Positions 1 to 47,368 of a DNA stretch of 47,368 nt are shown piece by piece. Location of the stretch: contig SIAU01000008.1 of the NCBI GenBank assembly GCA_009691685.1, positions 1 through 47,368 of the forward strand, given 5' to 3'. Under the pieces are notes generated by a model. It saw nothing but the letters and a program-made list of their open reading frames with translations, did no database searches and was not told where the DNA came from. Source of the stretch: Opitutales bacterium. GTDB taxonomy: Bacteria; Verrucomicrobiota; Verrucomicrobiia; Opitutales; UBA953. A program made the translations under genes and the position numbers. Position 1 is the stretch's first letter; each line of letters begins with the position of its first letter.

Positions 1-335
1 TTATTAATGCCAGCAGAATACGCAAAAGTGCGCTTCGCGACCCCTTCTTCAAAACCCATTAAATTAGCCAATAGTCTTCCGATTAAAATTCCGCCCACAA
101 TCATGAAGAATCCAGTGCCGAGATACAGACCGGCCTGAGCGCTGGAATTTAAAAGTTTATTATTACAGACGCGGGAAAATATGAGTGCTGGAAAAAATAT
201 CCAAATCACCAAACGCATAATCGGTAAACGTGAAGCTGGGCCTAACCATTTACGACTCGCCATAAACCAACCGAGTGCGACCAACAGACAGACATTCAAA
301 AGGGCCTGCGCAAATTCGATATTAAAAAAATTCAT
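1..335 (-). CDS. AEC (auxin efflux carrier) family transporter, N-terminal part only
   Basis: The reverse strand reads from an ATG at 335-333 to the window edge without a stop, giving about 111 residues that start MNFFNIEFAQ. The segment is hydrophobic, with three apparent membrane helices (roughly residues 7-24, 38-54 and 69-90) and a basic linker containing SRKWLGPASRLP. The order of a helix, a short basic loop, then a helix with FFPALIFS resembles the start of AEC-family permeases (Mem_trans), inner-membrane exporters of organic anions. The substrate cannot be inferred. The C-terminal two thirds lie outside the window. No Shine-Dalgarno sequence precedes the start. Family assignment rests on overall pattern only. 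Confidence 0.6.
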   Translation of the reverse strand, partial: MNFFNIEFAQALLNVCLLVALGWFMASRKWLGPASRLPIMRLVIWIFFPALIFSRVCNNKLLNSSAQAGLYLGTGFFMIVGGILIGRLLANLMGFEEGVAKRTFAYSAGIN

Positions 336-412
336 TAGCAGACATAGCCCACCCTACTCTGCACTGAGTTTAAAGAGTAAAAGTCCTCTTTATATCAGTA
401 TTTTTGGGTCGC

Positions 413-440
413 TTGACTTATCAGCGTTTTCGGCGATACT
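413..440 (+). promoter_or_regulatory. Sigma-70 type promoter of tmRNA
   Basis: TTGACT at 413-418 and GATACT at 435-440 are separated by 16 bp, a good match to the -35/-10 consensus. Transcription would start near 447, about 43 nt before the mature tmRNA 5' end, leaving a leader for RNase P to remove. It is the only convincing promoter between the divergent transporter gene and tmRNA. Confidence 0.6.
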
Positions 441-489
441 TTAACAGTTCCTTCTCAGTCGACCCCGATTTTGTCGACGTAACCATTTC

Positions 490-857
490 GGGGGTGTTCC
501 GGATTCGATTCCCACCAAGATATCATGACGGCATGCAGAGGATGTCAGTTCCCTCTTAAATCCAACTGGCAGCATATAACTGCTAAAAACACAATCACGT
601 TCGAGAACGGTAACGCTCTCGCACTCGCTGCTTAATTACAGCGACGGACCCTAGGGCCTGACCTGTATCCCTAGATCAGTTCGGTTAACGCAGGCGATCC
701 CCTCCTTTCGTCTCTATCTCCGGGGTAAGTGAGAATGAGAATAGGCCGCACGGATGCTCATCTCCAAACGCGGTCGAGATCAATGATGTAGCTACGCATG
801 TAGAAGTTGCGACGTACGGGTAGGAAGACGTGGGTTCAACTCCCACCACCTCCACCA
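490..857 (+). ncRNA. ssrA: Transfer-messenger RNA (tmRNA)
   Basis: The RNA rescues stalled ribosomes by acting first as tRNA-Ala and then as mRNA for a degradation tag. The 5' end GGGGGTG (490-496) pairs with CACCTCC (847-853) to form a 7-bp acceptor stem with one G-T pair, followed by an encoded ACCA. The T-arm GTGGG-TTCAACT-CCCAC lies just before it, and the usual GGATTCGA follows the 5' strand. An internal frame from GCT at 582 to TAA at 633-635 encodes AKNTITFENGNALALAA, ending in the ALAA that tail-specific proteases recognise. The length of 368 nt is normal for one-piece tmRNA. Confidence 0.97.
582..635 (+). other. tmRNA proteolysis-tag reading frame
   Basis: The frame GCT AAA AAC ... 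GCT GCT TAA gives a 17-residue tag, AKNTITFENGNALALAA. The resume codon is taken as GCT because the nearest upstream GCA (572) leads to a stop after four codons. The first alanine comes from the charged tmRNA itself. The tag is several residues longer than the 10-11-residue tags of enterobacteria and has an acidic middle (FEN). Confidence 0.85.
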
Positions 858-864
858 TTTGATT

Positions 865-893
865 CAGCTCATTCTCCAACAGGGAATGGGCTG
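865..893. terminator. Hairpin between tmRNA and the convergent methyltransferase gene
   Basis: CAGCTCATTC and GAATGGGCTG form a 10-bp stem (one G-T pair) over a short loop, eight bases after the tmRNA CCA end. No real U-tract follows on either strand, only GTCGTTT on the plus strand. It may terminate both convergent transcripts or act as a 3' processing block for tmRNA. Confidence 0.5.
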
Positions 894-909
894 ATGTCGT
901 TTACCCCCG

Positions 910-2442
910 TTACATCTTCAAATACATTTCCATCTTACAATCATAACCACCTAAGTCGACGATCTGACGATACACGCGACGCAACGACTTATCCTTCGGC
1001 TCAACGCGCCCTGGATTCACAAAAATTAAGCGACCACCCGGACGTAAGACCGCGCCCGCCACTCTAAACAAATCTTCAAATAAGCCTTCTAAATTGGGCA
1101 CGCGAACGCGACGACCCAAAGGCGGGTTGGAAATAATGAGCGATACATTCCTTTTCTTTAATTCAGGAATTAGGTCCACGTTTCGGAAATCGCTGGTGTA
1201 AAAGGCACCCCGCACTCCGTCGAGTTTAGCCGCCGCAAAATTACCTTTCATCATCGCAATGGCGGAATCACTTAAGTCCGTCCCCACGACGCATTTCACT
1301 TTCGCATGCATGGCCATCTCAATGAGTTCGAGGCCTGATCCACAGAACGGATCCCAAACCATTTCTTGATCATCGGTTCCAGCCAATCTCGCCATACAAG
1401 CTGCGATAGGTGGATGCGATGCCGCGTTCACGGCCTTCAAGCGATACGCTAAACGAGGATCGGGTGAAACGCGCGGACGGATTTCCGCAATCGTCGCACC
1501 GGGTGCTAAAAATACATCAAGCGACCACGGAGCTTCGCGCGCATCATTTAAAATTTTTGGATTAATTTTGAAAGCAGCCTGCGTTACTTTCTCCACAACC
1601 GCATCTTGGTTATCACTTCCCGAAAAAGCTAAACGATAACGCCATGAGCCATCTGTAAAATGTTCCATCAATCGTTCGGTGAGCGGTGAGGCAATGACCT
1701 TGGCTAATTCATTAACCGCATCAGGCGACTGCGGATCGCGCACGCGACCAATGTAAAAACCGACGGTATCAAAACATCTCAGTTGATAGATATCAGCCAA
1801 GCAAAATGGGGATTTGGCCGCTACTACGACGTGACAGCCACGTATCTCTAAGAGTTTAAATTTACCACCCTTCGCTTCGGCTTCTTTTACTTCTTCAGCT
1901 AAAATAGCTTCTAAACCACGGCGACAGCGAAGACTGATTCTTAAAGTATCATAGCGATCCAAAACAGCGTCCATGCGGATTTTGGCCGGACTCTCTTTAC
2001 GCGCTACATTGGCTCGAACCTTCTGTTCCGAAATCGGAAGAGCGGTAGTTCCACCGACGGCTTTTAAAGTTTCTTCACCGGCGATTTTTTCAAGAGCCGA
2101 ACCCGCTTTCTTTTTTTCGCGCTCCACTGAACTTGTTTTCAAAATAGTAATAATTTCTTTTTCAGCTTCAACATCGCCACCCAGTTTAGGAATCGCCGCC
2201 ATCGCGTAGCGACGAACCTTTTCGGAGGGATCGGACAACAATGACTTCACCCAAGACTTCACTTCGGTTTTCTGTTTTTCGTTTTGGCTATTGGCAAATA
2301 CGACACCCACGGCGCGGATCAGGGCGACCTGGCGACCCCGCTCCACCTGGCTGGCCTTGTTGAATTTGGGTACCTCGACGGTCCAAAGTTGGTCGGCTGA
2401 CAACTCGCGGAGCCGGCGATACAAGTCATTATCAGCTTTCAT
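910..2442 (-). CDS. HEAT-repeat / RlmKL-like RNA or DNA methyltransferase
   Basis: The C-terminal half is a Rossmann methyltransferase of the UPF0020/RlmKL type: DPFCGSG (about 364-370) binds S-adenosylmethionine, GTDLSDSA follows the second strand, and NPPLG (about 439-443) is the catalytic N-P-P motif of enzymes that methylate exocyclic nitrogens. A THUMP-like stretch with GLEAILAEEV (from about 170) precedes it, suggesting an rRNA or tRNA substrate. The first 120 residues look like one to three HEAT-type helical repeats (VRRYAMAAIPKLGG), an unusual addition. ATG at 2442 is used here. A TTG at 2490 would add 16 residues, and neither start has a Shine-Dalgarno sequence. The target base is unknown. 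Confidence 0.75.
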   Translation of the reverse strand: MKADNDLYRRLRELSADQLWTVEVPKFNKASQVERGRQVALIRAVGVVFANSQNEKQKTEVKSWVKSLLSDPSEKVRRYAMAAIPKLGGDVEAEKEIITILKTSSVEREKKKAGSALEKIAGEETLKAVGGTTALPISEQKVRANVARKESPAKIRMDAVLDRYDTLRISLRCRRGLEAILAEEVKEAEAKGGKFKLLEIRGCHVVVAAKSPFCLADIYQLRCFDTVGFYIGRVRDPQSPDAVNELAKVIASPLTERLMEHFTDGSWRYRLAFSGSDNQDAVVEKVTQAAFKINPKILNDAREAPWSLDVFLAPGATIAEIRPRVSPDPRLAYRLKAVNAASHPPIAACMARLAGTDDQEMVWDPFCGSGLELIEMAMHAKVKCVVGTDLSDSAIAMMKGNFAAAKLDGVRGAFYTSDFRNVDLIPELKKRNVSLIISNPPLGRRVRVPNLEGLFEDLFRVAGAVLRPGGRLIFVNPGRVEPKDKSLRRVYRQIVDLGGYDCKMEMYLKM

Positions 2443-2781
2443 AGCGTTAAGTGTGTCGGACTGCTGGGCAGCGATGTCAAGGGCGACCAAAATTATGGCT
2501 CAAAGGAGATTTGAACTCAAACCTCTGCAAAGTGTCCCATTTATGCCAAAAAATGCACCATTTTTGGACAAAATATTTGCATCCAACCGGCCACGGCTTG
2601 CCGACATCTCGCCCGAACGAACCAGCAGTGGAAAATCTAAAAATCTGCCCCTATAAGTTGCCTTTGACAGAGACCAAATATTGTTCACTAGATTTAACAC
2701 CCTTGCGGATTACCAAAGGGGGGTCTCACACACCAATTTCATAAACCTGTCACCTCTTCGACACTTTCAAACATACAAGAA
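2443..2781. other. Divergent intergenic region between the methyltransferase gene and gltB
   Basis: No convincing gene was found; the short frames on both strands lack family features. A near-perfect inverted repeat lies at 2506-2525 (GAGATTTGA, two bases, TCAAACCTC), close to the possible upstream TTG start of the methyltransferase. TTGACA at 2664-2669 is a perfect -35 box pointing toward gltB, but the best -10 match (TAGATT) sits 19 bp away, so the promoter is uncertain. No riboswitch was recognised. Confidence 0.4.
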
Positions 2782-5700
2782 ATGAATAATCCCGGACTAC
2801 CCGAAAAACAGGGCCTCTATGACCCACAGTTTGAACACGATGCCTGTGGCGTCGGCTTCGTCTGCCAGATGAAGGGGAAACGTTCCCATGATATCATTCA
2901 GCAAGCGCTGACCATCCTGGTTAACCTCGATCACCGAGGCGCTTGCGGTTGTGAAGTGAACACCGGCGACGGCGCAGGAATTCTCATTCAGCTCCCTCAC
3001 ACTTTCTTAAGCAAAGTTTCCAAAGACGCAGGCATCAGTACCCTGCCCAAGCCCGGACACTACGGCGTCGGTATGCTCTACGTTTCGCCCGATGCAAAAA
3101 TCCGCACCGAGTCCGAAAAAGCATTTACAGAAATTGCAAAATCCCAAGGGCTCACCGTCCTCGGCTGGCGCACCGTTCCTACGAGCAATAAGTCGCTCGG
3201 ACAAACTGCGGTAAAAAGCGAACCGACCGTTCGCCAAGTATTTATCGCACGTCCAGCCGATTGTGCGACCGACCAAGATTTCGAGCGTAAACTCTTCATC
3301 GTTTCAAAACGCGCCCATAACGAAATCCGCGCCTCCGGAAAAGATAACCATTACTACGCGTGCAGTATGTCCTGCCGCACTCTCATTTATAAAGGCATGT
3401 TAATGCCCGAGCAGGTTGGAAAATATTTCCCTGACTTAAATGACCCGAGCATGGACACCGCGTTAGCGCTGGTTCACTCGCGCTTCTCGACCAACACCTT
3501 CCCCAGCTGGGAACGTGCGCACCCTTACCATTACATCGCACACAACGGCGAAATCAACACGCTCAATGGTAACGTCAATTGGATGAAGGCCCGTGAGCCA
3601 TTGCTCGCTAGCCCGCTCTTTGGAAAAGACATCGAGAAAATTAAGCCGATCGTAAATCCGAACGGTTCCGACTCTGCGAAGTTCGATAACGTTTTAGAAC
3701 TTCTCGTGATGGGCGGACGCTCACTACCTCAAGCCATGATGATGATGATTCCAGAACCTTGGAATGGTCACGAATCGATGAGCGAACAAAAGAAGGCGTT
3801 CTACGAATACCACTCTTGCGTGATGGAGCCTTGGGATGGTCCTGCTTCCGTTGTCTTTACTGATGGTACGATGATTGGTGCGACGCTCGACCGTAACGGT
3901 CTCCGCCCTTCTCGCTACTACGTCACCAAAAATGATTTAGTCATCATGGCTTCAGAAGCCGGTGTTCTTCCGGTTCCTCCCGAAGAAGTCGCAAGCAAAG
4001 GTCGCCTCCAACCTGGTCGCATGTTCCTCGTCGACATGGAAAAAGGTCGCATCATCGCCGATGAAGAAATCAAACAACAAATTGCGACCGAAAAACCTTA
4101 TCGTCAATGGCTCGATGGTAATCTCATCAAGCTCGATAAGATTCCTAAGTCCAAAGACGTTCCAACGACTAACCACGAAACGGTTCTACAGCGTCAATTA
4201 GCCTTTGGTTATACGTTCGAAGATCAGCGTAAAATTTTACTCCCGATGGCCAAAGACGGAGTCGAGGCCATGGGCTCAATGGGAACAGATATTCCCTTAG
4301 CAGTTCTCTCCAATAAATCGAAATTACTTTACGATTACTTTAAACAACTCTTCGCCCAAGTTACCAATCCTCCGATTGACTGTATCCGCGAAGAAATTGT
4401 GACGTCGTCCGTCACCACGATCGGACCTGAGCGCAACTTGCTGGATCCTAATCCACATAGCTGTCACCTCATCGAATTAACGACTCCGATTTTAACTAAC
4501 GAAGAGTTAGCAAAATTACGCGACGTGACCCAAGGTCAATTCCGCTCAGTTACGATTCCAACACTCTTCAATCCTAAAGCAGGTGCTAAAGGTTTAGAAG
4601 ACGCGATGAATGAAATCTGCCGTCAGGCCAGCCTCCAGATCGATGCCGGTGTTAATATTATTATTCTCAGCGACCGTGGCGTCGATCGTAGCAACGCTGC
4701 GATTCCTGCCCTCTTAGCGGTATCCGGAATTCACCACTTCCTCATTCGCGAAGGTAAGCGTACCAAGGTAGGCTTAATTCTCGAGTCAGGCGAGCCACGC
4801 GAAGTTCACCACTTCTGTACCCTCATCGGTTATGGTTGTGCCGCCATCAATCCTTACCTGGCCTTCGAAACACTCGATGACATGATCCAAGAAAAACTCT
4901 TGGAAGGCGTCGATCACTACACCGCTTGTAAGAATTTCGTGAAGGCTGCGACCAAGGGTATCGTGAAAGTCGCGTCGAAGATTGGTATCTCCACGATTCA
5001 AAGTTACCTCGGTGCACAAATCTTTGAGTGCGTAGGTCTCCAACAAAAAGTAGTGGATCAATATTTCACGGGTACAGCTTCACGGATCGAAGGTGCGGAT
5101 TTAGCCGCGATTGCTGAAGAAACTATCAGCCGTCACGCTAACGCATTCCCTGAGCGTGTGGAACATCCGCAAACGCTTGAAGTCGGCGGCGACTACCAAT
5201 GGCGCAGCGAAGGTGAAGGTCACCTCTTCAGCCCACAAGTCATTCACTCGCTCCAAAAAGCCGTTCGTACGAATAATTTCGATACGTTCAAAACCTATTC
5301 ATCGTTAGTCAACCAACAGATGAGTCAGATTTTCACGCTTCGTGGTTTGCTCGAATTGAAACCACAAAAATCGATTCCAATCGAAGAAGTGGAGAGCGTT
5401 GAACAAATCTTAAAGCGTTTCAAAACGGGTGCGATGAGCTACGGCTCGATTTCAAAAGAAGCACACGAAAGTCTCGCAATCGCGATGAACCGCATCGGTG
5501 GAAAATCGAACACCGGTGAAGGTGGCGAAGATCCTGATCGTTTTACTTGGACGAATGAGCGCGGTGATTCCAAAAATTCCGCCATCAAGCAGGTGGCGTC
5601 TGGTCGCTTCGGTGTAACCAGTCTCTACCTCACTCAAGCTCGCGAATTACAAATCAAGATGGCCCAAGGGGCCAAGCCTGGTGAAGGCGGACAGCTCCCG

Positions 5701-7371
5701 GGCGCTAAGGTCTATCCTTGGATTGCTAAAGTTCGTTACTCCACTCCTGGCGTCGGACTCATCTCTCCTCCCCCACACCACGACATTTACTCAATTGAAG
5801 ATTTATCTGAACTCATTCACGATTTAAAAAATGCTAACCGTGCGGCACGCGTCAGTGTAAAACTCGTTTCGGAAGTCGGCGTTGGAACGATCGCTGCTGG
5901 TGTAGCGAAAGCACACGCAGATGTTGTTCTGATTTCTGGTTTCGATGGCGGTACCGGTGCATCACCCCAAACTTCCATCAAGCACGCGGGTTTACCGTGG
6001 GAACTCGGTCTTGCCGAAACTCACCAAACTCTGCTCCTCAATAATCTACGTTCTCGTATCGTCGTTGAAGCGGACGGACAATTAAAGACCGGTCGTGACG
6101 TAGTGATTGCTGCCTTACTCGGTGCTGAGGAATTCGGTTTCGCGACGGCTCCTCTTGTTTCACTCGGTTGCATCATGATGCGCGTTTGCCACCTCAACAC
6201 CTGCCCTGTCGGTGTTGCGACCCAAGACCCTGAACTCCGTAAGAACTTCACGGGCGATCCTGAACACGCGGTTAACTTCATGAACTTCGTCGCACAAGAA
6301 GTTCGCGAAATCATGGCTCAACTCGGATTCCGTAAACTTACCGATATGGTAGGTCGTACTGACATCCTTGAAGCACGTCACGCTGTCGATCATTGGAAAG
6401 CTAAGGGAATCGATTTATCCAAACTTCTCTACTCACCTAAAGTGGGCAGCGATGTCGGTCGTTACTGCACCGAAGTCCAAGATCACGGACTCGATAAATC
6501 ACTCGACTTAACTCTCTTACTTGAGAAGTGCCGTCCCGCTATCGATAAGAAAGAAAAAGTAGTCATCAATTCTGAGATTAAGAATACGCACCGCGTGGTC
6601 GGAACGATTCTCGGTAACGAAATCACCAAGAAGCATTGGGAAGGTCTACCCGAAGGAACAATTCAATTGAACTTCAAGGGTAGTGCCGGACAAAGTCTTG
6701 GTGCGTTCGTTCCTCCTGGCGTAACCATCACCCTCGAAGGCGATGCCAATGACTATGTCGGCAAAGGCCTTTCCGGTGGTAAGATTATTATTAAGCCTGA
6801 CGCTAAAGCTACCTTCCCTGCGGAAGACAATATCATCATCGGTAACGTTGCGCTCTACGGTGCAACTTCGGGTGAAGTATTTATCCGCGGTGTAGCGGGC
6901 GAAAGATTCGCTGTTCGTAACTCGGGCGTCACCACCGTCGTTGAAGGTATTGGTGATCACGGTTGTGAATACATGACGGGCGGACGCGTGGTCGTGCTCG
7001 GTGAAACTGGACGTAACTTTGCCGCGGGTATGAGTGGTGGTGTGGCTTATATCCTCGATGAGAAGGCTGACTTTGCGGTTCGTTGTAACAAGCAAATGGT
7101 CGGACTTGAAAAACTCGAAGAGAGAGACTTAACCGTACTTAAAGAATTAATCCAACGTCACGCTGATCTCACTGGCTCCAAAAAAGCTGCGAAGATTATC
7201 GCTGACTGGAAAAACTATTCGACGAAGTTCGTCAAGGTCATGCCTAAGGACTACAAGCGTGTTCTCGAAGCGATTGAACAAGCTCAAGCTAAAGGCCTCA
7301 GCGGGGACGCTGCCCTCGACGAAGCTTTCGAAATCAACGCCCGCGACGTTGCTCGCGTCGGCGGAGGCTAA
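2782..7371 (+). CDS. gltB: Glutamate synthase (NADPH) large subunit
   Basis: It makes glutamate from glutamine and 2-oxoglutarate, the nitrogen-assimilating GOGAT reaction, with GltD supplying electrons. The 1529 residues match the full family length. Cys22 in ACGVGF is the N-terminal nucleophile of the glutaminase domain, exposed after a 21-residue propeptide is removed. The FMN/2-oxoglutarate synthase domain lies at about 830-1200, with GEGGQLPG and [23 protein letters not shown] (Cys1130, 1136, 1141) binds the 3Fe-4S cluster. The GXGXG beta-helix domain closes the protein. gltD follows after 35 bp, so the two are probably cotranscribed. Confidence 0.97.
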
Positions 7372-7406
7372 TCCTAAACACCTAACCACCAAACGATTTA
7401 AATCAT

Positions 7407-8891
7407 ATGGGAAAACCAACCGGATTTGTAGAATTCCAACGTGAATTACCCCCCGATCGCGATGCGCTGACCCGCATTGGTGATTGGAAGGAAATTCACC
7501 ACCACCACAGCGATGAAAAACTTCGCAAGCAAGGCGCCCGTTGTATGGATTGCGGCGTACCTTTCTGTCATACCGGAAAAATGATTAGCGGTATGGCCAG
7601 TGGCTGTCCGATTAATAACTTAATTCCTGAGTTCAATGATCTCGTGTATCGCGGACTCTGGAAAGAAGCGTTGGAACGTTTACATAAAACCAATAACTTC
7701 CCCGAGTTCACCGGTCGCGTTTGCCCTGCTCCCTGTGAAGGCGCGTGTGTTTTAGGAATCAATAATCCGCCTGTTACGATTAAAAATATCGAAGTTTCGA
7801 TTATCGATAAAGGTTGGGAAAACGGTTGGGTGGTCGCTCGTCCTCCTGCAAGACGCACGGGCAAAAAAGTGGCCGTCATCGGTTCTGGCCCTGCCGGACT
7901 CAGCGCGGCGGCTCAATTAAATCACGCTGGTCACAACGTCACCGTTTTCGAACGCGCCGACCGTCCAGGTGGCTTACTCATGTACGGTATTCCGAACATG
8001 AAGCTCGATAAAAAAGAAGTCGTTCTCCGTCGAGTTCGCTTACTCGAAGACGAAGGTGTTACTTTCAAATGTGGCGTGAATATCGGCAAAGATATCTCGG
8101 CTGAACAACTCCGTAAGGATTTTCACTCAATCGTAGTTTGCACAGGTGCAACGAAAGCACGCGATTTACCAATTCCTGGTCGCGAAGGTAAAGGCATCTA
8201 CTTCGCGATGGATTTCTTATCCGCGAACACCAAGTCCGTTCTCGATGGAGAATCCAGCACCGACTTTATCACTGCTCAAGGTAAGGACGTTGTGATCATT
8301 GGTGGTGGTGATACCGGTACTGACTGCGTAGGCACTTCCCTTCGCCACGGATGTAAGTCTGTCGCTCAGGTTGAAATCATGCCGAAGCCAGCCCTCACTC
8401 GCCAAAAAGATAATCCATGGCCTGAATGGCCCAAGACTTACAAGGTCGACTACGGACAAGAAGAAGCTGCCGCTAAGTTCGGTTCCGATCCTCGCGTCTA
8501 CGTTACGACCGCCACCAAGTTTGAAAATGATGAAGCAGGAAATGTGAAAGCCGTTCACACTGTTCAAGTCGAATGGAAGAAAAATGAAAAAGGACAGTTC
8601 GTTCCTCAGAACATTCCTGGAACAGAAAAAGTAATGCCTGCTCAATTAGTCTTATTGGCGATGGGCTTCCTGGGACCCGAACAGCCGTTGCTCGACGCTT
8701 TAAATGTCGAACGCGATGCTCGTACCAACATCAAAGCCGAGCACGAGAAGTACACTACGAGCCTCCCTGGCGTCTTTGCAGCGGGTGACTGCCGTCGTGG
8801 TCAAAGTCTCGTCGTTTGGGCCTTTAATGAAGGCCGTGGCGCTGCTCGTGAGTGCGACCGCTTCTTGATGGGTACGACCGAGCTTCCTTAA
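7407..8891 (+). CDS. gltD: Glutamate synthase (NADPH) small subunit
   Basis: The 494-residue flavoprotein oxidises NADPH and passes electrons through iron-sulfur clusters to GltB. N-terminal cysteines 46, 49, 54 and 67 (CMDCGVPFC...GCP) and 106, 110, 114 (CPAPCEGAC) are the cluster ligands. IGSGPAG near 155 binds [15 protein letters not shown] is the NADPH-binding second Rossmann motif, and [16 protein letters not shown] near the C-terminus is the conserved FAD-contact block. Length and motif order are standard. A strong terminator follows within 25 bp, so gltBD ends here. Confidence 0.97.
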
Positions 8892-8914
8892 GTCTCGCCT
8901 AACAACATCAAACC

Positions 8915-8945
8915 AAAGCCCAGCCTGAAAACTGGGCTTTTTGTT
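8915..8945 (+). terminator. Intrinsic terminator of gltBD
   Basis: AAAGCCCAG (8915-8923) pairs perfectly with CTGGGCTTT (8932-8940) over an 8-base loop, and the 3' arm runs into TTTTTGTT. It is the only textbook U-tract terminator in the window and lies 24 bp after the gltD stop. Confidence 0.9.
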
Positions 8946-8978
8946 ACCCCAGTTCATTGGGTTTGCGATACGAGAAAA

Positions 8979-9752
8979 ATGTTTGATGATGCCAGCGTGA
9001 GCCAACTCTCTCTCGAATCACTCAAGACGTTAGCGGTATCGACCGCTCAAGCAGCTGGCGACCTTCTGCTTAATGGAGCGACCAAGGAGATTAATTCTGA
9101 GACGGACGATGACGTCAAAATGCAGGCAGACGTGGATTCGGAAAATCTCGTTAGAGAAAAACTTAAATCATCCGGAATCCCCATCATTGGCGAAGAACTC
9201 GGCGGCGATGCTTCATTATTTTCGGGCAACGAACTTTACTGGGTCGTGGATCCACTCGACGGCACTTACAATTACCTCCGTGATCAGCCCTGCACCTGTG
9301 TGTCGCTCGGACTCATGCGTGGTGCCGAACCAGTCTTGGGTGTGATTTATAATTTTAATTTAAAGAAAACCTATTTAGGCGTTCCGGGCGAAGGCACGTT
9401 TATTAACGGTAAGAAAATCAAACCTGCGTGGGCCCAAAAAATTAATGATGCCTGTATTATGACGGGATTCCCGGCGGCGGCTGACAAAAGCACGCCCGCG
9501 ATGGAAATTTTCATAAAAGAAGTATCACGTTATAAGAAAATTCGTATGATTGGATCGGCGGCACTGGCCCTCGCGTATGTGGGTGAAGGCGTGGCCGATA
9601 CCTATTATGAATCGGGCACCAACTTATGGGATGTGGCAGCAGGACTCGCCATCATCAAGGCATCAGGCGGACACTACCGCATGATTCCCACGGGTAAGAA
9701 ACCCTTGAACTACGACCTCTGGGCCTCGGCGCACGAGGCTTGGACCGTCTAA
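8979..9752 (+). CDS. Inositol monophosphatase family phosphatase (SuhB/CysQ-like)
   Basis: This is a 257-residue Mg-dependent, lithium-sensitive-type sugar-phosphate phosphatase. Metal-binding motifs are in order: GEE in IPIIGEELGG (about 68), DPLDGTYNY (about 91-99) and, near the C-terminus, LWDVAAGLAI with the last metal-binding aspartate. The length fits the family (250-270). The family covers inositol-1-phosphatase, fructose-1,6-bisphosphatase and 3'-phosphoadenosine phosphatase, and sequence alone does not separate them. It starts 34 bp after the gltBD terminator, so it probably has its own promoter. Confidence 0.85.
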   Translation: MFDDASVSQLSLESLKTLAVSTAQAAGDLLLNGATKEINSETDDDVKMQADVDSENLVREKLKSSGIPIIGEELGGDASLFSGNELYWVVDPLDGTYNYLRDQPCTCVSLGLMRGAEPVLGVIYNFNLKKTYLGVPGEGTFINGKKIKPAWAQKINDACIMTGFPAAADKSTPAMEIFIKEVSRYKKIRMIGSAALALAYVGEGVADTYYESGTNLWDVAAGLAIIKASGGHYRMIPTGKKPLNYDLWASAHEAWTV

Positions 9753-9801
9753 CCTTCTGCGTAGACACTGACCTTAATTTTCTTATAAAAATTTCATCAG
9801 T

Positions 9802-10272
9802 ATGAACATACCTAACCTCACCCCCCTCACATTCGAGAGTGCAGTTAAACAGTACGCTGAGTCGATCCTCGGTCAGTCCTACGGTAACGGATCGGAAGTC
9901 GGATTCTGGATCGCCCTCGCGATGGTCGTCATTTACGTCCCGGTGCTTGGTCGTTTAGCCGCTCAACATTTCTTTGGTAAAGACGGATCCGTCTGGGCAA
10001 TTGGTGCGGTTGGACTCGTTTCCGTCGGACTGACTTTCGCAGCTATCTGTATGGCCGATACCAGTCTCTCCAGCTTCGTACCGAAAGCAGTGCAGACCCT
10101 GGTGATCTCACTTTGTACGGGCACGGTTGTTCTGCTTGTCACGAGCGCAGCGACGCAGGTGTTAAGCCTAGGTTTCGGACCCTCCCTCGGTCTGCAACTC
10201 GTCTTTTGGAATATCGTGCTTATTGCGCAGCTCGCGACGAAGTTCTTAACCGAATTCTGGAAGCATATTTAA
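9802..10272 (+). CDS. Hypothetical four-helix membrane protein
   Basis: The gene encodes 156 residues with no recognised family. Four hydrophobic helices are visible at about 31-52, 62-86, 96-122 and 129-150, after a soluble N-terminus of about 30 residues. No catalytic motif is evident. It lies 49 bp after the phosphatase gene on the same strand and may share its transcript. Its stop is one base from the stop of the convergent ppc gene. Codon use and the uninterrupted frame support a real gene. Confidence 0.6.
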   Translation: MNIPNLTPLTFESAVKQYAESILGQSYGNGSEVGFWIALAMVVIYVPVLGRLAAQHFFGKDGSVWAIGAVGLVSVGLTFAAICMADTSLSSFVPKAVQTLVISLCTGTVVLLVTSAATQVLSLGFGPSLGLQLVFWNIVLIAQLATKFLTEFWKHI

Positions 10273-10273
10273 A

Positions 10274-13021
10274 TCAACCCGTCGCTTGCAGACCTGCGGC
10301 GATAGCGTTGAGCGAAAGGAGCATCTGAGGAAGTAAGGCGTCGGCTTCTTTACGATCACCGTCCGCCGATTTCTTTCTCCAATCCTTGAGAATGGCGACC
10401 TGCTGTTCGTGCAATAGGTCGATCGCTTCTTCGCGAAGCTTGATGACTTTACGGAGGCGCGGACGACCTTCCGTAAGTTTTTTGTTCGATATCTCGTTCA
10501 ACAATTTTTGAGCCAGGAAATGTTCATCCAGAATACGCGTCAGGAAAATATTCTTAAGTTTCTTATCCGTAATCATCGAACCATAGAGACGCATCATACC
10601 GCGGTTCGCAGCCATAACGCTCGTCGCGGCATTCTTAAGCATGTAACGCAGAGGCGGCCAGGTGTCGTACATGTCTTTCAATAAATCATAACCCTTTGGA
10701 TCTTCTTCTTTAAGACGGGCTAAGGCTGACCCTACGCCATACCAACCCGAGAGATAGAAACGCGCTTGGCTCCACGAGAACACCCAAGGAATCGCACGTA
10801 AGTCTTCCAGGGAAGCGGCACCCGTACGACGGGAAGGACGCGAGCCGATACGACTGGCTTCAATGACGTCAATCGGAGTGACCTGACGGAAGAAATCGAT
10901 AAACTTAGGAGTCTTGATGAGTGACTGGTAGGCCTCGCGAGAAAACTCAGCGAACTTGTCCATCACTTTGCTGATGGCTGCGTCTTGTGCTTTCTCTACT
11001 TCATCGAGAATCGTATGCTGAGTCACACCGGCGAGTAATAATTCGAGATTATTTACTGCGGTGATGTGATTAGCGTATTTCTGGGTAATGCTTTCGCCCT
11101 GTTCGGTGACGCGTAATTCGCCGTTGATACTTCCACGCGGTAAAGCGTCGATAAAACGGTGAGTCGGACCAGCGCCACGAGAAATCGTACCGCCACGACC
11201 GTGGAAGAATACAATACGCACACCGTGCTTAGCTCCTACTTTAGTTAAATTCTGTTGGGCGCGATAGAGATTCCAGAGCGAGGCAAGAATACCGCCGTCT
11301 TTATTGGAGTCGGAATAACCAATCATCACTTGCTGCGTTAAGCCACGAGTGATTCCGGCATCGCGGCGCATCTCGAGCGTACGACGAGTGAAAGGATGTG
11401 AAAGGAAGTCATCGAGAATCGCGGTGCTACGTTCTAAGTCGTCGATGGTTTCAAAAAGTGGAACAACCGGAAGTAAGCAATACGGACTGTCGGACCCGCC
11501 GGCGGTTAAGCCTGCTTCACGAGCGATTAAATAAACGGAAAGTAAATCAGAGACCGAGCGGGTCATACTCACGATTAAAGAGCCCAAGCCCTCTGAACCG
11601 TAATGATTGATATGGGCAACTAAAGAGCGATGGCAGGCAATGACGGCGTCCGCTTCAGATCCGATACTCTCTTGCGAGCGGATGAAGGGACGCGTTGAGC
11701 GCAGTTCGGAATCGAGGAAGCCCAGTCGACGTGATTCATCCCAATTGGGATAGTCGTTATCATCTAAACCGGCGACGGTCATCAGTTGTGAAATCGCTTT
11801 ATCGTGGAAGGCGCTGTTCTGACGAATATCCAACGTCGCCATGTGGAAACCAAAGGTACGAAGGAAACGAATCAAGGGATCGATTTCGTAACGGGCGATT
11901 TGTGCCCCACCCACTTCAACTAATGTTTCTCTTAGAAAAAGTAAGTCAGCGACAATGCCTTCGGGAGTTTTATGTGAGCCAGCGGGACACTCACCGACAG
12001 CTGGCGGCATGCGTAGACGAATAAGATTAATATATTGTCTCCAAGTTTCACCGATATTGCGTGCTAAGGCGTGTTCACCTGCTTCACCCAGTGCGGCGGC
12101 ATGCTTGTTGACCTGTTTGATAAATACAGCGGGAGGAAGTTGTAAGTGGTCACCTAAAGAAAGACGCTGACCCAGAGTCTCGAGTCGCTCGGTAACAATA
12201 TTCAACGCAGTGGTACGGAAAAGATTGAGCGCTCTCGTAGTAACTTCAGCGGTAACCAAGGGATGGCCATCGCGATCGCCGCCCACCCAGGTTCCGAGTG
12301 TGATTAACGGTAAAGCATCGGGGTGTTCAATCTTCTCAGGCGAAAAACCAGCCTCTTCCCAGGCTTGGCGCATGCGTAAATCCATGCTCATAATCGCGTC
12401 GGGGAAAACCTTTGATAAGAAATAATTAATATTACGGAGCTCGGACTGAACTTCGGGCTTTTGTTGATAAAACTCACCGGTTCGCCAGAGACGTTCGAGT
12501 GCGACTTTGATTTCATCACGGATGGCACGTTGTTCTGCGGCCGTCCACATGCTGTTTTCTCGACGAACTAATAATTTGTAAAGTTCGCGGTGAATTTCTA
12601 AAACCGTCGCGCGTTTCGCTTCGGTCGGGTGCGCCGTTAAAACAGGTTCGACGTGAATATCGCTTAAACGTTTGGCGACTTGTTTTTCGGTCAAACCCTG
12701 ATCACGCAGACGATTAAAAGTTTTTCCCCAAGAACCGGGATCGGAGGCGAGCCCGCTTTTGTCTTCACGAATACGTTTCGACTGAGCAGAGGCATTTTCT
12801 TCCACCATGTTCAGCAACTGAAACGCAATCGAGTAAGCTTGCACACCACGGTAAGAGAAAATTTGGACACCACGTAATTTACGTTTGCCCATCCAAGGTA
12901 AAGTACCGGCTAAATCTTTGTGGCCTAACTGCTCAAGCACTTCGACAAAGCACTCCATCATGAACGCGAGATCGCGATCCACTTTTTTAAGTCCTTGTAC
13001 TAGGTCCTTATTGATAGGCAT
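10274..13021 (-). CDS. ppc: Phosphoenolpyruvate carboxylase
   Basis: The enzyme carboxylates PEP to oxaloacetate, refilling the TCA cycle. The full bacterial set of motifs is present: TAHPTE with catalytic His131, MIGYSDSNKDGG, FHGRGGTISRGAGP, SRIGSRPSRR and the C-terminal ending AGLQATG, close to the family's usual NTG end. ATG at 13021 gives 915 residues, the normal length. A TTG 72 bases upstream would add a hydrophobic stretch unlike the family and is rejected. Its divergent neighbour is the helicase gene, 95 bp away. Confidence 0.96.
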   Translation of the reverse strand: MPINKDLVQGLKKVDRDLAFMMECFVEVLEQLGHKDLAGTLPWMGKRKLRGVQIFSYRGVQAYSIAFQLLNMVEENASAQSKRIREDKSGLASDPGSWGKTFNRLRDQGLTEKQVAKRLSDIHVEPVLTAHPTEAKRATVLEIHRELYKLLVRRENSMWTAAEQRAIRDEIKVALERLWRTGEFYQQKPEVQSELRNINYFLSKVFPDAIMSMDLRMRQAWEEAGFSPEKIEHPDALPLITLGTWVGGDRDGHPLVTAEVTTRALNLFRTTALNIVTERLETLGQRLSLGDHLQLPPAVFIKQVNKHAAALGEAGEHALARNIGETWRQYINLIRLRMPPAVGECPAGSHKTPEGIVADLLFLRETLVEVGGAQIARYEIDPLIRFLRTFGFHMATLDIRQNSAFHDKAISQLMTVAGLDDNDYPNWDESRRLGFLDSELRSTRPFIRSQESIGSEADAVIACHRSLVAHINHYGSEGLGSLIVSMTRSVSDLLSVYLIAREAGLTAGGSDSPYCLLPVVPLFETIDDLERSTAILDDFLSHPFTRRTLEMRRDAGITRGLTQQVMIGYSDSNKDGGILASLWNLYRAQQNLTKVGAKHGVRIVFFHGRGGTISRGAGPTHRFIDALPRGSINGELRVTEQGESITQKYANHITAVNNLELLLAGVTQHTILDEVEKAQDAAISKVMDKFAEFSREAYQSLIKTPKFIDFFRQVTPIDVIEASRIGSRPSRRTGAASLEDLRAIPWVFSWSQARFYLSGWYGVGSALARLKEEDPKGYDLLKDMYDTWPPLRYMLKNAATSVMAANRGMMRLYGSMITDKKLKNIFLTRILDEHFLAQKLLNEISNKKLTEGRPRLRKVIKLREEAIDLLHEQQVAILKDWRKKSADGDRKEADALLPQMLLSLNAIAAGLQATG

Positions 13022-13116
13022 GTTGGTAATTATTAGCACACGGAGTGCGATTGTCGCAATCGCAAACACCCATTGGCTTGCGTCTAAGTTCAAGTAGGAT
13101 TTGCTGAAATGTAGAT

Positions 13117-15483
13117 ATGTCGGAACAACGTCTCATCCTGCCCGACCTCTGGCAACAGACCGCCCTTCGCGCCCTTCGTGCAAGGAAGGACGTGATTGTA
13201 CAAGCACCGACGGGCTCAGGAAAGACCCACGTCTTCGAGTTATTTATTAAAGGCGGCCACCAAGGCCAAGCCGTGTACACGGTCCCCACCCGAGCCCTGG
13301 CTAATGACAAACGGGCCGAATGGTCCGAACTGGGCTGGGATGTCGGCATCGCCACGGGCGATATCAGCGAAAATCTAAACGCACCAATCATCGTCGCCAC
13401 CCTCGAAACCCAACGTCAAAAATTTCTGGAAAATAAGGGGCCCGATTTATTAGTCATCGATGAATATCAAATGCTCACCGATAACCGTCGCGGTGCAGCG
13501 TACGAAACAGTTTTAGCGCTCGCCCCGAAAACAACACAGCTGCTTTTACTCAGTGGCAGCGTCGCCAATCCTAAAGCAGTGGTCGAATGGCTTACCTCAC
13601 TCGGACGCGATGTCACCCTCGTCGAAGAACACCGCCGACCCGTTCCCTTAGAAGAAATCTGGCTAGATGCACTTGAGACAAAAGAACCTGAAGGGGTTCG
13701 GAGTAGCATCGCACGGGCGGTAATTAAGGGTCTGCAGTCCGACCTTGGACCCATTTTAGTTTTCGCGCCTCGCAGAAAAGCCGCCGAACAAATCGCCAAA
13801 GACATCGCCTATGCCCTGCCCCTCGGCAATGGACCACAGTTAACGGCGGAACAGAGAAAATTGGCTGGGGATGATTTATATAAATTATTAAGACAAGGCG
13901 TTGGCCTACATCACAGCGGATTAACCTATCAACAACGGAGCGAACTGATCGAACCCTGGGCAAAATCGGGGAAATTAGATGTCGTCGTGGCAACTACTGG
14001 ACTGGCCGCGGGGATTAATTTTTCTCTGCGTTCGGTACTCGTTACGGATCGAAAATATACCACCGAACATGCGGCACAAGAAATTAGGCCCGATGAATTA
14101 TTGCAGATGTTTGGTCGGGCGGGTCGACGCGGACTCGACGAAAAAGGTTATGCAGTGTGGTCGGGCGACTCACCTCGACTCGGCGAAGCGAAGCCCTTAC
14201 AAATCAAACGCAGTAAGGGATTGGACTGGCCGGCGATACTCACCGTGATGCGTCACTCAAATCAGCCTAAAGAGTCGGCCCAGAAATTTGTGCAGAGCCT
14301 CTTCACCCGTGATACGATTCAATTAGGACTTACGAATCTAAGCGAAATAGAAACCGCACCCTCTGAAGAACTTCCAGGCACGATTCGACACGTGGAAGAA
14401 ATGTTAGGGCGCAACGGAATTTGGCAACGGATACGACCGAACAAAGTAGTACCCATGAGCGAAGCACTGATCAGAATTAAAGGTGAATGGTATCCGGCAC
14501 TTTCAAAGCCTGATTCACTCAAAGCCGTGACCTACGGAACACCCTGTAAAATCAAACAGGAAAATGACGTCACGTTTTATGGTCGCATCGTTCCGCTTGC
14601 CCATTTCCCGAAGACTAATGAAACCGATGGCTTAACGCCGGTAGAATGGCTGCGAAAAGCCCTTCAAAAATGGGCAGGCAAGAAACCACGGACCGCGATT
14701 TGGACACTAGAACAAATCGAAAAAGAAATTTTACCGCTTTTGCCTCAGCTCACGCAAGGTGGACGTCCGATTGAGGGCATCCAAATCCAACGCGAAACGG
14801 TGATGGTTAAATTAGATTATTCCTCGGCCCAAGTTCGCGTGATTCCTGATGCGCAGGAAGAAAATCTCATTAATCCCGACCGACGCTTTGTTGATAAAGA
14901 AGATATTAATCTAAAAAATGTTCTGGGGACTAATCAGTCACAACTCTTCACCGCACAGTCAGGCAAACTTTGGCTCAAGCTTAAACTCATCAAAGCCGAT
15001 GGAACGCCAACCGAACGTGGACAAATTGCTTCACTCTTTCAACATGGTGAAGGACTGGCAGTCGCTGCCGCGCTTGAAGATGAAACCTATAATGTCGAAG
15101 ACCTTTGCTGGGATCTTGCGGAGCTGCGGGCCGGCGACCGACTCGGAGCGGTTGCGAGAAACTCCAGTCGACTCGGTGCTTGCTGTCGCCTGACTTATAA
15201 ATCTCTGACGGCAGAAGGTTATCTGCATGACGGATTACCCGATGGTTTTGGCGAGGGCTGTGCAGAATTATTAAAAGATTTCGCGCTGCATAATAAAACA
15301 AGTCAATCCACTGACCCCGATGGACGTGGACCCGGTCGTGGCGATTTAGAAAGAGCTCTGCTTGAATGGCGGAGTACGCTTCGTCTTATTTCTAATGGTG
15401 AAAGCGGATTTTCGGAGCGCTGGGACCAGTTACAGAAATCAGCTAAGTCAGTTCTCGCGCAAATCACACCAGACCACTCTTAA
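13117..15483 (+). CDS. Ski2-like superfamily 2 helicase
   Basis: Two RecA-like domains carry Walker A APTGSGKT (30-37), motif Ia TVPTRALA, motif II DEYQ (115-118), motif III SGS (146-148) and motif VI QMFGRAGRRG (330-339). VGLHHSGL and the GRAGR block are typical of the Ski2/Mtr4/Hel308 branch, which unwinds RNA or DNA with ATP. The motif II DEYQ departs from the DExH usual in that branch. Residues from about 400 to 788 show no motif I can name and may be a substrate-specific C-terminal region. No obvious partner gene adjoins it. Whether the substrate is RNA or DNA is open. Confidence 0.8.
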   Translation: MSEQRLILPDLWQQTALRALRARKDVIVQAPTGSGKTHVFELFIKGGHQGQAVYTVPTRALANDKRAEWSELGWDVGIATGDISENLNAPIIVATLETQRQKFLENKGPDLLVIDEYQMLTDNRRGAAYETVLALAPKTTQLLLLSGSVANPKAVVEWLTSLGRDVTLVEEHRRPVPLEEIWLDALETKEPEGVRSSIARAVIKGLQSDLGPILVFAPRRKAAEQIAKDIAYALPLGNGPQLTAEQRKLAGDDLYKLLRQGVGLHHSGLTYQQRSELIEPWAKSGKLDVVVATTGLAAGINFSLRSVLVTDRKYTTEHAAQEIRPDELLQMFGRAGRRGLDEKGYAVWSGDSPRLGEAKPLQIKRSKGLDWPAILTVMRHSNQPKESAQKFVQSLFTRDTIQLGLTNLSEIETAPSEELPGTIRHVEEMLGRNGIWQRIRPNKVVPMSEALIRIKGEWYPALSKPDSLKAVTYGTPCKIKQENDVTFYGRIVPLAHFPKTNETDGLTPVEWLRKALQKWAGKKPRTAIWTLEQIEKEILPLLPQLTQGGRPIEGIQIQRETVMVKLDYSSAQVRVIPDAQEENLINPDRRFVDKEDINLKNVLGTNQSQLFTAQSGKLWLKLKLIKADGTPTERGQIASLFQHGEGLAVAAALEDETYNVEDLCWDLAELRAGDRLGAVARNSSRLGACCRLTYKSLTAEGYLHDGLPDGFGEGCAELLKDFALHNKTSQSTDPDGRGPGRGDLERALLEWRSTLRLISNGESGFSERWDQLQKSAKSVLAQITPDHS

Positions 15484-15538
15484 AAATATTTACCTGATTA
15501 GAGGTTAGAAAACTCGTTCAATTTGAGGTGAATGGAGT

Positions 15539-15566
15539 TTTAACTTTTCAAATTAAGGAATAAAAT
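15539..15566 (+). promoter_or_regulatory. Possible promoter of RNase P RNA
   Basis: TAAAAT at 15561-15566 is a good -10 box, placed about 16 bp before the RNA 5' end. The matching -35 (TTTAAC, 15539-15544, spacing 16) is poor. The region upstream is AT-rich, as expected for a strong stable-RNA promoter. Confidence 0.4.
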
Positions 15567-15581
15567 GTAGAGTGTTGGGAC

Positions 15582-15950
15582 AGTCATATATGCGTATTCG
15601 CACGGGTTAAACCGTGAGGAAAGTCCGGACACCACAGGGTAGGATTCCCGCCGCAAGTCGGGGCACGGCGCAAGCCGTGACGGACAGTGCCACAGAGAAG
15701 ATACCGCCGCTACCGCAAGGGAAACGGTAAGGGTGAAAAGGTGGGGTAAGAGCCCACCGCTCCAAGGGTAACCGAGGAGGCAAGGTAAACCCAATCCGGT
15801 GCAAGATAAACAGGAGCCGCTACTAGGTCACCCACCGAGGCTCCGGGTTGTCGCATCGCCGCAAGGCGGGACTTAAAACGTCAGAGAAATGAATACGCAG
15901 AGGTAAGGTGAGTACCCCCTCAGACAGAATCCGGCTTATAGTATATGACT
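15582..15950 (+). ncRNA. rnpB: RNase P RNA, bacterial type A
   Basis: This is the catalytic RNA that trims tRNA 5' leaders. The universal blocks are present in order: GAGGAAAGTCCGGAC near the 5' end, CAGAGAAGAT, GGTGAAAAGGTGGGGTAAG, and AGACAGAATCCGGCTTA at the 3' end. AGTCATATA (15582-15590) and TATATGACT (15942-15950) pair perfectly as helix P1, fixing both ends. The length of 369 nt is normal for type A. The gene lies alone between the helicase and the convergent gltA. Confidence 0.97.
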
Positions 15951-15958
15951 CAACAGAC

Positions 15959-15988
15959 GGAGAGCCGATCGGAAACGATCGGCTCTCC
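15959..15988. terminator. Perfect 13-bp hairpin between rnpB and gltA
   Basis: GGAGAGCCGATCG (15959-15971) and CGATCGGCTCTCC (15976-15988) pair without mismatch around a GAAA tetraloop. It begins eight bases after the rnpB 3' end. No T-run follows on either strand, so it is a U-less stop or a 3' protective structure serving both convergent genes. Confidence 0.65.
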
Positions 15989-16045
15989 CCCTGTATACCC
16001 ACTTCCTGGGCATGAAGTAATCTCTAGTTCTGTGAACTAAAAAAC

Positions 16046-17347
16046 TTATCCGCGTTTTTCAATCGGTACGTATTTACGTTCGGTGTTACCGACATAAATT
16101 TGACGGGGACGATGAATCTTTTGCTTAGGTGTTTCCGCAATTTCCTTCCAGTGCGAAATCCAACCAGGCATCCGACCAATCGCAAAAATCACGGTAAACA
16201 TTTCCGTCGGAATACCAATGGCCTTCAGAATAATGCCACTGTAGAAGTCTACATTCGGATAGAGATTACGCTCTTTAAAGTAAGGGTCATTTAACGCCGC
16301 ATTCTCTAAACGCATTGCGATGGCTAAAAGCGGATCGTTAATTCCGAGAACCTTGAGAACTTTATCGCATTGTGCTTTGATAATCTTGGCACGGGGATCG
16401 TAGTTCTTATAAACGCGGTGGCCAAAACCCATTAAACGAATCTGTTTGGTTTTGTCTTTCGCGTCGGCGATAAATTTCGAACCGTCGTCACCCGAGTTAT
16501 GAATCTCTTGGAGCATTTCAATGACGGCTTGATTCGCACCGCCGTGTAATGGACCCCAGAGCGCACAGACACCGGCCGAAACGGAGGGGAAGAGATTAGC
16601 ACCGCCCGACGCCACCATTCTGACCGTCGAGGTCGAACAGTTTTGTTCATGATCCGCGTGTAAAATCAGGATTAAATCCAAGGCGCGAGCGACTTCAGGA
16701 TGTATCGTGAAATCAGCATTAGGCTGGGAAAAGAGTAAGTGCAGGAAGTTCGAGCAATAATCTAAGCCCGGTTTAGGATAAACGGGAGGCTCACCTTCTT
16801 TCGAGCGGTGGGCTAAGGCTGCGAGTGTGCGAACTTTTGTAATTAATACGGCAGCCGTTTCGTCAAACTTAGCTAAGTCGTGCGTACGTTCATTGGTACC
16901 CAGCTCTGGATAATAACAGCCGAGCGTATTCAAGGTCGCCGATAATACGGCCATCGGGTGGGCGTTGCTTGGGAAACCGCTGAGTGCGATACGCAGGCCT
17001 TCGTGAATTTGCGAATTATCGAGAATACGTGCTTTGAACTTCTTGATTTGTTCAGCCGTCGGCAGCTCACCGTAAATTAATAAATAAGCGGTTTCGATGA
17101 AGGTAGATTTTTCCGCTAATTCTTCGATCGAGTAACCACGGTAACGAAGCAGACCCTTATCGCCGTCGATGAAAGTGACTTTCGATTCACAAGCGCCCGT
17201 GTTCGCGTATCCGTCGTCAAAAGTTACATAACCAGTCTCATCGCGTAATTTGCGGATATCGACAGCTCGTTCGGCCTCAGTGCCTACGATTACGGGGAGG
17301 ACAATTTCTTTGTCATCCAATTTGAGAATAGCGTTTTTAGAACTCAT
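16046..17347 (-). CDS. gltA: Citrate synthase (type II)
   Basis: It condenses oxaloacetate and acetyl-CoA to citrate, the entry step of the TCA cycle. The catalytic triad is visible: His268 in GPLHGGAN, His310 in GFGHRVY and Asp367 in YPNVDFYSG. An N-terminal beta domain and a length of 433 residues fit the NADH-sensitive hexameric type II enzymes of Gram-negatives. The start is ATG. It lies 29 bp after hisH on the same strand and may be the last gene of the ptsI-his series. The neighbouring ppc makes its substrate oxaloacetate. Confidence 0.96.
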
Positions 17348-17376
17348 GACGGTGATGGGCCGCCAAGGGAATGACC

Positions 17377-18021
17377 TTAGCGGTTCACTAAACTCAGAAA
17401 ATTGCGGTAGATTTGCAAGCCTTTGACCTGACTTTTCTCAGGGTGGAACTGCGTCGCCAACACCCTCCCCCGCTTAATTCCACTTACAAATCGGCCCGCA
17501 TATTCAGTCTCGCACCAAACCAGCGACTCCTCGGTCTTCACTAAGCGGTAACTATGGACAAAGTAAAAGGGCTCGCCCTCGACCTTAATACCCTCGGTGA
17601 GCGGACCCGATTCTCTAAAAATCGCCTCATTCCAACCCATGTGTGGAATACGCAAGCGAGCCATGGACTCAAAGCGCGAAATGACTCCCGGAAAAATCCC
17701 TAGACCAGCGCGATTACCTTCTTCCGATCTTTCGAATAAGGCCTGCAGACCTAAGCAGACTCCGAGAAAGGGTTTATCTGATTTAATCCACTCCTTCAAA
17801 AAACTATCGAAGGATGTGCGACTCAAACAATCCATACAATCGGTGATGGCCCCCTGACCTGGAAAAACCACCGCGTCAGCTTTTTCGGCATCGCGTGGAT
17901 TCGCAGCAAGGTATGCATCGGCACCTGCGGCGATTAAAGCACGACTCACACTGCGCAAATTGCCCATGCCGTAGTCAATCACCGCAACACGAGGACGAGG
18001 CTGAGAATCCGCAGTGCTCAC
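17377..18021 (-). CDS. hisH: Imidazole glycerol phosphate synthase, glutamine amidotransferase subunit
   Basis: HisH frees ammonia from glutamine and channels it to HisF in histidine synthesis. The class I amidotransferase triad is present: nucleophile Cys in GVCLGLQ, and His and Glu in TQFHPEKS. The N-terminus [14 protein letters not shown] is typical of HisH. The start is GTG at 18021, required because IDYG lies close to the N-terminus and no earlier ATG exists. Only 3 bp separate it from the end of hisB. HisF, its partner, is not in the window. Confidence 0.93.
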
Positions 18022-18024
18022 AAC

Positions 18025-18627
18025 TTAAGCAAGTGTACCTTTAGTACTAGGCACGCGACCATCTTGACGTGGATCAATTTCGACAGCGGCCCGTAAGGCT
18101 TTGGCAAATGCTTTAAATAAGGCCTCGGCGATGTGGTGAGGCTCTTCACCGTACTCCACTTTTAAGTGCAGATTGCAGGCCAATGCATTCGCCAGGCCTT
18201 GGAAAAATTCGCGGACGAGGGCGATGTTGAAATCCTTCACCATGAAATTCATGATGTCTGCTTGGTAGACCAGCATCGAGCGATTGCTTAAATCAATAAC
18301 GCAACGCGCCAAGGTTTCGTCCATCGGCAGAATAAAGAATCCGTAACGACGAATTCCCGCTTTGTCGCCGAGGGCTTCCTTAATGGCAGAACCTAAAACG
18401 ATACCCACGTCCTCAACGGTGTGGTGATAATCGACGTCGGTGTCGCCCGTAGCTTTTACTTTTAAGTCGATCATCGCGTGACGACTCAGCAACGTCAGCA
18501 TGTGGTCAAAAAAGGCCACCCCGGTGCTGATTTCGGATACGCCCGTGCCGTCTAGATTTACCGATAAATCTATCTTGGTTTCGGCGGTATTACGTCGAAT
18601 CGTCGCTTGGCGAGTTCGTGCAGTCAT
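18025..18627 (-). CDS. hisB: Imidazoleglycerol-phosphate dehydratase
   Basis: It performs the Mn-dependent dehydration of imidazole glycerol phosphate in histidine synthesis. Metal-binding motifs HHTVEDVG and HHIAEA are both present, the two hallmarks of the fold's repeated halves. At 200 residues it is the single-function form, without the fused histidinol-phosphatase of enterobacteria. ATG at 18627 is preferred over a TTG six bases upstream. It sits between hisC (37 bp upstream) and hisH (3 bp downstream). Confidence 0.95.
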
Positions 18628-18664
18628 ACCCAAGAAATCATCGCTCTAGACCTAAATGTCAATC

Positions 18665-19756
18665 TCACCCTTCCGACCAAGCCCTGGCGGCCTTTAAAAA
18701 AGCATCCATTTCGGCATCTGTTCCCACGGTTATTCTTAACGACTTTTCGGTCAAGGGATGATGCGGAAAACAACGTACTAAAATTTTATGTTCCTTCAAA
18801 AAGTTAAACGCCGACTCCGCCGTGGCGCTCGAAAATTCGTGCGTCTTACCTCTCGGTTTAGCTAAAATAAAATTTCCTGACGAAGGATTAATCTTCCAGC
18901 CCAACTGGGTGAGTTCGCTAATCAATCTTGTGCGAGTGGCTTTAATCTTTTCGATATTTTTCTGCACCCACTCCCGATCCTCCAAGGCGGCTACCGCGGC
19001 GACTTGGGCCAATCGATCGACATTATAACTATCGCGAACCCGATGGAGAATCTCCGCGACCTTCAACGAGCAAAGCGCATAACCCACACGCATACCGGCC
19101 AAGGAATAAGATTTGGAAAGCGTGCGGGTGACCACGACGTTCGGATATTTTAATGGCAACTGTGTACAATCTTCTTCGGCGAAATCTGCATAAGCTTCAT
19201 CGACGACTAAAATACCTGAGAAGGCCTGCGCTAACTCTTCGACTTGTTTAGCTGAAAAAGAAATTCCCAAAGGCGCGTTGGGATTAGTCAGGAAAAAAAT
19301 CGGGGCCCGACAATTTACGACGGCGTTAATATCCAACGAAAAATCTGGGGTAATCGGCACTTTGACTACGGAGGCACCTTGGATGGCGGCAATCACCGGA
19401 TAGAGCGAGTAACTCGGATCCAACAGGCCAATCGGACGATTTAAATCTGCGTAAGACCTGACCAATAAATTAAGAATATCATCCGAGCCATTACCCACGA
19501 CAATGTTATCAGCGTGGTAGCCGTGCAATGCCGCGATTGTTTTACGCAGTGGGGCAGAATCGGGCGACGGGTAAAGCCTGAGGGCCGTACCATCGGTTTC
19601 TAAATGCTTTTTAATAGCCTCAACCACTCGCGGACTGGGTGGATAGGGATTTTCGTTGGTATTTAATTTAATCCATCCTCCACCCTGCGGTTGTTCACCA
19701 GGAACATAACCCTTGAGCGATACAATGTGCGGATTGGGCAACGGCTCCGATGACAT
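18665..19756 (-). CDS. hisC: Histidinol-phosphate aminotransferase
   Basis: This PLP enzyme (fold type I, 363 residues) transaminates imidazole acetol phosphate. TLSKSYSLAGMRVGY contains the PLP-binding lysine, NPNAPLG the substrate-side asparagine and DEAYADF the aspartate that contacts the PLP ring nitrogen. The start codon overlaps the stop of ptsI by one base (TAATG), implying translational coupling. It could in principle also serve tyrosine or phenylalanine transamination, as some homologues do. Confidence 0.93.
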   Translation of the reverse strand: MSSEPLPNPHIVSLKGYVPGEQPQGGGWIKLNTNENPYPPSPRVVEAIKKHLETDGTALRLYPSPDSAPLRKTIAALHGYHADNIVVGNGSDDILNLLVRSYADLNRPIGLLDPSYSLYPVIAAIQGASVVKVPITPDFSLDINAVVNCRAPIFFLTNPNAPLGISFSAKQVEELAQAFSGILVVDEAYADFAEEDCTQLPLKYPNVVVTRTLSKSYSLAGMRVGYALCSLKVAEILHRVRDSYNVDRLAQVAAVAALEDREWVQKNIEKIKATRTRLISELTQLGWKINPSSGNFILAKPRGKTHEFSSATAESAFNFLKEHKILVRCFPHHPLTEKSLRITVGTDAEMDAFLKAARAWSEG

Positions 19757-21507
19757 TAGCGTAACTTTAATTTAGTTTGGCAAAACTCATTCATCCGATT
19801 CTTAATCTGCGCCGTCTCCGTCATCTTTAGTACACTTTCGGCCAAAGATTTTAATTCGGCATGCGTTGAATGTCGTAAAATAAATCTCACTTCAGGAATC
19901 GACCCCGGTGACATACTTAATTCATCTACGCCCATACCAACGAATAAAGGGGCCCACAGTGAATCTCCGGCCAACTCTCCACAAACAGCGGAAACAACAT
20001 TATTCTTTTTAGCCGAAGAAAATATCTTGTCGATGGTGCGGATAAATCCTGGGTGGGCGGGCTCATAAAGCGTGGCGACTCTTTGGTTACCACGATCAAC
20101 CGCGAGTAAATATTGAACTAAGTCGTTGGTGCCCACGCTGAAAAAGTCGACCTCTTGGGCTAACTCTTCCGCAACGGCTACGGCAGCAGGAATTTCGATC
20201 ATCGCCCCCAGACGAATCACTTCTTTGGGCGTCACGCCTTCACTCGCGAGCTCGGTGGCGACGCCGCAGAGAAATTCTTTCGCTTTACGTAATTCCTCGA
20301 GACTCGAAATCATCGGGAACATGATAGCGGCGGGACCTAATTGAGCCGCGCGTAATATCGCCCGTAATTGCGGTCTAAAAATATCGGGGCGATCCAAGCA
20401 CAGTCGAATCGCGCGATAACCCATAAAGGGATTAGCTTCATCCGTTAAATCGCCTAAGCGCTTATCTCCGCCCAAATCTAGTGTACGAAAAGTAACTAAT
20501 TTGCCGTGTGCTTGTTTAACGACTGCGGCGTATTCTTCATACTGTTCTTCTTCGGTCGGCCAAGCATCGAGACGTAAAAATAAATTTTCAGTGCGATAAA
20601 GTCCGACGCCGTGCGCGTAATAACGGCTCATATCTTCCATATCTTCAGGACCCCCGATATTGGCTTGGAGACTAAAACTCACGCCATCGAGGGTGCAATC
20701 GGGCAGACCGATTTCTTTCATCACGCGATCGCGACGATTCTGGATGGTCACTTCTTTGGCCTGATAGCTCTCGATTGTCTGCGCCGTCGGATTAATAACC
20801 ACGAGACCCAATTCACCATCCACTAAAATAACATCATCCTCATTCACCGCATCGAGCAATCCGCGCACGCCAACAACGGCGGGAATCTCGAGCGAACGGG
20901 CCATAATCGCGGAGTGGCCGGTGCGACCACCTTCTTCAGTCACAAACGCGATTACGCCGTCGGTCGGCAGGGTCGCCGTTTCCGACGGGGTTAAATCTTT
21001 AGCTGCCACGACGGGTTTACGCAGTGGAGTTCCGACGCGCTCTGGACTGATGCCCACTAATTGATTCATGACCCGACTCGTCACATCACGAATATCGGAG
21101 GCGCGCTCGCGGAGAAAAACATCCTCCATCTTTTCGAAAATATCGATGTAGTGTTGGGAGACTTCCTGAAAACAAAATTCAATATTAAATCCAGTTAAAC
21201 GCACTTGTTTGATTACTTCATCAACCAAGGCCACATCTTCTAAGACCAATAAGTGTGCATCAAAAATCGCCGCTTCCGATTCCCCTAATTCGCCAACCAC
21301 TTTGTCTCGGAGATGAGTGATTTCATGTCGCGTGGCGATGAGAGCCTCTTCGAATCTGCGAATTTCCGCATCGGGATCCACCACCTTAACGCACGTCGCC
21401 AGCGGCAGACCTTTCTGCAGTAAATAAACTGGGCCACGACCAACGCCGGGAGCAGCGGCGATGCCCTTCAAACGAATTTCTGGCCTAGAATTTTCGGCCT
21501 GTTGCAT
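19756..21507 (-). CDS. ptsI: PTS enzyme I, phosphoenolpyruvate-protein phosphotransferase
   Basis: Enzyme I takes phosphate from PEP onto a histidine and passes it to HPr. His198 in GGRTGHSA is the phosphorylated residue. RTENLFLR, FSVGTNDLVQY and VCGELAGD are conserved blocks of the PEP-binding barrel. The 583 residues match the classical enzyme, with no fused GAF domain, so it is not the nitrogen-type PtsP. No HPr or sugar-specific enzyme II gene is present in the window. The 1-base overlap with hisC and position after an anti-sigma gene are unusual. Confidence 0.95.
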   Translation of the reverse strand: MQQAENSRPEIRLKGIAAAPGVGRGPVYLLQKGLPLATCVKVVDPDAEIRRFEEALIATRHEITHLRDKVVGELGESEAAIFDAHLLVLEDVALVDEVIKQVRLTGFNIEFCFQEVSQHYIDIFEKMEDVFLRERASDIRDVTSRVMNQLVGISPERVGTPLRKPVVAAKDLTPSETATLPTDGVIAFVTEEGGRTGHSAIMARSLEIPAVVGVRGLLDAVNEDDVILVDGELGLVVINPTAQTIESYQAKEVTIQNRRDRVMKEIGLPDCTLDGVSFSLQANIGGPEDMEDMSRYYAHGVGLYRTENLFLRLDAWPTEEEQYEEYAAVVKQAHGKLVTFRTLDLGGDKRLGDLTDEANPFMGYRAIRLCLDRPDIFRPQLRAILRAAQLGPAAIMFPMISSLEELRKAKEFLCGVATELASEGVTPKEVIRLGAMIEIPAAVAVAEELAQEVDFFSVGTNDLVQYLLAVDRGNQRVATLYEPAHPGFIRTIDKIFSSAKKNNVVSAVCGELAGDSLWAPLFVGMGVDELSMSPGSIPEVRFILRHSTHAELKSLAESVLKMTETAQIKNRMNEFCQTKLKLR

Positions 21508-21554
21508 ACAGCGGTAAGCACATTCGGCTCGATGCGATTAAGCAAGGAGGATTG

Positions 21555-22043
21555 TTATGTTTCGGATGACTCCAGCTCATCTATCGGTGAAAGAATATCA
21601 GTATTTTCACTATCCGGCATACTCATGTCGGACAGATCATCCGGTTCGGAGTTAGCGAACACCTCATGCGCCGAAATCCCATCTACAAAATCGTCAGCCT
21701 CATCGGCCATCGCTGCACTCAGGTTGTAAAGCGCCCCCGTGTACTCCGAGGGCAATGTCACCCTGAGTTGTACAAAAACTAAAGCGATTAAACAGGCGCA
21801 AGATGCCACTTGGCTCATGCGTTTAACGTAAACCCGCAACCAGGCAAATGAGTGATAGGCCTGCTTGGTTTGATGAGCAGCCAGACACTTATTCAGAGCC
21901 TGATGTAAACGCACCTTGACTTTAAAACGGTTTTTTAAATCCGAAGATTTCTTGATTAACTCCAATAAACGCGTCTCTTCTGCTCGCGAAATATTTCCGT
22001 CGAGATAGCGTTCAACTAAGTTTTCAAATTCCGTAAAACTCAT
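21555..22043 (-). CDS. Putative membrane anti-sigma factor
   Basis: The protein has 162 residues: an N-terminal helical part with YLDGNISRAEETRLLELI, one apparent membrane helix at about 77-97, then an acidic tail rich in Asp, Glu and Ser. The N-terminal block resembles the short sigma-binding domain of FecR-like and related anti-sigma factors, but no HxxxCxxC zinc motif is present. Its ATG overlaps the sigma gene's TGA by four bases, the usual arrangement for a sigma/anti-sigma pair. The role is inferred mainly from this arrangement and topology. Confidence 0.65.
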   Translation of the reverse strand: MSFTEFENLVERYLDGNISRAEETRLLELIKKSSDLKNRFKVKVRLHQALNKCLAAHQTKQAYHSFAWLRVYVKRMSQVASCACLIALVFVQLRVTLPSEYTGALYNLSAAMADEADDFVDGISAHEVFANSEPDDLSDMSMPDSENTDILSPIDELESSET

Positions 22044-22630
22044 TTCAAATACTCATCTCCCATGAGTTCACGTAAGGCCCCACGTGCGCGATTGATTCGA
22101 CTTTTAACCGTGCCGATAGAAAGTCCGAGCTCTTGCGCAATATCTTCATAGGATATGTTTTGGACATTACGCATGGTAAGAATTAGAGCATGTTCGGGCT
22201 TTAATTGTTCCATGCAGTCGGCAACTTTTTTCACGAATTCATTGTGTTGTGCTTCGTGGCCTGGTCCCTGGGCACCGTCCGATAAAATATCGTGCAAGGT
22301 TGCCCCGGCATCTTCCCCGAGATCTGCGTCTAATGACATCGACTCATCACGCTTGCGGCGTTTCCAATACCAGTAGCGATTTCGAGCTAAATTAGTTCCA
22401 ATTTGATAGATCCAGGTTGAAAAACTGGCGTTTCCACGAAAGGTCGCGAGTGCACGGTGGGCACGAATAAAAGTATCTTGGGTAATCTCTTCGGCGTCTT
22501 GGCTATTTCGGAGCATCGAAAAAACCTTAGCAAAAATTCTCTCCTGATATTTTAATACCAATTGATTGTAGGCATCCAAATCACCCTTGCGGGCACGATT
22601 TAGGGTAAGCTCTTCTGATTCATTATCCAT
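22040..22630 (-). CDS. ECF RNA polymerase sigma factor
   Basis: Region 2 (about 20-90) shows DAEEITQDTFIRAHRAL and FSTWIYQIGTNLARNRYW, which contact the -10 element and core polymerase. Region 4 (about 135-190) contains the helix-turn-helix YEDIAQELGLSIGTVKSRINRAR. Absence of regions 1 and 3 and a length of 196 mark an extracytoplasmic-function sigma. The anti-sigma-like gene overlaps its end. It diverges from the GTPase operon, with 99 bp between the two starts, so it is a possible regulator of that operon or of the ptsI-his genes. No clear GGAAC/GTC autoregulatory pair was found. Confidence 0.93.
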   Translation of the reverse strand: MDNESEELTLNRARKGDLDAYNQLVLKYQERIFAKVFSMLRNSQDAEEITQDTFIRAHRALATFRGNASFSTWIYQIGTNLARNRYWYWKRRKRDESMSLDADLGEDAGATLHDILSDGAQGPGHEAQHNEFVKKVADCMEQLKPEHALILTMRNVQNISYEDIAQELGLSIGTVKSRINRARGALRELMGDEYLK

Positions 22631-22657
22631 AATTAGGGGTAATTAATGGTTGGGGGA

Positions 22658-22675
22658 ACTGACTATAGTACTGAC
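22658..22675 (+). promoter_or_regulatory. Possible promoter/operator of the GTPase operon
   Basis: A TATAGT -10-like box (22664-22669) is flanked on both sides by the direct repeat ACTGAC (22658-22663 and 22670-22675). No acceptable -35 is found 16-18 bp upstream. GGAAC at 22655-22659 overlaps the region and resembles an ECF -35, but no fitting -10 lies downstream. The assignment is tentative. Confidence 0.25.
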
Positions 22676-22729
22676 ATCCTTGCAGAATTCAACTGCTCTC
22701 TTTAGTGTATTTTACGCCCCAAAGGACCC

Positions 22730-24448
22730 ATGTTTATCTCTAGTAAGAAGAAAGCCATCGTGCAGTGGTACAATTGCACCCTTGGCACTAAGGGCAGCTT
22801 TGAAACTCTACCCGCAAAACTCCCCACGGAGAGTCTATTGCCATCCATTATTCTCACTCAGAATTCTGGTCACCTTTCCATCGAATCAGTGGCGGGTAAA
22901 AAGATTTTTGTGAATGGAAATTTACTGATTAAGCCCACGCCGATTTCCGAAACCACGACTCTGCAATTTCCCGACTCACTTTGGGTAATCAGTCCAAGTC
23001 CCGAAATAGATTTCAGTGCAGTAAATAATACTCTCTGGACTTTGTTCGATGCTTCGACTGGTGAAAACATTGGCCAATATCCCTCCAGTCAACTTTTGAA
23101 CGCCGCCCAGCACCTGGGTCGCGCCCCCGAAACCCTGGCCTGCACTCCTGACGGTTTAGAAGTGGGTTTTAATCTTTCGCAGATTGCCAGTCACCTAAGT
23201 CCCCACGAAGAAAATTTTGTGAAGACCAAATCTTCCGTCACTTTAGCTGAAGAAAAAAATAAAGGTAGTCACAGCTGCCCAGTCTGTTGGACACGATTTA
23301 ATCCAGGCGACGCTCTCAGCATCGCCGTGCACGAAGATCTGCGCGGTGATCCGATCCTCGGTAGCGATGTTCGACTACGCTTCCATCCTACCCGCTTTAA
23401 CGATCATGGTCTCGCCCTCGACCCCATGGGCCTCGCCTGCACCGACATCGCTTGCCCTCATTGCCGTCGCCAACTCCCGCCAGGCTATCTGGATATGCCG
23501 CACCAGATTTTATCCATCATCGGAGCCCCTAGCGCGGGTAAATCGTATTATTTAGCCGTACTTACTAGAATTCTCCAAGAGAAGCTACCGACCGACTTAG
23601 GGTTGGCCTTTAAGGACGCCGACCCGACGGGTAATCTGCTCCTCAATCAAATGCGGAACTCCCTCTTCTCCGCCACCTCACCGGAAGAGGCTCTCCTGGG
23701 CAAAACCGCCCTCGAAGGCGCCACCTACGAAAAACTTCCGCGGCTAGGACGTATCGTCTCTCTGCCCCGTCCGTTTATTTACACGCTCAGCGTTCCCAGC
23801 CAAAAACAAAAAGAGACCTCAATTATTTTCTACGATAACGCCGGTGAACATTTTGAGCCTGGCATCGATATCCATGACTCGCCTGGCGCGATGCACGTCG
23901 CCACGGCAGCGGGTCTCATCTTCCTTTTCGATCCCACCGCGAATGCCCGCTTCAAAGCAAAATTAGTCGGCGTCGAAGATCCTCAACTTTCCATCAAAGG
24001 TCGCATCGATCAGCAAGACACGATTCTGGCTGAAATGGAAACACGGATCAAACGCGTCTTAGGCCTTTCTCAAAAAGAACGCATCGCCACTCCTTTAGCT
24101 TTTGTCGTTGGCAAGTGCGACACTTGGCAATTCCTCCTCACGTCACCACTCGAACCCATTCTGCAAAACGGAAAAATTGATCTGGAAGCCATTCACCGAA
24201 ATTCTGATCGCGTTCGAGAAGTTCTGATTCAACTCTGCCCAGGACTCGTCGCCACCGCCGAATCTCTCACCCAAGAAATTCGTTATTTCGCCGCAACCTC
24301 TTTCGGACACCAACCCGTCGTGATTGCCGAAGGCCCCAATAAAGGTCGTATCGCACCTGATCCCCAAAAACTCGCACCCGCCTTCGTCGAAGCCCCGGTT
24401 TATTGGCTCATGCATTTAGCTTCGCCTGAATTGATTCCTGGAAAATAA
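22730..24448 (+). CDS. FHA-like / zinc-ribbon / P-loop GTPase (double-GTPase-like) protein
   Basis: This 572-residue protein heads the four-gene operon. Residues 1-90 look like a beta-sandwich ending in FVNGNLLIKP, reminiscent of an FHA domain. Paired cysteines CPVC (183-186) and CPHC (242-245) form a zinc-ribbon-like module. The C-terminal half is a P-loop GTPase-like domain: G1 GAPSAGKS (265-272), G3 DNAGE (369-373), G4 GKCD (461-464, a variant of NKxD) and a G5-like AATSFG. It resembles the TRAFAC-type GTPases that accompany GAP1 proteins (Pfam DO-GTPase families, from memory). AAAGGA just before the ATG is a rare Shine-Dalgarno match here. No membrane helix is visible. Confidence 0.7.
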   Translation: MFISSKKKAIVQWYNCTLGTKGSFETLPAKLPTESLLPSIILTQNSGHLSIESVAGKKIFVNGNLLIKPTPISETTTLQFPDSLWVISPSPEIDFSAVNNTLWTLFDASTGENIGQYPSSQLLNAAQHLGRAPETLACTPDGLEVGFNLSQIASHLSPHEENFVKTKSSVTLAEEKNKGSHSCPVCWTRFNPGDALSIAVHEDLRGDPILGSDVRLRFHPTRFNDHGLALDPMGLACTDIACPHCRRQLPPGYLDMPHQILSIIGAPSAGKSYYLAVLTRILQEKLPTDLGLAFKDADPTGNLLLNQMRNSLFSATSPEEALLGKTALEGATYEKLPRLGRIVSLPRPFIYTLSVPSQKQKETSIIFYDNAGEHFEPGIDIHDSPGAMHVATAAGLIFLFDPTANARFKAKLVGVEDPQLSIKGRIDQQDTILAEMETRIKRVLGLSQKERIATPLAFVVGKCDTWQFLLTSPLEPILQNGKIDLEAIHRNSDRVREVLIQLCPGLVATAESLTQEIRYFAATSFGHQPVVIAEGPNKGRIAPDPQKLAPAFVEAPVYWLMHLASPELIPGK

Positions 24449-24452
24449 TTTC

Positions 24453-26582
24453 ATGCCTCTGCAACTCATATTCACTTCCGCCCCACGCGGCCTAGTGGCT
24501 GGGCGTTCGGGGTATTGCACCGTGGCACGTCATCGTTCAATTCCCGATCGACTCGCCCAAATTTTAGAATCACTCGGCACCCCACATCAAAATCCTGAAG
24601 GCGCCACTTTCACTTTTCGAATCATCGAAGCAAGTAACACCAATTGGTTTGTCTTATCACGATTTGTGGCTCGCGGACTCGATTACTCACAACGCGACAA
24701 TCGTCTCGCTCATCATTTAATTTTCACTGCCGAAGAAGCCGCCGTCCTCCCTCCCCCCTCAGCCATAGCCTTTCGCTGGAATGGTTGGTTAACGGAATGG
24801 ACGAAAGAACCGACCTGGCTAACCGAAGACCCTCGTCCACTTATACTCGATAACGCTCCACCCCTTCGCCCCGCCTCTGCCTGGCGTGAATTCTCGGGCA
24901 CCGGCGCGAAAGCCGCTTGGTTAGTGAATGAAGTTGGACCCGCGACACTTTGCCTCACGCAACCACCCGAAGATAAAATCCTTCTTCGGCTTTTAGCAGA
25001 ATCCGCTTCCTTACTAGGGCAATCGGCGTGGTACGCGACCTTCACCACTCAAGTGATAGTTACCAAATCCGATGGATTTAATTGGGCCGTTGGCGCAGTC
25101 ACTGGTCGACCCGAAATCAATCTCAGTCAAGCCCATCAACTACCTACCCCCACCGGAGAACTCGCCGTCCGCGCAGCCACGGGAAATAGTGCACCAATTC
25201 CGGCTCGCACAACCAGTGAAAAAAATAGCTCAGCGGTGCGTCGTACTAAATCAAATCAGTCTAAACTGCCTTGGAATATAATCATAGCTTTCTTCAGCTT
25301 AGGAATTTTAGCCATCATGGTCGCCCTCGTCATCGGCCAGTTTAGTAGCCGTTCTAAAAACAACGCACCACCCAACAACCCGACCGCTCCCGCGATCAAT
25401 ACGACGCAAAGTAGCGATATTTACCGAAGTAATATTGCGATTCAAGGGGTCGCCAGTTTTCTCGACAGCGAAAGGTATGTCGATGCCGGTAAACTCTGGC
25501 TCGAAAGTGTAAATCATTCGCCCACTTTTGCAGAGCGTTATCGCGAGCAATACCTAACACGAATCACCAAAAACTACGCGGAGAAAACAGCGAGTCAACT
25601 TTTACAACGACTCACCCTACCCAATCTTAATCAAAACACGGTCTCCGAAATCGGTGAAGACGCCGCCACTGCTGTACGTATCGGCACCGAGTTAAATATT
25701 CCCGTCGATGCTAACTGGAAAAAATTAGTGAACGTAAACGACCAAATTCAAATCATTTCTCAATTGGATATTCGTCCGGTTATCTTAATCAACGGCCGTT
25801 GGCAAACGACTGACCTCGGAAAATCCGCCCCCTCTTCCGCTGAGTTCAAATTGAGTAATGCGGGTGCGGAAAAGATTTTGAAATTTATCGAGTTAACCAA
25901 GGTAACTTCCGAACTAACCGTCAGCGCCCGCGTCCGTTTACTTCCGCTAACGAGTTTTCATAAACGTGATAATCTTACGCCTTACCTCAATGCTGAAATC
26001 CGTCGTGGTGGACAGAGCTATTGGATTGAAACCAGTGGCACTGCGGGCACCGCACCCATTGTCGTGGGGATTGGCCCGAAGAAGAAATCATTAGAACTTA
26101 ATTTTACCGATGGCACTGCCACGAGTTTACAGGAACAAAATCGTATACTAGAAATTGTTTTACCCGATGGTTCACATCAGTGTATCGCCCTCATTGCGGA
26201 TTGGAAAAAAATCAAGCCTCTCAATCTTGGCACTTGGGCTCTCGATGTCGAACGCGACACGGGTGTCGTTCAGGCTGCCACTTGGGCTGAAAATGCATTA
26301 AAAGCCTTCCAACCTGAAACCGGAACGGTCGGACTCTACCCCACCGGACACGAATTCCCCGATCGTGACCTCGCCTCCCTTCGCGCCACGCGTTCGCTAC
26401 TCGAAACTGATTTACTCCGCAACGAATACAAAGAAAGCACGCGTATCTCGAACCAAGAAAGCATTAAGTCGCGCAAACAGTTCTTTGCCCAAGGTGATTA
26501 TATCAACGCCGGACGTCCGTGGTCGCTCATCATCGTCAGCCCAAAAGGCGATGCCGGTGCCACCCTCATTGAGTTTCAATAA
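24453..26582 (+). CDS. GAP1-N2-like GTPase-associated membrane protein
   Basis: The N-terminus QLIFTSAPRGLVAGRSGYC and the following 120 residues match my recollection of the GTPase-associated protein 1 N-terminal domain type 2, which is found beside TRAFAC-like GTPases. One membrane helix (about 275-296) follows a Ser/Arg/Lys-rich linker. The C-terminal 400 residues, probably on the other side of the membrane, contain helical repeats (about 325-420) and then a beta-rich part; I recognise no enzyme motif there. The usual GAP1 middle domain is not obvious, so this may be a shorter, membrane-anchored variant. The gene starts 4 bp after the GTPase gene. Confidence 0.6.
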   Translation: MPLQLIFTSAPRGLVAGRSGYCTVARHRSIPDRLAQILESLGTPHQNPEGATFTFRIIEASNTNWFVLSRFVARGLDYSQRDNRLAHHLIFTAEEAAVLPPPSAIAFRWNGWLTEWTKEPTWLTEDPRPLILDNAPPLRPASAWREFSGTGAKAAWLVNEVGPATLCLTQPPEDKILLRLLAESASLLGQSAWYATFTTQVIVTKSDGFNWAVGAVTGRPEINLSQAHQLPTPTGELAVRAATGNSAPIPARTTSEKNSSAVRRTKSNQSKLPWNIIIAFFSLGILAIMVALVIGQFSSRSKNNAPPNNPTAPAINTTQSSDIYRSNIAIQGVASFLDSERYVDAGKLWLESVNHSPTFAERYREQYLTRITKNYAEKTASQLLQRLTLPNLNQNTVSEIGEDAATAVRIGTELNIPVDANWKKLVNVNDQIQIISQLDIRPVILINGRWQTTDLGKSAPSSAEFKLSNAGAEKILKFIELTKVTSELTVSARVRLLPLTSFHKRDNLTPYLNAEIRRGGQSYWIETSGTAGTAPIVVGIGPKKKSLELNFTDGTATSLQEQNRILEIVLPDGSHQCIALIADWKKIKPLNLGTWALDVERDTGVVQAATWAENALKAFQPETGTVGLYPTGHEFPDRDLASLRATRSLLETDLLRNEYKESTRISNQESIKSRKQFFAQGDYINAGRPWSLIIVSPKGDAGATLIEFQ

Positions 26583-26587
26583 GTCGA

Positions 26588-29545
26588 ATGCAAATTGATA
26601 AACTCATTGCACGGATTCGCGGACAACTCGAAATTGGCACGCCCGACCTCGAAGCGCGGACCTTAGCGAGTGAGTACTCCGCACTTTGCCAACGTGCCCG
26701 TGAGCGTCTCGAGCAATGCAATACCCTGATTCGCAATGGTAATGATTATGCAGCTTTTCAAATCGCCGAAACTGAACCCGACCTCTTGACGCTGGGCAGT
26801 CAACTGAGTTTTGCCGATTCCGAACGGTGGCATACCCTCTGTCGTGAGCGCGGACTCCCCTCCGGTTTCATTCTCGATGAACAACATATTTTAGCGGTCG
26901 AAGGTTTATACGGGAAATCCATCGGGGAAAACCATCAGCTCTATCGCGAATACCGTGAAGCCATGCGCACCCACGATGAAGATCGTGCCCTCAACGTCCT
27001 CCGCTCGATCGTCAGAATTAATCCCGAAGACCCGACCGCTCGCTCAGAGTTGATTCGCCTATCCGCCAAGTTTATTCGCGAGTCGCTCCATCACTTAGAT
27101 AAATTATTGGACGAAGATAAAGATGATGAAGCGATTCACTTGATGGGGCAAATGGAACGCTTTGGTGATGATGACTTAAATTCCAAACCGGAGTGGATTA
27201 ATGCACTCAATCGCCGCATCACGATTTTACGTCAGAAAGCATCTCAACAAATCCCCGCACTCATCAAAGAAGCGGAGTCCGCGAAAAGTAATCAACTCTG
27301 GGAATCATGCATTCATTCTTTAGCAAAAATTAGAACACTCGAGCGCGACCACCAACTCAGCCTCTCCGAGAATATTCAATCCTCCATTAAAAGTCTCGAA
27401 AATTGGGCGGGGGAACTGGCGACTGCTCACGAAGCCGAAGCCACGATAAAATCCAACACCCAGCAACTCGTGACGCAGTGGGAAAATCTTTCGGAAAGTA
27501 TTCAAAAGGGCAACTCGCCCGTCTTTTTAATCTCTAGTCTAAATGACTGGCTGGAACGGGCGAAAAATTTTACGGAAAGTCTGCCGACCGGCTTAATTGA
27601 TAAAGTTAATTCCGCGCTGAAATTAACGCGGGCCCGCCTCACTCGTCGCTACGCCCTCTTAATTTCTACCTGGATCGCTGGTTTTCTTATTCTCGTAGGC
27701 ACACTCTTCTACGGCTATCGCACTCAGGAATTAAAATCGGAGGCCCGGCGGAACTTCCAAGAAATTCAATCTCTGCTCGAAGCCTGGGACACCGAAACCG
27801 CCGCCCGGAAACTGGCTAGCGACAATAATAGTATGCTCAGCGAGAAAAGTTTAGAATTCGTAGAGGCGCACACGGAAATTAAAAAAGAGATTCAAAAACA
27901 ACGCGAAAGTATCACTACCCTCCGTACTGAAGCGAGTTACCTCCAACAAGCCTTCCAATCGGGCATCACTCTTTCAAACTACGCGGAAGTTAATATTCAT
28001 GCCAAGGCCTACATCCAAGCCATCACGCAAGTGGGACCCAAGGCTGCCGAAGATTTAAAGAAACTATGTCCCGACCCAGCTCTGATTCTTTCGAGCTGCC
28101 AAAAAATCACGGAGGAAAGTCGGACGCAATTATTCAATCTACGCATCCAACTTAAGAAATCTCTCGGGAGTAACGAAAAAATTTCGGATTTACCGAATGC
28201 GCTTAATACCATTGAGAAAATTCGTCCACTCATTCTCAGTCTCTCGGTTGCGGGCGTGAAAGACCTCGATGAAGCGAATGCCGAAATTGATCGAGCGAAC
28301 ATCCGAATTGAAAGTGAGAACCACGCCCTCTCCCAACTGCAGAGCCTCACCCAGGCCACCGATCTCAAAGTCTATCTCAGCGCCCTGGGTTCAATGATCA
28401 AAAATAATACGACGAGCTCCCCCTTAAGTAAGCGTGCACAAAATATCATTAATCATTCACCCAAGATTCTCACTCTGCCCCGCTCTGTTTTAGCACCTCA
28501 CATCGGCGCCATGTGGGATAATATTCCCAATACAGATTCCTCCGGACTATTTCAACCGTCTCAACTCACGCCCTATGAGTCGAATATTGTGCAAGCTTTA
28601 GCGGATAATCGCACCGCCCTATCGATGCGCCGATATTATGTGCGCCAAAACTCCTCCGAGGGGATTAAAAAAATACGTTCGGTGGTGATCTCCGGCGAAC
28701 TTGAGATACAACGCAAAGGCTTCAACGGCGGCATTGAATATGAAATCACTGGCAAAGAATTAAATCGGGACGGTGAATTCATCGACTCTTCCTGGAGTCG
28801 CCGAGAATTCCGAACCGAAAAAGGTGAATTCATCTCGAAGGGCGAGGACCTTGTTGAAGAAACCCCTCTGGGTGAACTTGATTACCTCCGACAGTTCAAT
28901 CGCTTCTTCGAAGTTAAAAATGGTCAACTCTCCGAACCCATCATTCGTAAACTCGATTTAGTGCGTCGCAGCCCAGCTCCATTCTTCGAATTACGTGCCT
29001 ATCAGCTACAAGAACTTTTTAAAGTCGCCAATCAACGTCCAGAAATCTGGGGCATCATGTATTCACCTTCGGCCCAACGCGACGCAGAGCAACTTCGCCG
29101 TATCACCCAAAACTCAATTAATGCGCACGACTTCCTGTTTAAAGAAAAATGGGCCGATGCCCTCGGTGATTTAAAATCCATTCTTCTTCGTCAGGATGGT
29201 TGCACCTACGCTGAAGAAGCGCGTTTTTGGCGAAGTCTCTTAGCAACGCTCCGCACCCAAAAAATGATTTATGTCGGCTTCCAGTCCGCTGATGGCGAAG
29301 CGATTCTGCGCGAGAAACTTTCCGACACCCTCATTTTCGGTATCGATAACGAAGGTAAGGCTAATGTGATTTATCGCGTCGATACCGATGGAAACCGCAC
29401 CCGGATCAACGAGCCCTCACCCCTCTCGCCTCTTTTACGCCTCTCCACCACGGTCACCGAAGCCGCGCGATCTTCCAAAATCCCTGCGAACCTCAATCCA
29501 CCCGAAGGAGGCTGGGAAGTCATCCTCCTCGGCCGTGATTTATAA
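26588..29545 (+). CDS. Large coiled-coil membrane protein of unknown function
   Basis: The 985 residues have no recognised catalytic motif. Residues 1-350 are almost wholly helical with repeat-like spacing (possibly TPR- or HEAT-like). One strong membrane helix lies at about 356-378, followed by long Glu/Lys/Gln-rich coiled-coil segments to about 620 and a C-terminal mixed region with FELRAYQLQELF and TDGNRTRI. The single central helix suggests two large domains on opposite sides of the inner membrane. It begins 5 bp after the GAP1-like gene and ends 3 bp before the GYF-like gene, so it belongs to the operon and may be its scaffold. Confidence 0.6.
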   Translation: MQIDKLIARIRGQLEIGTPDLEARTLASEYSALCQRARERLEQCNTLIRNGNDYAAFQIAETEPDLLTLGSQLSFADSERWHTLCRERGLPSGFILDEQHILAVEGLYGKSIGENHQLYREYREAMRTHDEDRALNVLRSIVRINPEDPTARSELIRLSAKFIRESLHHLDKLLDEDKDDEAIHLMGQMERFGDDDLNSKPEWINALNRRITILRQKASQQIPALIKEAESAKSNQLWESCIHSLAKIRTLERDHQLSLSENIQSSIKSLENWAGELATAHEAEATIKSNTQQLVTQWENLSESIQKGNSPVFLISSLNDWLERAKNFTESLPTGLIDKVNSALKLTRARLTRRYALLISTWIAGFLILVGTLFYGYRTQELKSEARRNFQEIQSLLEAWDTETAARKLASDNNSMLSEKSLEFVEAHTEIKKEIQKQRESITTLRTEASYLQQAFQSGITLSNYAEVNIHAKAYIQAITQVGPKAAEDLKKLCPDPALILSSCQKITEESRTQLFNLRIQLKKSLGSNEKISDLPNALNTIEKIRPLILSLSVAGVKDLDEANAEIDRANIRIESENHALSQLQSLTQATDLKVYLSALGSMIKNNTTSSPLSKRAQNIINHSPKILTLPRSVLAPHIGAMWDNIPNTDSSGLFQPSQLTPYESNIVQALADNRTALSMRRYYVRQNSSEGIKKIRSVVISGELEIQRKGFNGGIEYEITGKELNRDGEFIDSSWSRREFRTEKGEFISKGEDLVEETPLGELDYLRQFNRFFEVKNGQLSEPIIRKLDLVRRSPAPFFELRAYQLQELFKVANQRPEIWGIMYSPSAQRDAEQLRRITQNSINAHDFLFKEKWADALGDLKSILLRQDGCTYAEEARFWRSLLATLRTQKMIYVGFQSADGEAILREKLSDTLIFGIDNEGKANVIYRVDTDGNRTRINEPSPLSPLLRLSTTVTEAARSSKIPANLNPPEGGWEVILLGRDL

Positions 29546-29548
29546 ACG

Positions 29549-30151
29549 ATGAGTAAACAATCCACATTTCGTCTACGCTGGAAAGGTGCCATTTCCGAAC
29601 CACTCTCCTTAGGTCAGATTAGCGATAAATTACGTTCCGGTGAAATTAGTTTAATCCATAACATCGAAGTCGAAGGCTCATGGATAACCATTCGCGAGTA
29701 CTTCCGCACCCTCGGCCTGAGTCGCTCGCCCATCACCACCGCCACCCAAATCAAAAATCAGGAATCCGGCGGCAACCCTCCCGAAATAAAAGCGTCCGAG
29801 ACGAATCATACAAATAATCAGCCAAACCTCGAACACCTTGTACGCATGGGCTACCTCTGGTGTGGCTCCACTTTTATTTTCCCACTTTTATTTTCCCTCA
29901 TCGTACCCATATTAGAATTTTTAACTAAGGAGACTTTTCCGTTCTCCTCCCGTTTTGTGCTTCTGGCCTTTGGAACCCTTGCGGGGTGTGGACTTCCCTA
30001 CTTATCCATCCGATACCTTAACGCTTATATTCAAGACCACGGACTGAGCGATATCGTCAAAGATCAGCAAAAACTTTACGTTACCCTCGCCACGGCCAGT
30101 GCCCTCGTTTGGCTCATAGTTTTCTGGATTTTAGCAGGGACCAAGGCCTAA
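29549..30151 (+). CDS. GYF-like domain membrane protein
   Basis: The protein has 200 residues. The first 55 resemble the bacterial GYF_2 module: a short beta-hairpin, then LSLGQISDKLRSGEISLIHNIEVEGSWITIREY, the usual L..L...G.I....v...W..i pattern. Such modules are thought to bind proline-rich or other peptide ligands. A polar linker leads to three membrane helices (about 102-126, 133-158 and 177-197). It starts 3 bp after the coiled-coil gene and ends the operon. A second GYF-type protein is encoded near 41 kb. Confidence 0.6.
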   Translation: MSKQSTFRLRWKGAISEPLSLGQISDKLRSGEISLIHNIEVEGSWITIREYFRTLGLSRSPITTATQIKNQESGGNPPEIKASETNHTNNQPNLEHLVRMGYLWCGSTFIFPLLFSLIVPILEFLTKETFPFSSRFVLLAFGTLAGCGLPYLSIRYLNAYIQDHGLSDIVKDQQKLYVTLATASALVWLIVFWILAGTKA

Positions 30152-30164
30152 TTCTTCAATCCGC

Positions 30165-30196
30165 TTGACGCATTGAGACGACCTGATTGAGATACT
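30165..30196 (+). promoter_or_regulatory. Possible tRNA-Met promoter
   Basis: TTGACG (30165-30170) lies upstream of GATACT (30191-30196), the same -10 as the tmRNA promoter, but with a 20-bp spacer, longer than optimal. Transcription would begin about 8 nt before the mature tRNA. TTCCGGT before and ACCGGAA after the tRNA could pair in the precursor. Confidence 0.35.
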
Positions 30197-30210
30197 TTCT
30201 TCCGGTTTTC

Positions 30211-30287
30211 GGTAGCGTAGCTCAGATGGTTAGAGCGCGGGACTCATAAGCCTGAGGTCGGCAGTTCAATTCTGCCCGCTACCACCA
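30211..30287 (+). tRNA. tRNA-Met (anticodon CAU)
   Basis: A full cloverleaf can be drawn: acceptor GGTAGCG/CGCTACC, D-stem GCTC/GAGC, anticodon loop CTCATAA with CAT at 30245-30247, T-arm GGCAG-TTCAATT-CTGCC, and an encoded ACCA end. The perfect 1-72 pairing argues against the initiator. It is probably elongator Met; a CAU tRNA-Ile modified to lysidine is possible. The anticodon stem CGGGA/GCCTG contains one G-T pair and an A-G mismatch next to the loop. Confidence 0.93.
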
Positions 30288-30298
30288 CCGGAAATTTA

Positions 30299-30802
30299 TT
30301 ATTTAATAATCGAGCCTACGGGGATGTCTAAGCCATCGCGCCAGAGGGATTCCATACTGTAACTCTCACGGACGTCGGGGCGGAAAATATGCACGAGAAC
30401 GTCAAAGCCATCGACCACGGTCCAACCGCTTTCCCGTTGTGATTCCGTTCCGCGGGCGGGTGAGCCGACTTCATCCAAAGCTTTTTCAACTTCGATACGC
30501 AAGGCACGCAAATGCGGATCGGATGTACCCGTCGCAATGACCATGTAATCAGCGACGGACGAAAGTTGACCTAACTCTAAGACGCGAATCGACTCTGCTT
30601 TTTTGTCATCGAGCGCTCTGATAATCGCAATGACGTGTGCTGGAATTTTCGAAGCGACTTTTTGGGCCACGGGCTTGACTGACTCCGAACGGGTCTTCGC
30701 CTTACTCACCGCAGGCTTTTTAATAATTTTACGACGTAATGGTTTGGGTGCTGCTTTGGATTTTAAGGCAGGTTTAAATTTTTTCTTTTTAGGGGCGGGC
30801 AT
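30299..30802 (-). CDS. rsfS: Ribosomal silencing factor RsfS
   Basis: RsfS binds ribosomal protein uL14 and blocks subunit joining when nutrients are low. The core domain (from about residue 60) has SSVADYMVIATGTSDPHLRAL and GWTVVDGFDVLVHIF, both typical. The first 50 residues are an unusual Lys/Pro/Ala-rich extension that could bind RNA. ATG at 30802 follows the nadD stop by one base and gives 167 residues. An ATG at 30829 and a TTG further up also exist in frame. Pairing of nadD with rsfS is a common arrangement in bacteria. Confidence 0.9.
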   Translation of the reverse strand: MPAPKKKKFKPALKSKAAPKPLRRKIIKKPAVSKAKTRSESVKPVAQKVASKIPAHVIAIIRALDDKKAESIRVLELGQLSSVADYMVIATGTSDPHLRALRIEVEKALDEVGSPARGTESQRESGWTVVDGFDVLVHIFRPDVRESYSMESLWRDGLDIPVGSIIK

Positions 30803-30803
30803 G

Positions 30804-31394
30804 TTAGGATTGATAAAGTGAATGCTCATCGATGTAGGCACGTACCGACTTGGGCAAGCCGTTTCCAAAGGGCTTTCGTTCCTTTAACGACAAACGCAAT
30901 GCCGTGGATGAAACCTTCACCGGAGGTGCCTTCAAAATGGTGACTTTTACTTTGTTTGCAATCGACCGAGGTGGCTCCGTCGAAATGTCGTCCCGACTCA
31001 AAACCGCAAATTCGACGTAACGGCCCAGTTCCTCCACGTCTTTCCATCGATCGAGCCGAGCTAATTGATCGGCACCAATAATCCACACGCGGCGAGAGTT
31101 CGGAAAATCCTTGGCAAGTTCTCGTGCCGTATCGACCGACCAACACACGCCCTCGCGACGAACTTCGCGGTCATCAATGACCGCCCATGGACAAGGTTCA
31201 AAGGCGAGTCGCGACATCGCCAAGCGATCTGCCGCCGAGGCCAAGGGTAAAGCCGCACGTAATGGCGCCAGGCCTGCAGGAATAATTCTGACCTGATCAA
31301 GAGAAAGTTGACGCCATGCAGCCGTCGCCGCCGCCACATGCCCAGCATGCGGAGGATCGAAAGTACCTCCCAATATGCCAAATGAGGCTGACAT
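30804..31394 (-). CDS. nadD: Nicotinate-nucleotide adenylyltransferase
   Basis: It joins nicotinate mononucleotide and ATP to make deamido-NAD, a step in NAD synthesis. GGTFDPPHAGH near the N-terminus holds the H-x-G-H nucleotidyltransferase motif (His16, His19), WIIGADQLARL is the conserved central block and VSSTALR the ISSTxIR-type signature. ATG at 31394 puts the motif at the normal distance; a TTG 60 bases upstream was rejected. 196 residues is usual. It diverges from lpxI, with 81 bp between starts. Confidence 0.93.
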   Translation of the reverse strand: MSASFGILGGTFDPPHAGHVAAATAAWRQLSLDQVRIIPAGLAPLRAALPLASAADRLAMSRLAFEPCPWAVIDDREVRREGVCWSVDTARELAKDFPNSRRVWIIGADQLARLDRWKDVEELGRYVEFAVLSRDDISTEPPRSIANKVKVTILKAPPVKVSSTALRLSLKERKPFGNGLPKSVRAYIDEHSLYQS

Positions 31395-31475
31395 ACCGCC
31401 ATACTTGCAGACTTGAGCCCTCTGGCAATCCAAAGCAGGCTTGAGCCCAGCCAAATACCGAGAAACACTCCACCC

Positions 31476-32330
31476 ATGGCCGTTGCCACAAAATTTTTAC
31501 CTGCAGGGTTTGACCTTAAAAAACCCATCGCCGTCATCGCTGGTCAAGGACGCTACCCCGCTCTCCTCATCGAATCAGCCCGCGCCCAAGGTGCCAACAT
31601 CAAGCTTCTCTCATTTGAACAAGAAACGGATCCGAAATTAATTGAGACATTTTCTGCACAGGATCATCGCTCTATCACCGTCGGAAAATTAGGACAACTC
31701 CTCGACGCCTTAAAAGAGGTCGGCGCGGCGGGCGCAGTGATGGCCGGACAAATCACCCCGCGAAAACTTTTTTCGGGAATGATTCCTGATTTAAAATTAG
31801 TCGCCCTCTTTGCTAAATTAAAAGAGAGAAACGCTGAAACTATTTTTGGTGCGATTACTGAAGAAATTGAAAACCTTGGTATCACGATGCTTGATGCGCG
31901 TGTCTTCTTGGATGAACACCTCGTCTCGACGGGTTGCCTGACGGGCTGGTCCTGCGGTGTTTCCGACACGGAATTAGAATTTGGCACACGCATGGCCCGA
32001 GAAATGGCGCGTCTTGATATCGGCCAATCGGTCGTTACCGCCAAAGGCACCGTCATCGCCGTCGAAGCTTTCGAGGGCACGGATCAAATGCTTCAGCGCT
32101 GCACACAGACCGGCGGAAAAGAAATGCTTTTAATTAAGACTAGTAAGCACGCTCAAGATTTCCGCTTCGATGTCCCCTGCTTTGGAATCCAAACTTTAGA
32201 AAGTATGGCCAAGGGTGGCGTACAAAAAGCTGCGCTCGAAGTCGATAGCGTCATTCTCATCGATCGCCCCGCCGTCATTGCTCACGCTAAAAAACTAGGC
32301 ATTGATATTGTCGGCTTTCCGAAAAAATAA
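31476..32330 (+). CDS. lpxI: UDP-2,3-diacylglucosamine pyrophosphatase LpxI
   Basis: It hydrolyses UDP-2,3-diacylglucosamine to lipid X in lipid A synthesis and is the replacement for LpxH in many non-enteric Gram-negatives. IAVIAGQGRYPALL at the N-terminus, then GAAGAVMAGQITP, and the C-terminal half with ITMLDARVFLDEHL, VTAKGTVIAVEAFEGTD and FDVPCFGIQTLE are characteristic blocks (DUF1009). 284 residues from ATG at 31476 fits; a TTG at 31413 would add 21 unlikely residues. It indicates an outer membrane with lipid A. Confidence 0.92.
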   Translation: MAVATKFLPAGFDLKKPIAVIAGQGRYPALLIESARAQGANIKLLSFEQETDPKLIETFSAQDHRSITVGKLGQLLDALKEVGAAGAVMAGQITPRKLFSGMIPDLKLVALFAKLKERNAETIFGAITEEIENLGITMLDARVFLDEHLVSTGCLTGWSCGVSDTELEFGTRMAREMARLDIGQSVVTAKGTVIAVEAFEGTDQMLQRCTQTGGKEMLLIKTSKHAQDFRFDVPCFGIQTLESMAKGGVQKAALEVDSVILIDRPAVIAHAKKLGIDIVGFPKK

Positions 32331-32332
32331 TT

Positions 32333-32596
32333 TTAGCCGTCAAAAAAATTCCAGGCGAGAATCGACTCGGCCAGAATCCAGCCAGCAATTAACGCGAAAA
32401 CTAAAATAAAGAATCTGCGATAGCGGACCCAAAAGCGCGAAGGCTCTTGGGGCGTTTGGACATAGCCCTGGGAATCGAAAAATCTTTTAAGCATCGCCCA
32501 AAATGAGAAAATTTTTCCCGTATCGAGCGTTTGATGACGATACCCCATCGGCCGATAATCTTTGGGTTTAAACCTCTTAAAAAGGTTGAATAGCAT
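32333..32596 (-). CDS. Small single-helix membrane protein, unknown function
   Basis: The protein has 87 residues: a basic, aromatic-rich N-terminal part of about 58 residues, then one membrane helix (about 60-84, FFILVFALIAGWILAE). No family is recognised. It is convergent with lpxI (2 bp between stops) and divergent from panB. The reading frame has an ATG and a plausible composition, but evidence that it is expressed is limited. Confidence 0.5.
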   Translation of the reverse strand: MLFNLFKRFKPKDYRPMGYRHQTLDTGKIFSFWAMLKRFFDSQGYVQTPQEPSRFWVRYRRFFILVFALIAGWILAESILAWNFFDG

Positions 32597-32660
32597 ATTC
32601 TGACCCTAAAGCCCTCTCTGACGCTTTACAAGCGACACCTCTAAGCCTTATGACATCCCT

Positions 32661-33431
32661 GTGAAGTCCACCACCCGGTCCATTCGCGCACTCAAAGGCA
32701 CCCGTCCCATCGTATGCCTCACCGCCTATGATGCGATAACTGCACGAATTGCAGACCAAGCCGGCGTTGACCTCATCCTCGTCGGTGATTCCTTAGGGAA
32801 CACCGTTCTCGGCATGGAAGACACGGTCGGCGTCACCCTCGAGATGATGGTCCACCACACGGCCGCCGTGGTTCGCACTAAACCATCCGCCCTCGTCATC
32901 GCCGATCTTCCCTTCGCCCTCGCGCACGAGCCTTTTCCAAAACTTCTTAAATCCTGCCGCGCGCTCATGCAAAATGGTGGAGCTCATGGAATAAAAATTG
33001 AAGGCGGTGCGACACTCGCTGTTTCTATTCTCAAATTAGTCGATGCCGGAATTCCCGTCATGGGTCACGTCGGTCTCATGCCTCAACGCGTTCACTCGAC
33101 CGGTTACAAACGCCGCGGATTAAATCCTGCCGACCAACAAAAAATATTAATCGATGCCCAATCCGTCGCCGCTGCGGGTGCCTTTAGTATCGTGATTGAA
33201 TGTGTGGATGAAAAATTCTCTCAGCAACTGACTGAGTCTCTCGAAATTCCCACGATTGGCATCGGCTCAGGCAATGGATGCGATGGACAGATCCTCGTCA
33301 TTCATGATTTACTCGGACTCACCTCCAACCCTCCTCCCTTTGTTAAACCCGAAGCTCAGTTACACCGCGACGCTGTTGCCGCCGTTCAACGCTGGGCTAA
33401 AAAAGTACGTAAACCAGGAATAAAAAAATGA
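32661..33431 (+). CDS. panB: 3-methyl-2-oxobutanoate hydroxymethyltransferase
   Basis: PanB makes ketopantoate from alpha-ketoisovalerate and methylene-tetrahydrofolate, the first step of pantothenate synthesis. CLTAYDAITARIAD, ILVGDSLGN (Mg-binding Asp), GAHGIKIEGG, GHVGLMPQ, and TIGIGSGNGCDGQILV are all family blocks. The start is GTG at 32661; a nearby ATG at 32650 leads straight to a stop. The 256 residues are close to the usual 263. The stop overlaps the start of gpsA (ATGA). panC is not in the window. Confidence 0.94.
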   Translation: MKSTTRSIRALKGTRPIVCLTAYDAITARIADQAGVDLILVGDSLGNTVLGMEDTVGVTLEMMVHHTAAVVRTKPSALVIADLPFALAHEPFPKLLKSCRALMQNGGAHGIKIEGGATLAVSILKLVDAGIPVMGHVGLMPQRVHSTGYKRRGLNPADQQKILIDAQSVAAAGAFSIVIECVDEKFSQQLTESLEIPTIGIGSGNGCDGQILVIHDLLGLTSNPPPFVKPEAQLHRDAVAAVQRWAKKVRKPGIKK

Positions 33432-34432
33432 ACTGCGTCGTCTTTGGTGCCGGTGCGTGGGGCACCGCCTTTAGTTTACACTTAAGTCGTCAAGGCCACA
33501 CCGTGACGCTTGTGCCTCGTCGTATCGAGCAAGCCCTCGAGCTCGCAACGACCCGTGAAAATAAAGATTACTTGGCCGGACATAAATTACCTCTCTCCAT
33601 TCAAATCGGACTCGAAGCTGTACCCGCGTTAATGGATGCGGACATCGTATTCCTCGCCTACCCTTCCAAAGGTCTCGCGGATTTACTCAAACAAATCGGC
33701 CCATCTATTAAATCATCGGAAACCGTGAAGATGGTAGTTTCACTCACTAAGGGACTTGATCAAAAAACTTTAGAGCGTCCGTGCGAACAGATGTCACACG
33801 CCTTCGGAAAAATTCCTGTCGGCACGCTCAACGGACCGAGCAACGCCCAAGAAGTCGCGCGCGCCCAGCCAACCGCGATGGTTCTCGCCTCCAATGCCAA
33901 TGAAAAAACTTTGAGCGAAGTCCAAGCCGCCATCAGCGGACCTTCTCTTCGCACTTACACTTCAACGGATATCGCTGGTGTCGAAATCGGTGGTACTTTG
34001 AAAAACGTCTACGCCCTCGGTGCCGGATTATGCGATGGCTTGAAACTCGGCGATAATGCCAAAGCCGCCTTTCTGACCCGCGCGCTCCAAGAAATGATGC
34101 GCGTGGGCCAAGCGCTCGGCGGTAAAAGCGAAACTTTCCTCGGACTCAGTGGCGTGGGCGATCTCATGGCCACCGCCCACGGTTCCTGGAGTCGTAACCG
34201 CGCCCTCGGTGAAGCCATCGCTCGCAATGCTCCGCAGGCTTTGGCCGAACTCGCCTCCCGTCGTGATGCCGTTGAAGGCCATCGCGCCACCGAAACGGTC
34301 AGCCGCTTAGCGAAGTCACGTAACGTTGACGCTCCGATTTTATTTTGTTTAAATAAAATTCTCTTTGAAGGTCTCGATGCTCGTGCTGGCGTCACCGCGC
34401 TCATGACTCGCGATCTCAAATCTGAAATATGA
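33428..34432 (+). CDS. gpsA: Glycerol-3-phosphate dehydrogenase [NAD(P)+]
   Basis: It reduces dihydroxyacetone phosphate to sn-glycerol-3-phosphate for phospholipid synthesis. GAGAWGTAFS (7-16) binds the dinucleotide, the lysine in SLTKGLD and the lysine in GGTLKNVYALGAGLCDGL are the substrate-site residues, and GLSGVGDLMAT completes the set. The 334 residues match the family. It overlaps panB upstream and the SET gene downstream by 4 bp each, indicating one coupled transcript. Confidence 0.95.
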   Translation: MNCVVFGAGAWGTAFSLHLSRQGHTVTLVPRRIEQALELATTRENKDYLAGHKLPLSIQIGLEAVPALMDADIVFLAYPSKGLADLLKQIGPSIKSSETVKMVVSLTKGLDQKTLERPCEQMSHAFGKIPVGTLNGPSNAQEVARAQPTAMVLASNANEKTLSEVQAAISGPSLRTYTSTDIAGVEIGGTLKNVYALGAGLCDGLKLGDNAKAAFLTRALQEMMRVGQALGGKSETFLGLSGVGDLMATAHGSWSRNRALGEAIARNAPQALAELASRRDAVEGHRATETVSRLAKSRNVDAPILFCLNKILFEGLDARAGVTALMTRDLKSEI

Positions 34433-34893
34433 GTACCTGGGACGTCACCACACGCCCCTCAGCTATTTCGGGTCAAGGTCTCTTCGCCACCCGTGCCTTT
34501 TATCCAAGCGAAATAATCGTACCGTACTTGGGAAAAGTTCTGACCTCTCGACCGGTAAAATCTTCGGAGTCATCCGCTACTTACATTTTAGAAATAAAAC
34601 CCGGACGCTGGATTGATGGATCCGACACCGAAAATCCCGCTCGTTCAGCGAACCACTCGTGTGAACCCACCGCCGAACTGGTGATGAATGAAACCGAAAA
34701 CTTCGCCAACCTCCGTGCGTCCTCTCATATTCTGTCGGGTGACGAAATAACCTTTGATTACGGCTTTTCGTTGTCGGAAAGCCTTTTTAACCCCTGTACA
34801 TGCGGAAAAATGAGCTGCGCCGGTAAAATCATCGCCGAACCGCTCCGCCCCGCCCTCCGTCGCCACCTGCGTTTTATCCGTCGAAGGGATTGA
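34429..34893 (+). CDS. SET-domain protein, possible lysine methyltransferase
   Basis: In 154 residues it carries the core SET motifs: SGQGLFATRAF near the N-terminus, NHSC (75-78) and GDEITFDYGF (104-113, catalytic-type Tyr111). A cysteine-rich post-SET-like end, CTCGKMSC (Cys123, 125, 130), could bind zinc with the NHSC cysteine. SET enzymes move a methyl group from S-adenosylmethionine to lysine in proteins. The substrate is unknown. It overlaps gpsA by 4 bp. The insert between SET halves is short, as in bacterial and chlamydial examples. Confidence 0.85.
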   Translation: MSTWDVTTRPSAISGQGLFATRAFYPSEIIVPYLGKVLTSRPVKSSESSATYILEIKPGRWIDGSDTENPARSANHSCEPTAELVMNETENFANLRASSHILSGDEITFDYGFSLSESLFNPCTCGKMSCAGKIIAEPLRPALRRHLRFIRRRD

Positions 34894-34946
34894 CCACTAT
34901 CCCTCCAAGCCTCACTTTTCGAACTTCTATTTATCTATACCCCTAA

Positions 34947-36338
34947 ATGAAAAAAGTAGCCATTACTGAACTTGATCCACGCCTGCAGAAGCAAATCGCT
35001 GCCGCTGATCAACAGCTCAAGACCAATCCTCAATACGCCGTGGAAGTTCTTTCCGGTATATTGTCGCGCAATCCTGGTTGCTTAGAAGTTCGTCGCTCGC
35101 TCCGCCGTGCCCAAAAAGCAATTCTCGGAGTTAAAAAAGGAATGTTCGATGGATTACTCGGAGGCAATGCCGACAAGGCAGCCGAAAAAGATCCCCTCGC
35201 CGCCATTCAAGCCGCTGAAGATATTTTTGCGAAAAAGCCGGGTGATATCGGTGCTAATAAATTACTCGCTGCAGCTGCACTGAAACTCGACTTCCCTGAG
35301 CTCGCTGCTTTCGCCTACGAAGAACTCACTCAGGTCGACGCCAAAAACGTTCAACACTTTATCGACTTAGCTAACACCTGGATCATCGCACACGAATACG
35401 ATTCCGCGCTTAATGCTGCAGACGCTGGTTTAAAACTTTTCCCTGGAAATGGAGACCTCCAGGAATCCGTACGTAAAGCGTCAGTGAGCAAGACGATGCG
35501 CAAAGGAAACTGGGAAGACAAAGGCGACTTCCAATCCAAACTTAAAGACAAAGACGAAGCTCTCCGCCTCGAACAATCCACGCGTACAGTGACCGACTCT
35601 GGTACCGCACTCGAACAAGCCGCCAGTCTTGCCGTAAAAATCCAAGCACAACCTGATAACCTCGATCTCTACCGTGAAATCGTTCGTCAATTCATCGGTG
35701 CTGGCGACCTCGATAGTGCCGTCGCTTGGTTACAACGCGGACGTCTGACAACCCTCGGTAAACAAGACTCTTCTCTCGAAAGTCAGGAAATCAGCCTCAT
35801 CACTCAACGCTTTGAAAAGGCTTCCAAACTACTTGCGGAAAAAGTTCAGGCAAATCCGGCCGACGCTGCTGCCGTCGCCGAACTCGCCACGAACGATGCA
35901 GAACTTACCGCCTACCGACTGCAAACTACCGCGAGCCTCGTGGAGCGTTACCCGAACGACTACTCATTCCGTTTTGAATACGGCAACTTACTCCTCAATG
36001 CCGGTCGCCTCGACGAATCGATTCAACAATTACAATACGCCCAACGTAATCCTAAATTCCGCCAGGCCTCGATTCTCGCCATCGGCAAAGCTTTCACGGC
36101 CAGCTCTAAATTCGATTTAGCCGTCGACCAATTCAACTTAGCTAAATCCGAATTACAGGTGATGAATGATCTTAAGAAAGAAGTGATTTACGAGCTAGCG
36201 AGTGCCTTTGAGAAAATGGGTCGTACCAAAGAAGCGATGGAAGAATTTAAAGCGATTTACATGGCCGACTCCGGATATCGTGATGTTTCGAAGAAAATTA
36301 ACACCTTCTACGACAGCCAAAAAGGTCCCGTCTCTTAA
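34947..36338 (+). CDS. Tetratricopeptide-repeat protein
   Basis: The 463 residues are nearly all helical, with TPR-type repeats such as LQKQIAAADQQLKTNPQYAVEVLSG, YSFRFEYGNLLLNAGRLDESI and EVIYELASAFEKMGRTKEAMEEFKAIY. No signal peptide or membrane helix is seen, so it is probably a cytoplasmic scaffold or chaperone-like protein. No partner can be named. The composition is rich in Ala, Leu, Lys and Gln. It starts 53 bp after the SET gene. Confidence 0.8.
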   Translation: MKKVAITELDPRLQKQIAAADQQLKTNPQYAVEVLSGILSRNPGCLEVRRSLRRAQKAILGVKKGMFDGLLGGNADKAAEKDPLAAIQAAEDIFAKKPGDIGANKLLAAAALKLDFPELAAFAYEELTQVDAKNVQHFIDLANTWIIAHEYDSALNAADAGLKLFPGNGDLQESVRKASVSKTMRKGNWEDKGDFQSKLKDKDEALRLEQSTRTVTDSGTALEQAASLAVKIQAQPDNLDLYREIVRQFIGAGDLDSAVAWLQRGRLTTLGKQDSSLESQEISLITQRFEKASKLLAEKVQANPADAAAVAELATNDAELTAYRLQTTASLVERYPNDYSFRFEYGNLLLNAGRLDESIQQLQYAQRNPKFRQASILAIGKAFTASSKFDLAVDQFNLAKSELQVMNDLKKEVIYELASAFEKMGRTKEAMEEFKAIYMADSGYRDVSKKINTFYDSQKGPVS

Positions 36339-36397
36339 TTTTGTTTTGTATTTTTTATTAAGCAGGAGAATACTACCGTTTCCTCCTTGCTACTCAT

Positions 36398-37942
36398 ATG
36401 TCTCTGACTCCCTTTAAAAGCCTCCTCATTGCCGACGTCGGCATCAGCATGGGCGATGAAGGTAAAGGTCGAGTCATCCCGGAAATCGTTCGCGAACTGC
36501 AACACCTCACAGGTCGTCGCGATGTCGTAGGCACCGTTCTCAAAGTTAACGGCGGCGCCAACTCAGGCCACACTGTCGCTGGCCTTAAATTAAATCTTTT
36601 ACCAGGTGGCGTTGCTGAACACGACGTCGGTTGCCTCGCACTGGGCTCTGGCGTCGTCGCCGACCCCCGTAAAGCCCTCTGGGAAGCTCTCCCAGTTGAA
36701 AAGCTGGGCTACCCGGTTCTCTCGCGTCTCCTCATCGACGAGCGTTGTATGGTGAGCGACATCTCACACCGCATTCTCGATCTCGCCTGGGAAGATTATC
36801 GTGTCACTGTTCTCGGACAAGACGCACGTGGCTCCACAGGTCGCGGTATCACTCCCGCCTACGCTGATGAAGTCGGCCAGATGCAAATTTATTACTCCGA
36901 GTTTCTCGGAAATAAATCCGACTATGCCAAGCGTCTCTCGGCTCGACTCAACCGCGCCGCCGATATCGTCCAAAACGTTTGCAAACTCAGCCCCGAAAAA
37001 TGGTCCGCCCTTTTCACCAAACTTACCGAAGCCGAAATCCGTGCCAATAAAGGTGCTATCGATGCCGGAGTTTTCACGGCCGCTGAATTCGACTTCACCC
37101 GCTTCGCCGGAACCAAGCCTTTCACTTTTAATCATGAATCGGTCTTAGCTGCGTATTGGGAAGCAGGTTCAAAACTCGCTCCCACCATTGGCGATGTTCG
37201 TGAACGCATTTTATCCGACCTTGCAGCCGATCGCCGCATCATCGGAGAATTCGGTCAAGCCTACTGGCTCGATAAACGCGCTGGCTTCGCTCCTAACGTT
37301 ACCGCGTCACACACTTACACTCCCGAGTTCTTTCAATCCGCTGGCATTCCCGTTCAAGCAATTCACACCGTGGGTTGCTGCAAGGCTTACGATACCAAAG
37401 TGGGCACACACGTCTTTATCACGAAGATGGAAGAGTCTCACCCTCTCCAACGTACCCTCGCTAAATTAGAATTTGGGACCAGCACCGGACGTCAACGCAT
37501 GGTGGGCTGGTCCGACCTCGTTGAAAAAGCCGACACCCTGCGCTACGGCGGCTTTGATGATTTAGTATTAAATAAACTCGACGCTCTTTCTCCCCACGGA
37601 GAATGGACCGGCGGCGATCTCCAACTTTGCACGGGCTACCGTGATAGCTCTGGAAAAACACATCTAGGAGTGCCCCGTAATGACGCCGTGCGTCGCACCC
37701 TCACACCGATCTACGCTACTTTACCAGGTTGGAAATCAGATATCTCCAAAATCCGCTCCTGGGCACAACTCCCCGCTGAGGCTCGTCGCTATGTTTCTTT
37801 TACGATGTCCGAAATGGTCCGCCTCGCCTCTCGCGGGCATACCCTAAAGTCTTTGCCCAATTTAAGATATATCGGAGTGGGACCTGATCCCGATCAAATT
37901 ATTTCCGACGTGCCTGCGACATCGGAATTAATTAAACAGTAA
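36398..37942 (+). CDS. purA: Adenylosuccinate synthetase, long divergent form
   Basis: It converts IMP, aspartate and GTP to adenylosuccinate in AMP synthesis. Key residues are kept: catalytic Asp in MGDEGKGR, His in [15 protein letters not shown] (IMP/phosphate loop), [13 protein letters not shown] and NKLDALS (guanine recognition). At 514 residues it is about 80 longer than the usual 430. The block normally read as EGAQG...DxxxGTYPxVTSS is altered to [23 protein letters not shown]. The retained Asp argues against the phage PurZ type, in which it is replaced. Its function is probably PurA, but the divergence is notable. Confidence 0.85.
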
Positions 37943-37943
37943 T

Positions 37944-39347
37944 TTATCCCTTGATATACGGGAGGAAAATAAGTCCCGCGATCAGGAAGTAGATAACCAA
38001 TCCGGTGACGTCGACAATCGTCGCCACGAAGGGTGCGGCCGCTTTGGCAGGATCAAATCCGAATCGTCGTAAAATAAACGGCAACATCGCGCCCGATAAA
38101 CTTCCCCATAATACTACCCCAATCAACGAGAAGAAAATAACGAGTCCTAATAAGAACCAATGTTCACCGTAGCCGGGTGTGCTACCACAAAGATTAGGGA
38201 AGAAAAAGTGCCAAATCGCAATGCGGGCAAAACCGATGGTGCCTAAAATAACTCCGAGCCCCAGACCGCTCGTGATTTCCCGACGGAAGACCTTAAACCA
38301 ATCCTTTAAATTAATTTCAGCCAGAGCCATCGCACGAATGACTAAAGCCGAGGCCTGTGATCCCGAATTACCACCCGATGAAATAATCAGGGGTAAGAAT
38401 AAAGATAGAACGACCGCCTTCTCAATCGCACCTTCAAAGAAACCCATCGCCGTAGCGGTAAACATTTCCCCGATAAATAAAATAACGAGCCAACCCGCAC
38501 GTTGGCGAATGAGCTGTGTTAAAGGTGTATCTAAGAGAGGTTCTTCGGGCACTTCCACAGCACCCAAGAACGCGATATCTTTGGCGGCCTCTTCACTGGC
38601 CGTCTCTAAAACGTCGTCCACCGTCACAATACCCAACACAATCATATCCGCATTAACTACCGGAATAATGGTGCGAGAGTGCTTACGGAATAATTTTACA
38701 GCATCCGTCTGTGAGTCGGTAACCTTTAAGTAAATGGGAGGGGCCGCAGGTAAGTCTGACACCTTAGAGGTAGCATCGGCTGTAAAGATATCACGAATCC
38801 GGTGTACGCCTAAGAGTTTACCTGCCTCATCCACCGAGCAAACCACGTGAACGTAATAAACATCCTTCGCCCGTTCTTTAACGTAATCTAAGGACTGTTG
38901 AATGGTCCAATTCTGACGAATCGAAACAAACTTCGTCGTCATCATTCGACCCACACTATTCTCGGGATAGCCGAGAAGTTGTAACGCGACTCGCTGCTGC
39001 GCCGGATCGAGTAAGCTCAATAAGCTTACCGCATGCTCTGGACATTCTTCGAGGAAGGCTGTGCGGTCGTCATCCGACATCGCATTTAAAATCGACGCCG
39101 CATCTTTCTCACCCAACGCTCGAATTAAATCTTCCTGGTGATTGGGATCAATGTATTCAAAAATTTCTGCGGCGACCGTCTTCGGTAATAAACGAAAACT
39201 CACTGCCATCTCGACGGGCTCTAAATGCTCGAGTAAATCAGAAGCATCCGCATGCGGTAAACTCACCAACAATTGACGGATCCCTTGGAAGTCACGCTTC
39301 TCGATGAGGAGATGGACGTTCTCAATATGCTCTGGAGTTGCCGTCAT
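37944..39347 (-). CDS. mgtE: MgtE-family magnesium transporter
   Basis: It is a Mg-selective channel of the inner membrane gated by cytoplasmic Mg. Order: N-terminal superhelical domain (about 1-125), two CBS domains (about 130-255, with VGRMMTTKFVSI and VLGIVTVDDVLE), a linker helix and five membrane helices with the pore signature LPLIISSGGNSGSQA. ATG at 39347 gives 467 residues; a TTG 36 bases upstream was not chosen. The stop lies one base from that of purA. No Mg-sensing leader RNA is visible in the 76-bp upstream gap. Confidence 0.95.
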   Translation of the reverse strand: MTATPEHIENVHLLIEKRDFQGIRQLLVSLPHADASDLLEHLEPVEMAVSFRLLPKTVAAEIFEYIDPNHQEDLIRALGEKDAASILNAMSDDDRTAFLEECPEHAVSLLSLLDPAQQRVALQLLGYPENSVGRMMTTKFVSIRQNWTIQQSLDYVKERAKDVYYVHVVCSVDEAGKLLGVHRIRDIFTADATSKVSDLPAAPPIYLKVTDSQTDAVKLFRKHSRTIIPVVNADMIVLGIVTVDDVLETASEEAAKDIAFLGAVEVPEEPLLDTPLTQLIRQRAGWLVILFIGEMFTATAMGFFEGAIEKAVVLSLFLPLIISSGGNSGSQASALVIRAMALAEINLKDWFKVFRREITSGLGLGVILGTIGFARIAIWHFFFPNLCGSTPGYGEHWFLLGLVIFFSLIGVVLWGSLSGAMLPFILRRFGFDPAKAAAPFVATIVDVTGLVIYFLIAGLIFLPYIKG

Positions 39348-39423
39348 GCAAAGAATGTGCCATTGATGTCGAGACTTGGGCAAACCCTAAAATTGATTTT
39401 CACCACTTCGTCACCCTCCCCCC

Positions 39424-39750
39424 ATGCAACATAATTTTGCACTCCCCCTCTGGTCACTCGTCGACCAACGTAAAATTGAATCAGGTAAATCAGACATGCG
39501 TGGCTTAGCCAAAGAACTGGGTCGCTGGCTTAATCATAATTTCGATATCGATCACCAAGGGACCGCCATCGAAGAACCTACGGATGTTACGGGTTTTGCT
39601 GGACCCATACTCGTCATCGCAGGCGTCGAACAAGCCAAGTGGCCCACGATGATTGCCCTCGCCCAAAGCAAGAAGACCCAACTTTACGTCGTGCTAATTA
39701 ATGAGGCCGGACAGTTCACCCTGAAGGAATTGAACTTACCCGAAGGTTAA
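39424..39750 (+). CDS. Hypothetical small soluble protein
   Basis: The gene encodes 108 residues with no recognised family. It appears soluble: an N-terminal helical part (WSLVDQRKIESGKSDMRGLAKELGRWLN) and a beta/alpha C-terminal part (GPILVIAGVEQAKWPTMIALAQ). No signal peptide or cysteine motif is seen. It diverges from mgtE with 76 bp between starts. Codon use and protein-like composition support a real gene. Confidence 0.5.
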   Translation: MQHNFALPLWSLVDQRKIESGKSDMRGLAKELGRWLNHNFDIDHQGTAIEEPTDVTGFAGPILVIAGVEQAKWPTMIALAQSKKTQLYVVLINEAGQFTLKELNLPEG

Positions 39751-39770
39751 GTGGCAAGCCACCCAACGGC

Positions 39771-41045
39771 TTAGTTCTTCGCTTCCCGCACCAACCGCTT
39801 TAATAAAACGGTCGCGTCCCCCGCCCCCTGGTCGAAATTAAAGAAGACGTCCCCGCCCGAGTCCTTCCCGATTTCAATGCCGTTATTATACTCCTTAATA
39901 TCTAGAATCTTGTTCAGCTTGAAATTTATATTTTTATATTCGCCGTTAAAAATTACCCGTTGGTCCGTAAAAATCGCCGTCCCGCTATCAATTTTAGTCA
40001 ACTGATCCTTGGTCTCGCGCTGCACGTCGTAACTCCCCACACGATAACGCAAACTACCGAAGATTTTAATACTTGAAGAAAAGCCTCCATAATTTCTACG
40101 CACCACCGTGCGCTTAACTAATAATAAACTCACGGGTTGCATCCAATAACACACCTCACTCCCCAATTCGAGATTACAATCAATCGGAGTTAATTTTCCT
40201 TTCAGTAAGTCAAAATATTTTTGAGCCCGATTAAACGATGCCTGAATCGCAGGATAATTCGCTAAACGTAAATCTAAATCCGTGGCGAATTGATTAAAAA
40301 TCTTAACATTCTCCGGTGAAATAATCGAATCCTCGTCTATCGTCTCACACAAGTATTTAAGCTCCTGCGTTAATACTTCACCCCAGATAATCGTATTGAG
40401 ACTCTCCATCACACTACTAGGCAAGGGAATACTCTGCGCGAGGCTTTTGATTTTTTCTCTTTTTTCCGAATACTCCCCGGTCGCATTCAAAATAGCCTGA
40501 AACGCTTTTTTATAATATTCCAAGAAAACTTCTTTCTGCATTTCGTGGGCCCTCTCCTGCTTTACCCCGAAACTGTTCATGAGATTATCTAAATTAATTT
40601 TCTCTTGGGTGGTGAAAAGATGGTCCTCTAAATGAGCTTGCACCATCAAAAGATACCACGCCTCTAACTCTTTTTTGCAGCGACGATATAAATTGGATCG
40701 GGTCACTTGATTGATTTGCTCAATATCAGCTGCGGTTAACTGACACTCCTGCTGCGCCGCCGTTAACTTATCCCATAACATCGCCAGCATCATCGGCTTG
40801 CTCTCTCGGGAGAGTAGCTGATCCCATAGATTAGCTGATTTTTCTTCCGGACGTGGAAAAGGTAATTTCCAAACTTTTTGCGTATTCACTAACTCGTAAA
40901 CCGGTTTCCAAGCCGTCATCCCCGGACGCCAGAAAAAATCCGTTTCCATCAGCTGACCACTGGCAATGAGACTCGGAATTTCCTGAACGGCAAACTGTCC
41001 AATCTCCTGCCCACTACGAGCAATATGTACACGGTCAGCTACCAT
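39771..41045 (-). CDS. GYF-domain protein with helical middle and possible PH-like C-terminus
   Basis: Residues 1-60 are a clear bacterial GYF_2 module (IGQFAVQEIPSLIASGQLMETDFFWRPGMTAWKPV), thought to bind peptides. A long helical middle (about 85-300) follows. The last 120 residues look like a PH- or GRAM-like beta-barrel (SGTAIFTDQRVIFNGEYKNINFKLNKI), a fold often seen at membranes. No signal peptide or membrane helix is present. It stands alone 49 bp upstream of the sulfatase stop region. Its GYF module echoes the last gene of the 22.7-30.15 kb operon, so a shared pathway is conceivable but unproven. Confidence 0.65.
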   Translation of the reverse strand: MVADRVHIARSGQEIGQFAVQEIPSLIASGQLMETDFFWRPGMTAWKPVYELVNTQKVWKLPFPRPEEKSANLWDQLLSRESKPMMLAMLWDKLTAAQQECQLTAADIEQINQVTRSNLYRRCKKELEAWYLLMVQAHLEDHLFTTQEKINLDNLMNSFGVKQERAHEMQKEVFLEYYKKAFQAILNATGEYSEKREKIKSLAQSIPLPSSVMESLNTIIWGEVLTQELKYLCETIDEDSIISPENVKIFNQFATDLDLRLANYPAIQASFNRAQKYFDLLKGKLTPIDCNLELGSEVCYWMQPVSLLLVKRTVVRRNYGGFSSSIKIFGSLRYRVGSYDVQRETKDQLTKIDSGTAIFTDQRVIFNGEYKNINFKLNKILDIKEYNNGIEIGKDSGGDVFFNFDQGAGDATVLLKRLVREAKN

Positions 41046-41094
41046 ACTAAACTAATAAAATTCTAAAAGATTTAATCAAGTTTTGGTTTAGTAC

Positions 41095-42549
41095 TCACTC
41101 ACCCTTCTTCACTCCCCCGTCCTTTTTAATCGCCTTGCCTGGCGTTACGATGACCGGGTGTATTTTTTTACTCAGGGCCTTTAATTCGCTCATTATCGAA
41201 GCAAACGCCGGGTCCTTCGCCAAATTCTTTAGTTCCTGTGGATCATTCTCGTGATCATAGAGTTCCATGCCCTTCTCTCCATTTTGCCACTCGGTAAATC
41301 TCCAACGTTCAGTTCTCACACTGTAACCCTGTACCTTATCTTTACCCTTCGTCACTGTTTGCGTATAGGCCGCTCGGCTCCAAGGCGCATCAGCGTTCGC
41401 TAATAACGGACGCAAACTGACACCCTCTAGTCCATCAGGTGCCTTCACACCTGCCAAGTCAGTCAAGGTGGGATAAATATCCACCAACTCAATGGTGCGC
41501 TTAGAGGCCTTGCCATTGGCTGCCGCTTTGGGTGCCACAATAATCATTGGCACCCTCGCCGCTTCCTCAAAACAGGTCTGCTTCATCCACAATCCGTGCT
41601 CACCTAAATGATAACCATGATCACTAATAAAAACGATGATCGTATTGTCCGCTAAACCTAATCGATCTAACGCATCAACCACTCGACCAATCTGCGAGTC
41701 TACAAATGAAATGGTTGCATGATAAGCGCGGCGGCATTCCCGTGCCTGCTCTGCCGTTACTCCGCGATATGGCCAATTTACACCCGTATCATAAACGGCC
41801 GCTGGCACGGTCGATTTCCAATCTGAGGCAATCGGCGGCAGAACCTCATCTTCCACTTTATACATATCAAACCATTTCTTGGGAGCTACCCAGGGACAAT
41901 GGGGCTTGTAAAATCCGACCGCTAAAAAGAACGGTTTATCTTTATTCGCTTCCAGCAACTTAATCGCCTCAGTCGCCACCTTACCATCGGTGTGCTCTTC
42001 ATCTTTACCTGTAGGATCAGCGAGAAGGGACATCGATGAACCCAGCGCAGTCGTCGGTGGATAAATCAAGATATCATTTTCTAGTGCTGTCTTATCCAGA
42101 CCGGCTGGATTCACGACCTGATTCCACGACGCTGGGTCGTCCGGTCCACTGGTGCCGATATCTCCAGGATTTCCGTAGTGATAAATTTTTCCAACCCGGG
42201 CCGCAAAATAACCCGCCTTCATAAACGCCTGTGGCATCGTCACCACATCGGGCATACCCTGACGAAAATGATAAGCTAGATCCATGACCTTCGTGGTATC
42301 CGGACGTAGCCCCGTCATAAACGAGGCCCGACTCGGGGCACACCAAGGAAACTGACAATAAGCCCGATCAAATTTCACCCCGCGCGACGCTAGCTTATCT
42401 AAATTCGGTGACTTCACAAACGGATGACCATACGCACCCAAGTCATTATTCATATCATCCGATACAATAAATAAGACATTCATCTTTTTGTCCGACTCTG
42501 CCGCCCATCCCAGAGTCGCCATTAAAAATAAAGCTAACAAGATTCGCAT
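41095..42549 (-). CDS. Secreted type I sulfatase, iduronate-2-sulfatase-like
   Basis: It would remove sulfate esters from polysaccharides in the periplasm. A signal peptide (MRILLALFLMATLGWAAES) is followed by metal-binding DDMNND (31-36) and CAPSR (70-74), the site where cysteine is turned into formylglycine. GKIYHYGN, HGYHLGEHG and PTLTDLAG fit the iduronate-2-sulfatase-like group common in marine Verrucomicrobia and Planctomycetes. 484 residues is normal. The maturing enzyme gene is not in the window. It follows two lyases and a GH2 enzyme on the same strand. Confidence 0.92.
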   Translation of the reverse strand: MRILLALFLMATLGWAAESDKKMNVLFIVSDDMNNDLGAYGHPFVKSPNLDKLASRGVKFDRAYCQFPWCAPSRASFMTGLRPDTTKVMDLAYHFRQGMPDVVTMPQAFMKAGYFAARVGKIYHYGNPGDIGTSGPDDPASWNQVVNPAGLDKTALENDILIYPPTTALGSSMSLLADPTGKDEEHTDGKVATEAIKLLEANKDKPFFLAVGFYKPHCPWVAPKKWFDMYKVEDEVLPPIASDWKSTVPAAVYDTGVNWPYRGVTAEQARECRRAYHATISFVDSQIGRVVDALDRLGLADNTIIVFISDHGYHLGEHGLWMKQTCFEEAARVPMIIVAPKAAANGKASKRTIELVDIYPTLTDLAGVKAPDGLEGVSLRPLLANADAPWSRAAYTQTVTKGKDKVQGYSVRTERWRFTEWQNGEKGMELYDHENDPQELKNLAKDPAFASIMSELKALSKKIHPVIVTPGKAIKKDGGVKKGE

Positions 42550-42610
42550 GGCTTTTATCTACCACATTCTAACCCCATCCACCAGCAAGATTAGACTCCG
42601 CATCTTGGCA

Positions 42611-42677
42611 TCTCCCCTTGTCACCGTGTCCCCGTGTCACCTTGTCCCCTCGCGTGCATTGCACGCGTGTCCCCTCA
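42611..42677. repeat. Intergenic GC-rich repeat, copy A
   Basis: It holds serial variants of the short unit CTTGTCACCGTGTCCCC, then a perfect 7-bp palindrome CGCGTGC-ATT-GCACGCG (42651-42667) and GTCCCCTCAA at the end. It lies between the sulfatase start and the stop of the first lyase, with its last bases three before that stop codon. Confidence 0.85.
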
Positions 42678-42679
42678 AC

Positions 42680-43915
42680 CTAAAACCCACCTACCAAATA
42701 ATCGACCTTACTAATAGTGGGTAAATCATCATATTTTGCAGCCACCGACACATATTCGGGCTTCTTAAATAGTATCGATGCCATACGCATCTCTGGTAAG
42801 ATTTCAGGGACTTCAGCCTTCTTCGGCACAATCTGTTTAAACGGCCAAGGCTTACGAGGCACATCAAGATAAGGTAGAAGGTAATCGAGAGCGATCGCGA
42901 TGCATCGTCCGTCCTTGGTCTTATAATTCCATAAATCAACCCCCACGTACTCACCCATAATCGCCAAACTCGTGAGCGCCTTCAAATTAAACTGCGAGTA
43001 ACTCAGACTATTCGTACGCGCTAACTCCAATGGTTGCTTTCCATCGGGCTCAATCTGCAAAGCGATACGTTTCTCTTTCGCACGTTCTAAAAATTCTTTA
43101 GCCACGTCCGTCTGACCCACATGCAGTGCCCATCTCACGATTTGTGCATCATAGTGTGATCCGTGGTTATTCTTAGACTCCCCTTCTGCTTTTCCTAATT
43201 CACCTTTCAGCATCCACTCAAAAAAATCTTTAAACCAAACCTCTGCAGCTTCGCGTTCGCCAGCCTTCCAAGCTTTGGAATTCACGAACAGAGCCGTTGC
43301 ATCCGCCGCCATAGAAATATGTCGCCCGTCCATCATTCCCGTGAACCGACCGGTCGACTCACCTCTGACGCCCTGCGAAAATTTCATGTGCGGATTCATT
43401 TTAGTTTTTTCGTCCACAAACCACACCCGGATCTGCTCCACCGCCTTGGCCCCATATTTTTCATCCCCGGTGAAATAGTAAGCTAGTCCAAGAGTCTTCA
43501 TCCGACGTGCCAGAGCCAACACGCGGGTATCATCCGCAAAATCTGGGTTCTTACTCTCCGGATTCACTTCACCATCTTTGCGAATATAGGGTAGACCATC
43601 ACTGGTTTTCGGATTCGGCCAAAAATAGGGTGCAAGACTCACATAGTCTCGAATATCACCGGTTGGACTGGCTACTTTTTTATCTGTTACCGTGAGCGGC
43701 TTATCGTCTAAAAATTTATCCGCTTCTTTCGTTAAAGTTTTTAAGACCGCCACCGCAGCCTTGTCGCCTTGAGCAATCAACGCCTTTGTCTTCTCCAAGG
43801 CACCTGGACGATAGCCATAATAAGTCGATGTCATTGCTACAGGCGATGCCGCGGGTGCCGCAACCTCAGCAGCCACAAGCCCAACCGACATCATTAATAA
43901 TAAAAATAACTTCAT
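42680..43915 (-). CDS. Alginate-lyase-family polysaccharide lyase
   Basis: It belongs to the alginate lyase superfamily (PL5/PL38-type fold, alpha/alpha barrel), which cleaves uronate polymers by beta-elimination. A signal peptide (MKLFLLLMMSVGLVAA) suggests export. WPNPKTSDGLPYIRKDGEVNP and KNNHGSHYD (Asn249, Asn250, His251) are the family's conserved blocks. ATG at 43915 gives 411 residues; the longer frame upstream adds a basic, unexported stretch and runs through a repeat. The substrate could be alginate or another glucuronan. It is a paralogue of the second lyase. Confidence 0.88.
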   Translation of the reverse strand: MKLFLLLMMSVGLVAAEVAAPAASPVAMTSTYYGYRPGALEKTKALIAQGDKAAVAVLKTLTKEADKFLDDKPLTVTDKKVASPTGDIRDYVSLAPYFWPNPKTSDGLPYIRKDGEVNPESKNPDFADDTRVLALARRMKTLGLAYYFTGDEKYGAKAVEQIRVWFVDEKTKMNPHMKFSQGVRGESTGRFTGMMDGRHISMAADATALFVNSKAWKAGEREAAEVWFKDFFEWMLKGELGKAEGESKNNHGSHYDAQIVRWALHVGQTDVAKEFLERAKEKRIALQIEPDGKQPLELARTNSLSYSQFNLKALTSLAIMGEYVGVDLWNYKTKDGRCIAIALDYLLPYLDVPRKPWPFKQIVPKKAEVPEILPEMRMASILFKKPEYVSVAAKYDDLPTISKVDYLVGGF

Positions 43916-43965
43916 GGGGTTTATAAGTATCTTAAACACCCCCCAAGCGCAATTGTTCCTTACCA

Positions 43966-44010
43966 TCTCCCCTTGTCCACGTGTCCCCTCGCGTGCTTTG
44001 CACGCGTCCC
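43966..44010. repeat. Intergenic GC-rich repeat, copy B
   Basis: TCTCCCCTTGTCCACGTGTC followed by the palindrome CGCGTGC-TTT-GCACGCG (43990-44006). It differs from copies A and D only in the 3-base loop and lies upstream of the first lyase, before the toxin-antitoxin genes. Confidence 0.85.
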
Positions 44011-44047
44011 TGAGTATAACACCCGATTTCATTCCACCCCAATTTAA

Positions 44048-44053
44048 TGTACA
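44048..44053. promoter_or_regulatory. TGTACA palindrome, distal possible YefM operator half
   Basis: TGTACA is the core of both operator palindromes bound by YefM in E. coli. This copy lies 105 bp upstream of the one in the yefM promoter. Chance occurrence of a 6-mer is possible. Confidence 0.3.
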
Positions 44054-44082
44054 ATTTCAAAACTATGCCCCCTAAAATTGCC

Positions 44083-44121
44083 TCCTCTTACCCCCGTGGC
44101 AACGTGCCCACGTGTCCGCTT
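44083..44121. repeat. Degenerate copy C of the intergenic repeat
   Basis: CCCGTGGCAACGTGCCCACGTGTCC resembles the tandem-unit part of copies A, B, D and E but lacks the CGCGTGC/GCACGCG palindrome. Recognition is by eye and weaker than for the others. Confidence 0.4.
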
Positions 44122-44140
44122 ACGAACTCTGCTCCCGCTA

Positions 44141-44169
44141 TTGACAGAATTCTGTACATACCATTAAAT
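44141..44169 (+). promoter_or_regulatory. yefM-yoeB promoter with internal TGTACA operator
   Basis: TTGACA (44141-44146) and TTAAAT (44164-44169) are spaced by 17 bp, ending 6 bp before the yefM ATG, so the transcript would be nearly leaderless. TGTACA at 44153-44158 lies between the boxes, where binding of the antitoxin-toxin complex would block polymerase. This matches the autoregulation known for the E. coli system. Confidence 0.55.
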
Positions 44170-44175
44170 AAGACT

Positions 44176-44427
44176 ATGAAAACAGTTTCTTATACCGATG
44201 CGCGCAACCAACTAGCTTCGCTCATGGAATCAGCCAGCGCAGATCGCGAACCTGTAACAATCACTCGAAACGGTGCTGCCGCCGTCGTCCTCGTCGACGC
44301 CGAAGAATACGCTGCCATGACCGAAACGATGCACCTACTCTCCTCTCCTACCAACGCTCGTCGCCTAGCTAAAAGCCTAAACGAATTCACCACAGGTAAA
44401 TTTAAGAAAAGCAAAGCGTGGAAATAA
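44176..44427 (+). CDS. yefM: YefM/Phd-family antitoxin
   Basis: The 83 residues begin KTVSYTDARNQLASLMESA, the DNA-binding fold of Phd/YefM antitoxins, and include PVTITRNGAAAVVLVDAEEY. The C-terminal third, basic at the end (KFKKSKAWK), would wrap YoeB and cover its active site. ATG at 44176 is chosen because it starts the family domain exactly; an in-frame ATG at 44047 would run through noncoding-looking sequence and a repeat. Its last 10 bases overlap the toxin gene. Confidence 0.93.
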   Translation: MKTVSYTDARNQLASLMESASADREPVTITRNGAAAVVLVDAEEYAAMTETMHLLSSPTNARRLAKSLNEFTTGKFKKSKAWK

Positions 44428-44672
44428 AATGGTCGAGTTCGGCGGAAGAGGATCTGATTTTTTGGCAACGCCATCAGCCTGCCATTGTTAAGCGTATTCA
44501 AATCCTTATCGACAGCATCAAGAAATCGCCGCACCGCGGTATCGGCAAACCCGAGCCTCTTAAAGGTAGCTTATCGGGCTGTTGGTCGCGGCGGATTACT
44601 CTCGAACATCGACTTGTCTACCGTGTAGAGGGCAAAACCCTCTTCATCCTCCAAGCCCGCTATCATTATTAG
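44418..44672 (+). CDS. yoeB: YoeB-family mRNA-interferase toxin
   Basis: The toxin enters the ribosomal A site and cleaves mRNA. At 84 residues it has exactly the family length, with Glu46 in KPEPLKG, Arg65 in EHRLVY and the terminal RYHY with His83 and Tyr84, all catalytic positions of E. coli YoeB. WSRRITLEHRLVYR is strongly conserved. The start is GTG, inside the end of yefM, so the toxin is made by coupled and probably weaker translation. The active site looks intact. Confidence 0.95.
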   Translation: MEIKWSSSAEEDLIFWQRHQPAIVKRIQILIDSIKKSPHRGIGKPEPLKGSLSGCWSRRITLEHRLVYRVEGKTLFILQARYHY

Positions 44673-44708
44673 GTAAGGCCGCGACTGAATTGCCTCTCGT
44701 GTTTTTGT

Positions 44709-44770
44709 CTCTCCCCTTGCCAACGTGTCCCCATGTCACCGTGTCCCCTCGCGTGCAACGCACGCGGCCC
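44709..44770. repeat. Intergenic GC-rich repeat, copy D
   Basis: TCTCCCCTTGCCAACGTGTC leads through unit variants to the palindrome CGCGTGC-AAC-GCACGCG (44750-44766). The unit and palindrome match copies A and B. It lies just after yoeB. Confidence 0.85.
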
Positions 44771-44813
44771 TTGCCACCGTGCTTCTGTTTGCAAATTTTA
44801 TTATGGGTAGGGG

Positions 44814-44828
44814 CGCGACTGCGTCGCG
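44814..44828. repeat. Short palindrome between repeat copies D and E
   Basis: CGCGAC-TGC-GTCGCG is a perfect 6-bp inverted repeat with a 3-base loop, the same design as the repeat palindrome but with a different stem. It may be a second element type or a terminator-like hairpin. Confidence 0.6.
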
Positions 44829-44838
44829 TCCTTCACAA

Positions 44839-44877
44839 CCCCTTGTCACCGTGTCACCTTGCCCACTTGTCCCCTCA
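44839..44877. repeat. Intergenic GC-rich repeat, copy E, reaching into the second lyase stop codon
   Basis: CCCCTTGTCACCGTGTCACC and GTCCCCTCAA match copy A, but the palindrome is missing. The stop codon of the second lyase (TGA, read from TCA at 44875-44877) is made of repeat bases. Confidence 0.75.
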
Positions 44878-46068
44878 ATTAGTCCACAACACCGGCTGCG
44901 TAATGGCAATATTACGACGCACTTCTAAATCGGTCGGATCAGTCGGCAACTTCTTCCAAAGGTCAATGTACTTGGACTCATTATAGGCCAGACCCGCGAA
45001 GAGTAATGCCGGCTGGCGCGATGGCCAACCATCCCAGGACATGACATCAGGGTTCTTCGGCCAACTGGATTTATCTGCTAAGTACGGATACAGCCAAGCA
45101 ACCGCTCTCTTAATACTGCGACCTTCGGGACCTTCGTAGTTCCAGAGATTATCCTCGGGTGTCGATAATACCTTACAGAGCGTCACCATATTATCTAACT
45201 GGAAAATTGAATACGCATAAGGCTTCGTGCGCGCCGTCTCACGAGGGAAACTTCCATCGGGTGCCATCTGGTCAGCAATAAAGACCTCCTTAAATTTCGT
45301 ACGACTTTTGGCTAGAGCCTCTTTGTCGCCGACGAAATCTGCGAACACAGCCACTTGTAAAAAGTAAGCCACGGAATGATTATTTTTCGTAAGACCTTCT
45401 TCAATTCCATGCTTGTGGGTAAACATCCAAGTATTGAGTTCACTAAACCACGTGCGAAGCGATTTCGCCAACTCCGGATCAAAGGTTTTCGACTTTTCCA
45501 AGGCCTTGATGGCCACCGGAATCTCTACTAAATGGAGTCCATCAATCACCCCCGTCTTTGAGCCAGTGTGACGACCAGGAATCGCCTGCGTAAAAGCTAA
45601 ATGCGGATTCATCCGCGTCTTCGCATCAACGAAAAAGACTTTCAATAACTCAGCCGCCTTCACCGCATACTTGTCATCGCCCGTCACCTTGTAAGCTGCA
45701 GCCAAAGCCGCTACTGCATCTTTCGTATTTCGCATCGCCATCCGGTGGGCCACGAAATTATCAGGATTCGTCTGCCCATCACGATTCATGTAAGGCAAAC
45801 CATCAGGCTTCGAGGGATCGGGCCACCAGTAGTCACCATTCGAATAAAAATCGTTCGGCGTTCCCGGCGAATACTTCGCCACATCCGAGGTGATGGTTAA
45901 GGATTTCTGACTCAACGCCGCATCGGCTTGTTTCAAAATACGAGCACGGTCATGCTCACCCACATTAATCTCAACCTTGCTCGCAACGGTCGTGCTCTGT
46001 GCATTGCAAGCCACTAAACCAGAGAGCGTGAATAATAAAACTGAAGTGAATTGATGCAGGGTTTTCAT
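44875..46068 (-). CDS. Alginate-lyase-family lipoprotein
   Basis: This 397-residue member of the same lyase family as the downstream gene has YWWPDPSKPDGLPYMNRDGQ and KNNH (Asn229, Asn230, His231) as conserved blocks. The N-terminus ends in GLVAC, a lipobox with Cys21 as the lipid-carrying residue, so it is probably anchored in the outer or inner membrane, while its paralogue appears soluble. It starts 4 bp after the GH2 gene ends. The substrate may be a glucuronic- or mannuronic-acid polymer. Confidence 0.88.
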   Translation of the reverse strand: MKTLHQFTSVLLFTLSGLVACNAQSTTVASKVEINVGEHDRARILKQADAALSQKSLTITSDVAKYSPGTPNDFYSNGDYWWPDPSKPDGLPYMNRDGQTNPDNFVAHRMAMRNTKDAVAALAAAYKVTGDDKYAVKAAELLKVFFVDAKTRMNPHLAFTQAIPGRHTGSKTGVIDGLHLVEIPVAIKALEKSKTFDPELAKSLRTWFSELNTWMFTHKHGIEEGLTKNNHSVAYFLQVAVFADFVGDKEALAKSRTKFKEVFIADQMAPDGSFPRETARTKPYAYSIFQLDNMVTLCKVLSTPEDNLWNYEGPEGRSIKRAVAWLYPYLADKSSWPKNPDVMSWDGWPSRQPALLFAGLAYNESKYIDLWKKLPTDPTDLEVRRNIAITQPVLWTN

Positions 46069-46072
46069 TGAA

Positions 46073-47368
46073 TTACTTTTTGAGAGTTAAGTACTGAGTT
46101 TCGAAGTCAGAACTAGACAAACTAAAGACCGCTTGGGTTCCCGATAAACGTGCCTTAATAATCGCCCGTCCATTATAAAGCTGAACGGCACGTGACCCCG
46201 TTGATGTCCCTAAATTATCCATAAGTTCAGCATCACCCAACTTATCAAAGCGAACGAGCGTCGCAGAATCCAGACAAGGCACACCGTTGGCATCGAAAAT
46301 CTTCGCCTGCAATGTGACCACGCCATCCTTCCGCTCCAACTCAGTGAGAGCCAACTTCGCGGGCTTACCCCACGCCGCACTTTGATAGCCGACTTTAATC
46401 TCATCTGAAATTTTTTCCTTAACGGCTACCGCTTTAACCTGATTGGGGCCGTCCTTTAATACGACATTCCAACGTAACCCAGCCGCTGGATAATCTTGGC
46501 TGTTACGTTTCTTAACACCCATGGATTTTCCATTCACCATCAATTCAACCTCGGAACAATTGGAATAGACTCGAATCTCTTTTGCCTCTCCAGGTTTGCC
46601 CGAACGAGTCTGCCATTCGTGACCAAACAAGCGGATCATGGGTTTATCCGACCAGAAGCTTTGGAAAATATAGTAAGACTCCTTGGGAGTTCCATCGCGC
46701 TCAATTAAACCTTTTTGATTCATCCGTGGCACCGGATTCTCGGGGCGTAATGGCGTGGAAAAATCTTTGAAGATCCACTGCGCAGCCCCCGTCAGCGTAG
46801 GCATCGTCTCTTGCTCTTTTAAATGCCAATCAAAGAGATTCGCCATGTAACTCTCCGACCAATCGCCATCCTTGGACATACGGACCTTTCCGCCAGTACC
46901 CTTATAGTCTTTTCCTTTTTCGGCGGCACCTTGGCCCACATCAATTTTTTCTACCATCGATTCTGGGTCTTCGGCAAAGCGTCGTGCATGACTGTCACCA
47001 CCCCACTCGGCATGGAAGAAGTGCTTAACTTTAGCGATCCATTTTTCGGTTTCAGATTTATATTCAATGTAACGACCACGATACCAACCCGCCCAAATAC
47101 TCGGCGAATAAACGTCCACAATATCGCTACAGAAATCACAACGACGGATGGTGGTTACTCGCGAAGGATCCAGTTCGTGTGAGCGATCATTCAATACTTT
47201 CATGAATGCCCTGATGTTTTCTTGATACACCTTTTTTTCCTGAGTTTCAAAATCTCCAGTCCAATCATTCTCATTACCTAAGCCCCACATGATAATCGAA
47301 GTGTGGTTATAGTGCTGATCAATCATCGCATCTAGCATGTCTAAACACTGCTTCTTATAGCGTTCACC
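46073..47368 (-). CDS. Glycoside hydrolase family 2 enzyme, C-terminal part
   Basis: The frame is open to the window edge; the N-terminal sugar-binding domains are missing. The visible 431 residues start inside the TIM barrel, with GLGNEND carrying the acid/base glutamate and HAEWGGDSH probably the nucleophile. A fibronectin-like and a beta-domain end the protein (EVELMVNGKSMGVKK, AVAVKE). Family members act as beta-galactosidases, beta-glucuronidases or beta-mannosidases; the specificity is not clear. It begins the lyase-sulfatase gene series and is separated from the next gene by 4 bp. Confidence 0.88.
   Translation of the reverse strand, partial: GERYKKQCLDMLDAMIDQHYNHTSIIMWGLGNENDWTGDFETQEKKVYQENIRAFMKVLNDRSHELDPSRVTTIRRCDFCSDIVDVYSPSIWAGWYRGRYIEYKSETEKWIAKVKHFFHAEWGGDSHARRFAEDPESMVEKIDVGQGAAEKGKDYKGTGGKVRMSKDGDWSESYMANLFDWHLKEQETMPTLTGAAQWIFKDFSTPLRPENPVPRMNQKGLIERDGTPKESYYIFQSFWSDKPMIRLFGHEWQTRSGKPGEAKEIRVYSNCSEVELMVNGKSMGVKKRNSQDYPAAGLRWNVVLKDGPNQVKAVAVKEKISDEIKVGYQSAAWGKPAKLALTELERKDGVVTLQAKIFDANGVPCLDSATLVRFDKLGDAELMDNLGTSTGSRAVQLYNGRAIIKARLSGTQAVFSLSSSDFETQYLTLKK

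Follow-up and report, generated by a model that had tools for sequence, protein, structure and literature searches.

The four genes A, B, C and D on the forward strand of the Opitutales bacterium contig SIAU01000008.1 (assembly GCA_009691685.1) probably encode one joint complex, and the locus looks like a cell-envelope machine minus its motor rather than a typical mobile defence island. Our leading interpretation, to which we give slightly less than even credence, is a GTP-switched inner-membrane machine that senses or maintains the envelope in this lineage. A wider interpretation, possible but clearly tentative, is that Verrucomicrobiota possess an undescribed GTP-gated, ion-driven envelope machine composed of a DO-GTPase/GAP1-N2 switch, a TPR-stalk, a GYF adaptor, a TolQ-like motor and two TolR-like subunits, of which the motor would have been lost and the switch rewired to an ECF sigma factor in the window lineage. 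The encoded proteins have 572, 709, 985 and 200 aa, and the gaps of 4, 5 and 3 bp between the genes, given in the original prediction, are confirmed by the open reading frames. The window, i.e., the whole stretch of 47,368 nucleotides that was analysed, holds the following features at this locus.

21555..22043, minus strand: anti-sigma-like protein of 162 aa, named by position and appearance only; its gene overlaps the sigma gene at the end of the latter
22040..22630, minus strand: divergent ECF-type sigma factor gene (Sigma70_r2 3.2e-15, Sigma70_r4_2 1.3e-14)
22671..22695, plus strand: conserved CTGACA-N12-TCAACTG site in the gap between A and the divergent sigma gene
22730..24448, plus strand: gene A, 572 aa, cytosolic GTPase of the DO-GTPase2 family (PF19993 above cut-off)
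22760..22993, plus strand: FHA-like beta-rich domain of A, residues 11-88 (strands in the model; FHA in 7/65 homologues)
23276..23464, plus strand: zinc-ribbon-like site of A, C183/C186/C242/C245, residues 183-245 (Cys conservation)
23501..24424, plus strand: GTPase domain of A, residues 258-565 (invariant motifs; Foldseek matches)
24453..26582, plus strand: gene B, 709 aa, GAP1-N2 protein with one TM helix (PF20013)
24462..24830, plus strand: GAP1-N2 domain of B, residues 4-126, predicted cytosolic (Pfam)
25278..25334, plus strand: TM helix of B, residues 276-294 (hydropathy and flanking charge)
26588..29545, plus strand: gene C, 985 aa, with no family above cut-off; TPR-like solenoid, TM helix and a long part predicted periplasmic
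26588..27577, plus strand: helical TPR-like solenoid of C, residues 1-330, predicted cytosolic (AlphaFold2 model; weak TPR_14)
27653..27709, plus strand: TM helix of C, residues 356-374 (hydropathy)
29549..30151, plus strand: gene D, 200 aa, with three TM helices (108-196) behind a GYF-like domain (about 1-50) (GYF_2 matches of homologues; hydropathy)

The predicted composition of one GTPase and three proteins with membrane helices was borne out by Pfam and by hydropathy, which gave no TM helix in A, one each in B and C, and three in D (108-126, 136-154 and 178-196). Pfam likewise identified the GTPase/GAP1-type pair, with DO-GTPase2 (PF19993) in A (E 1.2e-6, 28.8 bits against a cut-off of 27) and GAP1-N2 (PF20013) in B (E 9.1e-17, 61.8 bits against a cut-off of 24). 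DO-GTPase2 matched 65 of 65 A homologues at E up to 0.1, and all 65 share the P-loop residues G265, G270 and K271, the G3 motif D369-N-A-G-E-H (D369, G372, E373 and H374) and the G4 motif K462-x-D464. The suggested zinc site was also upheld, since the zinc-type cysteines 183, 186, 242 and 245 are kept in 65/65 homologues as one CxxC..CxxC set; a second zinc ribbon was not seen among the 65 aligned sequences. In the model of A (pLDDT 84.6), the beta-rich region 11-88 is followed by a small domain of mixed structure (99-156), the zinc region and the GTPase domain; its Foldseek matches include atlastin, GBP, EF-Tu-type and Ras-type (MRAS) GTPases. The proposed FHA-like domain of A and GYF-like domain of D were recovered in homologues (FHA in 7/65, best 6.5e-6; GYF_2 in 8/27, best 1.6e-4; both at E up to 0.1), whereas the window proteins themselves gave no match to the respective Pfam models at E 1. 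The model suggested a possible GYF-like domain at residues 99-156 of A; HHalign against the GYF-like domain of D gave 47% over 18 columns in local mode and nothing globally.

In B, the GAP1-N2 domain was found in 38/38 homologues, and about 410 residues beyond the TM helix (about 300-709) are predicted periplasmic. GAP1-M matched one of the 38 homologues (E 0.067) and GAP1-C was not among the matches listed; divergence could hide both. The total length of B ranges from 433 to 1251 aa among open reading frames selected with a length filter of 420-1260. "GAP1" denotes a GTPase-associated, not a GTPase-activating, protein, and an activating role of B on the GTPase is not implied by the name. A resemblance of B to DotF in the solved-structure sequence search (0.038) was too weak for use.

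The original prediction had described C as a coiled coil. A helical stretch is present (about 384-650), but the protein starts with a TPR-like solenoid (1-330), followed by the TM helix, the helical stretch and beta-rich regions at 680-757 and 893-952, so it is not a coiled coil alone. The AlphaFold2 model has a mean pLDDT of 83.9 and a pTM of 0.47, and about 600 residues are predicted periplasmic. TPR_14 matched C at 0.0068, below cut-off, and neither C nor D has a Pfam family above cut-off. Foldseek of C returned nothing at E<=0.001, with loose TPR-type solenoids among the top rows. In several C proteins of Verrucomicrobiaceae, the TM helix has a His at its outer end. The C-terminal part of D is variable among homologues, consisting of TM helices only or of trypsin, PrsW or RDD domains; trypsin is fused to the GYF domain in L056, and PrsW and RDD occur with GYF_2. 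A shared PPPPG ligand for the GYF domain of D was considered and dropped, as PPPPPG runs occur in 6/27 D proteins and in none for the window D. Neither NCBIfam nor PADLOC yielded useful matches for A-D, and sequence searches against solved structures were limited to coiled-coil or marginal hits. Scans for Sigma-70 promoters and terminators were no richer than shuffles.

The order A-B-C-D is repeated across Verrucomicrobiota. A contig scan for A relatives confirmed 188 loci, of which the best 80, ranked by similarity to the window A, were used; counts over this similarity-ranked list therefore describe an uneven sample. All lineage-titled loci among the best 80 of 188 belong to Verrucomicrobiota. 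With 15 added stretches, 92 loci with A were available, counting from the best 80 of 188. Among the 63 of this combined set (best 80 of 188 plus 15) with at least 8.5 kb after A, in which one record occurs twice (L049 and L112), B was present in 59, C in 57 and D in 48.

Co-occurrence was also clear in an even sample of 144 genomes from across the phylum. The raw matches were 23 for A and 22 for C, and the distribution of A at the phylum level is thus patchy (23/144 genomes). After dropping four weak C matches (G095, G106, G122 and G162; E 3.3e-5 to 6.8e-4, all short and in genomes without A) as well as the weak A match of G154 (9.5e-4), 18 genomes had both A and C, 4 had A only, none had C only and 122 had neither (Fisher p 2e-19, uncorrected for kinship). 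Both the profile similarity to the DO-GTPase and GAP1 families and the co-occurrence of the genes in other genomes, on which the original prediction hung, were therefore found. A and C lie on one contig in 16 of the 18 genomes, G176 and G189 being the exceptions.

The strongest sign of joint function in our analysis is that the genes, where separated, are nevertheless retained in the same genomes. In seven genomes A stands apart from B and C, and C was found elsewhere in all seven and B in five; for two of the split A loci (L035 and L046), less than 1.7 kb of contig follows A. The C genes of these genomes have no A next to them; the one exception is G217, which carries a further copy of A-B-C (contig C93, equivalent to L092). 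D adjoins C in 4/7 (L133, L134, L136 and L137), and B stands alone in four and beside C in G039. C-D thus looks like a sub-unit.

Purifying selection acts on all four genes. With L013, the nearest relative, as reference, dN/dS was 0.048 for A, 0.134 for B, 0.086 for C and 0.233 for D, compared with 0.044, 0.047, 0.054 and 0.244 for the neighbours nadD, the sigma gene, ptsI and the anti-sigma-like gene, respectively; the names nadD and ptsI are ones that we take from appearance and recall. The protein distances of A follow those of its neighbours, with r 0.875 against ptsI (11 loci, in which ptsI lies upstream), r 0.856 against the sigma gene (24 loci) and r 0.964 against C (51 loci). Within the genus of the window, C is present in 47/55 genomes and in 20/22 of high quality; the two high-quality genomes without it indicate that C is dispensable. 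A is present in 35/37 genus genomes, being broken by stops in G016, partial in G031 and cut by contig ends in a few.

These data bear on the resemblance to conflict systems noted in the original prediction. In such an anti-phage or suicide-type system, the outer part of B or a putative ligand would sense invasion, the GTPase would fire, and D or C would act as effectors. Conflict roles have been proposed for the whole DO-GTPase/GAP1 group, and verrucomicrobiae are among the GAP1-N2 hosts in the covered parts of the describing paper (PMC7159879). The length variation of B, the variable C-terminal part of D and the patchy phylum distribution also fit such a role, as does the faster divergence of B and D relative to A, which counts against our leading interpretation because an arms race would give the same pattern. 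However, C is present throughout most of the genus, A tracks the divergence of ptsI, and A-D are retained in some, though not all, genomes of only 1.3-1.5 Mb. A had no match among 72,556 plasmid and 50,697 phage records, and none of A-D had a meaningful defence-library match. The phylum-level patchiness thus stands on the side of the prediction, whereas the genus-wide presence, the vertical divergence and the lack of plasmid, phage and defence-library matches do not, and we consider a conflict system rather unlikely here. Because most of the genus keeps the genes and inherits them with their neighbours, an envelope role is favoured over mobile defence.

In relatives, the operon continues with a gene E and two related F genes, as seen in loci of Verrucomicrobiaceae, Spartobacteria, Limisphaerales and marine Opitutia. 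In the set of 63 loci introduced above (from the best 80 of 188 plus 15), E occurs in 26 and F in 23. E carries the MotA/TolQ/ExbB channel domain PF01618 (4.6e-9 in L061 and 6.3e-9 in L086), as do E copies unlinked to A (4.5e-10 and 4.3e-9). The position of the trio varies while the set of genes stays the same: it follows D in L111 and L119, precedes A in L118, and is inverted after C in L085. The F-type proteins have one TM helix each, with a TM Asp near the helix start in 17/19; no ExbD/MotB model was among the families listed for these 19 proteins (25 of 106). The label TolR/ExbD-like is accordingly a putative one, given for position, the single Asp-bearing helix and appearance. Loci with these motor genes include the named strain Brevifollis gellanilyticus NBRC 108608 (L076). 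Neither the TolQ/ExbB-like and two TolR/ExbD-like genes of relatives nor the divergent sigma gene of the window lineage featured in the original prediction.

Association with such a channel and two TolR/ExbD-like subunits may point to an ion-driven machine in those other lineages. The link to the motor is weighed down by a hand count of loci that contain C, extend at least 8.5 kb beyond A, can be read upstream and lack a sigma gene: of these 34, 26 have E and 8 have no motor gene either. In the window's genus, E was found in 0/37 genomes (many incomplete), and F gave only one marginal match with stops (G011, 6.9e-4) among the same 37 genomes.

A machine for surface motility, adhesion or secretion, gliding or pilus-like, with the GTPase as a spatial switch, would fit the TolQ/TolR-like trio of relatives. 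Yet the window lineage has kept A-D without the trio, and no other gene family is consistently linked among the families labelled, which leaves this explanation improbable. A still ion-driven complex, in which A-D borrow a general TolQ/ExbB-type motor of the genome, would draw on genes that are at hand: MotA_ExbB matched three times in the window's own genome and at least once in each of the 41 genus genomes examined. None of these fits the profile of the operon's E family, however (0/37 genus genomes), and we regard a borrowed motor as more improbable still. That A-D are unrelated neighbours, close by chance, has negligible likelihood given their phylum-wide order, co-occurrence, co-retention when split and purifying selection.

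The window lineage instead pairs A with a divergent sigma gene. A sigma gene lies on the opposite strand beside A in 31/79 loci with at least 1.5 kb upstream (from the best 80 of 188 plus 15), and no locus among those surveyed has sigma and E together. Relatives of the 162-aa anti-sigma-like protein, which itself gave no Pfam match at E 0.05, lie beside the sigma gene in many loci. The core TGACA-N10..16-CAAC was found upstream of A in 16/19 sequences (11/14 without duplicate records), 54-63 bp upstream of the A start. At up to one mismatch, the window's own genome (G000) has a single site, exact and at A; G198 has one, with one mismatch and beside the operon; G199 has none; and G156 has three, exact at A and with one mismatch at two places elsewhere, compared with one in the control. 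These matches at <=1 mismatch in the four genomes give no indication of a wider sigma regulon. At two mismatches, the count in the window was not above shuffles.

A quick tree of 74 A proteins (midpoint root, SH-aLRT, no bootstrap) placed 29 sigma-type rows inside one group of 38 rows (SH-aLRT 93). Sigma and motor states require one change on this tree, or three if rows lacking both are included. The midpoint root has motor-type rows on either side of it, an arrangement suggesting that the motor is older than the sigma linkage, with the direction unsure given the long branches and the midpoint rooting. The sigma gene and the operon may also adjoin each other without a functional tie. In the window lineage, the absence of the motor, together with a sigma/anti-sigma-like pair sharing the promoter region, suggests a role mainly in envelope sensing or maintenance with a transcriptional link.

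The GTP-switched envelope machine that we favour could work as follows. A would dock on the cytosolic parts of its partners, namely the GAP1-N2 domain of B, the solenoid of C and the GYF-like adaptor D. GTP binding or hydrolysis, sensed via B, would alter C, whose long periplasmic arm may act on or sense the cell wall or the outer membrane. In motor-bearing lineages, the role of the GTPase would be to gate or direct an ion-driven machine of the envelope. Inspection of the B and C TM helices by eye revealed no force-transducer motif of the SHLS type, which counts against the envelope machine. Among the large group of GTPase systems hitherto read as conflict systems, this one is a representative that most of a genus keeps and inherits with its neighbours, and it ties a DO-GTPase/GAP1-N2 pair to an ion-motor-like gene set.

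Several known systems share parts of this architecture. The defence system Zorya combines a MotA-type channel (ZorA) with a MotB-type partner (ZorB), a pairing that resembles the trio of relatives; it differs in that the defence library gave no Zorya match for A-D and in that the machine considered here has a GTPase core and two TolR-like subunits. Motors of the PVC group, according to PMC12204202, combine a TolQ-like gene, paired TolR-like genes, a TPR gene and force transducers of the vWA type. In the trio of relatives, a TolQ-like gene likewise precedes two TolR-like genes, with a TPR-type protein encoded nearby, but this trio is tied to a DO-GTPase, a GAP1-N2 protein, C and a GYF protein, and the window genus lacks it. 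An envelope role also fits a further DO-GTPase, encoded in phage-shock (envelope-stress) operons of Gammaproteobacteria, for which PMC11237479 predicts a function in membrane stress.

The closest relatives are the DO-GTPase/GAP1 systems, which were defined, with predicted conflict roles, by Kaur, Burroughs, Iyer and Aravind (2020, PMC7159879; covered in part), and the window pair belongs to their DO-GTPase/GAP1-N2 kind. Shared traits are the zinc site, the Glu in G3 (D369-N-A-G-E373), a GAP1-N2 gene directly downstream and TM-containing partners. The GYF partner with a trypsin or TM-rich part is likewise shared with the planctomycete versions, whose GYF protein is fused to trypsin or a TM-rich region and is treated in the same group in the parts of PMC7159879 covered. 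Two zinc ribbons are usual in the N2 type, and two GTPase paralogues occur in 38% of systems, according to the same parts of that paper. In contrast, the window's own genome (about 88% complete) gave one DO-GTPase2 match and no second, and a paralogue pair is not a required feature. A-D also differ in having no FNIII, tubulin, HSP70 or kinase match in Pfam; FNIII was absent from the window proteins A-D and from the families listed for the homologues of A (25 of 28), B and D, with C covered as the window protein. MotA, ExbB, TolQ and proton channel have 0 occurrences in the main text of PMC7159879, and no paper linking a TolQ-like motor to a DO-GTPase was found in the open-licence literature. 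Relative to the systems described in the covered parts of PMC7159879, from which the C family and the TolQ/TolR-like trio are absent, the new elements are thus the C family, the linkage to the TolQ-like trio and a motorless, sigma-linked branch.

C and D, the gene for the TPR-like solenoid protein with a membrane helix and that for the GYF-like protein with three membrane helices, look as if they form a sub-unit, because they remain adjacent in four genomes (L133, L134, L136 and L137) whose DO-GTPase2-family gene A stands apart. In one member of the genus, A is in pieces and carries stops (G016:C15:34649-35524), although C of the same genome is free of stops. An additional 661-aa protein matching the profile of the GAP1-N2 membrane protein B is encoded between B and C in two relatives (L062:13946-15928; L055:14420-16402).

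The motor trio, i.e., the TolQ/ExbB-type gene E and two TolR/ExbD-like genes F, may also occur as a unit separate from A–D, since E and F are present without A–D in two of the stretches read, L115 (G054) and L116 (G037:C17).

Adjoining the operon in two other relatives, a PrsW-type intramembrane protease carries a fused GYF_2-type domain (L118:11580-12800, domain profile match 3.5e-10; L119:6897-8165, 0.013), and this fusion is a possible proteolytic output. Other putative neighbours were picked out by eye: upstream of the operon on the opposite strand, a cluster that appears to encode one protein resembling ubiquitin and another resembling ThiF/E1 (L063:2568-6913), and, in two genomes, genes 3' of C resembling type IV pilus PilM-type genes (L121:12258-15678; L122:13368-16807). 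In the window, the anti-sigma-like gene (21555-22043) has diverged much more quickly from its counterpart in the nearest relative, L013, than have the adjoining genes, with a dN/dS of 0.244 and a dS of 0.90.
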